Notes under the pieces: generated by a model
Seen by the model: the letters and a program-made list of their open reading frames with translations, nothing else
What the model was told of the DNA's origin: nothing
Databases searched by the model: none
Made by a program: the position numbers and the translations under genes
In this document: piece after piece, positions 1 to 64,000 of the stretch
Position numbering within the stretch: the first letter of the stretch is position 1
Layout of the letters: each line of letters opens with the position of its first letter
NCBI RefSeq assembly: GCF_001701045.1
Contig: NZ_CP016757.1
Span: 2,382,219 to 2,446,218, forward strand
Reading direction: 5' to 3'
Length of the DNA stretch: 64,000 bases
Source: Cloacibacillus porcorum
GTDB taxonomy: Bacteria > Synergistota > Synergistia > Synergistales > Synergistaceae

Positions 1-864
1 GTGCGCGTGAATGATCGCGAGAGCGCCGGGGCATTCGTAGACTTCGCGGCTCTTGAAGCCGACGAGGCGGTCTTCTACCATATCGATTCTTCCGTATCCG
101 GCCTTGCCGGCCGTCTTGTTCATGAAGTCGATCAGTTCGATGGAGCCCATCTTCTGCCCGTTGATCGCCACGGGAACGCCGCACTCAAACGTTATCTCGA
201 CCGTGACCTCCTCGTCGGGAGCGTCCACGGGGTCGACGGTCAGTTTGTAGGCGTCTTTCGGCGGCTCGTTCCACGGATCTTCGAGGATGCCGCACTCAAT
301 GGAGCGGCCCCAGAGGTTGTCGTCGATGCTGTAGGGGCTCTTTCTCGTCGTAGGGACGGGAACGTTGTGCGCCGCGGCGTAGTCCATCTCCTCTTCGCGT
401 GAGAAGCCCCAGTCGCGGACGGGCGCGAGGACTTCGATATCGGGATTCAGGGCGTTACAGGCGACCTCGATACGCACCTGGTCCTGTCCCTTGCCGGTGC
501 AGCCGTGGGCGACGGCGACCGCGCCCTCCTTCTCGGCGCACCAGATGAGCGCCTGGGCGATCATCGGACGAGAGAGCGCCGAGTTGAGCGGGTAGACTCC
601 CTGGTATACGGCGTTCGCCTTGAGCGACGGCCAGACAAATGTATCGATGAACGCCTCGCGGAGGTCCACGACATAGGCTTTAGAAGCGCCGGACGAGTAG
701 GCCTTCGCCTTTATCTCCTCCAGGTCGTCCGCCTGCTGTCCGACATGCATTGTGAGCGTGACTACCTCATATCCCTGATCATGAAGCCAGGGGATCGCCA
801 CCGATGTGTCGAGTCCGCCGCTGTAAGCCAATACTACTTTTCCCTTTTTTTCCGGTGCCATCAT
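1..864 (-). CDS. argG: argininosuccinate synthase, 3' end outside the window
   Basis: Joins citrulline and aspartate with ATP to give argininosuccinate, the penultimate step of arginine synthesis, in the cytoplasm. The frame is open from 864 to the window edge, giving about 288 N-terminal residues of a family usually near 400. The ATP-binding P-loop-like motif AYSGGLDTS lies near residues 13-21, and the later stretches AVAHGCTGKGQDQ and PVRDWGFSREEE are typical of the family. Two ATGs sit together (864 and 861); 864 is preferred because GGAGGAG lies six bases before it. Transcription is controlled by the T-box leader directly upstream. Identification is secure; only the C-terminus is missing. 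Confidence 0.97.
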   Translation of the reverse strand, partial: MMAPEKKGKVVLAYSGGLDTSVAIPWLHDQGYEVVTLTMHVGQQADDLEEIKAKAYSSGASKAYVVDLREAFIDTFVWPSLKANAVYQGVYPLNSALSRPMIAQALIWCAEKEGAVAVAHGCTGKGQDQVRIEVACNALNPDIEVLAPVRDWGFSREEEMDYAAAHNVPVPTTRKSPYSIDDNLWGRSIECGILEDPWNEPPKDAYKLTVDPVDAPDEEVTVEITFECGVPVAINGQKMGSIELIDFMNKTAGKAGYGRIDMVEDRLVGFKSREVYECPGALAIIHAH

Positions 865-895
865 TTGAAACTCCTCCTAAAATTTTCTGTAGATT

Positions 896-1200
896 AAAAA
901 AAGCTCGTCCCTCTTCCTTTCGGAAGAGGGACGAGCAAATTTACCCGCGGTACCACCCTCGTTGACATATTTGTCCACTTCGTTGTGTTATGCTCTGGGG
1001 TGCGGAATTGTGATCCTTTCTGCGAAAAGCGCTTTCAGCCGGTGGCGCTTTATCTCTGTCGCCGAGTAATCGAATTCATATCCCCGTCATCGCATATTAC
1101 TCTATGCGGTAAGGAATCGATTCGTCGTATACGTCTATCTCGCTCGGCGGCCTGCAGATTCACAATAACGCCCTCCCTTCGTGGTGGTCTTAAAAACTTG
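896..1200 (-). promoter_or_regulatory. T-box riboswitch leader of argG
   Basis: On the minus strand the conserved T-box AGGGTGGTACCGCG lies at 946-959, the part of the antiterminator that pairs with the NCCA end of uncharged tRNA. It is followed by a strong terminator: a 15-bp stem (903-917 with 922-936) and a run of T. Further upstream the arms CGCCGAG and CTCGGCG close a long stem I. A CGA (Arg) triplet at 1070-1072 lies in the region where a specifier is expected, but I could not align the specifier loop with certainty. Known T-boxes sense uncharged tRNA; sensing of tRNA-Arg is inferred from the downstream gene. Confidence 0.93.
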
Positions 1201-1206
1201 TGTGGT

Positions 1207-1234
1207 ATTCTATCACGTGAACTTTATTTGTCAA
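1207..1234 (-). promoter_or_regulatory. promoter of the argG T-box transcript
   Basis: Minus strand TTGACA (1234-1229), a 16-base spacer and TAGAAT (1212-1207). It lies just upstream of the T-box leader and reads toward argG. Confidence 0.75.
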
Positions 1235-1283
1235 CCGGTTGACCAAAAAAATTCAAAATAAACTTTATTCTTTTATTGGTTCA

Positions 1284-2087
1284 TTATTCAGACTTCATTC
1301 CCCGGTATATCTCCGCCTCTATTGCTGTCTCTTTCGCGGCGTTGTAAGAGTCAAAGGAGGTCATCTCAAGATGCACGGGGGTGACGGAGACGTATTTATG
1401 CGCGACGGCCCAGACGTCGGTGTCTTCGTGCAGCTCGTCGTGGATGCTGCCGCCGACCCAGTAGGCCTCCCCTCCAAAGGGCGTCCTGACGACCGTTATC
1501 TTGTCATGATAGCGGCGTTTTCCCTTACGGGTGAGGCGCACGCCGGCGATATCTGCCAGCCTTTCGTTGGGAACGTTGACGTTGTACATGACGCCCTCGG
1601 GCAGCGGATGGCCGGCGAGCCAGCGCGCCGTCTGAAGCGCGGTCTCGGCGGCGGTGTCAAAATGTTTTTCCGGCGAAGTTGAACCGCAGACAAGCGAGAC
1701 GGCCACCGACGGATAGCCGAAAATGAGCCCCTCCATCGCGGCGCAGGCCGTTCCGGAATAGGTAAGGTCGTCGCCGAGGTTCGGCCCGCAGTTGATGCCT
1801 GAAAGGACGAGGTCGGGGACGAAATGGAGCACGTCGATGCCCATGATCACGCAGTCCGTGGGCGTGCCGTCGCAGGAGTAGGCGGTGAAGCCGTCCGCGA
1901 GCATCTTATTCTCTATCTTTTTGATCTGCAGCGGCCTGTCCATAGTCATCGAATGGCCAGAGGCGCTGCGTTCCCGGTCGGGGGCGACGGCGAGCACTTC
2001 GTAACCAGCGGCGTGAAAGGCCTTCGCAAGCGTCTGGATGCCCTCGGCGAAGATCCCGTCGTCGTTCGTTATAAGTATCTTTTTCAT
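1284..2087 (-). CDS. surE: 5'/3'-nucleotidase SurE
   Basis: Metal-dependent phosphatase acting on nucleoside 5'- and 3'-monophosphates; a cytosolic housekeeping and stress enzyme. The 267-residue protein has the usual family length. The N-terminal metal site is visible as ITNDDG (residues 6-11), followed by SASGHSMT (41-48) and SGINCGPNLGDD (96-107), which contains the conserved Asn ligand. It ends about 80 bases from the argG promoter and starts 15 bases after the stop of the upstream membrane protease gene, so the two may be co-transcribed. No unusual features. Confidence 0.96.
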   Translation of the reverse strand: MKKILITNDDGIFAEGIQTLAKAFHAAGYEVLAVAPDRERSASGHSMTMDRPLQIKKIENKMLADGFTAYSCDGTPTDCVIMGIDVLHFVPDLVLSGINCGPNLGDDLTYSGTACAAMEGLIFGYPSVAVSLVCGSTSPEKHFDTAAETALQTARWLAGHPLPEGVMYNVNVPNERLADIAGVRLTRKGKRRYHDKITVVRTPFGGEAYWVGGSIHDELHEDTDVWAVAHKYVSVTPVHLEMTSFDSYNAAKETAIEAEIYRGMKSE

Positions 2088-2101
2088 CTTTTAAATACCG
2101 C

Positions 2102-2719
2102 CTATATCAGTAATATGCTGAAAAGCAGGGCCATGATCGGGCGCATGATATAGGGGAATACTCCCAGCACCAGCAGGCCGACGATGACGAACATGCCGTA
2201 GCGCTCAAGCCAGTAGTAGTATTTCATCCACTGGTAGGGCAGCAGGACGTAGAGTATGCGCGACCCGTCGAGCGGCGGTATCGGGATGAGGTTGAAGGCC
2301 GCCAGGCCGAGGTTGATATAGATCATCAGCAGGATGAACTGCCGCGCCCCCCAACTGACGAAGAGTCCGGGGACAAAACGCACGAGCTGCGCGCAGAAGA
2401 AGGCCGTCAGCATATTGCCGGCGACGCCCGCAAGGCTTACGATGATGATGTCGCGTTTGGGATGCTTGAAGTAGCGCGTGTCTATCGGCACCGGCTTTGC
2501 CCAGCCGAAGCGGAAGAGCAGCAGGCAGAGCGCGCCCAGCGGGTCCAAATGGTCCAGCGGGTTCAGTGAGAGCCGCCCCGCGCGCTCAGCCGTGGTGTCG
2601 CCCAGCATCTTGGCGGCGAGGCCATGGCAATATTCGTGAAAGGTGATGGCCCAGAGGACAGCGGGCAGGCTTAAAAGCAGCTCCGATATTCCCTCGGCAG
2701 AAAATAGATTTCCCAGCAT
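2102..2719 (-). CDS. site-2 protease family (M50) membrane metallopeptidase
   Basis: A 205-residue polytopic membrane protein of the small M50 class that lacks a PDZ domain. The zinc site is HEYCH (residues 28-32), and the second motif NLIPIPPLDG (143-152) supplies the Asp ligand. Members cut substrates within the membrane; the substrate here is unknown. A conserved SLNPLDHLDPLG segment (51-62) follows the first motif. The gene lies 15 bases upstream of surE on the same strand, a plausible but unproven operon. It is shorter than RseP-type proteases, so a direct sigma-E pathway role should not be assumed. Confidence 0.9.
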   Translation of the reverse strand: MLGNLFSAEGISELLLSLPAVLWAITFHEYCHGLAAKMLGDTTAERAGRLSLNPLDHLDPLGALCLLLFRFGWAKPVPIDTRYFKHPKRDIIIVSLAGVAGNMLTAFFCAQLVRFVPGLFVSWGARQFILLMIYINLGLAAFNLIPIPPLDGSRILYVLLPYQWMKYYYWLERYGMFVIVGLLVLGVFPYIMRPIMALLFSILLI

Positions 2720-3087
2720 TTAAACACATCCTTAATTTTTTCTGTCAAAATCACATGAGATATTTTAACACGACAATGCCGTCATACCTATCTGTGTGAA
2801 ATCAGAATATCTCTTATTCTTCCCCGCGTATATGCGGCAGGGTCTCCGCGCCGTACGGCATGAGGCAGACGGGCCTCTCCAGAGTGCCGCCGCTGAGCCT
2901 CTTCACAGCCAAAGTTTATAAGCTCAGCGGGGAGGTTTACTTTAAATTCCACGCCGCCGTATTTCAATGGACGGCACGAAATATTTTTCGCTTCCCCTCC
3001 TGCCCCCGCAAAAAAATTTTTGCGCGTTATATTATACAGCCGCCGCCGCGCGGCGAAAGAGAGGCTCTACACAATCCGCGCCGGAGA
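2720..3087. other. intergenic stretch, no confident gene
   Basis: About 370 bases between the protease gene and thiN. An AT-rich part near 2725-2815 probably holds the promoter of the protease gene. Near 3010-3027 lies a short palindrome, CGCAAAAAAATTTTTGCG, which may act as a weak terminator for thiN. A 31-codon minus-strand frame (2820-2915) has no convincing ribosome-binding site and is not called. Confidence 0.5.
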
Positions 3088-3804
3088 TTACGCTTCGTCC
3101 CATACCCAGTAAAAACCGAGCAGGCCGCTTTCGCAGCCGGCACGCACGCGCTGACCGCCGTCAAGTCGGTTGCTTATCGCGTAGGGAAAGCCGAGGCGGA
3201 GCACTACCTCGTTAAGGGGCCAGCGGACGCCGGCGATCGATACGCCGGCACAGATATCGGAAAAAGATAAGAGCGAGAGCGCCTTCGGCCTCCGCGCAAA
3301 GGTGAAGGCCGCCTCCGCGGGTCCCTCCATGAGGACCAGCCCCTCCCTCTCGTCGGCGATGCAAAATGGAACGTGCGGAGAGGAAAAGTTCAAAAAAGAG
3401 AGAATCAGGCTCCATAAATGGTCAAATCTGCCGCCCCAGGCGCCCGTTAAAAATATTTTTTTTACCCGATCTTTATTTTTTTCGCGGAAGATATCGAGCG
3501 CCAGCTGAAAATCGGTCAGGTCTTTGTCGCTCTGATACCTCTCTGCGGGAACGCCGTTATCCTCCGCCCAGCGCCAGCTTTCGGCGGAGGCGCTGTCGCA
3601 GTCGCCGATAAGACGCCGCGGGATGATCCCCGCGCGGCGGCAGGCCTCTATCCCCCGGTCGACCGCCCACACCTCGCCGCGGAAGGCAAGCTCCGAGAGC
3701 CAAAGGGGCGAAGGCTCCCTGCCGCCAAGCACCATCAGCGCGGAATCCGTTTCCGTCCTATTATCCTGCTCTATCGTCACCTGCGGCAGTCTTATCGTCT
3801 TCAT
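3088..3804 (-). CDS. thiN: thiamine pyrophosphokinase
   Basis: Transfers pyrophosphate from ATP to thiamine, giving the cofactor TPP directly from imported vitamin. The 238-residue protein has the family motifs GDCDSAS (67-73) and DKDLTDFQ (93-100), which bind metal and substrate, plus GAWGGRFDH (121-129). It lies 16 bases downstream of the thiamine transporter thiT in one transcript headed by a TPP riboswitch, so uptake and activation are coupled and repressed together by TPP. The C-terminal third is less conserved, which is usual for the family. Confidence 0.93.
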   Translation of the reverse strand: MKTIRLPQVTIEQDNRTETDSALMVLGGREPSPLWLSELAFRGEVWAVDRGIEACRRAGIIPRRLIGDCDSASAESWRWAEDNGVPAERYQSDKDLTDFQLALDIFREKNKDRVKKIFLTGAWGGRFDHLWSLILSFLNFSSPHVPFCIADEREGLVLMEGPAEAAFTFARRPKALSLLSFSDICAGVSIAGVRWPLNEVVLRLGFPYAISNRLDGGQRVRAGCESGLLGFYWVWDEA

Positions 3805-3820
3805 ACGGCGGCACCCTCTT

Positions 3821-4321
3821 TTATCTGAATTTTTCCAGCCTCGGCATTATTATATATACGAGCGCCATCAGAATGGCAGTCTCGGGAAGCACGCTGCTCC
3901 CGTTGTAGAGTATTGAGTAGAGCCAGATATTGGTCCCCTCCGGCGCGTACGAGGCGAAAAACACGACGCCCGAGAGCACCGCCGCGGCAAAGTTCGCAAA
4001 ACAGGCGCTGACCACGCCGAGCCATTTTTCCCGCTGGAAGAATCCCGCGATCCCGATCAGCCCGCTGGCAACGGGATAGTCAAGCAGCGCCTGTAGCGGA
4101 TGCACCACGTAGCCGCCGAGCATAAGACGCAGAAGCCCCGTGACCGCGCCGACGAATATTCCGTAGCGCCAGCCGTTCCTGAACGCGAAAATCAGCAGCG
4201 GCAGCAGCGTGAGGCTCACGGACCCGCCCTGCGGCATCGAGAAAAGTTTGAAATAGGAGAGCACCACGGCAAGAGCGATGGAGAGGGCCCCCTCGACAAG
4301 TATTCTAAGCGGTATTTTCAT
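3821..4321 (-). CDS. thiT: ECF transporter S component for thiamine
   Basis: Substrate-binding membrane subunit of an energy-coupling-factor importer for thiamine. 166 residues with about six hydrophobic segments. The MPQGGSVSLTLLPLLIF stretch (near 29-45) and the segment FRNGWRYGIFVGAVTGLL are typical of ThiT/YuaJ. The shared EcfA/EcfT energising module is not in this window and is presumably encoded elsewhere. It is the first gene after the minus-strand TPP riboswitch and is followed by thiN, a standard uptake-plus-activation pair. Confidence 0.93.
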   Translation of the reverse strand: MKIPLRILVEGALSIALAVVLSYFKLFSMPQGGSVSLTLLPLLIFAFRNGWRYGIFVGAVTGLLRLMLGGYVVHPLQALLDYPVASGLIGIAGFFQREKWLGVVSACFANFAAAVLSGVVFFASYAPEGTNIWLYSILYNGSSVLPETAILMALVYIIMPRLEKFR

Positions 4322-4385
4322 TGCTGTTTCCTCCAGAGGTCATTATTACACCGGAGATGAAAGAAAAGTTATATGATCTCTCCAT

Positions 4386-4468
4386 CTTCCCTACGACGGC
4401 GTTATCCGTATCAGGTTCAAAGGGTCATGACATGCGTCAATTTCTCAGCCTCGCGACTCCCCCGATGT
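4386..4468 (-). promoter_or_regulatory. TPP riboswitch controlling thiT-thiN
   Basis: Minus strand. The conserved TPP-aptamer blocks are present in order: ATCGGGGGAGTC, GGCTGAGA, ACCCTTTGAACCTGAT and ACGCCGTCGTAGGGAA. The aptamer ends about 65 bases before the thiT start. No strong terminator hairpin was seen between aptamer and start, so translational control by occlusion of the ribosome-binding site is the likelier mode (inference). Confidence 0.95.
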
Positions 4469-4480
4469 TAAGAATGTTTT

Positions 4481-4534
4481 AACAACTCGCCCCATCTTTG
4501 TCAAGTTGACAGTACCGTTCGTTAGGATGATAAT
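4481..4534. promoter_or_regulatory. back-to-back divergent promoters with a palindromic -35 pair
   Basis: The perfect palindrome TGTCAAGTTGACA (4499-4511) holds a TTGACA -35 box on each strand separated by one base. Rightward: TTGACA 4506-4511, 17-base spacer, GATAAT 4529-4534, leading into the plus-strand riboswitch. Leftward: TTGACA 4504-4499, 16-base spacer, TTAAAA near 4482, leading into the minus-strand riboswitch. RNA polymerase should not be able to occupy both at once. Confidence 0.78.
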
Positions 4535-4540
4535 AGCGAC

Positions 4541-4622
4541 GACTCCGGGGGAGCTTAAGAAGCTGAGAGGAAGTTTTTGACTTCGACCCCAGACCTGATC
4601 CGGTTAATGCCGGCGTAGGGAG
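4541..4622 (+). promoter_or_regulatory. TPP riboswitch controlling thiD-thiM-thiE-thiW
   Basis: Plus strand. The aptamer blocks are ACTCCGGGGGAGC, AGCTGAGAGG, ACCCCAGACCTGATC and ATGCCGGCGTAGGGA. A strong terminator follows at 4644-4677, so this copy probably works by transcription attenuation. Confidence 0.96.
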
Positions 4623-4643
4623 CGAGGCCGAGAAAAGAAAAGA

Positions 4644-4677
4644 TGCCCCGCTCTGATTAGAGCGGGGTTTTTATTTT
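4644..4677 (+). terminator. attenuator terminator of the plus-strand TPP riboswitch
   Basis: CCCCGCTCT and AGAGCGGGG flank a four-base loop and are followed by TTTTTATTTT just before the thiD ribosome-binding site. This is the expected expression platform of the riboswitch. Confidence 0.88.
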
Positions 4678-4693
4678 GAAAAGGGGTATGGCG

Positions 4694-5524
4694 ATGAAAT
4701 ATGGGATATACCGCGGAATAGCGATGACCGTCGCGGGAAGCGACTCCGGCGGCGGCGCGGGGATTCAGGCCGATCTAAAGACCTTCGCGGCTCTGAAGGT
4801 ATTCGGAACCTCGGCGATAACGGCGCTCACCGTGCAAAATTCTCTCGGGGTGACCGGCATCCATAACGCGCCGCCGGAGATAATCAAGGCGCAGATACTA
4901 GCCGTGGGCAGCGACTTCCTGCTCGGCGCGGTTAAGACGGGGATGCTCGGCAACCGCGGGACGATCAGGGCCGTCGCCGAGGGGCTGTCGGAGCTGGGAA
5001 TAAAAAAGATCGTCGTCGATCCGGTGATGGTGGCCCAGAGCGGGGATTCCCTGCTCGCCGCCGACGCCGTCGATGCGGTGAAGGAGATCATCGTGCCGCT
5101 GGCGTTGATAGTCACCCCCAACCTCCCGGAGGCCGAAAAGCTGACGGGGATGAAGATAGAGAGCGTCGAGGAGATGACGGCCGCGGCGCGCGAGATCGCG
5201 AAGCTCGGCTGCGGCGCGGTGCTCGTCAAGGGCGGCCATCTCGCGGGCGAGCCGGAGATCATCACGGACGTGCTGCTCGCGGACGGCAAAATCTCGCTGC
5301 TGCAGGACAGAAGGATTGAGACGACGGCAAACCACGGCACCGGCTGCACTCTGAGCTCGGCAATCGCCGCGGAGCTTGCCGCCGGTCTCGGACTTGAGGA
5401 GGCGGTGGCACGCGCGCGGCAGTACCTACGGGCGGGACTTCACTACGGGGTGACGGCGGGGCACGGCGCGGGCTGCCTCGGACACGCCGTCACCATGCCG
5501 TGGACCGAGATCGTTCATGGCTAG
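4694..5524 (+). CDS. thiD: hydroxymethylpyrimidine / HMP-phosphate kinase
   Basis: Phosphorylates HMP twice to HMP-PP, the pyrimidine half of thiamine. Ribokinase fold. AGSDSGGGAGIQAD (14-27) binds the pyrimidine; DPVMVAQSGDSLL and the C-terminal NHGTGCTLSSA anion hole with its catalytic Asp/Cys region are present. ATG 4694 is chosen because AAAGGGG lies about eight bases before it; ATG 4688 and a TTG at 4676 sit too close to or overlap that site and the terminator. The stop overlaps the thiM start by eight bases. First gene of the riboswitch-controlled salvage operon. Confidence 0.95.
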   Translation: MKYGIYRGIAMTVAGSDSGGGAGIQADLKTFAALKVFGTSAITALTVQNSLGVTGIHNAPPEIIKAQILAVGSDFLLGAVKTGMLGNRGTIRAVAEGLSELGIKKIVVDPVMVAQSGDSLLAADAVDAVKEIIVPLALIVTPNLPEAEKLTGMKIESVEEMTAAAREIAKLGCGAVLVKGGHLAGEPEIITDVLLADGKISLLQDRRIETTANHGTGCTLSSAIAAELAAGLGLEEAVARARQYLRAGLHYGVTAGHGAGCLGHAVTMPWTEIVHG

Positions 5525-6257
5525 GCCTCTCGTCTACCAGATAACGAACGGCGTCTCCGCGCAGCTCCAGGCGGACTGCGTCGCGCTGCTCGGCGGCGCT
5601 TCGATAATGTCGCGTCAGATCGCGGAGGCGGGAGAGATCGCCTCCTCCTGCGACGCGCTGCTGATCAACATCGGCACGCCGCCTGACGACGCCCTTGCGC
5701 TCTACCGCGCGGCGGCCTCCGCGGCGGCAAAAAACAACGTGCCGATAGTGATAGACCTCGTCGGCTACGGATTCTCAAAATACCGCACGGATATCGCCGA
5801 CACGCTGCTCGCCGAATTCCGCTTCTCCGTGATAAAGGGCAACGAGGCGGAGATCGGCGCCCTCGGCGGCAGCGGCGCGGCTCCGCGCGGCGTCTCCTGC
5901 GACACGGCGGTAAACGGCGCGGCGCGGCTCGTCGAAGCGTGCGCGGAAAAATACGGCTGCACCGTCTACAGCACCGGAGAGACGGACAACATATCAGACG
6001 GAAGAGACAGCTTCGTCATTGACGGAGGCTCGCCGCTGCTGCGTGGCACCAGCGGGATCGGCTGCGCGCTCGGCAGCGTGACGGCGCTCTACTGCGCGGG
6101 GGAAGGGCCGCTGGAGGCGGCGCGGCGCGCACTGAGGCTCTTCCGCCGCGCGTCGGCGGAGGCCGCGGCGGATGCGGAGGGCCCCTATTCTTTCAGAATA
6201 AAATTCATGGACATGCTTGCCGAATACGGCTCTATATTACTGGATGAGGTGAAATGA
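5517..6257 (+). CDS. thiM: hydroxyethylthiazole kinase
   Basis: Phosphorylates the thiazole alcohol THZ, the other half of thiamine, for salvage. 246 residues, slightly shorter than many ThiM proteins (about 260-270). The start QITNGVSAQLQADCVALLGG matches the family's N-terminal ITN...LALGA region, and GTSGIGCALGS near residue 178 is the catalytic ATP-site loop. The gene overlaps thiD and is followed within two bases by thiE, so all three are translationally coupled. The presence of thiM and the lack of thiG, thiS or thiC nearby argue for salvage rather than full synthesis. Confidence 0.92.
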   Translation: MARPLVYQITNGVSAQLQADCVALLGGASIMSRQIAEAGEIASSCDALLINIGTPPDDALALYRAAASAAAKNNVPIVIDLVGYGFSKYRTDIADTLLAEFRFSVIKGNEAEIGALGGSGAAPRGVSCDTAVNGAARLVEACAEKYGCTVYSTGETDNISDGRDSFVIDGGSPLLRGTSGIGCALGSVTALYCAGEGPLEAARRALRLFRRASAEAAADAEGPYSFRIKFMDMLAEYGSILLDEVK

Positions 6258-6258
6258 T

Positions 6259-6909
6259 TTGGCGGCAGACAGGAAAAGACTCGCGGAACAGCTCCGCCTC
6301 TATCTGATCTGCGGCGAGGGCGACACGCCTGACGAGGTGCTCAGAAAGACGGCCGCCGCTCTCGAAGGCGGCGTCACCGCGGTACAGCTGCGCGTAAAGA
6401 GCTGGACGGGGCGCGAATGTTACAATACGGCGCTGGCGCTGAAAGATCTCTGCCACGCGCACGGCGCGGCGCTGCTGGTCAACGACCGGCTGGATATCGC
6501 CCTCGCGGCGGGAGCCGACGGCGTCCACCTCGGACAAAAGGATCTGCCGGTCGGCGCGGCGCGGCAGATCGCGGGGCCGGACTTTATCATCGGCGGCACG
6601 GCGCGCACGCCGGAACTCGCGCGCGAGGCCCAACGGCTGGGCGCGGACTACATCGGCTGCGGCGCGGCCTTCGGCACCGCGACCAAGGACGACGCCGTCG
6701 TCATCGGCCCGGAGGGCATCAAAGAGGTGCTTGCCGCGGTTGAGATCCCCTCGGTGGCCATCGGCGGCATCGAACTCGCGAACGTCTCCCGGCTCGCCGG
6801 CTGCAGATGCAGCGGGATATCGCTCTCCGGCGCGGTGATGAGGGCTGCGGACCCCAGAGAGGCCGCGAAGGCGCTGATGAGAGAGATAGACAAGAGCTTC
6901 GGCTGCTGA
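6259..6909 (+). CDS. thiE: thiamine-phosphate synthase
   Basis: Couples HMP-PP and thiazole phosphate to thiamine phosphate. 216 residues, TIM barrel. Visible family motifs are VQLRVKSW (near 40-47), LLVNDRLDIALAAGADGVHLGQKDL, and a C-terminal PSVAIGGIELANV phosphate site. The start is a TTG two bases after the thiM stop, with GAGGTGA eight bases upstream; no ATG lies near. A thiN-type kinase makes TPP from thiamine in the divergent operon, whereas the thiL kinase needed for thiamine phosphate is not in the window. Confidence 0.94.
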   Translation: MAADRKRLAEQLRLYLICGEGDTPDEVLRKTAAALEGGVTAVQLRVKSWTGRECYNTALALKDLCHAHGAALLVNDRLDIALAAGADGVHLGQKDLPVGAARQIAGPDFIIGGTARTPELAREAQRLGADYIGCGAAFGTATKDDAVVIGPEGIKEVLAAVEIPSVAIGGIELANVSRLAGCRCSGISLSGAVMRAADPREAAKALMREIDKSFGC

Positions 6910-6957
6910 GGCACGCCGGTAACTTTTTGTAAATTTATTGAACCTGGAGGTAATAAA

Positions 6958-7482
6958 ATGCAGAACGAAGAAAGAAAAAAGCTATTCAAAAGGGCGGTTC
7001 TCGCCGGAGCCTTCGCGGCGGCCGGCGTGGTGCTCTCCGTCGTCTCGATCCCCATGGGGCCAACCAAGTGCTTCCCCTTTCAGCACACGATAAACGTGCT
7101 CGCGGGGATAATCCTCGGCCCCTGGTGGGCGGTCGGCGCGGCCTTTACGACGAGCGTCATCAGAAACCTGATGGGCACCGGCAGCCTCTTCGCCTTCCCT
7201 GGAAGCATGTTCGGCGCGCTCTTTGTCGGCCTCGCGGCTAAGGCCCTGCCCGAAAGATACAAGGTCTGCGCCGCCTGCGCCGAGCCGGTCGGTACGGGCA
7301 TCGTCGGAGCCTGGGTAGGGGCGAAGGTTCTCGGCCCCATCCTCGGCAAGGGCATCGGCTTCCTCTTCTTCTCCGGCTCCTTCCTCATGAGCTCCGTCCC
7401 CGGCGCGGTGATCGGCGCTCTGCTCGTCTACTGCCTGCAAAAGAGGATGGTGCTGACGCGCACCTTCGGGGCGATGATTTAA
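6958..7482 (+). CDS. thiW: ECF transporter S component ThiW (probable thiazole uptake)
   Basis: A 174-residue membrane protein of the ThiW family, known mainly from TPP-riboswitch operons and predicted to import the thiazole precursor through a shared ECF module. The signature PMGPTKCFPFQHTINVLAGI begins near residue 28, followed by FPGSMFGALFVG. A GGAGG site precedes ATG 6958. It closes the salvage operon: ThiW brings thiazole, ThiM phosphorylates it, ThiD supplies the pyrimidine and ThiE joins them. Substrate assignment rests on family context, not on this sequence alone. Confidence 0.92.
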   Translation: MQNEERKKLFKRAVLAGAFAAAGVVLSVVSIPMGPTKCFPFQHTINVLAGIILGPWWAVGAAFTTSVIRNLMGTGSLFAFPGSMFGALFVGLAAKALPERYKVCAACAEPVGTGIVGAWVGAKVLGPILGKGIGFLFFSGSFLMSSVPGAVIGALLVYCLQKRMVLTRTFGAMI

Positions 7483-7530
7483 AAACAACTTCGCCTGACC
7501 TCACAACGGCGGACGCCGCCGTCCATAAAC

Positions 7531-7577
7531 GACAGGCGCCGGAGCGCGGGGAATTGATCGCCACCGCTCCGGCGCCT
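7531..7577. terminator. bidirectional terminator between thiW and pepT
   Basis: AGGCGCCGGAGCG and CGCTCCGGCGCCT form a 13-bp perfect stem between two convergent genes. The T-tracts are short on both sides. Confidence 0.75.
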
Positions 7578-7605
7578 TTAATATTTCAGCGCCGCAGCCC
7601 CGCCT

Positions 7606-8841
7606 TTACCGCTGCCTTTTCCCTATCGACGCGTACGCCTCCGCGATCTTCACCAGCGTCACGACGACCAGCTCCATATCATCGGCGCAGGCGAATTCCA
7701 GCCGTCCGTGATGGTTGTGGCTCGCCGTCCCGAGATTAGGGCAGGGCAGCCCCATAAATGAAAGGTTCGCTCCGTCCGTGCCGCCGCGTATCGGGGCGAT
7801 GAAAGGCTCGCCGCCCGCCGCCCTGACGGCCTCCTTCGCGATATCGATCATGAACGGATATTTTTCGACCACCTCGGCCATGTTGCGGTATGTCTGCGTT
7901 ATCACCGGCTCCGCGCGGCCCTCGCCGTACCTTTCATTGATGCGGCGCGCCGCCTCACCTATCATATCCTCGCGCGCCCTGAGCCTCCGCGCGTCGTGGT
8001 CGCGGAGGATATACCGCTGAAAGGCGCTCTCCACACTGCCGCCGCTCTCGTCGAGAAGGAAAAAGCCCTCGCGCCCCTCGGTATTTTCGGGACGTTCCGC
8101 CGCCGGCAGCATCGAGAAAAACTCCATCGCCAGCAGCTGCGCGTTTATCAAAACATTCTTCGCCGTCCCTGGATGGACGCTGCGTCCCGTGAAAGAGACT
8201 TGGGCCGACGAGGCGTTGAAATTTTCATAAGATATCTCGCCGAAGCGGCCGCCGTCCACCGTATAGGCGAAGTCGGCGCCGAACCTTTTCAGGTCGAAGT
8301 GCTCCGTACCGCGCCCGATCTCCTCGTCGGGAGTGAAGGCTATCACGATCTTGCCGTGCTTGATCGAATCGTCGGCCAGCAGCCGCTCCGCCATCGTCAG
8401 GATCTCGGCGATCCCCGCCTTGTCGTCCGCGCCGAGCAGAGTCGTGCCGTCGGTGACGATAAGCCTCTTACCCGCGTAATCCTCCAGAAAGGGAAAATCG
8501 GAGACCCTCATGACGATATTTTTATCTTCGCTGAGAAGGATATCACCGCCATCGTAGTCCACCAGGCGCGCCCTGATATCTTCGCAGGGCGAGGCGGGGG
8601 AGACGTCCATATGGGCGATAAAGCCAAGGACGGCGGCCTCCGTCTCTATATTCGCGGGAATGGCGGCATAAAGATAGCAGTGCTCGTCGAGGCAAACCTC
8701 GGAGAGCCCCATCTCCCGCATCTCCCTCTCAAGCAGCCGCGCCATATCCCAGATGCCCGGCGCGCTCGGGCTGCCCGCGCCCTTTTCGTCGGAGGCGCTG
8801 GCGATACGCACATATTGAAGCAGACGTTCATACGCTTTCAT
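7606..8841 (-). CDS. pepT: peptidase T (tripeptidase)
   Basis: Zinc aminopeptidase releasing the N-terminal residue of tripeptides in the cytoplasm; M20 family. The 411-residue length is normal. FIAHMDVSPASP (near 73-84) carries the first metal His and Asp, GADDKAGIAEI the bridging Asp, FTPDEEIGRGTEHFD the catalytic Glu pair, YTVDGG another ligand, and PIRGGTDGANLSFMGLP the C-terminal substrate region. Start at ATG 8841 with an AAGGAA-like site. It fits a peptide- and amino-acid-fermenting organism. It converges on the thiamine operon. Confidence 0.96.
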   Translation of the reverse strand: MKAYERLLQYVRIASASDEKGAGSPSAPGIWDMARLLEREMREMGLSEVCLDEHCYLYAAIPANIETEAAVLGFIAHMDVSPASPCEDIRARLVDYDGGDILLSEDKNIVMRVSDFPFLEDYAGKRLIVTDGTTLLGADDKAGIAEILTMAERLLADDSIKHGKIVIAFTPDEEIGRGTEHFDLKRFGADFAYTVDGGRFGEISYENFNASSAQVSFTGRSVHPGTAKNVLINAQLLAMEFFSMLPAAERPENTEGREGFFLLDESGGSVESAFQRYILRDHDARRLRAREDMIGEAARRINERYGEGRAEPVITQTYRNMAEVVEKYPFMIDIAKEAVRAAGGEPFIAPIRGGTDGANLSFMGLPCPNLGTASHNHHGRLEFACADDMELVVVTLVKIAEAYASIGKRQR

Positions 8842-8910
8842 TATTCCTTTTCCTTTCTTATTCCCGTAATAAACCGCAGGCGCCGCCGCCTTTCCGGCAG
8901 GGACCGCACC

Positions 8911-9453
8911 TTAGCCGTTACCGGCGCTCTCGTCCACGTCGAGAGCCTTCAGCCCGTAGCGGAATATGGAGATCATTATCGAGGATATCGCAAAAAGCTC
9001 GCAGAGCACGCCGGACCATGATCCAGCGTGCGCGTCGTAGACGAGCCAGAAGGGCGAACTGACAAACATATTCGCCAGCCTGATCTTCTTGCCGTTGGTG
9101 CTCCACATCGCCGAGGTGGTGACGATCATCGCGGCGCAGGGCAGCAGGCTGAATGCGTCCGTCCAGGTCACAAAACAGCCGGCGGCGAAGAGGCCGATAA
9201 AAAGCCACAGCCACAGCGGGCTGCGGGCCCAGCGTTTTTTAGCGTTGAAGAGAATGACGCCGCGCAGCAGCGCGATAAAAAGGGTCGTCGCGCCGGAGAG
9301 GGCTCCCAGCATAAAAAAGTGGATGATATAGAGCAGATGTCCGCAGATCTGCATCCCAAAAAGACGGTGCGACGTCTTGCACTGATATGCTCCGATGAGC
9401 ATCGCCGCGCCGCCAAACCCTATAGCCTGTGCCAGTATATAATGACAGTCCAT
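8911..9453 (-). CDS. YgjV-like inner membrane protein
   Basis: A 180-residue protein with about five to six hydrophobic segments, similar in layout to the YgjV/Imp family (function unknown). The family-type start, IGFGGAAMLIGAYQCKTSHRL, places a polar GAYQxK segment after the first helix; SAMWSTNGKKIRLANMF is a second conserved-looking loop. It lies between pepT and coaE on the same strand with gaps of about 70 bases on either side. No catalytic residues recognised. The family call is moderate and no function is proposed. Confidence 0.72.
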   Translation of the reverse strand: MDCHYILAQAIGFGGAAMLIGAYQCKTSHRLFGMQICGHLLYIIHFFMLGALSGATTLFIALLRGVILFNAKKRWARSPLWLWLFIGLFAAGCFVTWTDAFSLLPCAAMIVTTSAMWSTNGKKIRLANMFVSSPFWLVYDAHAGSWSGVLCELFAISSIMISIFRYGLKALDVDESAGNG

Positions 9454-9520
9454 TTACAGCCCGTCTCCGGCTGTCATATTCCGCCGCCGAAAGCGGGCGC
9501 GGCGTAAAATAGGACCACTC

Positions 9521-10099
9521 TCACAGCGAGGCCAACTTTGCGCCCAATTCCCGCGCCTTCTCCCGCCACTGTTCCTCCGTGCCGTCGTTTACCAGGACAA
9601 AGTCGGCCCTGGCCATCTTCTCTTCGCTCGGCAGAAGCCTGTTCTCACGACGGGAGACCTCTTCGGCGTTCCAGCTGCGCTTCGCGTTGCGTTCGACGCG
9701 CTTCTCGAAGGGGGCGGCGGCGTAGACCACATAATCGAGCCAGCCGTCGTATCCGGCCTCGTAGAGCAGAGGTATCTCCACCACCACCCAGCCTCCGGCC
9801 CCGTCCGCCATCTCCTTTATCTCATCCATCGTCCTCTTGTGCAGCAGCTTCGAGGCGAAGCGGTATTCCTCTTCGTCGGTGAATATCTTCGCGGCGATCT
9901 TCGCCCACAACTCCCTGTGCGGCGCGTTGAAAAAACCGGCGCCCCAACGCTTTTCCGCCTCTCTCTGTATCTGCGGGTCGTCCCATAGAGAGCGCGCGAC
10001 GCTGTCAGAATCTATAACGCGCGCCCCCATCGCGGCCCACTCTTTACAGAGCGTGCTCTTACCAGCGCCAACGTCGCCCGTTAGCCCTATTGTCGGCAT
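9521..10099 (-). CDS. coaE: dephospho-CoA kinase
   Basis: Last step of coenzyme A synthesis: phosphorylates the 3'-OH of dephospho-CoA. With the ATG at 10099 the protein is 192 residues, normal for the family. It starts MPTIGLTGDVGAGKSTLCKE, whose GDVGAGKS is the Walker A motif; DSDSVARSLW (31-40) and VVEIPLLYEAG are the acceptor and lid regions. The longer open frame up to 10195 would add 32 residues that do not belong to the family, so 10099 is preferred. The first 41 bases overlap the 3' end of pcrA, indicating co-transcription. Confidence 0.94.
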   Translation of the reverse strand: MPTIGLTGDVGAGKSTLCKEWAAMGARVIDSDSVARSLWDDPQIQREAEKRWGAGFFNAPHRELWAKIAAKIFTDEEEYRFASKLLHKRTMDEIKEMADGAGGWVVVEIPLLYEAGYDGWLDYVVYAAAPFEKRVERNAKRSWNAEEVSRRENRLLPSEEKMARADFVLVNDGTEEQWREKARELGAKLASL

Positions 10100-12023
10100 G
10101 ATAGCCGCCTCCCTGCGCGTCGTCTGTAAATTCTTTGACATCTTTCGGTATCTCGCCGAGGAAACGCGACATCGGATTGCGCTGGATGCCGCCAAAGAGC
10201 AGGCGGCTCGAGGCGCAGCTGATGTAAAGCTGCTCCCGCGCGCGCGTCATCCCGACATAGCAGAGACGCCGCTCCTCCGCGATATCGCCCTCGCCCGTGA
10301 CGGAGCGGGCGCTCGGGAAGATACCCTCCTCAAGCCCGATGAGGAAGACCACGGGGAACTCAAGGCCCTTCGCCGCGTGCAGCGTCAGCATGTTGACGGA
10401 GTCCTCCATGCCTTCGGGCGAATCCTGGTCGGTTATCAGCGGTATTTCCGTCAGAGCCTGCGTAATGTCGCTCTCCGGCGAGACGATGGAAAGAATTTCC
10501 ATCACGTTCTCCACGCGCTCCTCCCAGTCGTCAGGATACTCGTCGCGCAGATACTTTTCGTATCCGTTTGAGTCGATGATCGTGCGCACCGCCTCGCCGA
10601 TGTTGTCCTCGTTCGCGAGGATCGCGAGCATGTCGGAGGCGAGCGCCTTCGCGCCGCCACCCTGCTTGCCCTTGAGGCCGCCGCCGTTCGCGAGGACCGA
10701 TTTCCACAGCTCCTCCGCACCGGCGGACTCCAGCGCCGCGATCGCCTCGCCCAGCAGCTCTACACTCTTTTTTCCGAGCCCGCGCGTCGGAATGTTGGCA
10801 ACGCGCGCCAGCGAAATGGCGTCGCGCGGATTGACGGCGAGACGCAGCATCGAGAGGGCGTCCTTGACCTCGGCGCGCTCGTAGAAGGCGACGCCGCGGA
10901 TGACGCGGTAAGGTATCGAACGCTCCAGCAGCGCCTGCTCCATACCGCGGCTCAGGACGTTCATACGGTAGAGGATCGCCATCTCCCCGTAGGCATAGCC
11001 GTCGTCGTGCAGCGACTCGATCTTTTTCGCGATCCACTCCGCCTCGTCCGAATCCTTGAAGCTCCGCCGCACATTTATCAGCCGCCCGCGCTCGGCGGCG
11101 GTCCAGAGATCCTTCGGGTGGCGGTCGTCGTTGTTCTTTATCACGCCGTTAGCCCCGTCAAGGATATTCCCCGTCGATCGGTAATTCTGGTCCAATATCG
11201 TCATCTTCGAGCCCTTAAAGTCGCGCTCAAAGTTAAGGATCATCGCCATCTCCGCGCCGCGCCAGCCATAGATAGACTGATCCGGGTCGCCGACGACCAT
11301 TATCTTGCGTCCGTCGTCGACCAGACAGCGCAGCAGGAGATACTGCGGATGGTTCACGTCCTGATACTCGTCGACAAGCACCCAGTCCAGGCGCGAACGC
11401 TCGTGTTCGAGCACCTCGCGGTTGGTGGCGAGGATGTGCAGCGGCATCACCATCAGGTCGTCGAAGTCGAGAGCGCCCTGCATTTTCAGTTGTTTTTGGT
11501 AGGTGTCGTAGAGGGTGCGCCAGCGATCCGATATCTTAGGCTCGCGCGACACGGGGTTCGCCTTCGTCTTGGCCTGCGATATCATGTCGAGCGCCGCGGA
11601 CATCTCCAGCTTCTTCGGGTCTATGTTCAGCTCCGCCATCGCCCGCTTGACGACCGCTTTGGTGTCCCCGCGGTCAAAGATCACGAACGGATAGGGATGT
11701 CCGAGCTTCTGAAGCGCCTCCGAATAGCGGTGCAGAAACCTCAGCCCGTATGCGTGGAAGGTCGATATCTCCAGCCCCTGTAAATTACCGTCGAGGATCG
11801 CCTCGGCCCGGCTCTTCATCTCGCGCGCCGCCTTGTTCGTAAAGGTGAGCGCGAGTATGCGCCAGGGGCGGATATTCTGTTCCTGTATAAGGTAGGCGAT
11901 CTTCGTCGTAAGCACCTTAGTTTTGCCGCTGCCCGCGCCCGCAAGCACGACCTGAGGCCCGTCGCAGTAAGTCACGGCCTCGCGCTGGCGCGGATTGAGC
12001 GATTCTATCATTTCACAAACCAT
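10059..12023 (-). CDS. pcrA: UvrD/PcrA-type superfamily 1 DNA helicase
   Basis: ATP-driven 3'-5' DNA helicase for repair and for clearing replication obstacles. GAGSGKT (29-35) is Walker A, VDEYQDVN is motif II, GDPDQSIYGWRGA is motif III, and TLHAAKGLEFPVVFLIGLEEG plus RRLCYVGMTRAREQL are motifs V and VI. About 654 residues, slightly short of typical 720-residue PcrA; the C-terminal tail after the helicase core is brief. ATG 12023 follows AAGGA by ten bases; ATG 12011 is an alternative. The gene runs into coaE with a 41-base overlap. Confidence 0.93.
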   Translation of the reverse strand: MVCEMIESLNPRQREAVTYCDGPQVVLAGAGSGKTKVLTTKIAYLIQEQNIRPWRILALTFTNKAAREMKSRAEAILDGNLQGLEISTFHAYGLRFLHRYSEALQKLGHPYPFVIFDRGDTKAVVKRAMAELNIDPKKLEMSAALDMISQAKTKANPVSREPKISDRWRTLYDTYQKQLKMQGALDFDDLMVMPLHILATNREVLEHERSRLDWVLVDEYQDVNHPQYLLLRCLVDDGRKIMVVGDPDQSIYGWRGAEMAMILNFERDFKGSKMTILDQNYRSTGNILDGANGVIKNNDDRHPKDLWTAAERGRLINVRRSFKDSDEAEWIAKKIESLHDDGYAYGEMAILYRMNVLSRGMEQALLERSIPYRVIRGVAFYERAEVKDALSMLRLAVNPRDAISLARVANIPTRGLGKKSVELLGEAIAALESAGAEELWKSVLANGGGLKGKQGGGAKALASDMLAILANEDNIGEAVRTIIDSNGYEKYLRDEYPDDWEERVENVMEILSIVSPESDITQALTEIPLITDQDSPEGMEDSVNMLTLHAAKGLEFPVVFLIGLEEGIFPSARSVTGEGDIAEERRLCYVGMTRAREQLYISCASSRLLFGGIQRNPMSRFLGEIPKDVKEFTDDAQGGGYHADNRANGRRWRW

Positions 12024-12088
12024 GAGCCACACGTCCTTAATAAAATATAAATTAACTTAACCCTTATGGCGGACGAGGTCAAGAGCAA

Positions 12089-12116
12089 ACAAAAAATCCC
12101 CTCGAGAGAGGGGATC
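12089..12116 (-). terminator. rho-independent terminator after hpf
   Basis: Minus strand: ATCCCCTC and GAGGGGAT stem, followed by TTTTTTGTTT. It lies 24 bases beyond the hpf stop and separates it from pcrA. Confidence 0.85.
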
Positions 12117-12139
12117 CGGTAACCGTAAAAGTATAGCCT

Positions 12140-12685
12140 TTATCTGGGTTCGAGCAGGCCGTAGCCGCCCTCTTCCCTGCGGTAGACGACGTTGATCGCG
12201 CCCGTCTCGTCGTTTTTGAAGAGGAAGAACGAATGGCCCAGCAGATCCATCTGCATCGTGGCCTCGACCGGCGTCATGACGTCCACCGTGAATTTCTTTC
12301 TTTTTACGATTTCACGCACCGGCTCGTCTCTATCCGTCGCCGGGGCCGGGATAAGCTCAGGGTCGATATCGAAGGAAATATCCTGTACCTTCATGCGGAC
12401 CTTGTCGGTGAGGTAGCTCTTATGTTTTTTCACCTGGCGTTCGATATTCTTAAGCGCCTTGTCAAAGGCTTTGCGAAGGTCAGGGGCGTAATCCTCTCCG
12501 CGCATTACGACTCCGTTTACATTTGAGGTGATCTCAACCACGTTCATTCCTCTTTTGTAGTTGAGCGCGACCTGAGTGTCCAGGATACGGTCAAAGAACT
12601 TTTCGATCTTGAAAAGCTTCTTCTCCATATAATCCTTAATATCTCCGGGGAGTTCAACATTGCGCGTGACAAAACGTACCTCCAT
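12140..12685 (-). CDS. hpf: long-form ribosome hibernation promoting factor
   Basis: Binds the 30S subunit and drives formation of inactive 100S ribosome dimers in slow growth. The 181-residue protein has the two-domain long-form layout: an N-terminal S30AE domain (1-100; VRFVTRNVELPGDIKDYMEK at the start) and a C-terminal dimerisation domain (about 125-181; RKKFTVDVMTPVEATMQMDL, then GHSFFLFKND). Start ATG 12685 with GGAGGAG upstream. It has its own promoter and terminator, so it is monocistronic. Confidence 0.95.
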   Translation of the reverse strand: MEVRFVTRNVELPGDIKDYMEKKLFKIEKFFDRILDTQVALNYKRGMNVVEITSNVNGVVMRGEDYAPDLRKAFDKALKNIERQVKKHKSYLTDKVRMKVQDISFDIDPELIPAPATDRDEPVREIVKRKKFTVDVMTPVEATMQMDLLGHSFFLFKNDETGAINVVYRREEGGYGLLEPR

Positions 12686-12733
12686 AGCAACTCCTCCATT
12701 CGTATGGTGCTTTATATTACTGTTACTGACATT

Positions 12734-12762
12734 ATTCTAGCATGATATCCAAATAGGCTCAA
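12734..12762 (-). promoter_or_regulatory. promoter of hpf
   Basis: Minus strand TTGAGC (12762-12757), 17-base spacer, TAGAAT (12739-12734), about 50 bases before the hpf start. Confidence 0.65.
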
Positions 12763-12951
12763 ATGTGCAAATTGTGTAAATATTAGTCACATTAGTAATG
12801 CCAAAAGGTTTATATTTAACCATACCGCAACTTAAAATAGGTAAAAAACAATAGTGGCACAGGACAGGCTTTAGTATTATAATATCTGCACTTTATGCGT
12901 TTCTTAATTCAGAACTGCATTATTGCCATTTAAAGAATGGAGGTCATAAAA

Positions 12952-14121
12952 GTGAAGTTTTCTAAGAGGATACTGAACATCCAGCCATCGGCGACCCTGA
13001 GCATTTCCGGCAAGGCGAAGACCATGAAGGCCGAGGGCAAGCCCGTCATCTCCTTCAGCGCGGGAGAGCCCGACTTTAATTCGCCGAAGTCCGCCCGCGA
13101 GGCGGGGATCGACGCGATCAACCGCGGCGAGTCGCACTACACGCTGAACCCCGGCATAATAGAGCTGCGCCAGGAGGTATGCAGCTACTATAAGAGGCGC
13201 TTCGGCCTTGACTACACTCCGGCGGAGGTCATCATCGCTCCCGGCGCGAAGCCCCTTCTCTACGAAGCGCTGCAGGCGCTCGTCGACGAAGGCGACGAGG
13301 TTATCCTCTTCGCTCCCGCGTGGGTCAGCTACGTCGAGCAGCTGCACATGGCCGGCGGTGTGGAAAAGGTCGTCGATACCATCGCGACCGGACTGCTGCC
13401 GACGAGGGAAAGCCTTCTCGCGGCCATCGGCCCGAAGACGGTGGGGCTCATCCTCAACTCCCCCTCGAACCCCACGGGCGCCATATACCCCGAAGAGACG
13501 ATGAAGATGATCGCCGAGGTCGCGAAGGAAAAGGACCTCTGGATAATCTTTGACGAAATATACGAACGTTTTGCCTACGCCCCCGCAAAGCACGTGAACA
13601 TCCTCAACGTCGCTCCCGAGATTAAAGACCGCGTGCTGATAATAAACGGCGTCAGCAAAGCCTATGCGATGACCGGCTGGCGTATCGGCTACGCGCTCGG
13701 CCCCAAAGAGATCATCGCTAAGATGAGCACGCTGCAGACGCACCTCACCTCCAACGCCTGCTCGATCGCCCAGTGGGCGGCCTGCGGCGCAGTCAAAGAG
13801 GCCGACGCTGACGTCGACGCGATGCGCGACGAGTTCGCGAAGCGCCGCCGCGTCATCGTCGATCTCATCCGCGAGATGCCCTACGTCTCGGTAAAAGAGC
13901 CTGAGGGAGCCTTCTATGTCTTCGTCGACATCCGCAAGTGCCCTATCCCCGACGACATGGAATTCTGCGAGAGGCTGCTCAACGAAAAGTACGTCGCCGC
14001 AGTTCCCGGCACGGCCTTCTTCGCCCCCGGGTTCCTGCGCCTCTCCTATGCCTGCTCGATGGAAAACATTAAAGAGGGTATGGCGCGAATGAAGGAATTT
14101 TTGGAAGGTCTCAAAAAATAA
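12952..14121 (+). CDS. class I aminotransferase, aspartate aminotransferase type
   Basis: PLP enzyme exchanging amino groups between aspartate and 2-oxoglutarate, or a close relative. Fold-type I features are clear: SFSAGEPDF near the N-terminus, LNSPSNPTGAIY for the substrate carboxylate and PLP Asn, FDEIYERF with the PLP-ring Asp, and NGVSKAYAMTGWRIGYA with the Schiff-base Lys. 389 residues. The start is taken as GTG 12952 because GGAGGT (12939-12944) sits seven bases before it and lies inside the longer frame that begins at ATG 12937. Exact substrate is not shown. Single gene with a strong terminator downstream. Confidence 0.9.
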   Translation: MKFSKRILNIQPSATLSISGKAKTMKAEGKPVISFSAGEPDFNSPKSAREAGIDAINRGESHYTLNPGIIELRQEVCSYYKRRFGLDYTPAEVIIAPGAKPLLYEALQALVDEGDEVILFAPAWVSYVEQLHMAGGVEKVVDTIATGLLPTRESLLAAIGPKTVGLILNSPSNPTGAIYPEETMKMIAEVAKEKDLWIIFDEIYERFAYAPAKHVNILNVAPEIKDRVLIINGVSKAYAMTGWRIGYALGPKEIIAKMSTLQTHLTSNACSIAQWAACGAVKEADADVDAMRDEFAKRRRVIVDLIREMPYVSVKEPEGAFYVFVDIRKCPIPDDMEFCERLLNEKYVAAVPGTAFFAPGFLRLSYACSMENIKEGMARMKEFLEGLKK

Positions 14122-14139
14122 CAGGGTAACCTATAACGG

Positions 14140-14178
14140 ACGAAAAGAGCCTGCGCGGTCCGCGCGGGCTCTTTTTTA
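14140..14178. terminator. bidirectional terminator between the aminotransferase gene and radA
   Basis: AAAAGAGCCTGCGCGG and CGCGCGGGCTCTTTTTT form an imperfect 15-bp stem with A/T tails on both strands. Confidence 0.85.
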
Positions 14179-14204
14179 ACGTCAATTATTTTTAACGGCG
14201 GCCG

Positions 14205-15557
14205 CTACCGCTTCAGGAACAGATCGACGATCTCGCGCAGCGAGGAAATTTTCAACACCTCGATCGGATAACTCTCCTTCGGCGTGCGGCGGCTTATCAC
14301 CGCGCGCGTGAAGCCAAGGCGCGCCGCCTCCTTTACGCGCATCAGCGTGCGTCCCGCGGGACGCACCTCCCCCGCAAGGCCGACCTCGCCGATGAAACAG
14401 ACGTCCGAGGGGAGCTCGATATCCATGACGGCGGAGGCCAGAGAGGCGCATATCCCCAAATCGGCCGCCGGGTCCTTGAGCTGCAGTCCGCCGGCGACAT
14501 TCAGATAGATGTCGCTCGTGCGCGAGGGAATGCCGCAGCGACGCTCGAGCACCGCGAGAAGAAGCTGCAGACGACTGACGTCGATACCGCGCGCGGTACG
14601 CTTCGGATAGGGGAACGGCGTGACGCAGCCGAGCGCCTGTATCTCCGCCGCAAGGGCGCGGGAGCCCTCCAGCACCATTGAGATCGAAACCCCGGAGCTG
14701 CCAAGATCGGTGCCGTTCCAATAGAGCCTGCTGGGGTCGTTCACCGCGGTCAGGCCGCGCTCCGACATCTCAAATATCCCCAGCTCCTCCGTGCTGCCGT
14801 AACGGTTCTTCTCCGCCCGCAGCAGGCGGTTCGGCGAGTTTTGCTCGCCGGAGAAGAGCAGCACCACGTCGACAAGGTGTTCAAGCAGCTTTGGCCCCGC
14901 GATCTGCCCCTGTTTTGTGATGTGGCCGACCAGTACCGTCGGTATGCCGCAGCGTTTCGCCGTCTCGACGGCCATCGCGGCGACGCCCTTGACCTGATTC
15001 GGCGAACCGGCCCAGCCGCTTTCGCTGTCGGCGCGGAAGGCCTGCACACTGTCTATAACCATAAATTTATAGCCGTGGTTTTCCGCCGCTGCGAGCGACG
15101 AGGGCAGATCGCTCTCACAGAGCAGATCCAGCCCCTGCGTCATAAGCCCGAGCCTCCGGCCGCGCAGCGCCAGCTGTCCAGATGATTCTTCGCCGGATAT
15201 GTAGAGCACGCGGCTGCCGCGCTTCGCCATCTCGGCGCAGACCTGTAACAGGAGGGTGGACTTCCCCACCCCCGGTTCGCCGCCAAGTAGCGTAACGCCG
15301 CCCTGTACCCAGCCGCCGCCCAGCACGCGGTCCAGCTCATCAATGCCGGAGAGTATCCGCTCCTGCTCCTCGACCTCAAGCCCGGATATGGGAACGGCGG
15401 CCTTCGCCGCCGCCACAAGCCCGCCCTTGACCGTCTGTATGGGAGTGTCATCCTCCATCGTGCCCCAGGAACCGCATTTCGGACAGCGCCCCATCATCGT
15501 CGTGCTGCGGTATCCGCACTCAGAGCACTTGTAACTATTTATCTCTTTTTTTGCCAT
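14205..15557 (-). CDS. radA: DNA repair protein RadA
   Basis: DnaB-like branch-migration helicase acting with RecA in recombinational repair. The zinc finger has Cys 11, 14, 25 and 28; Walker A is GEPGVGKS (93-100); the RadA-specific KNRYGS motif is near 253; the Lon-like C-terminal domain carries the DLGICASLASA region. 450 residues, normal. It ends in the shared terminator with the aminotransferase gene. It is the last gene of the strand run that contains the hydrogenase-like cassette, eight bases after the PHP gene, so it may be read from that transcript. Confidence 0.96.
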   Translation of the reverse strand: MAKKEINSYKCSECGYRSTTMMGRCPKCGSWGTMEDDTPIQTVKGGLVAAAKAAVPISGLEVEEQERILSGIDELDRVLGGGWVQGGVTLLGGEPGVGKSTLLLQVCAEMAKRGSRVLYISGEESSGQLALRGRRLGLMTQGLDLLCESDLPSSLAAAENHGYKFMVIDSVQAFRADSESGWAGSPNQVKGVAAMAVETAKRCGIPTVLVGHITKQGQIAGPKLLEHLVDVVLLFSGEQNSPNRLLRAEKNRYGSTEELGIFEMSERGLTAVNDPSRLYWNGTDLGSSGVSISMVLEGSRALAAEIQALGCVTPFPYPKRTARGIDVSRLQLLLAVLERRCGIPSRTSDIYLNVAGGLQLKDPAADLGICASLASAVMDIELPSDVCFIGEVGLAGEVRPAGRTLMRVKEAARLGFTRAVISRRTPKESYPIEVLKISSLREIVDLFLKR

Positions 15558-15564
15558 TCCTATA

Positions 15565-16314
15565 TTAACCCCACGGCCACGAAATACGCCGGCCGTCCTC
15601 TCCGCGTATAGCTTTTTTTATCTCTTCAAAGGTAGGCTCCTCGAGCATCATCTTCGTGCAGTTGGCGCGCGACAACGTCTCCAGCATGTGCGAGTCGGAT
15701 GACCTTATAAAGGCGCGCTCCGGATATTGTTCACGCCACTTTTGCGCCTCGTCGTGGTTGAGGCGGCAGGAGAGCTCGAAGGCGTCGGCCGGATAATCCT
15801 CCGGCATCGGCCCCAGCGCCGCCGGATACGAAAAGGCCGGACGGTCCACATGGGCGAGAATCGCGAGGCCGCCCATCTCCTTCGTCTTGGCGACGATCTG
15901 GTCGACTTCGTAGCCCGCGCCCTGGATGAGGAAGGTCTCCTCCTCCTTCACGATCTCGTTGTTCGCGTCCACGACGATCTGATAGCCAAAATGCTCGACG
16001 TCGTTGGGAATCGGGCGGATGCGCTGCCAGAGCCATTCCTTATAGGTGAAGGCCGTATCGTAATCGGGAAAGACGCAGAGTATATGGATATCTTCCGCGC
16101 TCTGAGTTTCGATACAGGGAAGCACGACGGGCGAACCCGCCGCGGCACCATATATACCGGGAAAATTCTCACAGGTATTGTGGTCGGCGATGCCGATGAC
16201 GTCCAGCTTCGCCGCGCGCGCCTGTTCGACAATCTCCGGGGCCCCCATTTCAAGCTCTCCGCAGGGGGAGAGCAGCGTGTGTATATGAAGGTCTACCCAA
16301 AAGGGTTTCAGCAA
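15565..16314 (-). CDS. PHP-domain metal-dependent phosphoesterase
   Basis: A 249-residue PHP-fold protein. DLHIHTLLSPCG (8-19), ADHNTC near 42-47, LAHVDRPAF near 153 and SSDSHM near 219 are the expected metal-ligand motifs. PHP proteins of this TrpH-like class are thought to cleave phosphodiester or nucleotide substrates; the substrate here is not known. It follows the second DRTGG gene by four bases and precedes radA by seven. Homologous PHP genes often accompany DRTGG and HydA-like genes in anaerobes, so a link to the redox cassette is likely though unproven. Confidence 0.85.
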   Translation of the reverse strand: MLKPFWVDLHIHTLLSPCGELEMGAPEIVEQARAAKLDVIGIADHNTCENFPGIYGAAAGSPVVLPCIETQSAEDIHILCVFPDYDTAFTYKEWLWQRIRPIPNDVEHFGYQIVVDANNEIVKEEETFLIQGAGYEVDQIVAKTKEMGGLAILAHVDRPAFSYPAALGPMPEDYPADAFELSCRLNHDEAQKWREQYPERAFIRSSDSHMLETLSRANCTKMMLEEPTFEEIKKAIRGEDGRRISWPWG

Positions 16315-16318
16315 GACT

Positions 16319-16654
16319 CTATCCCTTTACTCCCAGCGCGCTGAGTTTCGCGCAGACCTCATAGAGGCTCTCCGGCACGGAGAGTATCGTTATGTTTTCC
16401 GTCTCGCAGCGTTCGATGAGATCCTCCGGCGCGCGGCGGCCCGAGGCGATGATGATCATCGGCAGGTCCTTAAGCACCGCGACGGCGGCGACATTCAGGT
16501 GCGCCTGGATCGTAACCCACAGCGAGCCCTCCTGGGCGACGCCCATTATAAAGCTCAGCAGATCACCGGCTATCGCCTCAGTGACCTCGCGTCCGCCGTC
16601 TCCACTGCACTGCCGTTCACCGCCCAGCGCCGCGCAGATATCGTCTATCGTCAA
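16319..16654 (-). CDS. DRTGG-type small domain protein (cassette copy 2)
   Basis: A 111-residue protein resembling the DRTGG domain found next to CBS or kinase domains and as stand-alone proteins near hydrogenase genes. The core reads LWVTIQAHLNVAAVAVLKDLP, then MIIIASGRRAPEDLIERCE and ITILSVPESLYEVCAKL. A matching domain is encoded at 18423-18785, so the cassette carries two divergent copies. Its start overlaps the upstream iron-sulfur gene by four bases. No catalytic residues recognised; a ligand-binding or protein-interaction role is only an inference. Confidence 0.75.
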   Translation of the reverse strand: MTIDDICAALGGERQCSGDGGREVTEAIAGDLLSFIMGVAQEGSLWVTIQAHLNVAAVAVLKDLPMIIIASGRRAPEDLIERCETENITILSVPESLYEVCAKLSALGVKG

Positions 16655-17967
16655 TTCGCTCCACCCTTTCTCTTCAATGTCTGAGGCTGTGATTCCGAAA
16701 GAATCACGATCTTATTGGCCAGCGAGGCGATACCCTCGCGAAGCTTGAAGATGCAGTCGGTGACCGAGCCGTGGCCGCGCACGATCTCCTCGGCCATCGC
16801 CTGGCAAGAGGGACGCCCGCAGGAGCCGCAGTCGATATGCGGCAGCCCGGAATATATCTCCTTCATCTGCTGGAGCTTCACCATCGCGTCCGCCACATTG
16901 TCGGAGAGCGGCAGGCGCGGGCGCGGCAGATATTCTTTGGTGATGGACCAGAAATCCATCGCGTAGAGCTCTTCAACGCGCCGCAGGTCTTTCGGCGTTA
17001 TATTCCAGCGGGTCTCCATGTTATTAAGTCTAAGGTTGGCGAGGAAGCGCGAATCGGCTGTGCCGATGCCGCCGACGCAGCCCGTATCACAGACGCGGCA
17101 TTCGATAAAGTCCACCGAACGCAGCCTTCCGAGCTCGAGCTCCTGCAAAACGTCTATAGTGTTCCTCATGCCGGAGACGGCAAGCATCGTCAGCTTCTTT
17201 TCGGAAAACGCCTGAATATGGCGGGCTTCGCCGCCGCGGCGCGCCCACTGCACCCAGCGGTTGTTGCGCTCTTTCAGCGCCTGTCCGGCGCCCAGCGAGA
17301 CATTGCTCGCCATGATGCTGCGCGCCACCCGGCGTACCGTGACTGCATGGTCTATCGGCGAACGTTCGCGTCCCTGAGGCTCCTTGATCATCGTGATCTT
17401 TGAAGAGCAGGGCGCAAGCAGCGTTACGGGCACACTGCTGTTAGTCCTCATGCGCCAGAGGTCGGCCCCCAGCTCAAGCGGAGAACATATATGTACGACC
17501 CTCGACAGCAGCTCGGGGAAACGCGACTGTATAAGCCGCAGCACGGAGGGGCAGTAGCAGGATATGAGCGGGAGCGAAGAGCTCGGCGTGCGCGCGATCA
17601 TCTGCGCGCTCGCGTAGGCGCAGAGATCGAAAGCCTCTTCCACCTCGTCGATCAGTACGTTGAAATCAAGGGAGCAGAGGACCTCTTCAAGCTGGGACGG
17701 ATTCATGTAATGGCTGAACTGCGAGAAAAAAACGGGGTCGGGGACCAGTGAAACCCGTGAGGTTTCCTTTAGGCGGTTCCAGTCATCCTCCTCTATGCCG
17801 AGTGCCTGCCGATGGCAGGAACGTAAACATTCGCCGCAGTCGATGCATAACTCCCCGATAATGCTGATCTCACCGTCAACGATTCGGATGGCTTCGGCTG
17901 GACATACCCTGATGCAGTTTACACATCCCTGGCACGCCTCTCTGGAGATTTTAACGCTGTGGAGCAT
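16651..17967 (-). CDS. degenerate [FeFe]-hydrogenase-like iron-sulfur protein, probable sensory type
   Basis: About 438 residues. Two ferredoxin clusters come first: Cys 12, 15, 18, 22 and Cys 41, 44, 47, 51. The middle is the hydrogenase large-subunit C-terminal domain: SCYCP (136-140), APCSSK (185-190) and ECRVCDTGC (289-297) keep the four cysteines expected to hold the H-cluster cubane, but the usual proton-relay Cys of TSCCP is Tyr 138 and the Met of MPC is Ala. A C-terminal four-Cys FeS domain follows (Cys 380, 383, 388, 405). ATG 17967 is preferred to GTG 17973 on spacing from GGGGTGA. Catalysis is doubtful; redox or H2 sensing is inferred from cluster context. Confidence 0.83.
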   Translation of the reverse strand: MLHSVKISREACQGCVNCIRVCPAEAIRIVDGEISIIGELCIDCGECLRSCHRQALGIEEDDWNRLKETSRVSLVPDPVFFSQFSHYMNPSQLEEVLCSLDFNVLIDEVEEAFDLCAYASAQMIARTPSSSLPLISCYCPSVLRLIQSRFPELLSRVVHICSPLELGADLWRMRTNSSVPVTLLAPCSSKITMIKEPQGRERSPIDHAVTVRRVARSIMASNVSLGAGQALKERNNRWVQWARRGGEARHIQAFSEKKLTMLAVSGMRNTIDVLQELELGRLRSVDFIECRVCDTGCVGGIGTADSRFLANLRLNNMETRWNITPKDLRRVEELYAMDFWSITKEYLPRPRLPLSDNVADAMVKLQQMKEIYSGLPHIDCGSCGRPSCQAMAEEIVRGHGSVTDCIFKLREGIASLANKIVILSESQPQTLKRKGGAN

Positions 17968-17987
17968 TGGCACTCACCCCTTTGCCT

Positions 17988-18419
17988 TTAATTTTTATTA
18001 AAAAACACCGTACTTCTGAGCGTAGTTCCCTTACCTACCTCTGATTCTATTTCAAATGTATCACTGTTGCGCTTTATGTTCGGCAGTCCCATGCCGGCGC
18101 CGAAACCCATTTCCCGGGCCTGCTCCGTCGCGGTGCTGTAACCGGCGGTCATCGCCTTGCTGATATCGGCGATTCCGGGACCTTCGTCTTTAACCACCAG
18201 GTCCACATGGTCCTCCGATATCATCGCCTGCAGGGTTCCGCCGCCGGCGTGGATCACCAGATTGATCTCGGCTTCGTAGGTGATGATAGCGACACGCCTG
18301 CAGACATCGGAAGCTATTCCTAACATTTTGAGGGTATTTTTTATATTATTCGAGGCTGCGCCGGCAACCATAAAATCGTTCCCCTCAATTCTGTATTCAA
18401 GACAGACAGGGGCTCCCAT
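17988..18419 (-). CDS. HATPase-domain protein, anti-sigma factor / serine kinase type
   Basis: A 143-residue stand-alone GHKL ATPase domain. YEAEINLVIHAGG is the N-box, DEGPGIADISKAM the G1-box, and GFGAGMGLPNIKRNSD the G2-box and lid; TTLRSTVFF closes the fold. RsbW/SpoIIAB-like proteins phosphorylate antagonists or hold sigma factors, but no partner sigma or STAS protein lies beside it. Placed between a DRTGG gene and the hydrogenase-like gene, spaced by three and twenty bases, it is probably the output kinase of the cassette (inference). Confidence 0.86.
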   Translation of the reverse strand: MGAPVCLEYRIEGNDFMVAGAASNNIKNTLKMLGIASDVCRRVAIITYEAEINLVIHAGGGTLQAMISEDHVDLVVKDEGPGIADISKAMTAGYSTATEQAREMGFGAGMGLPNIKRNSDTFEIESEVGKGTTLRSTVFFNKN

Positions 18420-18422
18420 ACT

Positions 18423-18785
18423 TTACATCTCCTGAATCTGTATGCTCGGTTTCATACCCTTCTCATAGAGGACGCCGCAGGCTTCAAACATACTGTATCT
18501 TGTAAGGAGAATAGGGATCCCGTTATCTTTCGCAAGCTGGACGGTCTCTTCAAGCGGGACCTTTCCGCGCACAAATACAATGGCGGGGATGTCGAGCATC
18601 TGCGCGGTGCGCACGATCTGCACATTTGTCAGCCCGGTCAGAAGAAGCGAGCCCGGCGTGCAGAATGCGAGCACATCGCTCATAAGATCACATGCATAGG
18701 CGTTGTTTACCACAATACTGTTAAGATCATCCGATGTTGAAATATTCTTAGCATCAAGGAATGATGCCAATTCTTGCAAAGTCAT
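18423..18785 (-). CDS. DRTGG-type small domain protein (cassette copy 1)
   Basis: First gene of the cassette, 120 residues. The DRTGG-like core is GSLLLTGLTNVQIVRTAQML, then IPAIVFVRGKVPLEETVQLA and IPILLTRYSMFEACGVLYE, the last closely matching the DRTGG-family tail. Start ATG 18785 sits after a purine-rich CAGGGGGC stretch. It is divergent from a sodium:solute symporter across 160 bases that must hold both promoters. Function unknown; in other anaerobes the domain recurs with sensory hydrogenases and NADH-linked hydrogenase operons. Confidence 0.8.
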   Translation of the reverse strand: MTLQELASFLDAKNISTSDDLNSIVVNNAYACDLMSDVLAFCTPGSLLLTGLTNVQIVRTAQMLDIPAIVFVRGKVPLEETVQLAKDNGIPILLTRYSMFEACGVLYEKGMKPSIQIQEM

Positions 18786-18947
18786 CTTCTCTGCCCCCTG
18801 AAAACTTTATTTGTATGCTATAGAGAGAGTACAAACTCATTGTGTAAAGAATAACAAAGAGATGAGAGAAAAACAAGTGCGCATCGACGCCACTATTTAC
18901 AATAAATGTAGTAATATATGGGCGAAACCTAAGAGGAAGTGATTTTT

Positions 18948-20336
18948 ATGCTCTTATTCTATATTTCCGCCTTCGCTTTGCTCGCCCTCTTTGTCGGAAC
19001 GGGTATCGTTATCGGCAGCAGGGGCGCGGGTAAAAAAGACTATAGCCTTGGCGGACGAAAGGCCGGCGCGGCGGGAGTCACTGGAATACTGCTCGGCGCG
19101 CTTGTCGGCGGCGCATCAACCGTTGGGACCGTCCAGATGGCCTATACATACGGCATGACGGCCTGGTGGTTCACCCTCGGCGGCGGCATCGGCTGCCTGC
19201 TACTGGGGCTGCGCTTCGCGGTACCGCTGCGCAGCTCGGAGATAACGACCATCGCCGACTACCTTGAGAGAAGCTACGGCGGCTCACGCTGCGGCTCGGC
19301 GATCGCCTTCACCGCCACCATCTCCTCCTCGATCGGCACCTTCATCTCCATCTGCGCGCAGTTCCTCGCCTGCCTCGCGCTCATACGCGGCGTGCTGCCG
19401 CTCCCCGCGTGGAGCGCCGCCATCGTCGCCGCCCTTTCGATATGGGGCTTCATCGCCGCCGGCGGGATGAAGAGCTTCTCCACCCTCGGCACGGCAAAAA
19501 TATTCATCCTTTACATAGTGCTCGTGATCTGCGCGGGAGCGGCCTATTACCACGGCGGCAGCTTCGCCGCGACGGCAAAGACGCTGGGCTTCCACCCCTG
19601 GTTCAACCTCTTCGGGCGCGGTTTTTTCCCCGAACTTGGCTACCTCGCCTCGATGATCGTCGGCGTCTTCACGACGCAGATATACATACAGTCGTTTGCG
19701 GCGGCCAAAGACGCCGCGGCGGCCCGGACGGGAGCCTTCGCCTCCGCGGTGCTGATGCCGCCGATGGGACTGCTCGGAGCCTGGATAGGACTCTCCGTAC
19801 GCGCTAGCGGCGTCGAGATCGCCCCCGACAGGGTCTTGTCGTGGTTCATCATGGAATCTTTTCCGCCGCTCTTCGGCGGGCTGATCTGGGGCGGCGTCCT
19901 CATCACCGTCGTCGGCTGCGCGGCCGGGCTTATCCTCGGCATCGCCACCAATATAACAAAAAACTTCATCCCTAAAAAGATAATGGAAAGATACGCCTCA
20001 AAAGACAGCGCCATACAGCAGGGGCTCGTAATACTGATGATAATCCTCGCGGCACTCTCCGGCGTCGGCGGCGCCGGTTCAATGATACTGGAATGGAGCT
20101 TCGTAAGCATGGGGCTGCGCGGCGCGGGAACCTTCTTCCCCTTCGTGCTCGCGGTGCTCAAACCCGGCTTCCTCTCTCCGCCCTGGGCGCTCGCCTCCAG
20201 CATCGGCGGGCTTGTGGGGATGCTCCTGTGGGCGGCGGCGGGGCTGCCTCAGGACCCGCTCTTCGCCGGACTCGCGGTCTCGGCGCTCTGCGTGGCGGCG
20301 GGAGTTGCTCTCGGCAAAAGGAATTTGCCTTTATAA
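18948..20336 (+). CDS. sodium:solute symporter family protein
   Basis: 462 residues with about 13 hydrophobic segments, SSS family. The start DYSLGGRKAGAAGVTGILLG is the typical loop before transmembrane segment 2, and ITTIADYLERSYGG is the conserved loop after segment 3. The substrate cannot be read from the sequence; candidates are amino acids, carboxylates or vitamins. ATG 18948 lies eight bases after AGAGGAAG, and an upstream GTG at 18939 overlaps that site. A convergent HxlR regulator starts its 3' end nine bases beyond the stop. Confidence 0.88.
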   Translation: MLLFYISAFALLALFVGTGIVIGSRGAGKKDYSLGGRKAGAAGVTGILLGALVGGASTVGTVQMAYTYGMTAWWFTLGGGIGCLLLGLRFAVPLRSSEITTIADYLERSYGGSRCGSAIAFTATISSSIGTFISICAQFLACLALIRGVLPLPAWSAAIVAALSIWGFIAAGGMKSFSTLGTAKIFILYIVLVICAGAAYYHGGSFAATAKTLGFHPWFNLFGRGFFPELGYLASMIVGVFTTQIYIQSFAAAKDAAAARTGAFASAVLMPPMGLLGAWIGLSVRASGVEIAPDRVLSWFIMESFPPLFGGLIWGGVLITVVGCAAGLILGIATNITKNFIPKKIMERYASKDSAIQQGLVILMIILAALSGVGGAGSMILEWSFVSMGLRGAGTFFPFVLAVLKPGFLSPPWALASSIGGLVGMLLWAAAGLPQDPLFAGLAVSALCVAAGVALGKRNLPL

Positions 20337-20344
20337 AACGATCC

Positions 20345-20686
20345 TCAGCTGTGTTCCCTGCCCCATAGACACATGGCGTCCATAATCGGAAGCAATGAGA
20401 GCCCCTTTTCCGTGAGGGAATACTCCACCTTCGGCGGCACCTGCGGATACTCGCGCCGCTCTACGATGCCGGAGGCCGCAAGCTCCTTCAGCGCCATGCT
20501 CAGCGCCCTGTAGGATACGCCGCCCATCTCGCGGTGCAGTTCGTTAAAGCGGATATTATTATCATTCTGCGCAATCAAATAAATAATGATCATCTTATGC
20601 TTCCCACCGAGTATGGAGAGCGTATAGCCAAAATGAGTATCCTTCAGCAGCTCTCCCGGCGCGACGCAGTTTCTGTTTACTGTCAT
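20345..20686 (-). CDS. HxlR-family winged-helix regulator
   Basis: A 113-residue one-domain transcription factor. The family pattern is clear: GYTLSILGGKHKMIIIYLI, then FNELHREMGGVSYRALSMAL (recognition helix), ERREYPQVPPKVEYSLTEKG (wing) and SLLPIMDAMCLWG. HxlR regulators often respond to thiol or electrophile stress and control a neighbouring oxidoreductase. It is divergent from the flavodoxin-type reductase at 20804, its likely target. ATG 20686 is preferred to GTG 20692 because AGGTGA then sits at proper distance. Confidence 0.93.
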   Translation of the reverse strand: MTVNRNCVAPGELLKDTHFGYTLSILGGKHKMIIIYLIAQNDNNIRFNELHREMGGVSYRALSMALKELAASGIVERREYPQVPPKVEYSLTEKGLSLLPIMDAMCLWGREHS

Positions 20687-20803
20687 CGTCACTCACCTTT
20701 TGTATAGTAACTGAAAAAATATTGCGTTCTTGTTTTTACCTCCCCTATTATATAGACTTATGCCATAACAGACAAAGTAAAAATCTTATGGGAGGAATCG
20801 ATT

Positions 20804-21367
20804 ATGGGAGACAAAAAAATACTGACGATGCTTCTGGGCAGCCCGAGAAAAGGCGGCAACTCCGAGACGCTGGCCGACGCCCTCGCTGCGGGCGCGGCGG
20901 AAAAGGGTTATGAGGTGAGAAAGGTCCGTCTGGCCGGAATGACGCTCAAGGGCTGTCTCGACTGCCGCCGCTGCTGGAGCACGGGCACCCCCTGCGTGCA
21001 GCGCGACGACATGGATAAAGTCTACGCGGATATCGAGGCGGCGGATACCGTCGCCCTCGTCTCGCCGCTCTACTTCTTCACCTGGTCTGCGCAGATCAAG
21101 CCGATATTCGACCGGCTGCTGCCCTTCTACGCCAAAGAGTCCCCGCGCGTGATTAAAGACAAGAAGACGCTACTCCTCTCGGTGGCGGGAGACAACGAGG
21201 CGGAGGTCTTCGACGGACTGCTGGCGACCTACCGGCTTACGGCCAATTACCTCGGCTGGGAAAACGCCGGCGAGGTCTGCGCGCACGGAATATATACGCG
21301 CGGCGAGATGGAAGAAAAGGGAGCCGCCTGGCTCGAAGCGGCGAAGGAACTTGGCAGAGGGCTCTAA
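20804..21367 (+). CDS. flavodoxin-fold NAD(P)H-dependent oxidoreductase
   Basis: 187 residues. LLGSPRKGGNSETLADAL (10-27) binds the FMN phosphate; SPLYFFTWSAQIKPIFDR is the second FMN loop. A Cys-rich segment, CLDCRRCWSTGTPC (45-58), resembles the [4Fe-4S] site of archaeal and clostridial iron-sulfur flavoproteins, with Cys spacing 2-2-6, so an Fe-S cluster is possible. GGGAGG precedes ATG 20804. The gene diverges from the HxlR regulator across 117 bases and ends in a bidirectional hairpin. Reaction not known. Confidence 0.9.
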   Translation: MGDKKILTMLLGSPRKGGNSETLADALAAGAAEKGYEVRKVRLAGMTLKGCLDCRRCWSTGTPCVQRDDMDKVYADIEAADTVALVSPLYFFTWSAQIKPIFDRLLPFYAKESPRVIKDKKTLLLSVAGDNEAEVFDGLLATYRLTANYLGWENAGEVCAHGIYTRGEMEEKGAAWLEAAKELGRGL

Positions 21368-21387
21368 AGACACATATAAAAAACGAA

Positions 21388-21427
21388 ACATGCCCCGTCT
21401 TCACTGTTAAGCGGGGCATGTCTTTAT
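21388..21427. terminator. bidirectional terminator
   Basis: ACATGCCCCG and CGGGGCATGT stem (21388-21397 with 21412-21421), T-rich to the right and A-rich to the left, between convergent genes. Confidence 0.85.
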
Positions 21428-21463
21428 CTTTAACGGCGGCGCGCACGCCGCGCGGGACGGCTC

Positions 21464-21961
21464 CTATCTCTTATATCCGATGATATCCCTCAGTAACATC
21501 CTGCGCCATTCCTGGCCCTTCTCGTCCTCAACGCCCTTTGTCGTAAAGCCGTCGATCACTCCCAGCACGCCGCGCCCCTGTTCGCTCTCGGCGACCAGCA
21601 GCTGCAGCGGGTTCGCCGTCGCGGCGAAGATGCGGCAGACCTCCTGCGTATCCTTTATCCTGTTCAGCACATTAATGGGATAGCCCTTGCGCATCACGAT
21701 AATAAAAACATGGCCCGCGTTTATCCTCTTCGCGTTCTCCACCGCGGCCTGCTCCATCTCGGCGTTATTCCCGTCGTGGCGGATGAGGCAGTCCCCCGAG
21801 GCCTCGCAGAAGGCGATGCCGAACTCAAAACAGGGAGAGGCCGTCACCATCGCCTCGTAGAGATCCTCCACCGTCTTTATAAAATGGCTCTGCCCCACGA
21901 TGACGTTCGCATCTTCGGGAATATCCACCTGCACGATACCTATATTCAGATTCTCAGCCAT
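21464..21961 (-). CDS. adenosine-specific kinase family protein (DUF355)
   Basis: 165 residues, matching the small family annotated from an archaeal structure as adenosine-specific kinase. [20 protein letters not shown] (13-32) is the start of the family core, and [18 protein letters not shown] and [19 protein letters not shown] are its most conserved stretches. The enzymatic assignment comes from the family and has little experimental support. A purine-rich GGAGGTG precedes the ATG. Monocistronic between two hairpins. Confidence 0.88.
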
Positions 21962-22018
21962 AAAAAAACACCTCCGAAAATATTCTTTTTACCTCTACTA
22001 GTATAACATCTTCCCCAT

Positions 22019-22056
22019 AATAAAAAAGCGGCGGCCCCATCGCAGAGGCCGCCGCT
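22019..22056 (-). terminator. rho-independent terminator after the Skp-like gene
   Basis: Minus strand: AGCGGCGGCC and GGCCGCCGCT stem (22027-22036 with 22047-22056) followed by TTTTTTATTAT. Confidence 0.88.
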
Positions 22057-22069
22057 GACTGACAGTCCG

Positions 22070-22498
22070 TTACTTCTTCTTGAGCTCCGCGATCACCGCG
22101 TCAGTGATATCGATGCCGCCGTAGAACACCGCTTCCTTGTCCACGACAACCGTGAGCTTCTTCTGGTTCGCCACCGTCCGAATCGCAAGGTTGATATCCT
22201 TGAAGAGCGGCTCCATGAGCTTCTGCTCTTCCTTTGCAAGTTCCTGGCGCTTCGACTGATAGATCTGGGCCTTCTTCTTATCGTCTGATTCCTTGTCTAT
22301 CGCCGTCTGGGCCTCTTTCTGCTTGCTCGCGGTGATGTCCTTGAGCTGCTTCTGGACCTGCTCAAACTTCGGATGCTGGAACATGATCTTCTGTGTGCTT
22401 ATCGTACCGATCACATCAGCTGCAAAGGCCGAACCTGCCATGAACAGGGCGGCTACCACAGCCAAAATTGATACTGAAACTATCTTTCTCGAAACCAT
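22070..22498 (-). CDS. OmpH/Skp-type periplasmic chaperone
   Basis: 142 residues. A signal peptide is evident (VSRKIVSVSILAVVAALFMA, then GSAFA before the mature start at about residue 27). The mature part is a long charged helical segment rich in K/E/Q (residues 45-100), the coiled tentacles of Skp, framed by short beta strands IGTISTQKIM and LTVVVDKEAVFYGGIDITD. Skp holds unfolded outer membrane proteins in the periplasm, so this supports a two-membrane envelope. Unlike most genomes, the gene is not beside bamA or lpxD here. Confidence 0.9.
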   Translation of the reverse strand: MVSRKIVSVSILAVVAALFMAGSAFAADVIGTISTQKIMFQHPKFEQVQKQLKDITASKQKEAQTAIDKESDDKKKAQIYQSKRQELAKEEQKLMEPLFKDINLAIRTVANQKKLTVVVDKEAVFYGGIDITDAVIAELKKK

Positions 22499-22765
22499 TA
22501 AATTTCCTCCTCTTGTTCGCAGGGGTATCCTTTAAATAACCTCTGACTGCCTGACCTGAGTATTTTACATTGTTTTTCCCATAAAGTCCACGCATAATCC
22601 GTGAAATACCACAGCCGGCGCGGCGAAAGCTCCGTATTTTTCCGGCGTAAATCCGTTTTGTTACGTTGCACAAGAGCGGCGGTTATGTTATTTATCTATG
22701 TAAGGATGTATGATAAAAATATATAGAAATACCGTCCAGATGAAATATCGGGAGGAGGTCAATAG

Positions 22766-22987
22766 ATGGAATGCCTCGCAACGTTTGATACGACACATAT
22801 GGCCCTGTTCTTTGAGAAGGCCTGCCGCGCGGAGGGGCTGAGCGTCAAAATAGTCCCCGTACCGCGCCAGATATCGGCAAGCTGCGGCCTCGCCTGCAGT
22901 TACCCGTGCGGCGAGCTTGAACATATAAAAAATATCGTCGGCGACAAGGAGATAGAGGTCGCCGAGTATCACGAGCTTGCCTCTTAA
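22766..22987 (+). CDS. DUF3343 small protein (putative Se/S carrier-like)
   Basis: 73 residues with the DUF3343 pattern: a beta-alpha start ATFDTTHMALFFEKACRAEG, then VPVPRQISASCGLACSYPCG, where the two Cys of the SCGLA motif are characteristic. The family is annotated as Se/S carrier-like because of genomic association with selenium metabolism genes; the biochemistry is unproven. GGGAGGAGG lies seven bases before ATG 22766. No selenium gene is adjacent in this window. Confidence 0.82.
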   Translation: MECLATFDTTHMALFFEKACRAEGLSVKIVPVPRQISASCGLACSYPCGELEHIKNIVGDKEIEVAEYHELAS

Positions 22988-22995
22988 ACGAGCGG

Positions 22996-23274
22996 CTACT
23001 CTTCGTCCTCGGGCGGTTTTTCACCTTTGAAGTATTTGTGCCAGAAGAGCCAGCCGAGGAAACGCCAGAGAAGGTAACCGCCGCAGACCACGGCGATCGA
23101 AATCCAAAACAGCGTGGCGAAGTCCATTCCGGCTCCGCGCAGCGCCGCCATCCCGCTTCGGCGGGTATGCGCGCTGCCGGGGCCGAAAAATTTCCAGGCC
23201 CATACCATCATCATTACGACGGCGACCGCCGTCAATATCCGGTTTATCATCCTGCGGGTTGAATCGCCGTTCAT
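22996..23274 (-). CDS. small two-helix membrane protein, unknown
   Basis: 92 residues. Two hydrophobic segments (about 10-29 and 50-72) are separated by a basic, Gly-rich loop; the tail is charged and ends KPPEDEE. No family recognised. It lies three bases downstream of the ClC-type channel gene on the same strand, so it is probably co-translated with it and may be an accessory subunit (inference). Confidence 0.62.
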   Translation of the reverse strand: MNGDSTRRMINRILTAVAVVMMMVWAWKFFGPGSAHTRRSGMAALRGAGMDFATLFWISIAVVCGGYLLWRFLGWLFWHKYFKGEKPPEDEE

Positions 23275-23277
23275 CGT

Positions 23278-24699
23278 CTATCTCCTCTCGATAAGCTTCG
23301 TCTTTATCCTCTCCAGGTAAAAGCGCACGATACGGTGCAGCGAGATGCTGTCAAAGCGCCGCACCAGCTGCTCGCCGCCCTCCGTCTTTTTGATGACGAA
23401 GGTACGCGACTTCGGAGAGAGCAGGACCTGTGTGGGATATAGGCTTCTATGGCCGACGACAAGATAGGATATCGCACAGGCGACGCCGGCAAAGGCTGCG
23501 ATATGCGCCCCGAATAGCTCCATAGCGAGGATGGTGCCAGATATCGGCGTGTTCGTCGAAGCGGCCAGCACCGCGCTGACGCCGAGCGCGCTGCAGAATG
23601 AGGGGTCCAGGCCAAATATCGTCGCGAAGAGCAGCCCCGACGAGGCCCCGACAAAGAGCGTCGGCGTTATCTCACCGCCGCAGCCGCCGGCAGAAAGGGT
23701 GATGCCCATCGCCACAATTTTAATGAGAAAGCCCAACGGCAGGTTTCTCTCCCCCATGACCATCGACTGGATGACGTCGCTTCCGAGGCCGAGAAAATCA
23801 CCTCCGAAGAGGATACCGGTGGCGAGAAGCAGCACGGCGCCGCCGACTGGGCGTTTCCACCCCGTTATCTGATAGTAGATGAACATCTTATTTATGAAAT
23901 GGATGCCCTCGATATTCAGGATCGCCACCAGGCCGAAGAACACTCCCGCGAGGAGGACCATCACGAGCACCCCGGGGCCGATCTGCGGTATCTCTACCAG
24001 ATAGGAGGGCAAATGCCCCGCTCCAATGCTGGAGGCGGTGAAATAGCCGACGATGCCGCTGATGAGCGCCGGAAGAAGCACATCGTAGAATATCTGCCCA
24101 ACAAAAAGCACCTCGACGGCGAAGATTGCGCCCGCCACCGGCGTGCCGAAGACGGCGCAGAAGCCCGCCGCGATGCCGCAGATTATTATCTTTTTCATGT
24201 CGGAGTCGTCCATGTTGAATATGCGGCCAAGCAGATAGGAGACGCCTGAGCCAATCTGGGCGCAGGGACCCTCTATGCCGACGGAACCGCCTGACGATAT
24301 TGTCACGATCGTAGCGACGATCTTCACGGGAACGGCCTTGACGTCGATCAGCGTTCGATGGCGGTTGTGTATGGCGTCGATCACCGCCTCCGTACCGTGG
24401 CCCGCGGACTGCGGCGCGAGCATCCGCACAAGATAGTAGCTGAGGATGAGGCCGGGAAACAGCAGCAGATAATGCAGTGTTCCCAGCGCGGCGGTGATTT
24501 TCATCGAGTACCGCAGCGCAAGCAGGAAGCCCCCCGCGACAAGGCCGACTGCGACGCCGGTCACGATCGAGATGAAACACCACTTGACGACCGTGCACAT
24601 AAGCCAGATCTCGTCGCGCACAATGTTCCCGCTGTCTGGCTTTTCTATATCTATTCTGACGGAATTATCATCTTCCTGCTTATTATTTAAATTTTCCAT
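23278..24699 (-). CDS. ClC-type chloride channel / H+-Cl- antiporter
   Basis: About 473 residues with the ClC double-barrel topology. The selectivity regions are visible: GSVGIEGPCAQIGSG corresponds to the GREGP filter with its gating Glu retained, and GGEITPTLFVGASSG to the GxFxP region. The C-terminus is short and has no CBS domains, as in prokaryotic antiporters. ATG 24699 is preferred over ATG 24726, because TAGAAT just inside the longer frame looks like a -10 box. Likely role: acid resistance or charge compensation. A small membrane protein follows three bases downstream. Confidence 0.92.
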   Translation of the reverse strand: MENLNNKQEDDNSVRIDIEKPDSGNIVRDEIWLMCTVVKWCFISIVTGVAVGLVAGGFLLALRYSMKITAALGTLHYLLLFPGLILSYYLVRMLAPQSAGHGTEAVIDAIHNRHRTLIDVKAVPVKIVATIVTISSGGSVGIEGPCAQIGSGVSYLLGRIFNMDDSDMKKIIICGIAAGFCAVFGTPVAGAIFAVEVLFVGQIFYDVLLPALISGIVGYFTASSIGAGHLPSYLVEIPQIGPGVLVMVLLAGVFFGLVAILNIEGIHFINKMFIYYQITGWKRPVGGAVLLLATGILFGGDFLGLGSDVIQSMVMGERNLPLGFLIKIVAMGITLSAGGCGGEITPTLFVGASSGLLFATIFGLDPSFCSALGVSAVLAASTNTPISGTILAMELFGAHIAAFAGVACAISYLVVGHRSLYPTQVLLSPKSRTFVIKKTEGGEQLVRRFDSISLHRIVRFYLERIKTKLIERR

Positions 24700-24759
24700 A
24701 ATAATCACCGTTCCGTATTCTAGCATAAACTTTCTGCGATTGCTGATATAATAGCCTTT

Positions 24760-25359
24760 ATGAACGTAAAAATTTCAAGCCTCGCCGAACAGACGGCGAA
24801 ATGTATTTTTATAGCCGCGGTACTTGCCTCGTTTGTCTTCTTCGGATGGCGCGTAGTGACAAAGCGCGCCTATGTGGAGCACGAGAGGGCACAGTGCGAG
24901 GCGCTTGCCGTAAGCGCCGCCCTCACCGCGGCGGAGGCGGTTTCAAAAGATGAGGCCCTGGCGAAGCTCGTGAGGGAGCTCGGCGAAGCGGAGTTCGTAA
25001 CGGACCATATGTCGATGCCCGGCAACAATACCGCCTCCGTAACGATAGGCGCGGAGCAGGGCGGCTTCCTGATAAGGTCAAAAGCCGCCTCGGGCTGGAA
25101 CTCGCGCAGCCCTCAGAGCATAGAATTCGAGCTGCGGCTTCAGCCCGGCGGCGAAATCACATACAAAAACGAAAACGATATAAAAAGGGCGTCCCGCATA
25201 CGCGCCGCGCGCGCTAATATTTCAAATAAAGACCCGTTAAAAGAGCACCTATTCACCTTCCCCCACGAACGCCCCTGCCCCGCTCCATTCACGGCCCTCA
25301 CGGCAAAGGTCTCAGGATTCTCAGACAAGACGGTCTATATCCTGATCTTAAATGAATAA
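24760..25359 (+). CDS. membrane-anchored protein of unknown function
   Basis: 199 residues with one N-terminal hydrophobic segment (about 12-32; IFIAAVLASFVFFGWRV), then a soluble part with alternating polar beta-like stretches. No recognised domain; the pattern of a single anchor plus a small periplasmic part is reminiscent of minor pseudopilins, but no prepilin cleavage motif is seen. Divergent from the ClC gene across 60 bases. Single gene. Confidence 0.6.
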   Translation: MNVKISSLAEQTAKCIFIAAVLASFVFFGWRVVTKRAYVEHERAQCEALAVSAALTAAEAVSKDEALAKLVRELGEAEFVTDHMSMPGNNTASVTIGAEQGGFLIRSKAASGWNSRSPQSIEFELRLQPGGEITYKNENDIKRASRIRAARANISNKDPLKEHLFTFPHERPCPAPFTALTAKVSGFSDKTVYILILNE

Positions 25360-25421
25360 AGACGGCACGTAATAGAAACCGGCACATACGCCTGTACTTG
25401 ATATTAGCTCAAATAGCAAAA

Positions 25422-25451
25422 TCGGCCAGAGTGTATTCAGCATTCTGGCCG
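25422..25451. terminator. possible bidirectional hairpin terminator
   Basis: CGGCCAGA and TCTGGCCG flank a short loop between the convergent genes at 25359 and 25484; T-tracts are weak. Confidence 0.5.
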
Positions 25452-25483
25452 CGTTATGTTGTTATCTTTATTCTATTAAAAGG

Positions 25484-25909
25484 TTATGAATACTCCATCG
25501 GCCGGCGCTGCAGTATCAGCAGGCCCTCGCGCGGCTCGAAGCCCAAACGCCCCATGAAGGAGGTCAGTTCGCTTGTGTAGGTGACTATCACTGGAACGTT
25601 CCTGAGCGCGGGATGGCCGAGCGCGTATTCCAGTAGCTGCGAGCCGATGCCCTTGCCCTGGTAGTCGGGGTGAACGAGGATATCCCATAGCGAGCCGCGG
25701 AATACAAAGTCTGTGAGCACGCGGCAGAAGGCGATCAGCTTGCCGTTGTGGCGGATCGAGAAGCACATGCTCGTCCCGTTAAGCATTTTTTCGATCTGCT
25801 CGAGCGAGCGGCTCCTGCCCCAGCGTGTAAAACGGTAGAGGTCCTGCAGTTCTGCGGGAGATATGGCCAGCTTGCTGTCGTAGAAGTAATACTCAGGATT
25901 TGATTTCAT
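25484..25909 (-). CDS. GNAT-family N-acetyltransferase
   Basis: 141 residues with GNAT motifs: DILVHPDYQGKGIGSQLLEY (97-116) is the acetyl-CoA pyrophosphate-binding loop Q-x-x-G-x-G, preceded by IAFCRVLTDFVFRGSLW; FMGRLGFEPREG is the C-terminal motif B. Substrate unknown. It starts 17 bases inside the 3' end of the zinc-ribbon gene, so both are one transcript. Resembles small single-domain acetyltransferases of the YitI/PaiA group, without closer assignment. Confidence 0.88.
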   Translation of the reverse strand: MKSNPEYYFYDSKLAISPAELQDLYRFTRWGRSRSLEQIEKMLNGTSMCFSIRHNGKLIAFCRVLTDFVFRGSLWDILVHPDYQGKGIGSQLLEYALGHPALRNVPVIVTYTSELTSFMGRLGFEPREGLLILQRRPMEYS

Positions 25910-26147
25910 CAGGCATCCCTTCCCTTATGAAGGCGTACCTTTTATTATCCGGCTTTGCCGCGAGCGCCATGCCGCCGACGATCTTGCGCAGGTCCCCGCG
26001 TCTTGTATCTTTTGTGATCGTCAGCTCAAGCAGCTGTCCGGCCCCGCACTTGCTGCAGGTCCACATAGCGCGCGCCGTGCCGCTGGCGTCAGGCGAACCG
26101 GCGAGCACCATAAGCTCGCCGCATTTTTGACAGGCTAAAATAAGCAT
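25893..26147 (-). CDS. zinc-ribbon protein, unknown
   Basis: 84 residues. Two CxxC knuckles, CQKCGE (6-11) and CSKCGAG (31-37), frame a zinc-ribbon; the C-terminal half is basic and polar and ends by overlapping the GNAT gene by 17 bases. Function unknown; the coupling suggests a partner for the acetyltransferase (inference). Confidence 0.7.
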   Translation of the reverse strand: MLILACQKCGELMVLAGSPDASGTARAMWTCSKCGAGQLLELTITKDTRRGDLRKIVGGMALAAKPDNKRYAFIREGMPDEIKS

Positions 26148-26231
26148 TAAAAATTACTTCTTTCCGGGAGGCTCGTCTCTCAGGCGGCCTCTCCTGCGTA
26201 TTCTCCGCGGGCCTCGAATAACGGCTTACGG

Positions 26232-27434
26232 TTAATTTAAGACAAATTTTACCCTCAGAGGCCCTTCGCTGTAAATATCCCTCGCGGTAAGTATCTCCAG
26301 CTTTATGCTGCTTTTGACCTGTGATATTTTATCAAGCGCCGTGATAAATTCCCCCGTGTCGATGGAGCCGACGTTGCCGGAGATCGGGTCGCGCAGCACG
26401 CCGTCGTTGGCGGCCTTCTGGTTGAGCGACCTCAAGGCCTGGAATACCGTCTCCTCTATCTTATGCCGCGGCGTGTCAGGTTCAAAGGTATGCGAATATA
26501 GCAGCTGGTTTTCTCTGTATATCAGACGCGAACGATACGCCTCTATCTGTGCCTGTACCGCCTCTCCCTCCACCGCGTTGCCCAGCGCCGTAAGCCGCAG
26601 CAGCCAGCGGCCTGGGCTGTGCGTCAGGCGTTCTCTGACTTTCGCGGCGGATTCCGCCGCCACCTCGGGCAGCCTCACCGACTCAGGGTCTTTTCCGCCG
26701 AAGCGGTAGGCGAGCAGCGCGCGCGCCTCGCTGCGCAGCCTGTTGATGTACTGGTCCACCTGCTGCGTTGTGATGATGGAATCAGTCATCACCCCCTGGG
26801 CCAGTATCTCTCCCGTAAAGGCGGCGATGCGCCCCTCACGCAGACGCTGGATACCGGACTTGAGTGATTCGGACTCCGCTTTAAGCGCTTTGACCGAGGC
26901 GTCGAGCTTTTTACTCTCGGCGAGCAACTTGTCTTTTTCTTTCTGCAGGACGGCCTGTTCAGCCTCCGTCTCATCGCGCATCCGCGTCATCGCGGCCAGC
27001 TTGGCGCGCGTTTCGTTGAGGCTTTTCATACCCTCATCAAGCTTTTCTTCTACCTGCCGCAGCTCCGCCTCTTTTTCCGAGAGGTCCCCGCGGCTCTGGA
27101 AGAGGTCTATCTCCATGCGCCCCATAGATTCTTCGTTCTTTTTGAGCTCTTCCCTCGTCGATATCAGCTGGCGCTGGATGACCTGCATGCTGAAGAGCGC
27201 TGTGCGCACCTGTTCGGAGGCGGCGCTGAGGACGAAGATCGTGGCGATGGCGATGCCGACGCCGGTCAGCACCGATATGATGCGTGAGGTATATTTAGGA
27301 CGGATCTTTAAGAATGTTATGCGTTTTTTACCGAGTTTCATGCCGATGACGTCGCCGGCCCATGAGACAAGAGCACTGACGATGATCAGCGCGCCGAGCA
27401 ATATCCAGTTTATGTCATGAAAAATCTCAAACAA
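26232..27434 (-). CDS. DUF3084 membrane coiled-coil protein
   Basis: 400 residues. Two N-terminal transmembrane segments (about 10-30 and 50-72) enclose the loop KLGKKRITFLKIRPKYTSR; then a long coiled coil (about 85-200) rich in E, K, L, R; and a C-terminal globular part. This matches the DUF3084 family of cyanobacteria, Synergistota and relatives; function unknown, envelope role likely. Start codon is TTG 27434, supported by GAGGTAA five bases upstream; no ATG is close. Confidence 0.82.
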   Translation of the reverse strand: MFEIFHDINWILLGALIIVSALVSWAGDVIGMKLGKKRITFLKIRPKYTSRIISVLTGVGIAIATIFVLSAASEQVRTALFSMQVIQRQLISTREELKKNEESMGRMEIDLFQSRGDLSEKEAELRQVEEKLDEGMKSLNETRAKLAAMTRMRDETEAEQAVLQKEKDKLLAESKKLDASVKALKAESESLKSGIQRLREGRIAAFTGEILAQGVMTDSIITTQQVDQYINRLRSEARALLAYRFGGKDPESVRLPEVAAESAAKVRERLTHSPGRWLLRLTALGNAVEGEAVQAQIEAYRSRLIYRENQLLYSHTFEPDTPRHKIEETVFQALRSLNQKAANDGVLRDPISGNVGSIDTGEFITALDKISQVKSSIKLEILTARDIYSEGPLRVKFVLN

Positions 27435-27537
27435 TGAGTTACCTCGCTCTTAAAAGATTTTATGTTCACTACATATCGTATACGTTCTTATTATACCAGA
27501 TGCTTTTGAAGAAAATCGGCTGTATGCAAAATTACAG

Positions 27538-27574
27538 CGAAGAGAAGGAGGATGTTTCCGCCGCCTTCTCTTCG
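27538..27574. terminator. terminator of the efflux operon
   Basis: CGAAGAGAAGG and CCTTCTCTTCG form an 11-bp stem immediately after the macB permease gene. The loop is GC-rich and the T-tracts are poor, so strength is uncertain. Confidence 0.65.
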
Positions 27575-27578
27575 TCGT

Positions 27579-28796
27579 TTATTCGTATTTGAGCGCGTCG
27601 ATGGGATTCAGCAGGGAAGCCTTGTAGGCCGGGTAGTAGCCGAAGCCCACGCCGACCATCGCCGAGAAGACGAAGGCGAGCACGATCGACATCAGCGTAA
27701 AGACCGGCGGCGCTGAGGTAAAGGAGGACAGGGCATACCCCGCGGCCACACCGAGCATTATCCCGATCGTGCCGCCGATCATCGAAAGAACGACGGCTTC
27801 GATGAGGAACTGCATTCTGATGTCCCTCTCCGTCGCCCCGACCGCCATCCTGATACCTATCTCACGCGTACGCTCGGTCACAGAGACGAGCATGATGTTC
27901 ATTATCCCGATGCCGCCGACGACGAGCGAGATGAAGGCGATCGAGCCGAGCAGCATCGACATTATCGTCGTAGTCTTGCGGCGCGCTTCGAGCATCTGCG
28001 AGACGTTGCGCACCGCAAAGTCGTCGGCGTCTCCGGGCTTTATTTTGTGCCGTTCGCGCAGAAGGGCCTCTGTCTCGTTCTGTATGTAGGAGAGGGCCTC
28101 CATCGAGACGCCCTTTATGTATATGTTGCCGATGCGTCCCGCGGTCTTCCAGCGCACAAGCCTTCTCTGCGCCGACGTCAGCGGTACAAGAATGAAATCG
28201 TCCTGATCGCTTCCCATAGCGGAGAGCCCCTTAGCCTCGAAAACGCCGACCACCGTAAAGGGTATCTTATTTATTCTGATTGCCTTGCCGACTGGGTTTT
28301 CCCCGCCAAAGAGCTTGTCCACGACCGTTTTGCCGATGACGGCGACCTTCGCGCCCTGGCGCACGTCGCTCGCGTTGATGTCACGGCCGGATTCTATGTT
28401 CCACTCCTGCACGTAGGAGTATTCTTTCGTGCTGCCGACAACGCTTGAGCTCCAGTTTGTATTTTCATAGACGAGCGTCGCGGAGAGATTTATCATCGGC
28501 GCTACGGCGTCCACGCCGGAGACCTCTTTTTCGATCGCCTGGGCGTCGTCGTAGGTCAGGTAGCGTGTGACTCCCGTCGTAGAACGGCCGGGCCGGTCGG
28601 GAAAGACCATGATAAAGTTGCTTCCGAAGGAGGATATCTGCTCGTCGATACTTTTATTGGCTCCCGCGCCGACGGCGAAGGCCGCGATGACGGCGGCGAC
28701 GCCGATGATTATCCCGAGCGCCGTCAGCATGGAGCGGGTCTTGTTGCGGCGCAGCGCCGTGAGAGAGGCCGAAAATACCTCGGATATGGCGATCAT
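27579..28796 (-). CDS. macB: MacB-type ABC transporter permease
   Basis: 405 residues. One N-terminal helix (about 20-45), a large periplasmic MacB_PCD domain (about 50-265), and three C-terminal helices (about 285-395) with the FtsX-like VVGGIGIMNIMLVSVTERTR stretch. In Escherichia coli MacB, ATPase and permease are one polypeptide; here the ATPase is a separate gene overlapping by four bases, as in many Gram-positive and Synergistota operons. With MacA and TolC it forms an efflux pump for macrolides, peptides or envelope molecules; the substrate is not shown. Confidence 0.93.
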   Translation of the reverse strand: MIAISEVFSASLTALRRNKTRSMLTALGIIIGVAAVIAAFAVGAGANKSIDEQISSFGSNFIMVFPDRPGRSTTGVTRYLTYDDAQAIEKEVSGVDAVAPMINLSATLVYENTNWSSSVVGSTKEYSYVQEWNIESGRDINASDVRQGAKVAVIGKTVVDKLFGGENPVGKAIRINKIPFTVVGVFEAKGLSAMGSDQDDFILVPLTSAQRRLVRWKTAGRIGNIYIKGVSMEALSYIQNETEALLRERHKIKPGDADDFAVRNVSQMLEARRKTTTIMSMLLGSIAFISLVVGGIGIMNIMLVSVTERTREIGIRMAVGATERDIRMQFLIEAVVLSMIGGTIGIMLGVAAGYALSSFTSAPPVFTLMSIVLAFVFSAMVGVGFGYYPAYKASLLNPIDALKYE

Positions 28797-29527
28797 GCGA
28801 CTTCCCTCCCCTGCGCGCTCTGTACCGGCGAAACGCTGCGCCTATTTTCGTTTATCTCGTCCTTTATTATCAGCCCGTCGCGGAAGTGCAGGATGCGCTT
28901 CGCGTAGAGGGCGACGTCATATTCATGCGTGACCAGTATTATCGTCATTCCCTCGTCGTTGAGACGGCGGAAGAGGGCCATGATCTCGTCGCTGGTCTTG
29001 GAGTCGAGGTTTCCCGTAGGCTCGTCGGCCATCAGTATCGGCGCGCGGTTGACGATGCCGCGCGCGATCGCCACCCGCTGCTGCTGGCCGCCTGAGAGCT
29101 GGGAGGGTTCGTGATAGAGGCGTTCCTGCAGCCCCATATCTATCAGCGCCTGTTTAGCCTTTTCGTGGCGTTCCGAGCGCGGCACCCCCGCATAGAGCAA
29201 AGGAAGCTCCACATTTTCCAGCGCCGTCGTCTTTGGCAGCAGGTTGAAGCCCTGGAAGACGAAACCGATCATTCTGTTTCTGATGTGGGCCAGCTCGTCG
29301 CTGTCCATCTCCGCGACCCTCACGCCGCCGAGGAGGTATTCTCCGCCCGTCGGACGGTCGAGACAGCCGAGGATGTTCATCGTCGTCGACTTCCCGGAAC
29401 CGGAGGGGCCCATCATTGCGACAAACTCCCCCTCCTCGACGCTGAGGTTGACGCCGTGGAGTATCTCGACCTCCTCGCCACCCAGCAAAAAGCTCTTTTT
29501 TATATCCTTGAGTTCAACAAGAGCCAT
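28793..29527 (-). CDS. MacB/LolD-type ABC transporter ATP-binding protein
   Basis: 244 residues. Walker A is GPSGSGKST, the Q-loop is [10 protein letters not shown], the signature is [14 protein letters not shown], and Walker B is [12 protein letters not shown] followed by His in VTHEYD. All catalytic residues are present. It drives the permease encoded next (four-base overlap) and lies one base after the macA stop. The ATG is preceded by GGAGGAAAGTT inside the macA end, so translation is coupled. Confidence 0.96.
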
Positions 29528-29528
29528 C

Positions 29529-30728
29529 CTAACTTTCCTCCTTGGGAACGATGATGCCCGTTATTACGCGCTCGCCCTCCTCTATTCCGGAAAGTATCTC
29601 GGTGTTCTGCCCGTCGGTGATGCCCCTTTCGACCTCTACCTTCACAGGCTTTTTCTTATCGAGCGTGTAGACGGCCGGTTTCGTCACCGCGGCGACATTC
29701 TGCTTACGCCCGCCTCCGGGACCTGGCATCCCCATCTCCGCGGACTGTCCGTTTGACGGTTTAAAGCGGAAGGCGCTGTTGGGGACGACGAGGACGTCTT
29801 CGCGGCTCTCAAGTATGAGCGAGACGTTCGCCGTCATACCCGGCAGCAGCTTGCCGTCCGGGTTCTGTACCTTTACGATGACCGTGTAAGTCACAACGTT
29901 ATCCGTCGTCGTGGGCGAGAGGCGCACCTGCGTCACCTTGCCCTCAAAGCTGTCGGCCGGGTAGGTGTCTACGTTGAATATCGCCTGCTGCCCCTCGTGG
30001 ACGCCGCCGATGTCAGCCTCATCCACGTTCACCTCGACCTGCATCTGGGTCAGGTCGCGCGCGATCTCCGCGATGGAGGGAGTCTGGTAGCTGGCGGCCA
30101 CCGTCTGCCCCTCTTCAACGTTCTTTGCGACGACTACGCCGTCAACCGGCGAATATATTCTCGTATAGTTGAGGTTGATACGCGATTTTTCCAGCGTCGC
30201 GCGGTACTGCGCCACCTTCGCCTCCGCCGCCGCGAGGTTTGCCTTCGCCTTGAGCCAGGTGCTGGTGTCAGTATCCACATCGGCCTTCGCGATCAGGTCG
30301 CGCTTCGCGAGCTCACGGGTGCGCGACAGGTCTTTGGCCGCGACGTCAAGCGCGGCCTGGGCGTTCAGCACATCCGCCTGCGCGGAAGCCACCGTCGCCT
30401 CCGCCTGCGACACCTCCGCCGCCTGCGTGGCGGAGTCCATAAGGGCAATCAGCTGCCCCTCTTTTACGCGGCTGTTGTAATCAAAATAGAGTTCCTTAAT
30501 CGTGCCGGATATCTGCGTACCGACGTCGACCGTTTCGACCGGGTTCAGCGTGCCGGTGGCCTGTATCGTCGAGCGGATATCCGACCGCCTCACGGGGACG
30601 GTCTTATACTGTATCTCATCCTCGCGTGTGCTCCAGTAATAAAAGCCTCCGGCGGCCACCACCGCTGCCACGGCGATCGCCGCGGCCAATTTAAAAGTCT
30701 TGCCCCTCTTCACTGTCTTATTCTCCAT
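29529..30728 (-). CDS. macA: periplasmic adaptor (membrane fusion) protein MacA
   Basis: 399 residues. An N-terminal signal anchor (residues 9-30) is followed by the lipoyl barrel halves TVDVGTQISGTIKELYFDYN and RIYSPVDGVVVAKNVEEGQT flanking an alpha-helical hairpin (about 100-185) rich in Ala and charged residues; the beta-barrel and membrane-proximal domains follow. The Gly/Pro-rich insertion GMPGPGGGRK near 328-337 is a local oddity. MacA bridges the inner membrane pump and TolC. It overlaps the tolC-like gene by eleven bases. Confidence 0.94.
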   Translation of the reverse strand: MENKTVKRGKTFKLAAAIAVAAVVAAGGFYYWSTREDEIQYKTVPVRRSDIRSTIQATGTLNPVETVDVGTQISGTIKELYFDYNSRVKEGQLIALMDSATQAAEVSQAEATVASAQADVLNAQAALDVAAKDLSRTRELAKRDLIAKADVDTDTSTWLKAKANLAAAEAKVAQYRATLEKSRINLNYTRIYSPVDGVVVAKNVEEGQTVAASYQTPSIAEIARDLTQMQVEVNVDEADIGGVHEGQQAIFNVDTYPADSFEGKVTQVRLSPTTTDNVVTYTVIVKVQNPDGKLLPGMTANVSLILESREDVLVVPNSAFRFKPSNGQSAEMGMPGPGGGRKQNVAAVTKPAVYTLDKKKPVKVEVERGITDGQNTEILSGIEEGERVITGIIVPKEES

Positions 30729-31986
30729 ATTTCAGACCTCCCATGGCCTTCTCAAGGTCAAGCTGTGCCGTCTTGCAGTTATACAGGGCAAGCACCCTGT
30801 TGGCGGACGCCGTCGCGTAGCTGTCGACCGCGTCTGAAATTTCAAGGTTATCACCGACGCCGGCGGCGTAACGCCCCTCGGCGAGGTCCAGCGTCGCCTT
30901 CGCGCTGCGCTCCGCCTCCAGAGAGGAGACAAGCGATTCTTTCGCCTCGCGCAGCGCCTCCCAGGCCTTGCGCACCTCCAGCGTAACACTGTTGGAGAAG
31001 CTCTTTATCTCGGCCTGCGCGGTGCGGAGCTCGGCGCTCGCCTGCTCCACCCTGCTCTTCGTCAGGCCGCCGTCGGAGATCGGCACCGAAAGCGAGAGCT
31101 TGGCGCTCCATTCGTTGCTGTCAAAGGGCGCCGACCCGTATATATCGTACCCCGCGGAGGCAGAGAGCGAGGGGGAGAGCCCCTTCATCTGCACTGTAAG
31201 GTTCGTGGCGGCATATTCGACACGCCGCTGCTTCGCGATCAGCTCGGGACGCTGCTCCATCGCCCTCTTCACGGCTTCGTCAAGCGGGATGTTCCATTCC
31301 TCATAGCCGAGGATATCCTCCACCTCGCTGATCTCCAGCATCGGCTGCCCTATCGCGTTCGCGAGCTCCGCCTTGAACTGCTCCATCGAAGCCTGGCTTT
31401 TGACGACCGCCAGCTTTGATGCAGCGAGATCGGCCTCCGCCTTCGTCACCTCGATCTTGGGCTTGGTTCCGACTTCATAATAAGACTGCGCCCATTTAAG
31501 GCGTTTTTCAAAGTTATCATAGCGGGTCTTGGCGACTATATTTTCGCGCATCGCGCGGTTCAGTCCGTAGTAGGCGTTGTAGACGTCCTGGATCACACTC
31601 TCGCGCGTGCTCCGGTAGTCCGCCGCCGCCGCCTCCGTAGAGAGCTGCGCGCCCTCCACCTTCGCCTCGCGGCGTCCCCAGTCGCTGATTGACTGTTCGA
31701 CCCTCACATTGCCGGAATAAGAGCCGCTGTTGTTGTCTCCCGACAGTCCGTCTCCCCCGCGCGAATATGAGCTTCCCGCCGAAAGCTGCGGACGCCCTGC
31801 AGAGGCCGCCTGACCGATAGTGGCGCGCTGCGCCGTGATTTTTTCCTCCGCGGCCAGGAGGTCCGGATTGTTTTTCATCGCGGAGGCAAGGCACTCCTCA
31901 ATCGTCAGCGGCGCCCCCCAGGAGGCCGCGGCGCAGAACATCAGCGCCGCGCAGGCCAGAGGCCATCGTAATGCGGCTATTTTCAT
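30718..31986 (-). CDS. tolC: TolC-family outer membrane efflux protein
   Basis: 422 residues with a signal peptide (MKIAALRWPLACAALMFCAA, cleaved after SWGA). Two OEP repeats follow, each with long coiled helices; LTIEECLASAMKNNPDLL is the characteristic repeat start, and NYSQKSLKSA-like positions are replaced by Ala-rich heptads. It forms the outer membrane duct for MacA-MacB. ATG 31986 is taken because GGAG lies ten bases upstream; GTG 31995 is the alternative. Proves an outer membrane is present. Confidence 0.93.
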   Translation of the reverse strand: MKIAALRWPLACAALMFCAAASWGAPLTIEECLASAMKNNPDLLAAEEKITAQRATIGQAASAGRPQLSAGSSYSRGGDGLSGDNNSGSYSGNVRVEQSISDWGRREAKVEGAQLSTEAAAADYRSTRESVIQDVYNAYYGLNRAMRENIVAKTRYDNFEKRLKWAQSYYEVGTKPKIEVTKAEADLAASKLAVVKSQASMEQFKAELANAIGQPMLEISEVEDILGYEEWNIPLDEAVKRAMEQRPELIAKQRRVEYAATNLTVQMKGLSPSLSASAGYDIYGSAPFDSNEWSAKLSLSVPISDGGLTKSRVEQASAELRTAQAEIKSFSNSVTLEVRKAWEALREAKESLVSSLEAERSAKATLDLAEGRYAAGVGDNLEISDAVDSYATASANRVLALYNCKTAQLDLEKAMGGLKYGE

Positions 31987-32004
31987 GGAATACACTCTCC
32001 TTCT

Positions 32005-33387
32005 TTATTCCCTGTTTTTCCTTGGTATCCTGACGGTGAAACGGCTGCCTTCGCCGTGTACGCTCGTGACGGTTATCGTCCCGTCATGCGCTTCGACAAT
32101 CGCCTTCACGATGGCGAGGCCGATGCCGATCCCGCCGCTCGTCCTTGCCCGAGAGACATCCGTCCGGTAGAAGCGTTCAAATATATATGGAAGATCCTCC
32201 TTGGCGATACCGATACCGCTGTCGGCCACATCAATCCTCATCTCATCCGCGTCGCTGTGCATCGACACCGAGACCGTGCCTCCGGGGTCAGTATAGCGCA
32301 GCGCGTTCGAGAGAAGGTTCTCAATCACCTGACGGATCTTCGCGCCGTCCATGACCATCATCACGTTCGGTTCGATATCACGCTTAAGTTCAACTCCCTT
32401 GTTCTTATAGAGCGGATCAAATACCAGAGCCGCCCTTTCGATCACCGATGTAGCGTCTATATTTTCAAGAGCCAGAGAATGTCCAGCGCTCTCAATGTAG
32501 GTCAGCTTCTCCACCTCGCATATAAGCTGCGAAAGACGGTCCACTTCGCTCACCGTGAGCCGGATACGCTCCGGCGTCGGCTCCCACACCCCATCCTCGA
32601 TCGCCTCAAGGTGCGACTTAATTATAGTCACAGGATTACGCAGTTCATGAGCGATATCGCTTAACAGCCGCTTACGCAGCTCCTCCTGAGCCTCGAGGCT
32701 GTCGCCGAGACGGTCGACGCTGTCGATCAGCGCCTGCAGCTCAGTGATATCCGACTCCATCCTGTCCTCCATGCGGTACTTGCCGTGGCTTATCTGCTGC
32801 GCGCGCTTTGCCGCGTTCAGGACTGGACGGCTGATGCGGTAGGCCATAAATACCGCGATCATCGCGGCGATGACGAGCATAAGGGCGACCGCGTAATACA
32901 TGATACGGTTAAACTTGCGCAGGAACCCGCCCTCGGGGCTGTTATTGAAGGGCAGACAGGTGAAGCGCACCTCGCCCACCCGCACGCCGTCGATAACGAT
33001 CTCCCGGCTGCTGACGACCAAATCTCCGTTGAATACCATCGGCTGCGGGTTTTTATTGTGATGTCCCTCGCGCTTCATCATGCGGCTGTATGAGCGCACC
33101 TCGATACCGTCCGCGTCAAAAAGCTGCACCATCACCATCGGCCAGCGCAGAAAGTCGGAGCCGCGCGGGAATAGGCGGCATCCGCGCCACGAACCATTTT
33201 CAATGTACATTTTGGCAAAAAACTCCGCGATCTCCACTTCGTTCTCACGCAGGCGGTCGGTCGCAAAACCGCGGAACTGCCGGTCGAGCAGCTCGGAGAT
33301 GGCCGTCGGAATGACGAGCATGCAGACGATGACGATCACCATATATTGAAAAATCAGCTTCGTCCGCAGAGAGCGCTTCACATTCAT
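32005..33387 (-). CDS. sensor histidine kinase with HAMP domain
   Basis: About 460 residues. Transmembrane helix 1 (about 10-33), periplasmic sensor (about 34-160), helix 2 (about 163-187), HAMP linker, then HisKA with LLSDIAHELRNPVTIIKSHL (phospho-His in AHELR) and HATPase boxes NLLSNALRYT, DSGIGIAKEDLPYIFERFYR and GGIGIGLAIVKAI. The sensor is metal- or peptide-like in size but has no recognised domain. It lies six bases after the response regulator. It probably senses envelope stress, controlling the adjoining efflux operon. Confidence 0.95.
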   Translation of the reverse strand: MNVKRSLRTKLIFQYMVIVIVCMLVIPTAISELLDRQFRGFATDRLRENEVEIAEFFAKMYIENGSWRGCRLFPRGSDFLRWPMVMVQLFDADGIEVRSYSRMMKREGHHNKNPQPMVFNGDLVVSSREIVIDGVRVGEVRFTCLPFNNSPEGGFLRKFNRIMYYAVALMLVIAAMIAVFMAYRISRPVLNAAKRAQQISHGKYRMEDRMESDITELQALIDSVDRLGDSLEAQEELRKRLLSDIAHELRNPVTIIKSHLEAIEDGVWEPTPERIRLTVSEVDRLSQLICEVEKLTYIESAGHSLALENIDATSVIERAALVFDPLYKNKGVELKRDIEPNVMMVMDGAKIRQVIENLLSNALRYTDPGGTVSVSMHSDADEMRIDVADSGIGIAKEDLPYIFERFYRTDVSRARTSGGIGIGLAIVKAIVEAHDGTITVTSVHGEGSRFTVRIPRKNRE

Positions 33388-33393
33388 CAACGG

Positions 33394-34077
33394 CTACTCC
33401 GATATCTTGTATCCAAAGCCGTGAACGGTGCGTATGTAGCCGTTCTCATGCTCTGAGTCACAGAGTTTCTTGCGGATATTCTTGATATAGCTGTCAATAG
33501 AGCGCTCAAAGCCGTCGTATTCATAGCCGAGCGCATAGGTGATAAGGTCGTCGCGGCTCCACGTCTTTTCGGGACGCGCAGCCATCTTTGAAAGAATCAT
33601 AAATTCGTTGCGTGTGAGGGATATCTCTTCGCCGTTCTTCTTGACGGTAAAATTCTGCGGGTCGATCACAAGAGAATCGCCCACCGCAATGACATCCGAG
33701 CCGGCGACGCCCTCGGCCGCGCCATTCTTGCGCAGGTTCGCCCGAATGCGCGCCATCAATATCTTTGGTGAAAATGGTTTTACAATATAATCGTCCGCCC
33801 CCGCGTCGAGCCCGGCGACGATATCATCCTCGCCGCTCTTCGCCGTCACCATGAGGATCGGGGCGTTGGAGCTGCGGCGTATCTCACGGCATACATCGGT
33901 GCCGGCCATACCGGGGAGCATCAGATCCAGCAGAACGAGGTCAAAAGAGTCGGCGCGGAACTTGGCGAGCCCGTCCAGGCCGTCCTGAGCGATCTCCGCT
34001 TCGTAGCCCTCGCGTTCTATATAGGCCTTTTCAACCTCCGCTATCGCCAATTCATCCTCAATGATAAGTATCTTCAT
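33394..34077 (-). CDS. OmpR/PhoB-type response regulator
   Basis: 227 residues. Receiver domain with the acidic pocket ED (7-8), phospho-acceptor in LVLLDLMLPG (Asp near 51), Thr in VTAKSGEDD and Lys in VKPFSP; then the winged-helix domain with LTRNEFMILSKMA, EKTWSRDDLITYALG and VRTVHGFGYKI. Partner of the kinase encoded next. Upstream, a perfect hairpin at 34150-34180 and a terminator separate it from the CpxP/Spy-like gene, so it may have its own promoter. Confidence 0.96.
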   Translation of the reverse strand: MKILIIEDELAIAEVEKAYIEREGYEAEIAQDGLDGLAKFRADSFDLVLLDLMLPGMAGTDVCREIRRSSNAPILMVTAKSGEDDIVAGLDAGADDYIVKPFSPKILMARIRANLRKNGAAEGVAGSDVIAVGDSLVIDPQNFTVKKNGEEISLTRNEFMILSKMAARPEKTWSRDDLITYALGYEYDGFERSIDSYIKNIRKKLCDSEHENGYIRTVHGFGYKISE

Positions 34078-34149
34078 GACCGACCGTCGCTCCCCTGCAT
34101 ATGTATTTCGTTAATTATATTCCAGAAATGTCTCCTCTGTCTCTTTTAC

Positions 34150-34180
34150 GATTTGGGCGGATCAAAAATCCGCCCAAATC
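34150..34180. repeat. perfect 13-bp inverted repeat before the response regulator gene
   Basis: GATTTGGGCGGAT and ATCCGCCCAAATC with a five-base loop. No T-tract follows on either strand, so it is not a standard terminator; an operator or RNA-processing hairpin is possible. Confidence 0.75.
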
Positions 34181-34206
34181 CTCCTGTTGGTCTCTATAAT
34201 AAACGC

Positions 34207-34230
34207 AGGGGCTCCTTTAGGAGCCTCATG
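34207..34230 (-). terminator. terminator after the CpxP/Spy-like gene
   Basis: Minus strand GGCTCC and GGAGCC stem with AAA-type loop, followed by CCCTGCGTTTATTATAG. Modest. Confidence 0.6.
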
Positions 34231-34244
34231 CGATATTTTATAAT

Positions 34245-34889
34245 TTAGTTGATGACGCAGTCGTGCTGCGGGCAGGTGCCCTGTCTGTGGCAGTCGGGGC
34301 AGTCTCTGTGCGAACCGCAGTAGTAGCGGTGTCCGTCGTGATATCCGTGTCCGTGTCTGGGGCTCAGCCGCTGCATAAATTTAGAGGGGTCCTTGAGCAC
34401 CTCTTCAAAGCGCGCCTTCGCGTATTCGCGGCGCGTCTTTGCCGCCTCCTGATAGAGCTCGCGCGCCTTCGCCTTATTGGGGTAATCTTTGCTCATCTCC
34501 TCGCGAAGCTCACGCCACGCGCTGTTGTTTTCCCCGCGGAAGTTTTTGTCCCTGCCGCCGAAACTGCGCCAGCGGCAATTATCGTCCTTGCTGTGGTTGG
34601 CGAGACAGTCGTCGAAACGCGCCGCGGCGAATTTCTCTCTAAGATCAAGCTCTTTTTCAAAGAGCTTTCTGGCCTTCGCCTTGTCCGGCTTCTCCTTGCC
34701 GAGCTCGGCTCTGATCTCGCCGCGCAGATTCCTCATTGTCTCAAACTGCGCGCGCTCCTCCTGCGAAAGCTCCGGCCTTCCGTCGCGGTATCCCCTATGC
34801 CTTGGAGCCTCTCCGCACGGCTGGTAGGCCGCCGCCGTACCCGCAATCGCCATAACCATCAATAATGCACCAATGATCTTACCTTTCAT
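34245..34889 (-). CDS. CpxP/Spy-like periplasmic protein with a Cys/His-rich tail
   Basis: 214 residues. A signal peptide (residues 1-21, ending TAAAY) precedes two related helical units, each with a run of E/R/K/A: LSQEERAQFETMRNLRGEIR and the second NSAWRELREEMSKDYPNKAK, as in Spy/CpxP chaperones. The last 36 residues are rich in His and Cys (HGHGYHDGH, CGSHRDCPDCH, CPQHDC), an unusual tail fit for metal binding. It heads the strand run that leads to the two-component system and efflux pump, so a stress-sensing role is inferred. Confidence 0.78.
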   Translation of the reverse strand: MKGKIIGALLMVMAIAGTAAAYQPCGEAPRHRGYRDGRPELSQEERAQFETMRNLRGEIRAELGKEKPDKAKARKLFEKELDLREKFAAARFDDCLANHSKDDNCRWRSFGGRDKNFRGENNSAWRELREEMSKDYPNKAKARELYQEAAKTRREYAKARFEEVLKDPSKFMQRLSPRHGHGYHDGHRYYCGSHRDCPDCHRQGTCPQHDCVIN

Positions 34890-35174
34890 TTATATCTTCC
34901 TCCCAGAAAATTTTACCTTGGCTGCCCCCGATTCAGGCCTGAGGCCGCCGCCCTGTTATTCGCTGGACATATAATAACAAGAGGCTATGAAGATTTTATG
35001 ACCGAAATGTGGGAGTTTTGTGAGGATGAAAACAGCGGCCGTATCAACAACAAATACCGCAAGCCAGCAGTCTGGGGCGGACCGGCGGTAAGATTCACTC
35101 CGCGTAAAGCATTTCGCAATATTGCCAAAAATGACGAATCCAAGAAATCAGTACAAATTTACCCATGGTTTCCT

Positions 35175-35203
35175 TGACACCACAGGTTATGATTGTTATA
35201 CTT
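35175..35203 (+). promoter_or_regulatory. promoter of tRNA-Cys
   Basis: TTGACA (35175-35180), exactly 17 bases, TATACT (35198-35203), 13 bases before the tRNA. Near-consensus housekeeping promoter. Confidence 0.85.
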
Positions 35204-35215
35204 TCTCTCGTTACG

Positions 35216-35289
35216 GCGGCATAGCCAAGTGGTAAGGCAGAGGACTGCAAATCCTTTATCCCCAGTTCGAGTCTGGGTGCCGCCTCCAT
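35216..35289 (+). tRNA. tRNA-Cys (anticodon GCA)
   Basis: Acceptor stem GGCGGCA pairs with TGCCGCC; D arm AGCCAAGTGGTAAGGC; anticodon loop CTGCAAA; T arm CCCAGTTCGAGTCTGGG; CCA encoded at 35287-35289. It borders the accessory region: an integrase start lies 110 bases downstream, as expected if this tRNA served as an attachment site. Confidence 0.97.
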
Positions 35290-35301
35290 ATGTTGTATTG
35301 T

Positions 35302-35335
35302 CCCTTGCTATTGCAAGGGATTTTTTATTTTAGCC
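35302..35335 (+). terminator. terminator after tRNA-Cys
   Basis: TCCCTTGC and GCAAGGGA stem, followed by TTTTTTATTTTA. Confidence 0.9.
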
Positions 35336-35399
35336 TCCTCTAAAATTCCCCTATTTGACCAATGTACAAGTTATACGGACAAAAGGAGAAGTTGCAAAA

Positions 35400-35528
35400 A
35401 TGTCGCTTTTCAAGATACGCAAACACCCTGTATGCCTGGTAAGAAAATACACGACGTTATATTTTAGGCAGATAATCCCTAGCGACTTACGTACATATTT
35501 CGGCAGGGCTTCTATAAAAATATCGTAA
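35400..35528 (+). pseudogene. tyrosine-recombinase (phage integrase) N-terminal remnant
   Basis: An AAAGGAGAAG site precedes an ATG that gives 42 residues beginning MSLFKIRKHPV. The stretch YFRQIIPSDLRTYFGR fits the integrase N-terminal (R/Y)FRRxIPxDLRxxFG motif. The frame then hits an IS66-type end at 35525 (stop TAA 35526-35528), so catalytic domains are gone. A 5' end next to tRNA-Cys suggests a former integrative element using the tRNA as its site. Confidence is limited by length. Confidence 0.72.
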
Positions 35529-35618
35529 GCGTCAAAACAACGTAAGCGTCAAATATACCGTACCTACGCCAATAATCAGATCTATTGTATTATCAGTCTG
35601 CAGAGTCGTTGAGTCCGG
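35525..35618. repeat. IS66-type left-end copy, partly duplicated
   Basis: GTAAGCGTCAAA occurs twice (35525 and 35542). The second copy continues through CCGTACCTACGCCAATAA and on to GAGTCCGGCA, matching the 36178-36257 element end with a few changes. It interrupts the integrase remnant and borders the CRISPR relic on the left. Confidence 0.8.
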
Positions 35619-35642
35619 CACCGGAGACAGAGATGTCATCCG

Positions 35643-35876
35643 TGCTTAGCCCGCTGTCACACTCTGAAATGCTATAATCAGGAGGCAATATATTCTGCCG
35701 CCTCCTGTGTTATAGCCCTCTGTTACACTCCGAAATGCTATAATGTTCATAAAAGTATCTCCACCGTCAGGGTTGTTATAGCCCTCTGTCACACTCCGAA
35801 ATGCTATAATGGCGCCAAGGAAGATAATCGACAGTTTTACGTTATAGCCCTCTGTCACACTCCGAAATGCTATAAT
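35643..35876 (+). CRISPR. four-repeat CRISPR array, type II-C-like, relic
   Basis: 36-base repeats at 35643 (degenerate), 35709, 35775 and 35841, each separated by exactly 30 bases. The repeat starts GTTATAGCCC and ends GAAATGCTATAAT; like Neisseria type II-C repeats, it ends in an extended -10-like TGCTATAAT, so each repeat may carry its own promoter reading rightward. The first copy differs at its 5' half, typical of the old, distal end. A truncated cas2 and a strong terminator adjoin; no cas9, cas1 or tracrRNA is present. Type call rests on repeat similarity and on cas2. Confidence 0.93.
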
Positions 35877-35885
35877 ACGCAGCGC

Positions 35886-35938
35886 CCGGATCCTTGCCAG
35901 TACTTGTTTGGTAAGGATCCGGACGTTTATTTTTTTTG
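35886..35938 (+). terminator. terminator after the CRISPR array
   Basis: CCGGATCCTTGCC and GGTAAGGATCCGG form a 13-bp stem (one G-T pair), followed by ACGTTTATTTTTTTT. It ends just before the convergent cas2 stop and shows that the array is read left to right. Confidence 0.88.
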
Positions 35939-36177
35939 TTAAAAGAGTAATGTTTGGCGGGAATCTACGAATTTTTCTTTTTTCGTTTTTACTCCGAGCA
36001 GCGGTTTCATCGCGGCATATTGCCTGTCTGTTATCTGCAAAAATCTCACGGAGTCCTTTTCGGGCAATTCTTTTTTCAGTCGTTCTAAATGTTTGTCCGC
36101 AGAGTCTTGCCCGTTTACGATCCTGCAATAGACGGAAAGCTGAAGCATGTCATAACCGTCGGAGATGAGGAACTTTC
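35939..36177 (-). pseudogene. cas2: cas2, C-terminal part; N-terminus lost at an IS66-type end
   Basis: Reading starts inside the gene at 36177 with KFLISDGYD and continues MLQLSVYCRIVNG, DSADKHLERLKKELPEK, DSVRFLQITDRQY and a TLLF end. This is the second half of a type II Cas2 (about 78 residues of some 100-110 remain), including the YCR and ITDxQ segments. The missing start carried the metal-binding Asp. The gene faces the array, as in many II-C loci. It cannot make a functional Cas2, so no new spacers can be acquired. Confidence 0.88.
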
Positions 36178-36673
36178 GTAAGCGTCAAAACAACCGTACC
36201 TACGCCAATAAGCAGATCCATTGTATTATTAGTCTGCAGAGTCGTTGAGTCCAGCATAGGAAGCAAGGTCACAGGATTCGTCGTTGTCACCAGCCATTGC
36301 TCTTCAGGCATCAGTTTTGCATAGTCACGTTCAAGAGCGAAGAGTCTCTGTCGCAGTATTCAAATCCTTTCTGTGAGGCGCAGCTCTTCCTATACAGCCA
36401 GAAACAGTCGCCGTCCCACTCGATGATCTTCACCCTGTTACGGCTCTTATTACAGAAGATAAACATAGACTCTCCACTGAAATCACAGGCAAGGCTGAGA
36501 TTTACGATGGCGGCCAGACCATCGACACTCTTACGCATATCCGCAGCTCCGCAGACAATATATATCTTTGTTATTGCTCTTTGTCATAAAACTGCTCCCT
36601 TCTGTGATGCTTGATGAGGGAAGTTAACGTGCTTTTTGACTTAATTTATAGGTACGGCTGTTTTGATGCTTAC
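36178..36673. mobile_element. IS66-family remnant with both terminal inverted repeats
   Basis: Left end GTAAGCGTCAAAACAACCGT (36178 on) and right end at 36650-36673 are inverted copies with two mismatches in 24. The GTAA start is the IS66 hallmark. About 496 bases, against 2.5 kb for a full element, so tnpA and tnpC are missing. Flanks GAACTTTC and GATAGAGT do not match, so no target duplication survives and the element is not a simple insertion. It cuts into cas2 on its left. Confidence 0.82.
36311..36583 (-). pseudogene. IS66 TnpB (Orf2) fragment
   Basis: A minus-strand frame reads ITKIYIVCGAADMRKSVDGL, then SMFIFCNKSRNRVKIIEWDG and DCFWLYRKS, the accessory IS66 Orf2/TnpB protein. There is no proper start: the in-frame codon before it is a stop at 36586-36584, and the nearby ATG is out of frame. 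The C-terminus diverges and ends early. An inert relic. Confidence 0.8.
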
Positions 36674-36708
36674 GATAGAGTTTGTGTGTGATGATAGTTG
36701 AATAATGA

Positions 36709-36749
36709 TGTAAAACTAGCCAGCGCATATAATGGCGGCTAGTTTTACA
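36709..36749. repeat. perfect 13-bp inverted repeat with TATAAT in its loop
   Basis: TGTAAAACTAGCC (36709-36721) and GGCTAGTTTTACA (36737-36749) flank a 15-base loop containing ATATAAT. It sits between the IS66 remnant and the dehydrogenase operon. It could be a terminator lacking a full T-tract, or a binding site over a promoter. 36750-36920 shows nothing else recognisable. Confidence 0.7.
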
Positions 36750-36921
36750 TTTATATCTATTGCAGAGCGTAGCCAGTTGTCGCTCCTTTAAAAGCTGTCG
36801 TGCAAACAGGCGCGGCAGACTGACTTCTCACTCACAGAAAGCAGCCGGGAATAGACCTGTATATGAGTCGGATATACCGTCTGCTGCGCCGGCGGTCCTG
36901 ATTCCGCAACCCTTTTATCTC

Positions 36922-38070
36922 CTATGCAAGCGGGTCTTTGAACAGTTCTCCCGTCTCAAAGCGGTGATAGCTGAATTTTGACGGATCCATGAAGGGTGTT
37001 TCTCCGTTAATGAGCGACGTCATAATCTGTCCGGCTACGGGTGAAAGCATGAAGCCGCGCCCCGAGAATCCGGTCAAGTGGAAGAAACCCTTTACTTCGT
37101 CTGTCTCTCCGATAATCGGAGCACAGTCCGGAGTCATGTCATAATATCCGGACCACAGACGTACCACACGGATGTCTTTGGTTCTTGGAAGAAGCTTCAG
37201 GACCATTTGAGCTGTATCCGCGATAACATTGACGTTTAGCTCATATCCTAGCTTTTTCTCTTTTGAAGAGTCTCTTCCGGCGATAATGGAGCCGTTCGGC
37301 CGCTGCTGCACATAGTAGTTTCCGCTCATGCTCATGAGCATTGTGGGACAGACTCCCGGCTCAACAGGCTCGGTTACAAGGACCTGATGCCGCTCGGCCC
37401 AATTCGGAATTTTGATTCCGGCCATTGCTGATATCTCCTGTGCCCATGAACCGGCGCAGTTGATAACCGTACGGGTATTTATAGTTCCGCGGTTCGTCAC
37501 AACTCCATTGACCCGGCCGCCATCGACATTGATGCCCGTCACTTCTGTGTGTTTGAAAAATCTCGCGCCGTTGCGCCTTGCGGCCTCTTGAAATGCGTTA
37601 GTCGTCAGGAAGGGATCGGCATGTCCGTCCCTGGCATGGAAAGTAAATCCTATCGCATCGTCTACCGCGGCGCCGGGACATATTTCCTGTAATCTTTTTT
37701 TATCAGAGAAGAGCTCCGTCATTACACCAGCTTTGTGCTGAAGCTCGACATTTTTGTGGAACTGTTCCCATTCTTTTTCATTATATGCGACAAACACGTA
37801 GCCTGACTGGTTGAGTCCGGTAGGGAGGCCTAGTTCATCATCAAGATGCTCGAAGATTTCAATCGCGCTAAGCGCCATACGGCAGTTAAGCTCGTTGCCC
37901 CACTGGGCGCGCATTCCAGCTCCACAGCGCCCGGTAGAACCTGATCCGACTGTATTCTTTTCAAGAACGACGACATCTTTTACACCGGATTTAGAAAGAT
38001 AGTAGGCCGTCGAGGCCCCTACCGCGCCTCCTCCTATAATGACTACCTCAGCTGTTTTTGGAAAATCCAT
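36922..38070 (-). CDS. FAD-dependent amino acid / amine dehydrogenase, DAO family (HcnC/sarcosine oxidase beta-like)
   Basis: 382 residues. The Rossmann motif VVIIGGGAVGASTAYYLS (8-25) and the second FAD loop VLEKNTVGSGSTGRCGAG are clear; the C-terminus has GYYDMTPDCAPIIGE and FSGRGFMLSPVAGQ, typical of the D-amino acid oxidase superfamily. It removes electrons from an amino or imino acid and needs the neighbouring Fe-S subunits for transfer. ATG 38070 gives best spacing from GAGGTAA; a longer frame to 38238 overlaps the upstream gene. Last gene of the five-gene operon. Substrate not readable: proline, hydroxyproline, glycine or sarcosine are options. Confidence 0.88.
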   Translation of the reverse strand: MDFPKTAEVVIIGGGAVGASTAYYLSKSGVKDVVVLEKNTVGSGSTGRCGAGMRAQWGNELNCRMALSAIEIFEHLDDELGLPTGLNQSGYVFVAYNEKEWEQFHKNVELQHKAGVMTELFSDKKRLQEICPGAAVDDAIGFTFHARDGHADPFLTTNAFQEAARRNGARFFKHTEVTGINVDGGRVNGVVTNRGTINTRTVINCAGSWAQEISAMAGIKIPNWAERHQVLVTEPVEPGVCPTMLMSMSGNYYVQQRPNGSIIAGRDSSKEKKLGYELNVNVIADTAQMVLKLLPRTKDIRVVRLWSGYYDMTPDCAPIIGETDEVKGFFHLTGFSGRGFMLSPVAGQIMTSLINGETPFMDPSKFSYHRFETGELFKDPLA

Positions 38071-38075
38071 CGTCA

Positions 38076-38366
38076 TTACCTCTTTTCGCCTTCTTCCACA
38101 TAGTCCTTCGCCAGAAGCCCTATCTTTATCGGCTTCACAGGCGGCCGGATCGTCCCCGGATCGACCTCGGCCACGGATTTGCCTGTAGCCCGGGCTATCT
38201 CGCGCATGATAATGTCGCGGCATCCGCGTCCCTGACACGGCCCCATTCCGACACGAAGCTCTCTCTTGAGCTCATCAAAGGTGTCATAACCTCTGGCTAT
38301 CCATTCCCTGATTTCTTCTATTTCTACCTCTTCGCAGCGGCAGACTACGTTAACTTTATTTACCAT
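38076..38366 (-). CDS. BFD-like [2Fe-2S] subunit
   Basis: 96 residues. VVCRCEEVEIEEI with GMGPCQGRGC (Cys pattern C-x-C ... C-x4-C) is the BFD-like [2Fe-2S] domain, found as the insert or partner of HcnB/OoxA-type dehydrogenase subunits. Start ATG 38366 directly follows the stop of the 4Fe-4S gene. In most relatives the domain is fused to the FAD subunit; here it is separate. Confidence 0.87.
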   Translation of the reverse strand: MVNKVNVVCRCEEVEIEEIREWIARGYDTFDELKRELRVGMGPCQGRGCRDIIMREIARATGKSVAEVDPGTIRPPVKPIKIGLLAKDYVEEGEKR

Positions 38367-38367
38367 A

Positions 38368-38889
38368 TCACCGCACCACCTTAATCGATCTGATGTCATC
38401 AACAAGATTCTTCGGTATCACGATGCTTACGACATGCGTGCAGTCCTTTAGAGGCTCTGATACTGAAATAACCTCTCCGTCAGCGACAACATCTCCAGTC
38501 CGGCTGAGACATTTTACAACTTCTCCTTTGCCGGGAAGAGGAAGCAGCTCATATGGCAGTTTGAGAACGGCGCTCTCATCAGAATATGTAAGGTCGGCGA
38601 CAAAGCAGGCCAGCCCGGGACAGCGCGCCACGCAGATGCCGCACCCGGTGCACTTTGCGTAATCAATCTCAGGAGTATCGTTAATGTCTGCGTGTGGAAC
38701 TATTGCTCCGGAAGGACAGACCGTAGCGCATGGGTTACACGGAATTCTCTGCGGACATTCAACAATGACATAGCCGCCCCGTTTTTTCTTCCACTCCTCC
38801 GCAGGAGGTAATACAGCACCTTCACAGTGTTCCACCAACACACCGCTGTTATAAAGCTTTTCCTTGTCGTCTATGCAACCGCAAGCCAT
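38368..38889 (-). CDS. 4Fe-4S ferredoxin-type subunit
   Basis: 173 residues. N-terminal MACGCIDDKEK carries two extra Cys; the central part holds two cluster motifs: CPQRIPCNPCATVCPSGAIV (irregular first) and CTGCGICVARCPGLAC (canonical). The C-terminal third is a beta domain without known motif. GGAGG sits seven bases before ATG 38889; the longer frame to 38904 would include it. Electron-transfer subunit of the complex, overlapping tightly with its neighbours. This subunit is extra compared with HcnABC and resembles the proline dehydrogenase-like sets of anaerobes. Confidence 0.86.
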   Translation of the reverse strand: MACGCIDDKEKLYNSGVLVEHCEGAVLPPAEEWKKKRGGYVIVECPQRIPCNPCATVCPSGAIVPHADINDTPEIDYAKCTGCGICVARCPGLACFVADLTYSDESAVLKLPYELLPLPGKGEVVKCLSRTGDVVADGEVISVSEPLKDCTHVVSIVIPKNLVDDIRSIKVVR

Positions 38890-38891
38890 CG

Positions 38892-39992
38892 TTATGCCTC
38901 CCATCCGTCTACCATGACCTGGCTGATCCCGCTGAGGATCTTTGTCCCTACTTCGCCGGCACGGAGATGCTCAAGCCTCGCCCAGAATTCATGAAATTTA
39001 CGGTCATCGACAGGATATCCCAGCGCCTTTGCCGCGCTTAGGCCGGCTATCCTTCCTTCAACCATCGCCGCCGAGGCCTCCTCGATTCCGGCGGCGTCTC
39101 CAGCCACCCACAAATCTGGGTTGCTTGTACGCATCGTCTTGTCCCTAAAAGGAACGTAGCCGCAGAGCTGAGGGACATAACGCATATCGGCGCCGGCCAT
39201 CCAAAACATTTCTGTCGTAGGGGTAAGCCCTACGGCCATGCAGATAACGTCACAGTCGATTTTTACAGGCTCGTTTATCGGATGGAACTTATCGTCGATC
39301 TCCGATATTACGACCCCCGTTACCGTAGTGTCGCCAAGCGCTTCAATAATTGTATGCCTGAGAAGAATCGGGATTCCCAAACGGCGGATCTTTGCCGCGT
39401 GGACCCAATAGCCTCCGACTTTCGGCATTGCTTCGATGACAGCCGCAATTTCAACTCCGGCCTGCATAAGCTGATAGCTTACAATAAGCCCTATGTTCCC
39501 GGCTCCGACCATGACGACCTTCTTGCCCGGCACGACTCCGTATAAATTCATAAGTGTCTGGACTGCGCCGGCTCCGTAGACTCCTGGCAGGTCGTTGTTC
39601 GGGAAGAGGATCATCCTCTCCTGCGCTCCAGTAGCCATTATAGTTTTCTTCGCCTTTACCCTGTAATACGACTCCTCTCCCTCCATCGCGGTGTAAACCC
39701 CGTCCTCATGAAAGAAGCCCGTTACTGTTGTATTCGTACGAATTTCGACCTTATCTCCAAGACTCTTTATTTCGTCCATAAGTATATCGGCAATCTTAAA
39801 GCCTCTGGTTCCGGCATATTCATCTTTGCTTCCAAAGAATTTATGTGTCTGTTTGACAAGCTGCCCACCAGCATGAAGGTCACTTTCCATTACCAGAACC
39901 TTTGCGCCGGCTCCGGCCGCCTCTGCCGCGGCGCAGAGGCCAGCCGCTCCCCCGCCTATTACAAGCAAATCTGTCTCAACTAAGTTATTCAT
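38892..39992 (-). CDS. FAD/NAD(P)-dependent oxidoreductase subunit (HcnB-like)
   Basis: 366 residues. The dinucleotide motif DLLVIGGGAAGLCAAAEAAG (9-28) binds FAD, and VVMVGAGNIGLIVSYQLMQAG near 160 is the second site for NAD. CMAVGLTPTTEMFWMAGADM and WVAGDAAGIEEA follow. HcnB-like subunits pass electrons between the DAO-type subunit and an acceptor. ATG 39992, with AAGGCGGG upstream. Second gene of the operon. Confidence 0.9.
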   Translation of the reverse strand: MNNLVETDLLVIGGGAAGLCAAAEAAGAGAKVLVMESDLHAGGQLVKQTHKFFGSKDEYAGTRGFKIADILMDEIKSLGDKVEIRTNTTVTGFFHEDGVYTAMEGEESYYRVKAKKTIMATGAQERMILFPNNDLPGVYGAGAVQTLMNLYGVVPGKKVVMVGAGNIGLIVSYQLMQAGVEIAAVIEAMPKVGGYWVHAAKIRRLGIPILLRHTIIEALGDTTVTGVVISEIDDKFHPINEPVKIDCDVICMAVGLTPTTEMFWMAGADMRYVPQLCGYVPFRDKTMRTSNPDLWVAGDAAGIEEASAAMVEGRIAGLSAAKALGYPVDDRKFHEFWARLEHLRAGEVGTKILSGISQVMVDGWEA

Positions 39993-40006
39993 CACGTCTG
40001 CCCGCC

Positions 40007-40327
40007 TTACTGTACTTCAAGAGGCACAAAACCTCTGCCGTGCTGCGTCTCAATGTTCATTCCCTCTTTAAGAGGGGTCACGCAGGTTCTCACATTCGGG
40101 ACTCCGTCCACAACCATAAAACAGGAGCTGCATTTACCAATTGCGCAGAAAAAACCGCGGGGGCGTTTCATCTCAGGCGTAATCCTGTAAACGTGCACCC
40201 CATTTGCGTGAAGTGCCATCGCAATGGGCTCACCCTCGTGTCCTTTGAGCTTTTTCCCATCAAAAGTGAATACTACTTCCCTGCCATGCCGGAACTCCAA
40301 TATTGGATGTTTCTGAATAAGTTCCAT
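40007..40327 (-). CDS. (2Fe-2S)-binding subunit (HcnA-like)
   Basis: 106 residues. GFFCAIGKCSSCFMVVDGV supplies three Cys and RTCVTPL the fourth, as in sarcosine oxidase alpha/HcnA N-terminal domains; FDGKKLKGHEGEPIAMALHA is the conserved start. First gene of the dehydrogenase operon, with TAAGGAGGGG before ATG 40327. Promoter and an inverted repeat lie in the AT-rich region upstream. Confidence 0.9.
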   Translation of the reverse strand: MELIQKHPILEFRHGREVVFTFDGKKLKGHEGEPIAMALHANGVHVYRITPEMKRPRGFFCAIGKCSSCFMVVDGVPNVRTCVTPLKEGMNIETQHGRGFVPLEVQ

Positions 40328-40407
40328 GCGTTTTCCCCTCCTTAAAGCTTTTCTGAGTTATTGTTCATAACAAAAAATACACAAAAGCACAGCTAAAACC
40401 TACACAT

Positions 40408-40452
40408 TGTATTCCAATAAAATTAAGGAGTGGTTATGTTCGTTGGAATACA
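40408..40452. promoter_or_regulatory. inverted repeat, possible operator of the dehydrogenase operon
   Basis: TGTATTCCAA (40408-40417) and TTGGAATACA (40443-40452), perfect 10-base arms 25 bases apart, 81 bases before the first dehydrogenase gene. Spacing suits a looping dimeric regulator or an RNA hairpin. Confidence 0.55.
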
Positions 40453-41397
40453 CAGTATACGATGTATATTAGTGGTAATTGAGACTTTTTGTCAAGCTGT
40501 CTTGATTTAATATATCTAAGATGATTTTCCGTTTACCATACATAAGTTACTGCATCTGAAAATTTCAGGTATGCAAGATGGCGCAGAGAGATGTTTATCT
40601 AATGCATGGAGGCGCAAATAGTGATTTTCAAGGCCGATTCGCAATACGCACCCTGCAAAAATCTTCCGGTTGTTCGTAAGTTTCCCCAGCGACATGTTTA
40701 ACGATCCTATTGGTGTTGGCAGTGTAGATGGCGCCGCGGGCTTCTCGCCTTATAGGGATTCTCATTGCCGTCAAGATGATAATCCCTCTTGTGGTTCATA
40801 ATACGCTCAATAGCCTTTTTGACCGGCTGCTTGACGGTACCTTCCAAACTGAGCAGGCCGGCTGACCCATGATGATTCTTACAGAAACTGACCTGGCAGC
40901 TATTCGTCAACTTCACCTCCCTGACTTATCTGTATTTATTTTTTCATCTTTCTTAATATCTAAAATATCCATGCCCGCTGGCACTATAATGTAAGCTGGC
41001 TGCTATTCCTTATTCGGTGTTTTCTATATAGGCCTTACACACTTTATTTATTCTCTCGAATATTATTTTTTCTCCATACTAGCCTGGGCTTGACTCTGTA
41101 GAACATTTCTTGCTTGCGTCCACTGAAGAAAACCGTTACATGCAGAAAGTGACGCACTATACGCTTCTTTAGCTCTGTTCTGCATTTTTATCTAAAAATA
41201 TTATGAATAAAACAGTAATATATGGACTTATAAGTATTATATCCGCATATTTATATTTATCCTTCAATATTTATTAATTCAGTGTAATACATTCTATTTT
41301 TTACACACTATTGTAAAAACAATCTAAGATATAGTAATTTACTTTAATATCTTAATTATTTTATCTATCTAATAACATATTATGAACAACACAAGGA

Positions 41398-41426
41398 TTG
41401 ACAAAAACCGCATCTGATTATATATA
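41398..41426 (+). promoter_or_regulatory. probable promoter of the AGCS symporter gene
   Basis: TTGACA (41398-41403), 17 bases, TATATA (41421-41426). It leaves a leader of roughly 220 bases before the start codon. Confidence 0.55.
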
Positions 41427-41596
41427 TATATTCAGATTTTAAATGAATAGTTAGTTTATCTAAATCATATGTATACAGAGTATGCATTGAGTGCGTTGTC
41501 AGCTAAATTTAAAAATAGCTACTATCTCATTGCATATTAAGTATATTGTTGCACATTATTATCTCTAGTTTTACGAAAAATTAAGAAGTATTTTTA

Positions 41597-41622
41597 TATA
41601 GCACAGTTTTGATCGTGCTATA
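41597..41622 (+). promoter_or_regulatory. leader hairpin before the symporter gene
   Basis: TATAGCAC and GTGCTATA flank a ten-base loop about 25 bases before the ribosome-binding site. It may control translation or message stability. Confidence 0.5.
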
Positions 41623-41657
41623 TGGGGATATATGCGTCAAAAAAAACGGGAGGCGAT

Positions 41658-43145
41658 ATGCTAATGGAAACATCGATAGGGCATCAGGTGGAAGCATTGT
41701 TGGAGTATGTGGCATGGACAATACTATGGAATAAGTATTTTGCTATAATGTTCCTAGTGTTGGGGCTTTATCTAACTATAGGCCTTCGTTTCTTTCAGTT
41801 CCGCCGTTTTGGGGATATCATGCGCAACACGATCTGTACTCTATTCAGTAAGAAGAATAAATCAAACAAAGAGGGTGACGGTAAGGTTTCGTCCTTTGGC
41901 GCTTTTGCTACAGCTGTCGGAAGTTCAGTAGGCAACGGCAACATCGCCGGAGTTGCCAGCGCAATCGCAATAGGCGGCCCAGGCGCCATATTCTGGATGT
42001 GGATGTGCGCACTTGTCGGCATGGCGACAAAGATGAGTGAAATTGTCCTTACTCAAACCTATAGACAGAAAGATAACACAGGGGTTCCACGCGGAAGCGC
42101 AGCATACTACATCCAGAAGGGCCTTGTTGAAGAGAGAGGCTGGAAATGGTGCAAGGGCCTTTCTGTAATTTTTACGATAGCGATGCTGTGCGCTTTCTAC
42201 TTCACCCCCGGACCTTATGTCGTCGCCGAATCTGTTCAGGCCGGATTCAACCTTTCCGCTACAGGGTCAATTATCTTCTCCGTCGTATATGTAATACTCC
42301 AGTTCATCATCATTCTTGGCGGTATAAAGCGTATCGTCAAGTTTGCCGAGCGTATAGTGCCATTTATGGTTGTCGCATATTTCGGCTTGGCGTTTTTCCT
42401 TTTCTTAAGTGATATCTCAGCTACCATTGAGGCATTTAAGTCCATATTTTACTGCGCATTCAATCCAACAGCGGCGGTCGGCGGTTTTGCCGGCGTCAGC
42501 GTCATTATGACGCTTCAGGTAGGTGTCGCAAGGAGCGTTTACAGTAACGAAGCCGGCTGGGGAAGTTCCCCCATTATTCACGCTGCCGCTGAGGTTGACC
42601 ATCCCGCGCGTCAGGGGCTTTGGGGCGCCTTCGAGGTGTTTGTCGATACGATAATTGTCTGCACAATCAGCGGTCTAATAGTTGTCATCACCGGCGTGTG
42701 GCAGACTGGCGAAGGCGGAGCCGGTTCCGTTGGAAAGGCGCTCACCCAGGTGTTCGGCCCCGTAGGTGGAATTGCTTTGGCCATCTTTATATTCATTTTC
42801 TCGCTCACAACGTCAACAGGCTGGTATGCCTATCTTGAAGGCCTCGTAGGTTTCCTGGTTCGAAACAAGCCCGCTGAAACGCGCACGAAGATCGTTAAAT
42901 TCATTACATGTACCGGGCCGCTCTTTGGGCTCTGCGCCACAATGTTCTTCTTTGCGCACGGCACGGTCCCTGCAGTTGCCTGGATGGTTCTTGATATTCA
43001 GTCCGCTATACCGGTCTATGTCAATGTCGTAGCTTTGACGCTGTTATCACCGGTAATCTTTAAAAAGGTCAAAGAGTTTGAAACAGATTTCCTTGATCCC
43101 GAAAAAGCGGCCCGCAAAGCTGTAGCTCTTAACGCAGAGGACTAA
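41658..43145 (+). CDS. alanine/glycine:cation symporter (AGCS family)
   Basis: 495 residues, about eleven transmembrane segments. Family features: FGAFATAVGSSVGNGNIAGV, ATKMSEIVLTQTYR, RGSAAYYIQKGL, and SVYSNEAGWGSSPIIHAAAE, the last two being AGCS hallmarks. Imports alanine, glycine or a related amino acid with Na+ or H+. ATG 41658 follows GGGAGG by five bases; the frame extends to 41622 but without a site. It stands opposite the dehydrogenase operon and probably feeds it substrate (inference). Confidence 0.93.
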   Translation: MLMETSIGHQVEALLEYVAWTILWNKYFAIMFLVLGLYLTIGLRFFQFRRFGDIMRNTICTLFSKKNKSNKEGDGKVSSFGAFATAVGSSVGNGNIAGVASAIAIGGPGAIFWMWMCALVGMATKMSEIVLTQTYRQKDNTGVPRGSAAYYIQKGLVEERGWKWCKGLSVIFTIAMLCAFYFTPGPYVVAESVQAGFNLSATGSIIFSVVYVILQFIIILGGIKRIVKFAERIVPFMVVAYFGLAFFLFLSDISATIEAFKSIFYCAFNPTAAVGGFAGVSVIMTLQVGVARSVYSNEAGWGSSPIIHAAAEVDHPARQGLWGAFEVFVDTIIVCTISGLIVVITGVWQTGEGGAGSVGKALTQVFGPVGGIALAIFIFIFSLTTSTGWYAYLEGLVGFLVRNKPAETRTKIVKFITCTGPLFGLCATMFFFAHGTVPAVAWMVLDIQSAIPVYVNVVALTLLSPVIFKKVKEFETDFLDPEKAARKAVALNAED

Positions 43146-43156
43146 AATACAACAAC

Positions 43157-43182
43157 ACGGCGTTGGTATAAATATCAACGCC
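43157..43182 (+). terminator. hairpin after the symporter gene
   Basis: CGGCGTTG and CAACGCCG with a ten-base AT loop, 12 bases after the stop; no T-tract follows. Confidence 0.55.
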
Positions 43183-43335
43183 GTAATGACTTCGATATCA
43201 TAGGGGTAGTTTAACGCAAACCTATGGCAATATCAGAAAGCGCTGCGAGTCATTGCTGAATAATTGGAGTTCGTGTATCTCCCCGCTCTTGGTGCCGTAT
43301 GCAGCCAACATTAATGATTATGTTGTACTTAATAT

Positions 43336-43367
43336 AAAAAAGCCTGTCTTAGACGGGCTTTTTTGTT
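43336..43367. terminator. bidirectional terminator
   Basis: AAAAAAGCCTGTCT and AGACGGGCTTTTTT, between the symporter gene and the convergent cation exchanger. It is a natural right border for the low-GC region. Confidence 0.9.
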
Positions 43368-43404
43368 ATATTACGGCAGGCCGCCATGATATTATTATCT
43401 TTTT

Positions 43405-44355
43405 CTATATCAGAAGGAATGCGAGATAGCAGGCAATTATCAGTATGGGGCACAGCCAGCGCAGGCGCACCTTTCTGTTCCAGATCAGGCGCAGAAAAAT
43501 CAGGTTCGCCAGCGCGCCGAAGATGAGCAGGTTGAGCGTTTTGGGGTCGGAGTAATCGTATACGCCCTTGCCGATGTATGTGATGTCGGCGAAGGCCAGG
43601 ATGACAAAGTTGAACAGGTTGCTGCCGATGATGTTGCCAACCGCGATATTATAGCTCCCGAGGCGGAAGAGCATCATCGTCGAGGCGGCCTCCGGCAGGG
43701 AGGTGGCGACTCCGAGGAAGAGAGCGCCGGCAAGCCCCTCGCCAAGATGGTGGCGTGTCGCGATGCCGTCCGTGAGGTAGGTCAGTATTATACTTAGCAG
43801 GACAAGTCCCACCGCCGCGAGAGCAAAACGCCGCTTCACCTCTTTCAGGGATAGTTTCCCCAACGAGGCGGAGGGCTCGGGCTCCGCTCCGTTTTCTCCC
43901 GACATGTGGAATACGCCATAGATATAGTGGGCAACGATGACGACCGAGGCGATATTGATACTGAAGTATTCAATGTTCAAAATGCCGGCCATATTCAGGA
44001 AGAGGACCGCATATACGGCGGCAACGGTTATCGTCACCGTTATATGGCTCTTAGATATTTTAAATGAACTGAAACTACGGTAATAGATAATTATGAATAC
44101 CGCGAGCATCGCACAGTTGAAGATATTGCTGCCCAGGATGTTGCCGATCGCCAACCCCGGTTTGTCGAGAAGCATTGTAGAGGTAAGGCTTGTAAAGAGC
44201 TCCGGCAGCGAGGTGACGGCGGAGAGCACGACGCCTCCGATAAAGGCTCCGGAAAGAGTCGTATGCTTTTCCATTATATCGACATACTCCGAGGCCCTGA
44301 TCGAGCACCAGACCACGGATGCCGCTATTATCAAATATACCGCATAGATCATCAT
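43405..44355 (-). CDS. CaCA-family sodium/calcium exchanger (YrbG-like)
   Basis: 316 residues with the two inverted alpha repeats: SAVTSLPELFTSLTSTML plus GNILGSNIFNC, and GVATSLPEAASTMMLF plus GNIIGSNLFN, whose Glu residues bind cations. About ten transmembrane helices. ATG 44355 is chosen from the MM pair because GGCGGG lies six bases upstream; the longer frame to 44388 has none. Exports Ca2+ or takes up Na+ in exchange. Monocistronic. Confidence 0.93.
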   Translation of the reverse strand: MMIYAVYLIIAASVVWCSIRASEYVDIMEKHTTLSGAFIGGVVLSAVTSLPELFTSLTSTMLLDKPGLAIGNILGSNIFNCAMLAVFIIIYYRSFSSFKISKSHITVTITVAAVYAVLFLNMAGILNIEYFSINIASVVIVAHYIYGVFHMSGENGAEPEPSASLGKLSLKEVKRRFALAAVGLVLLSIILTYLTDGIATRHHLGEGLAGALFLGVATSLPEAASTMMLFRLGSYNIAVGNIIGSNLFNFVILAFADITYIGKGVYDYSDPKTLNLLIFGALANLIFLRLIWNRKVRLRWLCPILIIACYLAFLLI

Positions 44356-44583
44356 TATATCCCGCCTTTTCCCAATAACAGTTGACAATTATACTTTATT
44401 GTTTCGTAATATGCCATATCTCCCGGCGGTATGCGGCAATAATCGAAAATCATCACAATTGACATGGATAAAATAGACTATGAGGCTCTTGAACTGCTCG
44501 CAGCTCTACAATTATAATTTTACAGTACAGTCTTACATTTCCTTCTCCAGAGATTAATTCTGCCATGAAAAGGAGGGACGGAT

Positions 44584-45321
44584 ATGAATCTATTTAAGGA
44601 GAGTAACTCCAGAAAGATATTTATCAGACGCCACAGCGCAGAAGGCGCTTCGCAGATCGCGGAATGTGAGCTTTGCCGGCTCGGGCCGGAGGATATCGAA
44701 GAGATGGCCGCTCTTCACAACGGAGTGGCTAAGGGACTTTCGCGCGACATATTTGCCGCGAGCACTTACGAGGAGCTGGAACGATTTCTCAGCGATGAAG
44801 GGCTGTCCATCGGGATACGCCACAAAGGAAAGCTCGTCACGGCGCGCACGATAAAGATGGGGCGCGCGTGGACGGACGAGGCGCTGGAGGCATACGAAAT
44901 AAAACTTGACGAGGACGAGAGGCCGGCCGTCACCGGTTTCTGTGTCGTAGACTGGGAGTTCCGCGGCAACAACGTACAGTATCTGACACAGTACCTTGTC
45001 GAGGATATCGTCGCGGAGACACACACCTCGCTGATAACGACCGTTTCGCCGAAGAACATCTTCAGCCTCGACAACATCCTCACCTGCAATTTTCGGATCG
45101 TCGGCATAAAAGAGGTCTACGGCGGTTACCTGCGTTTTATTCTGAAAAAAGATTTCCGCCCCTCGCTGCTGCCGATCTGGACACACGGACATCTGCAGAT
45201 CCCCATCAGAGACAAGTCCGCGCAGATGAAGGCCATCGCCGAGGGATATGCGGGATACAAGCTGGTCCGCAAGCACAAGAGCGGCTTCCACATCCTCTAC
45301 GCAAAAACAGCGGCGGCTTAA
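44584..45321 (+). CDS. GNAT-like acyltransferase, substrate unknown
   Basis: 245 residues. RLGPEDIEEMAALHNGVAKG (31-50) and the central GFCVVDWEFRGNNVQYLTQYL have the GNAT beta4-alpha3 layout, with an RGNNVQ loop in place of the standard Q/R-x-x-G-x-G/A. HTSLITTVSPKNIFSLDNIL and an arm rich in hydrophobics follow. The overall organisation matches uncharacterised acetyltransferase-like proteins of anaerobes. GGAGGG precedes ATG 44584. Function unknown. Confidence 0.68.
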   Translation: MNLFKESNSRKIFIRRHSAEGASQIAECELCRLGPEDIEEMAALHNGVAKGLSRDIFAASTYEELERFLSDEGLSIGIRHKGKLVTARTIKMGRAWTDEALEAYEIKLDEDERPAVTGFCVVDWEFRGNNVQYLTQYLVEDIVAETHTSLITTVSPKNIFSLDNILTCNFRIVGIKEVYGGYLRFILKKDFRPSLLPIWTHGHLQIPIRDKSAQMKAIAEGYAGYKLVRKHKSGFHILYAKTAAA

Positions 45322-45327
45322 AACCGC

Positions 45328-45564
45328 CTATCGCGCGCCGCCGTTCTTCATTTTGCCATATAATGAAATCAGTTCGGTTATGGGAAAGATAAGCGTCAGA
45401 AGCCTTCTGCCCGAAAACGCCGTCAGCGCTCCGGCCGCAGCCGCAGCCGCGGCGCTCTCCAGCGGACGGCTCTTGATTATCTTTGCTGGACTCATCTCAT
45501 CCATCGCCGCGGCAAAATTTTTCTTCGCCTCGGCGATATTTGCCGGTTTAACTCTCGTCATCAT
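45328..45564 (-). CDS. YqjK-like small protein
   Basis: 78 residues starting MTRVKPANIAEAKKN after ATG 45564. The middle has an Ala-rich hydrophobic segment (ESAAAAAAAGALTAFSG), the rest is basic. It resembles YqjK, the third member of the yqjDEK set, though the match is by position and composition only. The longer GTG frame (45576) leaves no room for a ribosome site. Overlaps the end of the YqjE-like gene by 17 bases. Confidence 0.55.
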   Translation of the reverse strand: MMTRVKPANIAEAKKNFAAAMDEMSPAKIIKSRPLESAAAAAAAGALTAFSGRRLLTLIFPITELISLYGKMKNGGAR

Positions 45565-45853
45565 TTTGCGCTTCACCGCCCTTCGCTGACGGGCGCGACT
45601 TTAAGATAAGAGCAGCTCCAACCGCTCCCAAAAGCAGCGCCGCGATGAGCGCCGCCGCGGGGCGCCCAAGCCGCGAGGCAAGCGTAAGGTAGAGGGCATA
45701 GACGGCGGTGAGCACGCCCGCTGAGAGCAATACCCCGCCAAAAAAGAACATGGCGGCCCCCCGCAGAACGCCCTGCGCCTGTTCGCGAAGTTCGCGGCCC
45801 TCCGCCTCCACAAGCTCAAAAAAGCTGATTACAAGTTCTGTCAGCCGGTTCAT
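45548..45853 (-). CDS. YqjE/holin-superfamily-like membrane protein
   Basis: 101 residues. The N-terminal amphipathic part LVISFFELVEAEGRELREQA is typical of the phage-holin-like/YqjE family, followed by two transmembrane segments (about 32-55 and 64-85). Polar, acidic tail. Function unknown in the family. It lies 55 bases downstream of the YqjD-like gene and overlaps the third gene. Confidence 0.72.
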   Translation of the reverse strand: MNRLTELVISFFELVEAEGRELREQAQGVLRGAAMFFFGGVLLSAGVLTAVYALYLTLASRLGRPAAALIAALLLGAVGAALILKSRPSAKGGEAQNDDES

Positions 45854-45908
45854 TCAAGCGTGCCTTTGCTGAGTGGCAGCTTCACAGCGCCGCTTCTTGC
45901 CTCCGTCA

Positions 45909-46262
45909 TCAGGAACGGTGCGAGCGGCCGCCGTTACAGACTCTATTTTCCAGCAGTTTCGCGAGTATAAGCCCTGTACCAAAGGCCGCCGCTACGGAAA
46001 CAAATGGATGTTCGCATATTTTAGCGCCCACCGCGCGCAGAACTTCGTCCTGCTCTTCCTTATATTTTTCAACAAGCGGCGAGACGTCTTTGTAAAGACG
46101 CTCAGCGCCGTTTTTTATGTTTCCGATAAGCACCGCTCTGCCTCCGTGCAGCTCTTCACCGGTCTCCTGGACCTGTGCCTCAAGTTTTGCCTCAAGCTCC
46201 AGTATCTTTGCCTCCAGTGCCTCAATCTTCGCCTGACTTGTCTCCATAAGCTGATCGCTCAT
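45909..46262 (-). CDS. YqjD/ElaB-like (DUF883) protein
   Basis: 117 residues. A coiled coil (8-45: KIEALEAKILELEAKLEAQV) leads to an amphipathic region, then the C-terminal hydrophobic segment VSVAAAFGTGLILAKLL, which in YqjD anchors the protein in the inner membrane. YqjD binds ribosomes in stationary phase in Escherichia coli; the same role here is unproven. First of three consecutive genes with related envelope layout. ATG 46262 follows AAGGAGGTC. Confidence 0.75.
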   Translation of the reverse strand: MSDQLMETSQAKIEALEAKILELEAKLEAQVQETGEELHGGRAVLIGNIKNGAERLYKDVSPLVEKYKEEQDEVLRAVGAKICEHPFVSVAAAFGTGLILAKLLENRVCNGGRSHRS

Positions 46263-46384
46263 TTACATGACCTCCTTCAAACGGACCTCATTTTGCATCA
46301 CCGTTTTGATGTGACTCTATTCTAACATCAGCCCACGCGTATGGTTATAAGGAATTGCCTGAAAAAAAACGGCAAAATCAACGG

Positions 46385-47845
46385 TTAACGTGTCTCGTTA
46401 TGCGGCTTTCCCTTGATGCGCTCCTTATCAAGATACATATTATCATCGGCGGTTTTGAATATTTTTCCTATCGTATTTAATTCCGCGGCATCACGGAAAG
46501 CCGCCCCGAAAGCGGCGCTGATCTTCGGTTCGCCCGGCCTGCCCATCCCTTTGAATTTTTCCAGCAGCATATGCCAGCGGTCGCGCACCTCAGCCTCATT
46601 TATATTGATAAAGAGAACGGCAAACTCGTCGCCGCCTATTCGGAATACGGCATCGCCGCCAAAGGCGCCGCAGAGCATGGCGGAGAATTTTTTTATATAG
46701 GTATCTCCCGCCTGATGTCCGTAAATGTCGTTTACCATCTTCAGGTTGTTCAGGTCAAAGACGCCGATACCGAAATGCTCATACTTCGCCATATTCAAAC
46801 TATGCTTTATCGTCTCGCGTTCATAGCTGGTACGGTTCTTGACGCCCGTCAGGAGGTCCTTTTCCGCAAGGTCCATCACTTCGCGGTTATACCTTCTTAT
46901 AATGACCGTGGTCACCGTAACGACAAGGATGACTACCAGCAATGTAAAAATAAACTCCAGTCCCAGCTGGGAGAACATCTTTATTTTGAAGTCACGCGTA
47001 TTCTTTTCCACCACGAGGTACCAGTTGAGATTGGGAACATATTTCGTGATCACATATCCGTCCGCCTCTCTGCTGTGGTACCATTTATACTCCGGCGCCT
47101 CGGTATTTCTCACAATGGCCGCAGCCATAGCTCTAAAACTCTCGTCTTTGAAGAGATTGACCCCGGCGAACTCCGTTAGTTCCGAAGAGAGCTGAATATT
47201 TCCCTGTTCGTCGATTAAAAATGCGTTGATGCCATATTTTTTTTCATTTTCTACCAGAAACTGCTGGACGTAGGGGGTCTCCATACCGACGCCCACGACC
47301 GCCAGCAGTTTGCCCTCACTGTCTGTAAGCTTACAATTAACAAAGACTGTAATTATATTATCCTTTGCCTCGTCATTATCTACATTGAGGGAACACTCCT
47401 GCTGCTCCTTCAGAAACTTGAAATACCATTCGTTTTCAGGTTCACCGGGGCGCATATAGCGGTCGATGCCGTTTTTGTAATGGTAATATGCTCCGGTCTT
47501 TACCGAGACCAGGAATACCGAGTCAAAGCAGTATTTTTTTTGATATGACTCAAGATAATTTCTCAGAAGCTCAAGGTCGCCGGGCGTCAGCTTACGCTCC
47601 TCCTCTTTCAGCATGAAGCTGCGCAGAAAGGTGTCGTTTGCCATCGCCAGCGAAACATTTATCGGCCTGTCCATCAGATTGTTGATATTGACGAAGATAT
47701 TCTCGGAGGTAAGCTCAGATACGGCCTCAACATCTTTTTTGAATAACGTTTGAAAGGAAAAATATGAGAAAAAAGCCGACATGGTAAAGCCGCCAATTAT
47801 TACAAAGGCGATGACTAAACAGACGGGAATGATATTTCGCCGCAT
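46385..47845 (-). CDS. membrane diguanylate cyclase with CACHE-type sensor
   Basis: 486 residues. Transmembrane segment (about 8-30), a large periplasmic dCACHE-like sensor (about 35-280) with the YYHYKNGIDRYMRPGEPENE loop, a second helix (about 290-312), and a C-terminal GGDEF domain: LLTGVKNRTSYE, FDLNNLKMVNDIYGHQAGD and FRIGGDEFAVLF (near 400). The active-site GGDEF is intact, so c-di-GMP synthesis is expected. No RxxD inhibitory motif obvious. ATG 47845 sits seven bases from GGAGGT. Likely senses a small ligand and counters the phosphodiesterase at 50482. Confidence 0.94.
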   Translation of the reverse strand: MRRNIIPVCLVIAFVIIGGFTMSAFFSYFSFQTLFKKDVEAVSELTSENIFVNINNLMDRPINVSLAMANDTFLRSFMLKEEERKLTPGDLELLRNYLESYQKKYCFDSVFLVSVKTGAYYHYKNGIDRYMRPGEPENEWYFKFLKEQQECSLNVDNDEAKDNIITVFVNCKLTDSEGKLLAVVGVGMETPYVQQFLVENEKKYGINAFLIDEQGNIQLSSELTEFAGVNLFKDESFRAMAAAIVRNTEAPEYKWYHSREADGYVITKYVPNLNWYLVVEKNTRDFKIKMFSQLGLEFIFTLLVVILVVTVTTVIIRRYNREVMDLAEKDLLTGVKNRTSYERETIKHSLNMAKYEHFGIGVFDLNNLKMVNDIYGHQAGDTYIKKFSAMLCGAFGGDAVFRIGGDEFAVLFININEAEVRDRWHMLLEKFKGMGRPGEPKISAAFGAAFRDAAELNTIGKIFKTADDNMYLDKERIKGKPHNETR

Positions 47846-48149
47846 ATCCCAAACCTCCTGCAAATTTTTCTGTCTCTAAGAGCCGAGGACGCTACGTAAC
47901 ATTGCCTATTAACATTCGCCGCTCATTCGTACAAATATATATCTATTTTAGCCGGATAGCAAACGGCAGAATTAAATTGGAGGAAAAAACATATTTCATA
48001 GAGGGGCAAGCGCACAAATATTTCTTTCCGTGCGCTGTGCCGGGCGGCAGGTACCGTCTCCGCAGAGCAGAGTAAAATGATGCGAAGAAAGAGCTTTCAG
48101 GATAGAATAATAATATTGTTATTCTGTCGAATATAGGGAGGTTTTTATC
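47846..48149. other. intergenic stretch with promoter-type sequence, no gene
   Basis: About 300 bases between the divergent cyclase gene and the ATC hydrolase gene. An imperfect palindrome, AGAATAATAATATTGTTATTCT (48103-48124 area), lies close to the hydrolase start and may be an operator. No further pattern seen. Confidence 0.45.
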
Positions 48150-48623
48150 TTGAGGGAAAATTTTAAAGAGATACCGCTGCTTCAGCAGAGAGAGATTGAA
48201 GCAAAGGTAATGGGGCCGTTGATCCGCGCCTTCTGCCGCGAATTTGGCGAGGAGCGCACCTACGAGATCGTCAGGCGCACGCTCAAAGAGGTCTCGCGCG
48301 AAGCGGGGAGAGAGCTCAGCGAACGCTGCGGCGGAGGACTTGATTCTCTGAGAAAAAACTGCATCTCACGCTGGGGCGAGGGCGGCGCTCAGAAATCAAC
48401 CCCTAAAGAGGACAGCGAGGACTGCTGCAGCTTTGACGTCACCTACTGCGCCTTCGCCGAAATTTACCGGGAGCTCGGTTACGGAGATATTGGGACCATC
48501 ATCTCCTGCGAGCGCGACGAGGCCTTTCTCAACGGCTTCGACGAGAATCTTGAGCTCGTCCGCAGCAAGACGCTGATGGAGGGCGGAGACTGCTGCGACT
48601 TCTGCTACCGCAAGAAAAAATAA
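48150..48623 (+). CDS. L-2-amino-thiazoline-4-carboxylic acid hydrolase family protein
   Basis: 157 residues. The pattern LLQQREIEAKVMGPLIRAFC, then FDVTYCAFAEIYRELGYGDI and FLNGFDENLELVRSKTLMEG matches the ATC hydrolase domain, with its conserved acid-and-Cys ending EGGDCCDFCYR. The reference enzyme opens ATC to S-carbamoyl cysteine on the L-cysteine pathway; whether this copy does so is unknown. Start is TTG 48150, eight bases after GGGAGG; no ATG is near. Single gene with a strong terminator. Confidence 0.86.
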   Translation: MRENFKEIPLLQQREIEAKVMGPLIRAFCREFGEERTYEIVRRTLKEVSREAGRELSERCGGGLDSLRKNCISRWGEGGAQKSTPKEDSEDCCSFDVTYCAFAEIYRELGYGDIGTIISCERDEAFLNGFDENLELVRSKTLMEGGDCCDFCYRKKK

Positions 48624-48634
48624 CCGCCTAAATA

Positions 48635-48690
48635 AAGGCCCCGCCCCGCCGGTAATTATTTCTACCAGCGGGGCGGGGCCTTGTCTCTTG
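48635..48690. terminator. strong bidirectional terminator
   Basis: AAGGCCCCGCCCCGC and GCGGGGCGGGGCCTT form a 15-bp perfect stem, between the hydrolase gene and convergent htrA. Confidence 0.9.
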
Positions 48691-48783
48691 TCTATTGTAG
48701 ATTTTTCAACAGATATCCGTCAGATATCTTCCGCCGCTCTATGCGCGGAGGCGATGCGGATACTGCGTACCTCCCGCGGCGCG

Positions 48784-50313
48784 TTACTTGCCGACGGAGA
48801 TGAAGAGCGTTTGTCCGTCCCGCGAAACCAGGAAGCCAAGCGCGCCCTTCTTGGCGCTCATCATACGCTCCCAGTCGGCGATGGAGTTGATCTTCTGGCG
48901 GTTGATCTCCAGGATCACGTCTCCGGGGCGCAGGCCGAGGCGCTGTCCCTGCGAACCCTGGGCGATTTTCGTCACTACCACGCCGTCAGTCTCCGAAAGT
49001 TCATACTGCTTACTGAACTCAGGGCTGTTGAGAACCACCGTGATGCCCATCCGCGTGGATTCTTTAGGAGCGCTCTGCTGGCCGCCGCGGGAGCTGCTGC
49101 TCTGGCGTCTGGCTCCGGGGACGCTGTCCATATCGCCGAGAGTGACCTCGACAGTCATCTTCTTGCCGTCGCGATAGATCTCGAAGGGAACCTTCTCTCC
49201 CGCCAGCCTGTTGCGTACCGCGAAGACCACATCTTCACTGTTCTTAACCTTGCTGTCGCCTACCGATATGATCACATCTCCGCGCTTAAGCCCGAACTTC
49301 TCCGCCGGGGAGCCCTTCTGGACGTCGGCCACGATAGAGCCTTCCTTAGTGGGAATCTTATATGCCTCCACAAGCGAAGCGGTGAGCGGCTGCACCGTAA
49401 CGCCCAGCCATCCGCGGCGTACCTCTCCGTGCTTGATGAGGTCGTCCATTATCTGCTTCGCCATGTTGACGGGGATCGCGAAGCCGATACCCTGGGCGTA
49501 GGGAACGATGGCCGTGTTGATACCTATGACGTTGCCGTTCAGGTCGATGAGCGGACCGCCGCTGTTTCCGGGGTTGATCGCCGCGTCGGTCTGGAGGAAG
49601 CCCTGGAAGTTTATTCCGGGGGCCTGCAGAGTTCTGTTTTTCGCGGAGATGATACCCGCGGTCACGGTATTCTCAAAACCGTGCGGGTTTCCGATCGCGA
49701 CCACCTGCTCGCCGACTTCGGTGGCGCTGGAATCGCCAAGCTGCAGAACGGGAAGGTCCTTAGCCTTTATCTGAATGACGGCAAGGTCGAATGTCGGGTC
49801 CTGACCCACCTTCTTCGCGTCAAAGGTCCTTCCGTCGAGCATTGTCACCTTTATCTTATCGGCATCCTCTACGACGTGGTTGTTCGTAAGGATATAGCCC
49901 TCTTTGCTGACGATGAACCCCGAGCCTTTACCGCGGCGCGGTACCTTTCTGGGCTGGCTCTGGCGCTGCTGGGGACCGAAGAACTCCTCGCCGAAGAACT
50001 CCTCGAAGAACGGGTTGCCCTGGAACGGGTTGACCATCGGCTGCTCCGTCACCATCGTCTCAACGTCGATATTGACGACCGCGGGCGAACTTCTTTTGAC
50101 GATCGCCACATAGGGATTTCTCTGATCATACTCGGTCGGGGTAGAGGCTACCGCCGCCCCGCCGGGATTCGTCGCCGTGCTTATACCCGCCTCTGTTACT
50201 GTATATCTTGTTGCTATATAGGACCCCGCGGCCCCGCCAGCAAATAAAATCAGGGCGGCAAGCGCAGCAGCTCCGAACTTTTTCAAACTGCTGTTCAAAT
50301 TGAATTTCTCCAT
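48784..50313 (-). CDS. degP: HtrA/DegP-type periplasmic serine protease Do
   Basis: 509 residues. A signal anchor (about 11-33) is followed by a trypsin-like domain with catalytic His 146 (LTNNHVVED), Asp 176 (FDLAVIQIK) and Ser 251 (GNSGGPLIDL), then two PDZ domains (about 285-390 and 430-505), as in DegP/DegQ. The QRQSQPRKVPRRGKG stretch before the catalytic core is a loose linker. Degrades misfolded envelope proteins, and may act as chaperone. ATG 50313 follows GGAGGTG. Monocistronic. Confidence 0.95.
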   Translation of the reverse strand: MEKFNLNSSLKKFGAAALAALILFAGGAAGSYIATRYTVTEAGISTATNPGGAAVASTPTEYDQRNPYVAIVKRSSPAVVNIDVETMVTEQPMVNPFQGNPFFEEFFGEEFFGPQQRQSQPRKVPRRGKGSGFIVSKEGYILTNNHVVEDADKIKVTMLDGRTFDAKKVGQDPTFDLAVIQIKAKDLPVLQLGDSSATEVGEQVVAIGNPHGFENTVTAGIISAKNRTLQAPGINFQGFLQTDAAINPGNSGGPLIDLNGNVIGINTAIVPYAQGIGFAIPVNMAKQIMDDLIKHGEVRRGWLGVTVQPLTASLVEAYKIPTKEGSIVADVQKGSPAEKFGLKRGDVIISVGDSKVKNSEDVVFAVRNRLAGEKVPFEIYRDGKKMTVEVTLGDMDSVPGARRQSSSSRGGQQSAPKESTRMGITVVLNSPEFSKQYELSETDGVVVTKIAQGSQGQRLGLRPGDVILEINRQKINSIADWERMMSAKKGALGFLVSRDGQTLFISVGK

Positions 50314-50481
50314 GTAAACACCTCCAAAATTTTTGCTTTCTATTTACTGCATGGCTCATAATAATACCAGATGGTCAACGAAAGTCAACGTGGTTTTTTG
50401 TGGAATATTTGTGGAGATGGCAATGCCATATATGTTATAATCAATCAATAGCACATAGAGCCGGGGAGGATTTATAAAAGT

Positions 50482-53142
50482 TTGAAGAATAAGATAAAGC
50501 CGCGATTTTTCCTGACACGTACCTTCGTTCTTCTTATAATAATGCTCCTTCTATCCAGCTGTCTGGGCATTATGCTGCTGCTGCGCACACGAGATCTGTA
50601 CAAGGAACAGGACGACGCCCAGACCGATTCCGCAGTATCCCTCGCCGCAAACATCGTCAGCGAAAGAATAAACACCCGCATCCAGATGCTCTCATCCATC
50701 ACGCGAATACACAGCGGTGCGGCCACCCGAGAGCCACGCAGGGTGCTGGCTGAGCTCAAAGAACGCCTCATGTACTACGCAAAGACAAAGAATGATATGA
50801 ATTACAGGCATCTCTTCGTTGCCGACGCAGACGGAGAGGTGACGAACTCTGAGGACTGTTCCTACAACATCGGCGACTATGATTTTTTCCGGCAGGCGCT
50901 GCGCGGCTCCGCCACAACATCTTCCGTGATATCAGACCCAGCCGGTAACCACAGACACTGCGGCGGATTCATTGCGATCTGCGTCCCGGTTCATATGGGC
51001 GCGGAGGTCATCGGCACACTCAGCGCCGTTATGGACCTTCGTTACGCCGCCCTATTCCTGAAGGATATAAATATTAGGTACAACGGAGCGGTCCTATTCC
51101 TTGTAGACGGGGAGAACACCGTGATCGCCAACTCCGGAGTCTTCAGAGATCTGAATATGTACGTCAGCGCCCCGACAAACGTATTCAAATTTATGGGCGG
51201 CATCCTTTCCGAACAGGAGCGCGGGGAACTTGCCATACAAATGGCCTCCGCCGCCGGAGACTCCTCCGTCTATGATTACGCCTCAAAGAGCACGGGGCGC
51301 TTCATATCCTACGTGACGCTGCCAAACACCAACAACTGGAAACTCATCGCCGTCTCGTCAAGCGACAGCATCAGGAACTCTCAGCAAAAACTGATGATGA
51401 CGCTGGGCACCGCATTCGTAGTATTGGCGCTGCTGCTAATGACCATCATCCTCTTCGTCTATTTCTACGCCTGGCGCTCCTCACGCCTCCAGCATATCTC
51501 CAACGCGATGCTCAACGCCACTGGTCTGCATCTGCTGACGCTCCATCCCTCCGGACTGGCCGAAGATTTCGACGGGCGTTTTGCGGAACTGCTGGGCCTG
51601 CCGCCGCAGACACGGAGCTTCAGCTTTGACGAGGAGGTGAGCACGAAAGGACGGAAAATATTCCCGCACGTCCCCTTTAAGGGCGGCGAATCCCTGCGTT
51701 TATGCTGTACTGCGCCTGACGGAAGAAATATATATCTTCTCATTCAGATCGCCGAGGCAGCTCCCAGCGGCATCGGGCAGGCCGTCGCGCTCGACGTCAC
51801 CGCCGACGAAAATTTACAGAGGCGCGAACGCGAGCTGGCCTACGTCAATCAGCTGACGCACCTCCCTAACGTGGAGAGCTTCTCCATCATGCTGAAAGAT
51901 AAGATAGCCGCAGCAGGCGCGGACTACGGCGCGGCATGCTTTTTTATCGGTCTCGATGAAAAAGACCATATATCGGAAGTCTTTGGCAGAATCGTCTTGC
52001 AGAAGGTGTTGATCAAAACCGCATCTCTGGTCGCGGAGGCCGCGCGCGAATTCGGCGGCGAGGCATACAGCCTGGACTATGGGGATTTCGTGATCTATTG
52101 CGAAGAGGACGATTCCCGCCTCCTGCATTCCATAGTTGAAAAACTGAGGCACACGCTCCGCGCACCCTTCAAGATAGAGAACCATGTGATAGAGATCGCC
52201 TCTTCCATAGGCGTGATCACCTATCAGGAGTATATCAAGAACAATACCCCCACTGTCGACGAAGTTTTCAGGAACGGGATCGTCGCCATGAATTTGGCGA
52301 GGGAAAATGATGGGATATTTGTTCTCGACCGCGATACCTACGACTCCGTCCTCCACAACATTGAATTGGAACATGAGCTGCTTCACGCCATAAAGAACGG
52401 CGAACTTGCACTCCACTACCAGCCGATATATGACGCGACGACCGACCGCATAGGCGCGGTCGAGGCGCTGGCGCGCTGGAACAGCCCCCTCTTCGGAGCG
52501 GTACCTCCCGACGTCTTTATACCCATCGCCGAAAAAAACGGCTTTATCAACACGCTGGGAGACTGGGTACTCGACAGCTGCATCGAGTTTGCGCGGACAT
52601 TGTCGAAGATGGATGTCTGCATAGAGTTCAATGTTTCCGCGATACAGCTGTTACAGATCGACTTCGCGGAGAAGTTTGCCTCGCGCGTGAAAAACTCAGG
52701 GCTCCCGCCGCACGCTTTGGGGCTTGAAATAACTGAATCGTCTATCGCCTTCGGCAGGGAGAGGTCTACGCGTGAAAAGCTGGAGGCCGTCAGAGGGGCG
52801 GGAATGTCCATATACATCGACGATTTCGGCACCGGCTATTCTTCATTCACATACTTGAAGGATATGGAGGCCGAATGGCTAAAAATAGACAAGAGCTTTA
52901 TCCACGGCATAGACAGCTCGAAAGATAAGAGGGAGATATTCAAGGCGATCACCGCGGTGGCACAGACTATGGGGATGAAGACCATCGCCGAAGGCGTGGA
53001 GAGCCGCGAAGAGCTTGAGACGGTATTGGAGCTCGGCTGCCTGTATATCCAGGGCTATCTGATAGCAAAACCGATGAGCGACGAGGCCTTACTGCGATTC
53101 CTGGCTGATTTTAGCGGCCTCGAGTCCTTAAAAGACGCATAG
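50482..53142 (+). CDS. CACHE-GGDEF(degenerate)-EAL c-di-GMP phosphodiesterase
   Basis: 886 residues. TM helix (about 12-33), extracytoplasmic dCACHE-like sensor (about 35-280), second helix (about 298-325), PAS-like linker (about 335-440), GGDEF domain (about 445-600) and EAL domain (about 630-880). The GGDEF signature is replaced by YGDFV (533-537), so cyclase activity is not expected. EAL is intact: EALARW (661-666), the loop-6 motif DDFGTGYSS (780-788) and QGYLIAKPM. Hence a c-di-GMP phosphodiesterase; the dead GGDEF may bind GTP as regulator. TTG 50482 follows GGAGGA by eleven bases. The end overlaps the convergent lgt-like gene by 32 bases. Confidence 0.92.
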   Translation: MKNKIKPRFFLTRTFVLLIIMLLLSSCLGIMLLLRTRDLYKEQDDAQTDSAVSLAANIVSERINTRIQMLSSITRIHSGAATREPRRVLAELKERLMYYAKTKNDMNYRHLFVADADGEVTNSEDCSYNIGDYDFFRQALRGSATTSSVISDPAGNHRHCGGFIAICVPVHMGAEVIGTLSAVMDLRYAALFLKDINIRYNGAVLFLVDGENTVIANSGVFRDLNMYVSAPTNVFKFMGGILSEQERGELAIQMASAAGDSSVYDYASKSTGRFISYVTLPNTNNWKLIAVSSSDSIRNSQQKLMMTLGTAFVVLALLLMTIILFVYFYAWRSSRLQHISNAMLNATGLHLLTLHPSGLAEDFDGRFAELLGLPPQTRSFSFDEEVSTKGRKIFPHVPFKGGESLRLCCTAPDGRNIYLLIQIAEAAPSGIGQAVALDVTADENLQRRERELAYVNQLTHLPNVESFSIMLKDKIAAAGADYGAACFFIGLDEKDHISEVFGRIVLQKVLIKTASLVAEAAREFGGEAYSLDYGDFVIYCEEDDSRLLHSIVEKLRHTLRAPFKIENHVIEIASSIGVITYQEYIKNNTPTVDEVFRNGIVAMNLARENDGIFVLDRDTYDSVLHNIELEHELLHAIKNGELALHYQPIYDATTDRIGAVEALARWNSPLFGAVPPDVFIPIAEKNGFINTLGDWVLDSCIEFARTLSKMDVCIEFNVSAIQLLQIDFAEKFASRVKNSGLPPHALGLEITESSIAFGRERSTREKLEAVRGAGMSIYIDDFGTGYSSFTYLKDMEAEWLKIDKSFIHGIDSSKDKREIFKAITAVAQTMGMKTIAEGVESREELETVLELGCLYIQGYLIAKPMSDEALLRFLADFSGLESLKDA

Positions 53143-53890
53143 CGGAAAAAACAAGCCATAGAATACCGAAAACTACGGCAAAGAGCCATATCAATTCGCC
53201 GCTGCCAGAGGCTCCGGCAGGCTGCTCCCTGAAGTTGTCAAATACAAATCTGTAAAGGCCGTAGAGCGTCATGAAAAGAGGGAAGGCCACGGCAATGCTC
53301 CGCTCTCCCCTTATTCTCCGCGCCATTCTTTCGACAGCCAGCAGCAGCAGCAATATTCCAAAAGAGGCGAGAGACTCGAAAAGCTGCGAGGGATACCGGT
53401 AAAAGCCCGCAGGGTCATAATGCAGGTGCACCGTCCACCATGGCGCGTCGCTGCAATACTTTCCTATCCCCTCACAGCAGCCCTCCATAAGGCAGCCGAT
53501 ACGCCCCACACCGAGCAGCGCGGCGGAGGGAACAGCGGCGGCCTCCGCAAAATCCTCGATGTTGATTTTGTACTTCCACAGCCGCCATATTCCCACAAGT
53601 CCGCCGGCAAGCATACCGCCGCCGGAAGAGAGGCCGCGAAGCGTCATCTTGAGCGTCAGTTCGCCGCTGAGATATAACGGCAGCTTCTCCGCGACGCTTG
53701 CCGCGAAGGAGCCGAGGATACCCGCGCAGTAGACCCAAAGCAGCACGGAGGTCACCGCGTCGTCGTCCATCCCCCAGATCCTCTCGGCACGGCGGCGTGT
53801 CCAAAATACGAAAATAAGCAAAGCGGAAGCCCACAGCAGATAATAGCTGCGGGCCTCCACAAACGAAATTTTAAAAATTATCGGGTACAT
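53111..53890 (-). CDS. Lgt-like prolipoprotein diacylglyceryl transferase, divergent clade
   Basis: 259 residues, about seven transmembrane segments. The Lgt signature GRIGN is GRIGCLMEGCC (near 128-138): the Arg is kept, the Asn is Cys. The region YHGGxxxHGG is RGLSSGGGMLAGG, lacking the His. YPSQLFESLASF and the late YRFVFDNFREQ are present. This matches the GRxGCxxxGCC clade of Lgt homologues; whether it attaches diacylglycerol to lipoprotein Cys is open. It converges with and overlaps the c-di-GMP phosphodiesterase gene. Named only at family level for that reason. Confidence 0.78.
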   Translation of the reverse strand: MYPIIFKISFVEARSYYLLWASALLIFVFWTRRRAERIWGMDDDAVTSVLLWVYCAGILGSFAASVAEKLPLYLSGELTLKMTLRGLSSGGGMLAGGLVGIWRLWKYKINIEDFAEAAAVPSAALLGVGRIGCLMEGCCEGIGKYCSDAPWWTVHLHYDPAGFYRYPSQLFESLASFGILLLLLAVERMARRIRGERSIAVAFPLFMTLYGLYRFVFDNFREQPAGASGSGELIWLFAVVFGILWLVFSAMRLLRTRGR

Positions 53891-53902
53891 ATTACCCTTT
53901 TG

Positions 53903-54604
53903 CTAATTAAACTTTCCGTGCGGTGAACGTCTCCGGCCGCGGTCCGTCCCACGTCCGCGCGCGGCCGCGCCGACCGGACAGACAAGGACGCGGCGCAGCG
54001 GTTCTTCACCTATTGAGCGCGTCTCTACATCCTTATTGTCGCGCAGCGCGATATGGATGAGACGGCGCTCCCAGCTCGACATCGGCTCCAGGCTGACGGG
54101 CGACCCCTTATGCTTCGCCTCGCGCGCGATGGACTCCGCGAGCCGGCGCAGCGTCTGCTCACGGCGGGCGCGGTAACCGCCGCAGTCAAAGCGGACGCGC
54201 CTCGTCGACATGTCTTCGTGGCAGACGAGATTCGTGATGTACTCAAGCGCCTTAAGCGTCTCCCCGTAGCGGCCGATGACGACGCCGGCGTCCTCGCCGA
54301 CGAGGTTTATCATGCCGTCGTCCGTGAGCTCCGGGATGAGGTCAAGATCCATTTTGTCAAGTATCTCGTTTACGAAATGGCACGACTTTATATAGGAGAT
54401 CGGCGCGAAGGGGCGTATCTCTATTTTATAGGTAGAGCCCAGCAGGCCAAAGAGCTTCTTGTCTTCGGAGAGTATGGTGGCGTCTACGTCTTCGGCCTGG
54501 ATACCCCACATCTGGGCGCCCTTGGCTTTGGCCTCTTCGAGCGACGAACAGTCCACCACAGTGCTGTCTATTTCAGGCATCGGTACTAAATCTGTCTCTT
54601 TCAT
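53903..54604 (-). CDS. jag: RNA-binding protein Jag/KhpB
   Basis: 233 residues. A Jag-N domain (residues 12-60: VDCSSLEEAKAKGAQMWGIQ), a KH domain (about 78-150, with GxxG as GRYG: GVVIGRYGETLKALEYI), and an R3H domain with RREQTLRRLAESIAREA and SSWERRLIHIALRD. Basic, Arg/Gly-rich C-terminus (RGRGTDRGRRRSPHG). KhpB/Jag proteins bind RNA and affect cell-wall elongation in Gram-positives; here its role is unproven. Gap of two bases after yidC. Confidence 0.93.
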   Translation of the reverse strand: MKETDLVPMPEIDSTVVDCSSLEEAKAKGAQMWGIQAEDVDATILSEDKKLFGLLGSTYKIEIRPFAPISYIKSCHFVNEILDKMDLDLIPELTDDGMINLVGEDAGVVIGRYGETLKALEYITNLVCHEDMSTRRVRFDCGGYRARREQTLRRLAESIAREAKHKGSPVSLEPMSSWERRLIHIALRDNKDVETRSIGEEPLRRVLVCPVGAAARGRGTDRGRRRSPHGKFN

Positions 54605-54606
54605 AA

Positions 54607-55422
54607 TTAATCCTCGTCATCCTCATCCGCGGTATTGACCGGTTTGTTCTTGTGAAGCGTCGGCTTTACCGCAAGCTGTTCGCTGGTCTTCTTCATGACA
54701 AAATACTGCTGCCCGACGCCTATCAGCGAGGAGAGGCCCCAGTAGAGCATTACGCCGCCCGGCATTGAAAGGCAGATAAAGGCCATGAAGAAAGGCATTA
54801 TCGTATTCATCATCGCCATCTGAGGATTATTGCCGCCCGATAGCTTCTGCTGCGCCCAGGTCAGCACGGAGATGCCGATGAGCAGAATCAGATTGCCGAG
54901 ATAAAAGCTGACATGCGAAAGTCCGGCTGGATTCGTAAGAACGGCGGAGAGGACGGCCATTATGCTGTACTCACCGTTGGCGGCCGCCGCTACGCCGAGC
55001 GCCTTCGCAAGTCCGGCCGTCGTCGATGAGCCGAGAAGGACGCCGAAGAACGAAGTGTCCGCAAAATCATAGGTACGCAGTACATTGAAGAGGAGAATGA
55101 GTATCGGGAGCTGAACGATAAGCGGCAGACATCCCGCGGCGGGGTTGACCTTGTATTCCTTGTAGAGACGCATCGTCTCCTGGTTCATCTTTTCCTTGTC
55201 GTTAGCGTATTTTTCCTGGATGACCTTCAGCATAGGCTGTATCTTCTGCATATGCTGCATTGAAAGCATCTGTTTCTGGTTGAGCGGGTAAAGCGCAATC
55301 CTCACCGCTATCGTGAGAAGTATTATCGCCAATCCGTACGAATGAGTGATACCGTAAAAGAACTCGAGTATTGCCAGAAGGAGCTCGCTAGCCCCGTTCC
55401 ATATCGCGCCCAAAACTTTCAC
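54607..55422 (-). CDS. yidC: membrane protein insertase YidC
   Basis: 271 residues of the YidC/Oxa1 family, short form lacking the large periplasmic domain of Escherichia coli YidC. VRIALYPLNQKQMLSMQHMQ, MQKIQPMLKVIQEKYANDKE, NPAAGCLPLIVQLPILILLF and the C-terminal NTIMPFFMAFICLSMPGGVM are the conserved stretches; the hydrophilic groove Arg is present in VRIALYP. Inserts membrane proteins with or without SecYEG. GTG 55422 abuts the yidD stop. The short form is typical of Gram-positives and Synergistota. Confidence 0.94.
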   Translation of the reverse strand: MKVLGAIWNGASELLLAILEFFYGITHSYGLAIILLTIAVRIALYPLNQKQMLSMQHMQKIQPMLKVIQEKYANDKEKMNQETMRLYKEYKVNPAAGCLPLIVQLPILILLFNVLRTYDFADTSFFGVLLGSSTTAGLAKALGVAAAANGEYSIMAVLSAVLTNPAGLSHVSFYLGNLILLIGISVLTWAQQKLSGGNNPQMAMMNTIMPFFMAFICLSMPGGVMLYWGLSSLIGVGQQYFVMKKTSEQLAVKPTLHKNKPVNTADEDDED

Positions 55423-55716
55423 CTAACCTTTCGAAGTTTGCTCCGTCTTTTCGCAGAGCATTCCTAACCATTTCCGTTCTGCTATTTCGGCCGGTTCCGG
55501 CACGGGATCAAAGCCGCCCTCGTGCCAAGGGCCGCATTTTACCAGCCGGGCCATCGTAAGCCACAGCCCCGTAATGGGTCCATACCGCCGCAGCGCCTCC
55601 GCCGCGTACTCGGAACAGGTAGGATAAAATCTGCACTTACCGCCGCCCAAAAGCGGGGATATGACAGCCTGATAGGCCCTGATGCAGAATATCATACAAT
55701 AAGAAACCAAGCGCAC
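55423..55716 (-). CDS. yidD: membrane protein insertion efficiency factor YidD
   Basis: 97 residues. The signature is clear: [52 protein letters not shown]. YidD is a small amphipathic protein that helps YidC-dependent insertion. GTG 55716 is two bases after the rnpA stop; an internal ATG at 55695 is possible; the frame extends upstream to 55761 but overlaps rnpA. Confidence 0.93.
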
Positions 55717-55718
55717 GG

Positions 55719-56111
55719 TCAGTCGTCCCGGCAATCCACATTCCAATCCACGCCGGGCCACTCCGCTTTCAGCAGCCCCCTGCGTTTCAGGGAAAGAGCC
55801 ATATCCGCATAAACCTCGTCAGCCTTCGCTCCGAGGGCGTTCTCACGTAGGGAGGCGACGATCCATGTTCCCTCTTTGATCCACGGCAGAAGCCTGCGGA
55901 ACGACTCGCGCATCACGCGGCGTCCGCGCGTGCGCCTCGCCGCGCCGGCGATCTTCTTGCCCACCGTAACGCCCACAAGAGCGGGCCCCTCCGCCTTCGT
56001 AAGAAACAACAACCGCACCAGTGCGCCTGTTTCACGACGTCCGGTGCGGAATACGAGATCAAATTGCCACCCGCTCTTTAGTCTTTTAGCAGATGAAAAA
56101 CCGAAATCCAC
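55719..56111 (-). CDS. rnpA: ribonuclease P protein component
   Basis: 130 residues starting GTG 56111, eight bases after the rpmH stop. [20 protein letters not shown] at the start and [20 protein letters not shown] with [10 protein letters not shown] are the basic RNA-binding motif of RnpA. The open frame extends farther upstream but that extension lies within rpmH in another frame, so GTG 56111 is chosen. Couples with RNase P RNA to mature tRNA 5' ends. Overlap-free coupling with yidD. Confidence 0.93.
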
Positions 56112-56118
56112 AGCTAAA

Positions 56119-56253
56119 TTAGACGGCGAGACGTGCTCTACCTTTACGGCGACGATTTCTAAGAATACGGCGTCCGCTGGGGGATGCAGAGCGTTCAAGG
56201 AAGCCCATTGAGCGCTTGCGTCTTATATTGTGCGGCTGAAATGTTCGTTTCAC
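56119..56253 (-). CDS. rpmH: 50S ribosomal protein L34
   Basis: 44 residues from GTG 56253. Reads [20 protein letters not shown], then [20 protein letters not shown], the standard L34 sequence, with stop at 56119-56121. AGGAGGTG lies eight bases upstream. Too short to be flagged by length filters. First gene of the rpmH-rnpA-yidD-yidC-jag block; dnaA, which often precedes rpmH in other bacteria, is absent here. Confidence 0.97.
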
Positions 56254-56464
56254 AGACTACACCTCCTGCGTTGTGTCATCGTTATCAAACTATCAAAAAT
56301 TCTTTGCAGAATAATTGGCCCATAAACAACCTGATAAATATAACATAGACTTGCCCTCGCGGCAAGAAAAGAATAATCTTTTTGGCGATTTTTTTTTGAA
56401 CTATTGCGCAACGGCCTACTTTTGTGCTAAGATACTCGCTGTCTTTGTGAAGGAGGTGACGGCA

Positions 56465-56731
56465 TTGCCAAACAAGAAATCAGCAAAAAAACGAGTCCTG
56501 GTCACTGAGAGAAACCGCATCTACAACCGCTTTTGGAAGACCCGCTGCAAGAACGCGGTGAAGAAGCTCCTCGAGGCGGTAGCGAGCAAGGATCTTGATC
56601 TTGCGACAAAGAGGCTGAACGAGGCTCAGGGCGTACTGGATAAGGCGGTAGTTAAGGGCGTCGTCCACCGTAATACAGCGGCCCGCCGCAAGTCGAACAT
56701 GGCTGCAAAAGTCAAGGCCCTCTCAGCCTAG
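56465..56731 (+). CDS. rpsT: 30S ribosomal protein S20
   Basis: 88 residues from TTG 56465: MPNKKSAKKRVLVTERNRIY, RCKNAVKKLLEAVASKDLDL, GVVHRNTAARRKSNMAAKVK, all typical of S20, a primary 16S rRNA-binding protein. AAGGAGGTGA lies seven bases before the start. The longer open frame upstream (from 56315) is promoter/leader sequence. Divergent from rpmH across about 210 bases. Confidence 0.97.
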   Translation: MPNKKSAKKRVLVTERNRIYNRFWKTRCKNAVKKLLEAVASKDLDLATKRLNEAQGVLDKAVVKGVVHRNTAARRKSNMAAKVKALSA

Positions 56732-56760
56732 GCTAACATCTATATTTTATTAGAAAAATA

Positions 56761-56801
56761 ACAGCGGAATCCCACAAGGGAACCCGCTGTTTTTATTTTA
56801 T
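56761..56801 (+). terminator. terminator after rpsT
   Basis: ACAGCGG ... CCGCTGT stem around TCCC...GGGA with T-tract TTTTTATTTTA. Confidence 0.85.
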
Positions 56802-56859
56802 CAAATGCCCTCATATCTCATCGGCCGCTCGGACAGGCAGCTAGAATATGAATCATATC

Positions 56860-57801
56860 TCAGCGGCGCGTATTATCCGCCGAACCCATGAGCCCTATTA
56901 TCGCCGTCTCCAGCCCCTGCCAGCCGGAGCCGATTCCGCTTCTTTCCTCTATATTCATCCTGATAAGCGCGGCGATAAAATCCGTGACCGCCCCGTGTCC
57001 ATATCTCTGGTCGGCCTGCTTCGCCATGCGCCAGGCATAATCCTTAGCGCCAAGCGCCTTGGCAAAGGCGGGAGCGTCCTTACCGAGCCCCGAATACCAG
57101 GCAAGACGCATACGGTTGTGAATCGGCGTAAGCGTCGGGATCAAGTCTCCTGTGCGCGCCATCGCGTGCAGGCTCTTCAGCACCCCCGCGAAATCCCCGG
57201 TGCAGAGGCCGTCAAGCAGGCGCAGGAGATTTCGGCTCCCGTCGTCAAGGCAGAGCTCCTCCACATCAGCGGCGGTGACGGGGGACTTTTTTTTCAGAAG
57301 CCCCAGGCTCTTCAGCTGGGCACGTATCTCCTCCGGGTCCTCCAGCAGCTCGACGATCATCGCCGCGCCCTGCGGCGCGAGATCCACGCCAAGCTCCTTT
57401 GCAAGATTAGCCACCCATATCTGGCGCTCGCGCGGCCAGCGCGGAAACTCCGCGGCTTTGAGCAGACGGCACTTCGCGAGAACATCCTTCGGTATGAACT
57501 TAGCGGGCTGAGATTTTATCTCGCTCTCATAGACCAAGACGAGCGTCACCGAGGAATCCGCGTCTATCATTGAGGAAAGCTTTTCGGGAAATGGACCGAG
57601 AAGCGGCGCAGACTCCACGATTATGAAGCGGCTCTCGTCAAAAAGGCCGCCGGTCATATTATCGGAGAGAAGGGAGCTCCACTCCCCTCCCTCCTGTTTC
57701 CCGGCGGCCACATATCCTTTTTTTTCAAGCTCGGCAGCGGTCTCCTCGAGAAGGCGCCTTTGAGCTGTCCCCGAGGCGGCGATCAGGAGGAGAGCCGGCA
57801 T
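56860..57801 (-). CDS. holA: DNA polymerase III delta subunit
   Basis: 313 residues. Clamp-loader subunit that opens the beta ring. The start LLLIAASGTAQRRLLEE, the beta-binding region VYESEIKSQPAKFI, and the C-terminal collar region GLGKDAPAFAKALGAKDYAW fit HolA; the family is weakly conserved. 315-340 residues is usual. It overlaps the leuS stop by one base. Start ATG 57801 has a GGAG-type site inside leuS. Confidence 0.9.
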   Translation of the reverse strand: MPALLLIAASGTAQRRLLEETAAELEKKGYVAAGKQEGGEWSSLLSDNMTGGLFDESRFIIVESAPLLGPFPEKLSSMIDADSSVTLVLVYESEIKSQPAKFIPKDVLAKCRLLKAAEFPRWPRERQIWVANLAKELGVDLAPQGAAMIVELLEDPEEIRAQLKSLGLLKKKSPVTAADVEELCLDDGSRNLLRLLDGLCTGDFAGVLKSLHAMARTGDLIPTLTPIHNRMRLAWYSGLGKDAPAFAKALGAKDYAWRMAKQADQRYGHGAVTDFIAALIRMNIEERSGIGSGWQGLETAIIGLMGSADNTRR

Positions 57802-60299
57802 CAGCCCTTCACCACTATATTTACAAGCTTGCCGGGAACGGCGATCGTCTTGACGATCTCCTTGCCCTCCAAACGCTTCTTAGTCTCTTCGCGGGACATC
57901 ACCTCGGCGAGCAGGTCCTCCTTTGAAAGCCCCGCGGAAACGGTAAACTGCTCGCGCACCTTGCCGTTTATCTGGAGCACGACGGTAGCGCTGTCCTCGA
58001 CGAGCGCGCTCTTATCCACCTCGAACCACCGGTGGACGGAGAGGAAATCCTCGTTGCCAAGCTGATGCCAGAGTTCCTCCGTGATATGCGGCGCAAAGGG
58101 AGAGAGACAGCAAAGCAGCGTCTCGACGCCCTCGCGTTTGATGCTCCAGCCCTTCGCGTCCTCCGGCGCGAAGGAGATAAGGGCGTTCGTCAGCTCCATC
58201 AGACGGGCGACGGCGGTGTTGAACTGCCGCTCTTCGCGAATATCCTTCGTGACCCGGTCAAGCGTGCTGTGGATGATGCGCTTCATATCGCGCTCCGCCG
58301 GCAGAGTCAGGGAACCCATCGCCACACGCTCCGCGGAGGCGGTCCTCAGACCGTCGAGATTCTGCTCGACGAGACGCCAGACACGTCCGAGGAAGCGGTT
58401 AGCCCCCTCCACGCCGCGCTCGGACCAGTCAAGGTCCTTTTCGGGCGGGGCGGCAAAGAGGATAAAGAGGCGCGCCGTATCCGCGCCGTATTTCTTGATT
58501 ATCTCGTCGGGGTCGACGACGTTGCCGATCGACTTTGACATCTTAGCTCCGTCCTTGATGACCATGCCCTGCGTCAGCAGACGCTTAAACGGCTCGCGCA
58601 TATCGGCGGGCAGAAGGCCGAGATCGGAGAGCACCTTAGTAAAGAAACGCGCGTAAATAAGGTGCAGACAGGCGTGCTCGATACCGCCGATATACTGATC
58701 GACGGTCATCCAGTAGGCCGCCGCCTCCTTATCGAATGGCATATCCGTGCTCCAGGGGGAGGTGTAACGGTCAAAATACCATGACGAACAGAAGAATGTA
58801 TCTATCGTATCCGTTTCACGGCGCGCCGGGCCGCCGCAGACCGGGCAGGTCGTATTGTACCAGTCGGGGCGCTGAGCAAGCGGATTGCCGCCGTTCGCGG
58901 GCATCTCTATGTCAAGCGGCAGCTCGACGGGAAGCTGCTCCTCCGGCACGGGGACTATGCCGCAGTGGTCACAGTAGACCATCGGGATCGGCGTTCCCCA
59001 ATAACGCTGGCGCGAAATGAGCCAGTCGCGGAGCCGGAACTGCACCTCTTTCTTGCCCTTGCCGTGCTCCTCGAACCACTCGGCGGCCCTGGCAATCGCC
59101 TCTTCCGTGGGCAGGCCGTCGAGGAAACCGGAGTTGCAGGCGACGCCGTCGGCGGCCACCGCCGCGGGCATCGTCGCGCCGTCGGGAGCCGGTTCGTCTA
59201 CGGGGCGGACGACGGTGATGACGGGGATATTATATTTACGCGCGAAATCGAAGTCGCGCTGGTCGTGCGCGGGAACACCCATAATCGCCCCCGTGCCGTA
59301 ATCGGTGAGGATATAGTCGGCGATCCAAATCGGCGACTTCTCTCCCGTGACGGGATTGACGGCGAAGAAGCCGGTGTCCATACCCTCTTTATCGGTGCCG
59401 ACGGCGGTGCGCTCGATTGTGCTGCGCGAGGCCATCCGCTTGGCGAAGGCGCGCATCTCCGCGGCCTTTTCGCCGCCCGCCATCTCCGCGAACTTCTCCA
59501 CGTAGGGATGTTCCGCGGCCATCGCGACGAAGGTGACGCCAAAGATAGTATCAATACGCGTCGTGAAAGCCTCGAGCTTGAGATCCGTATCGGCGATCTC
59601 CATCTCAAAGTGAACGCCCTCGGAGCGGCCTATCCAGTTGCGCTGCATCGTGACGACGCGCTCCGGCCAGCCCTTGAGATCGTCAAGGCAGTCCACCAGC
59701 TCCTGCGCGTAATCCGTGATGCGGATGAACCACTGGTCGAGGTCGCGCTTCGTGACCGGCGTGCCGCAGCGCCAGCAGACGCCGTCGTCGACGACCTGCT
59801 CGTTGGCAAGCACCGTCTGGCACTTGTCACACCAGTTGACGGGCGCATGCTTGCGGTATACGAGCCCTTTTTTGTAGAACTGCAGGAAGAGCCACTGGTT
59901 CCATCTATAATAGTCTACGTTGCAGGTCTCCACGCGGCGGCGCCAGTCGTAGCTGTAGCCCGCGTTTTTGAGCTGCTGCGTCATATGCTCGATATTGCTC
60001 CAGGTCCAGTCGGAGGGAGCGGTCTTATTCTTGATCGCCGCGTTCTCCGCCGGCATGCCGAAGGCGTCGAAGCCCATCGGGTAGAGGACGTTCAGCCCCT
60101 GCATACGCAGGAACCTCGCCAGCAAATCGCCGATCGAATAGTTGCGCAGGTGCCCCATATGGAGCGCCCCGCTCGGATAGGGGAACATTTCAAGGCAATA
60201 GAACTTCTCTTTGCTGTGGTCGACCTCTACCTCAAAAATCTTCGAGTCGGCCCACGCTTTCTGCCATTTCGGTTCAATGGCGGAAAAATCATACGGCAT
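57801..60299 (-). CDS. leuS: leucyl-tRNA synthetase
   Basis: 832 residues, class Ia synthetase. HMGH (47-50; HIGH motif), the zinc-type [20 protein letters not shown] region near 154-175, the editing (CP1) domain with the [11 protein letters not shown] stretch, and KMSKS as AKMSKSIGN near 588. Complete, with no frameshift. AGGAGAGAT precedes ATG 60299. No T-box or other leader is visible upstream, unlike argG. holA is co-transcribed. Confidence 0.97.
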
Positions 60300-60381
60300 C
60301 TATATCTCTCCTTCTTAGATGAAGAATTTTCATTTATACATCATGGTATTATATACACTCGGTTATGAGAGGTCAAACACG

Positions 60382-60594
60382 GTAAATCGGCGTTTATACG
60401 CGTCGCTGACTTAGCTCAACAAGGGCGGAAAATCCTGCGGCAGGCGCACCCGCATGCCGCGGCAATATGGATAATTTGAAAGTGTCCCCGCCCAATGGCG
60501 GGGACATGCCTTGCAATCGACGCACCAAAGTGCGCCTGCGGTTTTCCGCCCTTATTTCGCGTCGTCATCAACACGTCTAAACGCCGATTTATCT
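60382..60594. repeat. 213-base long imperfect palindrome
   Basis: TAAATCGGCGTTTATACGCG at the left pairs with CGTCTAAACGCCGATTTA at the right; inside, AAGGGCGGAAAA pairs with TTTTCCGCCCTT and GGCAGGCGCAC with GTGCGCCTGCGG; a hairpin, GTCCCCGCC and GGCGGGGAC, forms the centre. Non-coding; could be a MITE-like repeat, a highly folded RNA or a recombination site. Upstream of leuS. Confidence 0.8.
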
Positions 60595-60595
60595 T

Positions 60596-60860
60596 CGATG
60601 GGTCAATGATAAACAGCGATTTAACAAAGATTTTGGCTCCCTCTGAGAGGGCACCTTTAAGTGCAAAGTCAAAAGCTAAACCGCAATTTCCGATGGGTGA
60701 TGGAAGTGATAAAAAGCGATTTTGTTTTGGTTTGCCATGCAGGGCTTGCCCCGGCGTCCAGCGGCTTCGCCATGCTTTTTACGCCTCATAATACAAGACA
60801 AAAACAAAGCTGAACCGACACTTATACGCGCCGCGGACTTCGCTCGGCAAGACCGACGGC
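60596..60860. repeat. second, related repeat tract
   Basis: CGATGGGTCAATGATAAACA and CGATGGGTGATGGAAGTGAT are near-direct repeats, and TTATACGCGCCGCGGACTTC at 60822 echoes TTATACGCGTCGCTGACTTA of the first palindrome. TTTGTTTTGG and CAAAAACAAAG face one another near 60721 and 60800. A TTGGCTCCCTCTGAGAGGG segment is embedded. No gene seen. Confidence 0.6.
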
Positions 60861-60884
60861 AAAAACGGCGGCTTGCCGCCGCCG

Positions 60885-61145
60885 TCACATGCAATTGCCC
60901 CACATACTCATCACGATATCCCGCAGATCGCCGGGGCCGAACAGACGGCGCTCCTCTTCCGTCATGAGGTAAAATTCGCGGCAAAGCACGTCGTCCAGTT
61001 CCTTGGGGGTGAATGAGTATCCGAGCACGCGGGGTGCCATACCACGTTCATTTTTGGGCAGCATGGCGATCTCAATACATTTACCGCGTATGGTTGTATC
61101 TTCCATCAGGTCGCGGAAGAATCGTTTCGCGTCTTTTAAGCGCAA
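60885..61145 (-). CDS. Nif11-like leader peptide family protein
   Basis: 86 residues from TTG 61145, eight bases after AGGAGTG. LKDAKRFFRDLMEDTTIRGK (3-22) and GYSFTPKELDDVL (42-54) reproduce the Nif11 leader pattern (FxxxLxxDxxxRxK ... GYxFTxxEL). After the leader part comes a 32-residue tail with two Cys (CREFYLMTEEE, DIVMSMWGNCM) but no Gly-Gly cleavage motif. No modifying enzyme or exporter is near, so a RiPP precursor is only a possibility. Function unknown. Confidence 0.66.
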   Translation of the reverse strand: MRLKDAKRFFRDLMEDTTIRGKCIEIAMLPKNERGMAPRVLGYSFTPKELDDVLCREFYLMTEEERRLFGPGDLRDIVMSMWGNCM

Positions 61146-61263
61146 TTCGTCTCACTCCTGTTCTGTGGTTGAGGGTACAGCCCGTCACCGCCGGCAGACT
61201 ATTTTTCGAGAAAGGTTTTATCTCTTTCCGCATATAAGCATTTTACGGAACTCTATATCCATA

Positions 61264-61365
61264 TCACCCCTCGTGAGTCAACAGGCAAAAGATGAGGAAG
61301 AGACAGATTGAAAAGAGTATCGCTATAAGCAGCGGCGCGTAGAATCCCTGACGTCTTACAGCCAT
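61264..61365 (-). CDS. 33-residue single-pass membrane peptide
   Basis: ATG 61365 is preceded by TGGAGA eight bases before. The peptide reads MAVRRQGFYAPLLIAILFSI, then CLFLIFCLLTHEG, one transmembrane helix with a basic N-terminus. No family recognised. It is transcribed toward the Nif11-like gene, 119 bases downstream, and could share its transcript. Small and unsupported by homology. Confidence 0.5.
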   Translation of the reverse strand: MAVRRQGFYAPLLIAILFSICLFLIFCLLTHEG

Positions 61366-61390
61366 AGAATCATCTCCAGATATAAAAACA

Positions 61391-61423
61391 GGCGGAACGG
61401 AGTCTTTTATTCTCCGTTCCGCC
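61391..61423 (-). terminator. terminator after the Synergist-CTERM gene
   Basis: GGCGGAACGGAG and CTCCGTTCCGCC stem with T-rich tail GTTTTTATAT on the minus strand. Confidence 0.9.
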
Positions 61424-61432
61424 CGCTGCTCT

Positions 61433-63330
61433 TTATTTCACGTTTTTGTCTTTTCTCACTATACGGGGAACGAACGCCAGAAGGGCGAGTATGCCCATAC
61501 CCAGACCCGCGTTGCAGCCGCCGCCCGAACCGCCTGAGGGCGTCGGTCCCGGGGCTGGTTTTGCCGTCACGGTTATCTCGGATTGTTTTTCGTAGAGAGT
61601 GCCAGCCGAGGTTGTGACTTTTGCCGTCACAAACGCTCTGCCGGCGGCCAGCGCGGTTATCTTTGCCTTTGCCGGCTCTCCCGCTAGGGCGGACGCTTTA
61701 AGTATCTTTTCGTCGCTGACGCGCCACTCTATTTCGCTGATGGTCTCGGAGGTATCCACGGGATAGAGGAATGCCGATATCTCCATCGTATCTTTTTCGA
61801 TCAGCTCCGCTTTCGGGATATTGAGGTTGAGCCCCTCGAAGGGTTGTGTCACGGTGACTGTGCAGGAGTCGGTGATATTGCTCTTTACCGTCGTCGCCGT
61901 TATTGTCGCCGTGCCGGCTTTGTGCGCCGTTAACTTTCCGGCGCCGTCAACGGAGACGATATCAGGAGCGCTGCTGATCCAGCCTATATCTTCTTTTGCG
62001 TCCACGGGCGAATAGCCTACGTTAAGCGTAGCGGTTTGGCCTGCGGCGAGGTCAAGAGAGGAGGGGGCCACGGAGATGGATTTCAGGTCAGGGAGTACGT
62101 CCGGCGAGAGTGCTTTGATATCTCTGCCGTTTCCCGTCAGACAGACCGGCACGCCGGCAAAGTCTGTCTTGCCATCGCCGTTGTTGTTGTTTCCCTCTAC
62201 AAAGATATAGACCTCTTCGCTATCGTGGTATTCGGGAATGACGAAGGTTGCGGTTCCGTTTGCCTTGGAGTCATCTTCAAGGCTCTTTATCCGTCCGTAG
62301 TACAGCGCCCTGTCTCCGCTGGTCACAACGGCGGCGAGGTGGTAACCCGCGCCCGTCGAGGCGCCGGAGTAACTCACGTCAATGCTTGTGCCGGCGGTGA
62401 TGGCGCCACTGGTCAGGTCGGCGGAGGTCAGTTTGTAGGTGTTTGTGGCGAGGGTCAGTTTGTGTTCGGTAAAGTCTCTCGACGTTGGTATATGCGTGTA
62501 TATGCCGTCATACACCTGTTTCTGAAGCGCAGTGACCACTCCGGCGTCTTTCCCGCCTGCGGCGGGAGAGGTAAAGATGATGTTTTTAAGATTCAGACGA
62601 AAAGCCGGACGGAGGCCGGCAGACCCAAAGTCAACGTAGTAAGCGTTGAGGTAGCCGGCGCTACGGACGCTCGACGCCGAGCCTACGATGTTGCCGGGGG
62701 AACGAAGCCACCAAATACCATACTTTTTATTACCACTAGTATGGTTGATGACTCCCCGCGACACGCTATAGTCGGTAAGCTCCGCTTCGCGGGAACCAAT
62801 ATCGACAAAACCGTATTTTTTGCCCAGCGCCTGTGCGTTATTGGAGTCGTCAACATCGGCGTAGGAGAGGAGGAATATTTTATCGGTCGTCTTAGGACCG
62901 GTGGGAGCACCCTGTGTGCTCGAGTTGTCCACCGCCGCCTTTATTATCCCGCTGCCTTCGCCCGCGGAGAAGGCCTTGTCGTAGAAGGAATAACCTTTTG
63001 GGTTCGTCACCGTTATCTCTGTCTTGTCCGCGGAGACCGACCCGACATATTCTTTACCGTTGAGGAATTTGCGGATCTGCGATTCGCTCCACCAGCAAGC
63101 CCACTCCGGTCCTATATTTGGGTTGAATTGCACGCCGCCGTCCAGTATCTTTTCCGAAAGCGTGAGCGCCGCGGCGGGCCGCGCCGTGTTCAGTATTAGT
63201 GTAAGTGAAAGTAAGAGAAGAATTAAAATAAAGGGACAGGGATATCTTAAACTCGACTTTACTTCTTGGGGGGAGGGGCACTCTCGTTCAATACAAAAAT
63301 ATTACAGTGGTCTCTGTTCTGAGTTTTCAA
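61433..63330 (-). CDS. Synergist-CTERM surface protein (DUF6273 + Big_2), frame broken at a C6 tract
   Basis: A long frame from 63133 to 61433 encodes DUF6273 (contains WWLRSPGN, GLRPAFRLN), a middle beta region, Big_2 Ig-like repeats (about 370-450 and after), and a C-terminal Synergist-CTERM (GGSGGGCNAG, helix, RIVRKDK). GTG 63133 is not the true start: the same frame continues upstream through a signal peptide (LILLLLSLTLILNTARPAAA) but finds no ATG/GTG/TTG before a stop. The well-spaced AAGGAG and TTG 63330 read 23 codons in another frame, MKTQNRDHCN on, ending at TAA 63261-63259. One extra C in the C6 tract would fuse them (632 residues). Off state, pseudogene or sequencing error. Confidence 0.82.
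63268..63278 (-). repeat. homopolymer C4-T-C6 tract (minus strand) in the surface-protein start
   Basis: Plus strand GGGGGGAGGGG: G6 at 63268-63273 and G4 at 63275-63278. It lies between the start codon (63330) and the signal peptide. Length change here would switch the reading frame. Confidence 0.85.
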
Positions 63331-63388
63331 CTTAGTTCGCTCCTTCGTTATTGTTTTCACCTTATTGGTAGGTAGTTTTACTTAGTGC

Positions 63389-63418
63389 AGTATAGCATAA
63401 TTTACTTAATCCAGGCAA
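63389..63418 (-). promoter_or_regulatory. probable promoter of the surface-protein gene
   Basis: Minus strand TTGCCT (63418-63413), 18 bases, TATACT (63394-63389), about 50 bases upstream of TTG 63330. It abuts the stop of the sigma factor gene. Confidence 0.6.
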
Positions 63419-63419
63419 T

Positions 63420-63956
63420 TTATTCGTTCAGCGCCTTTTTTATCTTTTTACGGATTGTTTTAAGGCGCGCCGCGACCGCCTGCTGGCTGACGCCCAGGGT
63501 ACGCGCGATCTCCCGCTGGCTGTAACCGCCTATGAGCGCCTGGGTGATGTCGAACTCATCGGGGGAAAGGGCGCGCATGAGCATCTCGCGCAGTTCGATT
63601 TCACGGTAGTTTTGTTCTTCCGCGCCAAGTATCTCTTCCAGCTCTTCGAGCGGCAGCCCTTTGCCGACGGCGTGCGCGCGGCGGAGACGCGCCGCGGCGT
63701 CCCTTATGTATCCGGGCAGGTGGTTTTTGAGGAAGCACGCGAGCCATTGGGGGTCGGGGCATTTGGGGACGAGGATGAGCAGCGCGAGACAGCCCTCCTG
63801 CACGAGGTCGTCGTATTCCGCGCCGCGTCCCTGGTAGCGTTTCGCGACGGCCTTTACAAGCGGCTTGTAGGCACGGACGGTATCAGGAACGGAAACGGGC
63901 TCCGGTCGTGGTACGGGTAGGGGAGACAAGTGAACGTTCTGGTTCTCTTTCTGCAT
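63420..63956 (-). CDS. sigma-70-family RNA polymerase sigma factor (SigH/ECF-like)
   Basis: 178 residues from ATG 63956, which follows GGAGGA by ten bases. Region 2 is partly seen in YDDLVQEGCLALLILVP, and region 4 as DEFDITQALIGGYSQREIAR and GVSQQAVAARLKTIRKKIKK (helix-turn-helix). Region 2 is shorter than in SigA, so it is an alternative factor. It directly precedes the surface-protein gene and may control it (inference). The tail of an N-terminal proline-rich linker PLPVPRPEPVSVP is unusual. Confidence 0.85.
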   Translation of the reverse strand: MQKENQNVHLSPLPVPRPEPVSVPDTVRAYKPLVKAVAKRYQGRGAEYDDLVQEGCLALLILVPKCPDPQWLACFLKNHLPGYIRDAAARLRRAHAVGKGLPLEELEEILGAEEQNYREIELREMLMRALSPDEFDITQALIGGYSQREIARTLGVSQQAVAARLKTIRKKIKKALNE

Positions 63957-64000
63957 TGTCGCAGTCCTCCTTATTGGGTTTTGTAAAGTCAAGGTGTGAC

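Follow-up and report, generated by a model that had tools for sequence, protein, structure and literature searches.

The cas2-proximal end of a probable decayed type II-C CRISPR-Cas locus in Cloacibacillus porcorum

The sections of Chylinski 2013 cited here (PMC3936727) give cas9, cas1 and cas2 alone as the gene set of type II-C CRISPR-Cas systems. For Campylobacter jejuni, the cited part of Dugar 2013 (PMC3656092) places an extended -10 element in each repeat and the start of the crRNAs inside the spacers, and excerpts of two further papers (PMC12638026, PMC12814883) describe both repeat promoters and growth of the array at its 3' end in II-C systems. According to passages of Feussner 2025 (PMC12080349), extra first repeats gather mutations that could block useless crRNA, and terminators and hairpins are described upstream of II-C arrays.

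Here we describe a short remnant in the genome of Cloacibacillus porcorum (one contig of 3,585,187 bases) that is, with a probability of about 0.93, what decay has left of a type II-C CRISPR-Cas locus at its cas2-proximal end. It lies in the 64-kb stretch of DNA that was analysed as a whole and that we call the window. The relic adds one more case to a known kind and is mostly ordinary for this system type, since the published II-C traits already include repeat promoters, mutation of the 5'-most repeat and growth of the array at its 3' end. Among the matches listed, a literature search for Cloacibacillus with CRISPR gave nothing on this relic by title or start of abstract, and neither relic terms nor Synergistetes combined with Cas9 and II-C led to anything on this locus.

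Four repeats, a terminator and part of cas2

The initial annotation had described four 36-base repeats with 30-base spacers, and this is what we found: the array spans window positions 35643-35876 and consists of four 36-nt repeats and three 30-nt spacers, with a start-to-start spacing of 66. The repeats, all on the + strand, match the consensus GTTATAGCCCTCTGTCACACTCCGAAATGCTATAAT at 30/36 positions (repeat 1, 35643-35678), 35/36 (repeat 2, 35709-35744), 36/36 (repeat 3, 35775-35810) and 36/36 (repeat 4, 35841-35876, the array end proximal to cas2). Promoter-like ends had been noted for the intact repeats; TGCTATAAT in fact forms the 3' end of all four, including the degenerate repeat 1, whose mismatches by thirds are 5, 1 and 0. 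The proposed resemblance to II-C repeats agrees with the II-C design in the cited part of Dugar 2013 (PMC3656092). The motif TGNTATAAT has seven copies on the + strand of the window, four of them in the array, where base composition would predict about 0.5 per strand. No Rfam CRISPR family reached its gathering score within the window.

Neither spacer 1 (35679-35708, +) nor spacer 2 (35745-35774, +) has a convincing protospacer, and spacer 3 (35811-35840, +) has none. Viral_contigs contained no exact copy of the last 18-19 nt of any spacer, and none of the repeat's 21-nt 3' module. By blastn against phages, full-length spacer 3 found nothing, spacer 2 a single match of 18 nt (E 0.6) and spacer 1 a set of 16 records, 15 of them Salmonella phages (92% over 25 nt, E 0.6, among the matches listed); the matches of both spacers were taken as chance. 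In the relic's own genome, the array used as query at E <= 1 returned itself and one 17-nt match, and as the latter spans the junction of repeat 1 and spacer 1, there is no self-target. Spacer 1 also contains 8-nt inverted arms (CAGGAGGC/GCCTCCTG) that could fold into a hairpin.

Behind the array follows the strong terminator that had been proposed, a terminator-like hairpin of 15 pairs and then a T tract (35886-35922, +); for the stretch 35877-35942 the folding energy is -30.8 kcal/mol, with a z of -7.0 relative to shuffles. Convergent with the array lies the C-terminal part of a type II cas2 gene (35939-36177, -), with about 79 readable codons and a stop, the N-terminal third being missing. 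The fragment matches the Cas2 models of Pfam (2.7e-11) and NCBIfam (1.1e-16) and a solved Cas2 structure (nearest, 8.8e-08), and when it was compared with type II families, its best PADLOC model was Cas2_II (3.8e-26).

The cas2 fragment had been described as cut by an IS66-type end, and the boundary is sharp: homology to the cas2 of a same-genus genome stops exactly at 36177, and an IS66 terminal repeat begins at 36178. The element that starts there (36178-36673, +) is a deletion derivative of 496 bp with both terminal repeats and a remnant of tnpB (IS66 Orf2; 36311-36538, -; PF05717, 8.8e-17), internally deleted relative to copies of about 2.2 kb elsewhere in the genome. A fragment of an IS66-type left end also precedes the array (35542-35629, +), itself preceded by another 17 nt of IS66 end sequence (about 35525-35541). 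The annotated interval 35643-36177 therefore stands as the core of the locus, which extends over about 35542-36673 if the flanking IS66 pieces are included. The 8-bp flanks of the derivative, GAACTTTC and GATAGAGT, are unlike each other, so that it lacks a target duplication (read by eye, the flanks of one full IS66 copy in the genome are alike at 7/8); for this reason insertion, deletion or recombination may each have done the damage.

The intact locus of a relative, and what has been lost

An intact counterpart is found in a genome of the same genus, G013, where the order is tracrRNA anti-repeat, cas9 (1060 aa), cas1 (292 aa), cas2 (111 aa) and a convergent array of 13 repeats. Its Cas9 scores 776 bits against TIGR01865 and has Cas9s of about 1080-1095 residues as its best solved relatives, its Cas1 scores 274 bits against the type II model, and its Cas2 matches the Cas2_II model of PADLOC; cas9, cas1 and cas2 are the only cas genes at the locus, with neither csn2 nor cas4. 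The G013 repeat differs from that of the window at 2/36 positions, and this identity of 34/36 with the repeat of an intact cas9/cas1/cas2 locus, together with the Cas2_II match of the fragment, bears out the proposed type II-C origin. No similarity to another CRISPR type emerged, the nearest array being one that adjoins cas9, cas1 and cas2 only.

The likeness reaches into details. The cas2-distal repeat of G013 is degenerate in its 5' half and intact at its 3' end (mismatches by thirds 9, 5 and 0), and a hairpin occupies the position equivalent to the relic's terminator, although it is weaker (-16.4 versus -30.8 kcal/mol) and its stem has changed. Modelled pairing with the G013 tracrRNA gives -46.4 kcal/mol for the window's consensus repeat and -39.6 for repeat 1. 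The G013 array (L010:13431-15512) is itself split by a transposase-like ORF of 619 codons, and its two cas2-proximal spacers are identical.

The claim that cas9, cas1 and tracrRNA are gone holds for the whole genome. TIGR01865 had no match in the single contig, while the same search found matches in 5 of 52 family genomes. The 4,891 bases from tracrRNA to cas2 in G013 gave one match in the relic's genome, 288 bp at 90% identity (window 35890-36177), which covers the cas2 end and the terminator. No tracrRNA anti-repeat was found at E <= 1 with the array as query, which did recover the anti-repeats of G013 and of a further genome (G007), nor did the G013 tracrRNA region have a match at E <= 0.01; a 12-nt complement of the repeat at 35105-35116, left of the neighbouring tRNA and in a stretch shared with G013, was rejected as a tracrRNA remnant and put down to chance. 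Two cas1 genes are present, both inside loci whose gene order, as read from the ORFs, is that of type I-C; a type II cas1 was not found in the genome, and of the type II genes the relic retains the cas2 fragment only. Those two loci, at about 1.33 Mb (L017) and 0.46 Mb (L018), look complete.

The relic and the G013 locus do not share a genomic site. On the left, the relic's neighbour is a tRNA-Cys (gca) gene (35215-35288, +; ARAGORN, Rfam), and synteny with G013 ends at 35306; in G013 the same tRNA is joined directly to sequence matching the window from 44431 onward, so that 35307-44430, 9.1 kb beside the tRNA, is absent from the matching site. Conversely, the genes that flank the G013 CRISPR locus map near 434-445 kb in the relic's genome, with no CRISPR there and, between them, a group of genes that looks like a branched-chain amino-acid transporter set. 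As the sites differ, the locus has either moved or been gained separately, which counts against decay in place from an ancestral locus common to both genomes. At the start of the 9.1-kb segment stands the N-terminal stub of an integrase-like ORF (35400-35525, +; 42 codons; PF20172, 6e-07, 29.5 bits with a cut-off of 27), which carries DUF6538, presumably an integrase N-terminal domain, and breaks off where the IS66 end sequence begins. The segment also holds oxidoreductase-like and symporter-like genes, some of them about 70% identical to relatives that G013 carries elsewhere. The 3' end of the tRNA (20 nt, at most 3 mismatches), taken as the possible attachment site, occurs once in the window, and hence no far end of an integrated element was found. 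Elsewhere in the window, two TPP riboswitches face away from each other (4370-4473, -; 4537-4639, +).

Repeat ends as putative promoters, in arrays and on their own

We surveyed the arrays of 80 Cas9 loci kept from a genome-contig search and of three family loci (L010, L046 and L049), in which a simple finder recovered 57 array pieces. Five of these were dropped, three because they had under three units, one as a second piece of an array already included and one because its repeat was a different one; 52 remained. Near the 3' end, with both strands considered and no shuffle control, TGNTATAAT was matched at best at 9/9 positions in 19 arrays, 8 in 20, 7 in 5, 6 in 5 and 5 in 3. Units were then walked in 36 arrays, that is the 52 minus 17 with other or short repeats, plus the window. 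The 32 first units away from contig ends carry on average 3.06, 0.97 and 0.22 mismatches by thirds, with the last third intact in 26 of them, against 0.03, 0.01 and 0.02 for 484 interior units; the corresponding counts for last units seem to include false units (L064, L080, L088, L109). This pattern of first units agrees with the published one, and the relic fits it too, its mutated repeat being the cas2-distal one. It is no proof of promoter constraint, however, since erosion of the array from its outer edge would look the same; we thus rejected such constraint as a proven cause of the intact 3' end of repeat 1. In a strict sigma-70 scan of the + strand, none of the repeats coincided with a promoter that has a -35 box; this is expected of extended -10 promoters but is no positive proof of them.

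The 3' module of the repeat (21 nt, at most 2 mismatches) was searched for in 185 genomes of the phylum and is present in five: G013 and G076, which have arrays, the window's genome, G143 with one match and G046 with two. The backwards control pattern had no match among the matches listed. G046 has no TIGR01865 (Cas9) match, and both of its elements are solo and resemble II-C repeats, at L048:4603-4638 (+, 32/36) and L051:5220-5255 (-, 26/36), with the 3' module nearly intact. Each points at a gene start, 32 nt on (L048:4671) and 38 nt on (L051:5181), and the two proteins encoded there, small, acidic and colicin-immunity-like, are related to each other (26%, E 9e-11); of the two, one has a Pfam match, to Colicin_immun (28.7 bits, cut-off 22), and the other has none. 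The immunity-like family has three members in 2 of the 185 genomes, two in G046 and one in G032, the latter directly behind another reading frame and with no repeat nearby; viral_contigs held no related genes. The surroundings in G046 are prophage-like, with a phage minor head gene on L048 and a phage-type repressor on L051.

These two elements raise the possibility, which we hold tentatively and think rather less probable than its opposite, that II-C repeat ends are real portable promoters able to outlive the immune system, the 3' module having been captured on its own ahead of protein-coding genes. Against it counts that the cases number only two, both from a single genome; if they are promoters, CRISPR repeats would have been re-used as promoters of genes. 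A second reading takes the solo modules for RNA anti-CRISPRs with a linked protein, solitary repeat units with such a function being known from the cited part of PMC10651486. The captured promoter seems the simpler of the two, as the promoter motif sits at the end of the repeat.

Origin of the relic and its place among known systems

In the reading we prefer, an ancestor would have carried a whole II-C locus, and IS66-mediated deletion or recombination would have taken away all of it that lay past the last two thirds of cas2. Repeat 1 had probably acquired its 5' mutations already while the system still worked. By analogy with published II-C systems, the 3' end of each repeat would act as an extended -10 promoter from which a short RNA starts in the following spacer, and the terminator would stop these RNAs. 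Transcription of the array from its repeat ends is plausible, and crRNA-like RNA may still be made, as the initial annotation had suggested. In the absence of Cas9 and tracrRNA such RNA would be expected to stay unprocessed, to be unstable and to serve no immune function, and no immunity is expected.

Whether such RNAs might have taken on a new role, for example antisense or regulatory, with the spacer 1 hairpin and the terminator as structural parts, is a question raised by the conservation of all four extended -10 ends, the degenerate repeat included, and by a terminator hairpin stronger than that of G013. We consider it improbable: no spacer has a target in the genome itself, in phages or in viral_contigs, such motifs stay intact in young relics without selection, and CRISPR expression is only weak in a C. 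jejuni strain whose cas9 is broken (cited part of PMC3656092).

Still less likely, indeed very unlikely, is an incomplete but usable array whose spacers serve the two type I-C systems or some Cas9 acquired at a later time. The two loci with type I-C gene order are there to be served, and the repeats keep their full modelled pairing with the G013 tracrRNA, but no tracrRNA was found in the genome, and the repeat that type I-C reads, by means of Cas5, is a different one. That the locus is not CRISPR at all, being a 66-bp tandem structure that resembles one and counts only four units and three spacers, is refuted by the G013 locus, the adjacent cas2, the difference of 2/36 to the repeat of an intact Cas9 locus and the unrelated spacers.

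As a decayed II-C locus, the relic is of minor importance: it documents that one lineage, which still has two type I-C loci, has lost a Cas9 system. With Cas9 and tracrRNA gone, any RNA from the relic would reflect promoter and terminator alone, which makes it a natural setting for testing promoters borne on repeats.

Compared with the systems closest to it, the relic shows both similarities and divergences: (i) With the II-C-like locus of G013 it has in common the repeat (34/36), the 30-nt spacers, the convergent cas2, the position of the terminator and the degenerate cas2-distal repeat, whereas G013 has kept tracrRNA, cas9, cas1 and cas2, has 13 repeats and differs in genomic site and spacers. 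(ii) As in the II-C systems of Neisseria meningitidis and C. jejuni, the 36-nt repeats have an extended -10 end, an extra 5' repeat is mutated and, as in many members, the array is convergent with the cas genes; unlike them, the relic lacks cas9, cas1 and tracrRNA, and its promoters are predicted from sequence. (iii) Relative to the II-C arrays in the cited passages of Feussner 2025 (PMC12080349), its terminator lies at the opposite, downstream end. (iv) Like other orphan or decayed arrays without cas genes, it is an array left behind once the interference genes were lost; in contrast to them it still carries two thirds of cas2, and it is this that keeps its subtype readable.

Follow-up and report, generated by a model that had tools for sequence, protein, structure and literature searches.

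Among the systems described so far, Neisseria meningitidis offers the closest counterparts to the locus analysed here, in nalP and mspA, which encode poly-C phase-variable autotransporters with tracts ranging from 6 to 15 residues and give a product at every third length, nalP being ON at 7, 10, and 13 C and mspA at 6, 9, and 12 C; both are single Neisseria genes, with evidence from strains and immunoblots (PMC3723659). Homopolymeric-tract contingency loci have also been described at the scale of the Neisseria phasome (PMC5953494), and frame transitions have been linked to phase variation (PMC3711429). As in nalP and mspA, the tract studied here lies within the coding sequence of a predicted surface protein, and as in contingency loci generally, many such loci occur per genome, belong to surface proteins, and are ON or OFF depending on the frame. 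In contrast to the two Neisseria genes, the layout is shared by many Synergistaceae loci, the tract separates a leader from an extended signal peptide, and the system is known here from sequence alone. Phase variation is known chiefly from a few pathogens. Our literature search found no paper joining it with Cloacibacillus or Synergistota, and the Synergistetes papers that it did find describe no such system in their titles or abstracts.

The window, i.e., the whole 64,000-nucleotide stretch of Cloacibacillus porcorum DNA that was analysed, carries one such locus near its end (Table 1). Comparison with its relatives gives good support to poly-C phase variation of these predicted surface proteins at the level of the family, and the copy in the window is probably a worn member of this multi-locus system, OFF, and either locked or rarely switching. 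At each locus, a good Shine–Dalgarno site and start are followed by 13 to 18 leader codons and a poly-C tract read as prolines. After the tract come a signal peptide with an N-terminal extension and a large predicted surface protein, in most cases ending in a Synergist-CTERM tail. In the proposed mechanism, replication slippage at the tract would add or remove C residues, so that one third of the lengths would fuse the leader to the signal peptide (ON) and the other two thirds would soon meet a stop codon (OFF). The window copy is one base short of ON.

Table 1. Features of the window locus (window positions) and of the related retroelement loci (contig positions).
Feature	Position	Strand	Support or remark
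Sigma-70-like gene, upstream of leader	63420..63974	(-)	Pfam Sigma70_r2 8.5e-11; NCBIfam sigma70-ECF 1.6e-21
Promoter-like TTGCCT-18-TATACT	63389..63418	(-)	Conserved 3′ of sigma-like genes at L009, L010, and L013
Shine–Dalgarno AAGGAG	63340..63345	(-)	Identical in L009 and L010
Leader frame, TTG 63330 to TAA 63261-63259, 23 codons, OFF register	63259..63330	(-)	Peptide shared exactly with L009 and almost exactly with L010
Interrupted poly-C tract CCCCTCCCCCC (C4-T-C6), one base off the signal-peptide register	63268..63278	(-)	Pure C10 in L009, C9 in L010 and L011
Long frame, open over 607 codons and then closed by a stop, without usable start 5′ of the signal peptide	61433..63256	(-)	
Signal peptide segment SSLRYPCPFILILLLLSLTLILNTARPAAALT	63160..63256	(-)	Near-identical in L009 and L010
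Scar of in-frame deletion of 39 residues (SADVVYYG...KTALM missing) at CGGCGCT direct repeat	63155..63170	(-)	Alignments
DUF6273 domain, N-terminal strands missing	62591..63091	(-)	PF19789 1.8e-16
Segment homologous to template/variable repeats of the diversity-generating retroelement (DGR)	62605..62719	(-)	29 mismatches to template; 12/17 template A positions covered, P 2e-5
Big_2 Ig-like domain	61859..62083	(-)	PF02368 4.5e-15
Synergist-CTERM-like sorting tail, CNAGLGMGILALLAFVPRIVRK region	61466..61528	(-)	TIGR04564 18.4 bits, cut-off 22.5
DGR (reverse transcriptase, Avd-like ORF, template repeat), L012	G000:C1:3140446-3142598		
Variable repeat in DUF6273 protein, L011	G000:C1:47383-47497		

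A first-pass annotation of this DNA had described a promoter, a Shine–Dalgarno site, a TTG start, and a short leader frame, and every one of these elements was found in its place. The promoter scores 9/12 against the consensus, is sigma-70-like with an extended -10, and was found once where 0.4 matches were expected; the leader encodes the peptide MKTQNRDHCNIFVLNESAPPPKK. The same annotation had placed the signal peptide and the large ORF in the frame reached by one additional C, which is where the 607-codon frame lies, and its observation that this frame lacks a start was borne out, as no ATG, GTG, or TTG occurs between the upstream stop of the frame and the signal peptide, the earliest GTG (63133) being located past the latter. 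With the leader frame closed by its TAA and the long frame one base away, the gene is OFF as sequenced, as had been proposed. The C6 run on which the proposal was centred (63273–63268) is present, but it is half of an interrupted tract, preceded by T63274 and by CCCC at 63278–63275, both of which had gone unmentioned. Runs of C6 or G6 occur five times in the window, and those of length 5 occur 56 times; C6 is thus frequent enough for the window site to prove little by itself, and the evidence above chance comes from paralogues and relatives, not from the window tract alone.

Near-identical copies of the sigma-like gene, with 92–96% DNA identity at the 3′ end, precede L009, L010, and L013. In addition, the window gene and these same three loci are each followed by a conserved 86-aa ORF (window 60885–61145), with no match in Pfam or NCBIfam.

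With regard to the encoded protein, the 39-residue loss sits at the start of DUF6273 relative to L009 and L010. The sorting tails of the window protein and of L010 (21.8 bits) both score under the curated cut-off of TIGR04564, which is exceeded by those of L052, L054, L057, and L061. As to the tract, changes of one unit shift the protein in or out of frame with a translated start, the window copy requiring +1, but its pure run is shorter than the homopolymer of at least about 7–8 that is expected near the 5′ end of the coding sequence in such phase-variable loci, a length that eight paralogous loci reach with C8–C10. Short or interrupted runs slip far less than pure runs of at least 8. Given a longest pure run of 6, the interruption of the tract, and the lost residues of DUF6273, the window copy is probably locked OFF or slow to switch, a judgement based on general knowledge of how slippage depends on tract length.

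The genome to which the window belongs is complete (3.585 Mb, one contig), and it was searched at the DNA level for sequences related to the leader and to the domain; C tracts were located by pattern search, and every C run of at least 8 was mapped. Such runs are found at 25 places (7 C8, 13 C9, 3 C10, and 2 C11), the count thus rising from C8 to C9, whereas shorter runs show the opposite trend, a decay. Eight further loci showed the same order of elements as the window: a Shine–Dalgarno site and start lie 40–54 nt ahead of a pure C8–C10 tract, and a signal peptide and then a large ORF follow the tract. The tract is C10 in L009, C8 in L052 and L057, and C9 in L010, L011, L054, L059, and L061, so that its length differs among paralogues of one genome, a comparison between paralogues and not between isolates, as also in genome G043. 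L009 and L010 share the TTG and Shine–Dalgarno site of the window, with a leader peptide that is identical in the former and nearly so in the latter. The leaders of the other tract loci are unrelated, with good Shine–Dalgarno–ATG starts: L011 has an ATG leader of its own with C9 in frame, and in L052, L054, L057, L059, and L061 a good Shine–Dalgarno site and ATG lie 46–52 nt 5′ of the tract, with the signal peptide directly after it. In most products of these loci, Big_2, Glug, or invasin-like domains are accompanied by a Synergist-CTERM tail.

The register could be read directly at each of the nine loci, window included. Two are ON (L011 and L061), three require one more base (the window copy, L052, and L059), and four require one base less (L009, L010, L054, and L057). 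All three registers are therefore represented, which is what independent drift in length gives, and the ON fraction (2/9) is no better than chance. L015 was excluded from this count because an insertion sequence (IS) has replaced its start. L013, truncated at an IS, is another remnant. The genes in the OFF state retain intact ORFs of about 580 to more than 1300 codons, with pairwise dN/dS of 0.31–0.79 (window versus L009, 0.64; versus L010, 0.35), ratios that are rough because the genes are mosaic and fast-evolving. Long frames kept open in OFF genes, together with these ratios, indicate that the genes have been constrained, and presumably also expressed, over a large part of their history.

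Copies of a two-ORF IS (144 + 276 aa) were located just 5′ of several poly-C tracts (L009:4745-6054, L010:2149-3458, L013, L015, L063, and L068), and in L009 the element sits between the promoter and the Shine–Dalgarno site. Poly-G tracts on the coding strand were observed too, one inside the signal peptide at L053:3449, with a 987-codon ORF out of frame, and others 70–360 nt 5′ of large ORFs (L071, L066, and L069); these are possibly further switches.

In order to look across the family, the pattern GGAG-N(4,12)-ATG-N(24,50)-C8 was used with its reversed form as control, nested hits from long tracts being included in the counts. The pattern was found 13 times in the genome of the window, 24 times in G043, and 10 times in G006, the last two from two other Synergistaceae genera, versus no match of the control in any of the three. 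The remaining members of the family showed few matches, some of them with equal numbers of control matches. Ten loci in G043 have leaders such as MLEEKTESYDNSLNKGTPPP, followed by signal peptides and CTERM tails or long ORFs, and in 6 of the 10 the frame could be followed as far as a CTERM-like tail inside the region examined. Two of them (L121 and L123), with flanks near-identical to each other, are in frame, and the others are OFF, with a stop a few codons from the tract. Part of the variation in this genome is the consequence of C-to-T substitution with the total length kept (C9T versus C10), so that the change in length is limited to 10 versus 12. Two fitting loci were found in G006 (L131 and L132), both OFF. 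Scanning a collection of species-level genomes, and viral contigs as well, gave no further copies.

A C12 tract in G001 (L073) was discarded as a family member, as it precedes a different operon and not a relative of the window protein. Separately, the ORFs behind the C10–C12 tracts at L015, L070, and L073 resemble one another in a VARVIDASLPGKAGQRY-like segment, and the next protein at L015 and at L073 has trimeric-autotransporter-like repeats.

The poly-C phase variation suggested by the first-pass annotation is thus well supported by sequence for these proteins, as the layout recurs at eight other loci and in other genera, but free switching of the window copy is unlikely in view of the interrupted tract and the deletion. 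That the window copy is a fully active switch, toggled by C6/C7 slippage alone, appears improbable to us: it is one base from ON, with promoter, Shine–Dalgarno site, and leader conserved and the 607-codon ORF intact, but its pure run of 6 is interrupted by a T, versus C8–C10 in the paralogues, and its protein lacks 39 residues of a domain. A better case, though still an unlikely one, can be made for a decaying pseudogene in which the tract is a relic without present role, since the interrupted tract, the OFF register, and the internal deletion are found combined, and L013 offers another remnant; however, 607 codons have been kept without a stop or a further frameshift, and the dN/dS values against L009 and L010 denote constraint over most of the history of the gene. 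This reading is close to that of a worn, rarely switching member, the difference being mainly one of degree.

An error of sequencing or assembly in a gene that is truly in frame seems very improbable. Homopolymers often give rise to indel errors, and most of these loci are a single base out of register, but a C6 broken by a T poses little difficulty in sequencing, in-frame copies exist at two loci, and separate assemblies show the same layout. Recoding by a programmed shift of the ribosome or by slippage in the transcript, joining the frames with the DNA unchanged, is less probable again: consecutive CCC codons can in principle be slippery, but a shift of fixed direction would hold one register, and it was rejected because the paralogues occupy all three, requiring 0, +1, or -1. 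The least probable is translation from an internal or rare start inside the long frame, which would make the tract irrelevant. In its favour, the paralogue L012 has an ordinary ATG start and lacks a tract; against it, L009 and L010 keep the leader with its Shine–Dalgarno site and TTG, unrelated leaders at the other tract loci have good starts as well, and an internal start was rejected because no start codon precedes the signal peptide in the window. The reading that we retain is thus a worn member of a poly-C switching family.

The DUF6273 proteins of this genome are also connected to a DGR. The genome encodes one reverse transcriptase (3141445–3142047), accompanied by a putative Avd-like ORF, identified by reading the sequence, and by a template repeat. 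Variable repeats that differ at template A positions were found in L012, adjoining the reverse transcriptase (7/8 mismatches at template A), and in the distant L011 (7/7). The homologous segment of the window gene may be an ancient relative of this set of repeats and would then be a former, or at least an old, target. These parts (reverse transcriptase, Avd-like ORF, template, two variable repeats, and A-directed mismatches) are those of DGRs in general, but here the target L011 also bears a poly-C leader, and the template itself holds an in-frame TAA. A stop codon within a DGR template was unexpected; both variable repeats read TGA at that position, so that L011 and L012 are at present truncated in the middle of DUF6273, and L011 combines an ON leader (in-frame C9) with a stop in its variable repeat. 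As a tentative proposal, somewhat short of an even chance, the Synergistaceae may carry genome-wide poly-C switches on Synergist-CTERM proteins, spread as cassettes of leader, tract, and signal peptide, and in one lineage layered on a DGR, with the same lectin-like proteins both hypermutated and switched.

Annotation may miss such proteins or get them wrong, since they would truly start 5′ of the tract, in a different frame. The overlap with the DGR would unite two mechanisms of variation within one protein family, and the poly-C loci would constitute a ready set for the measurement of switching. If true, the Synergistaceae would possess a multi-locus poly-C system, with near-identical leaders placed before different surface proteins, by which this phylum would vary its surface stochastically.
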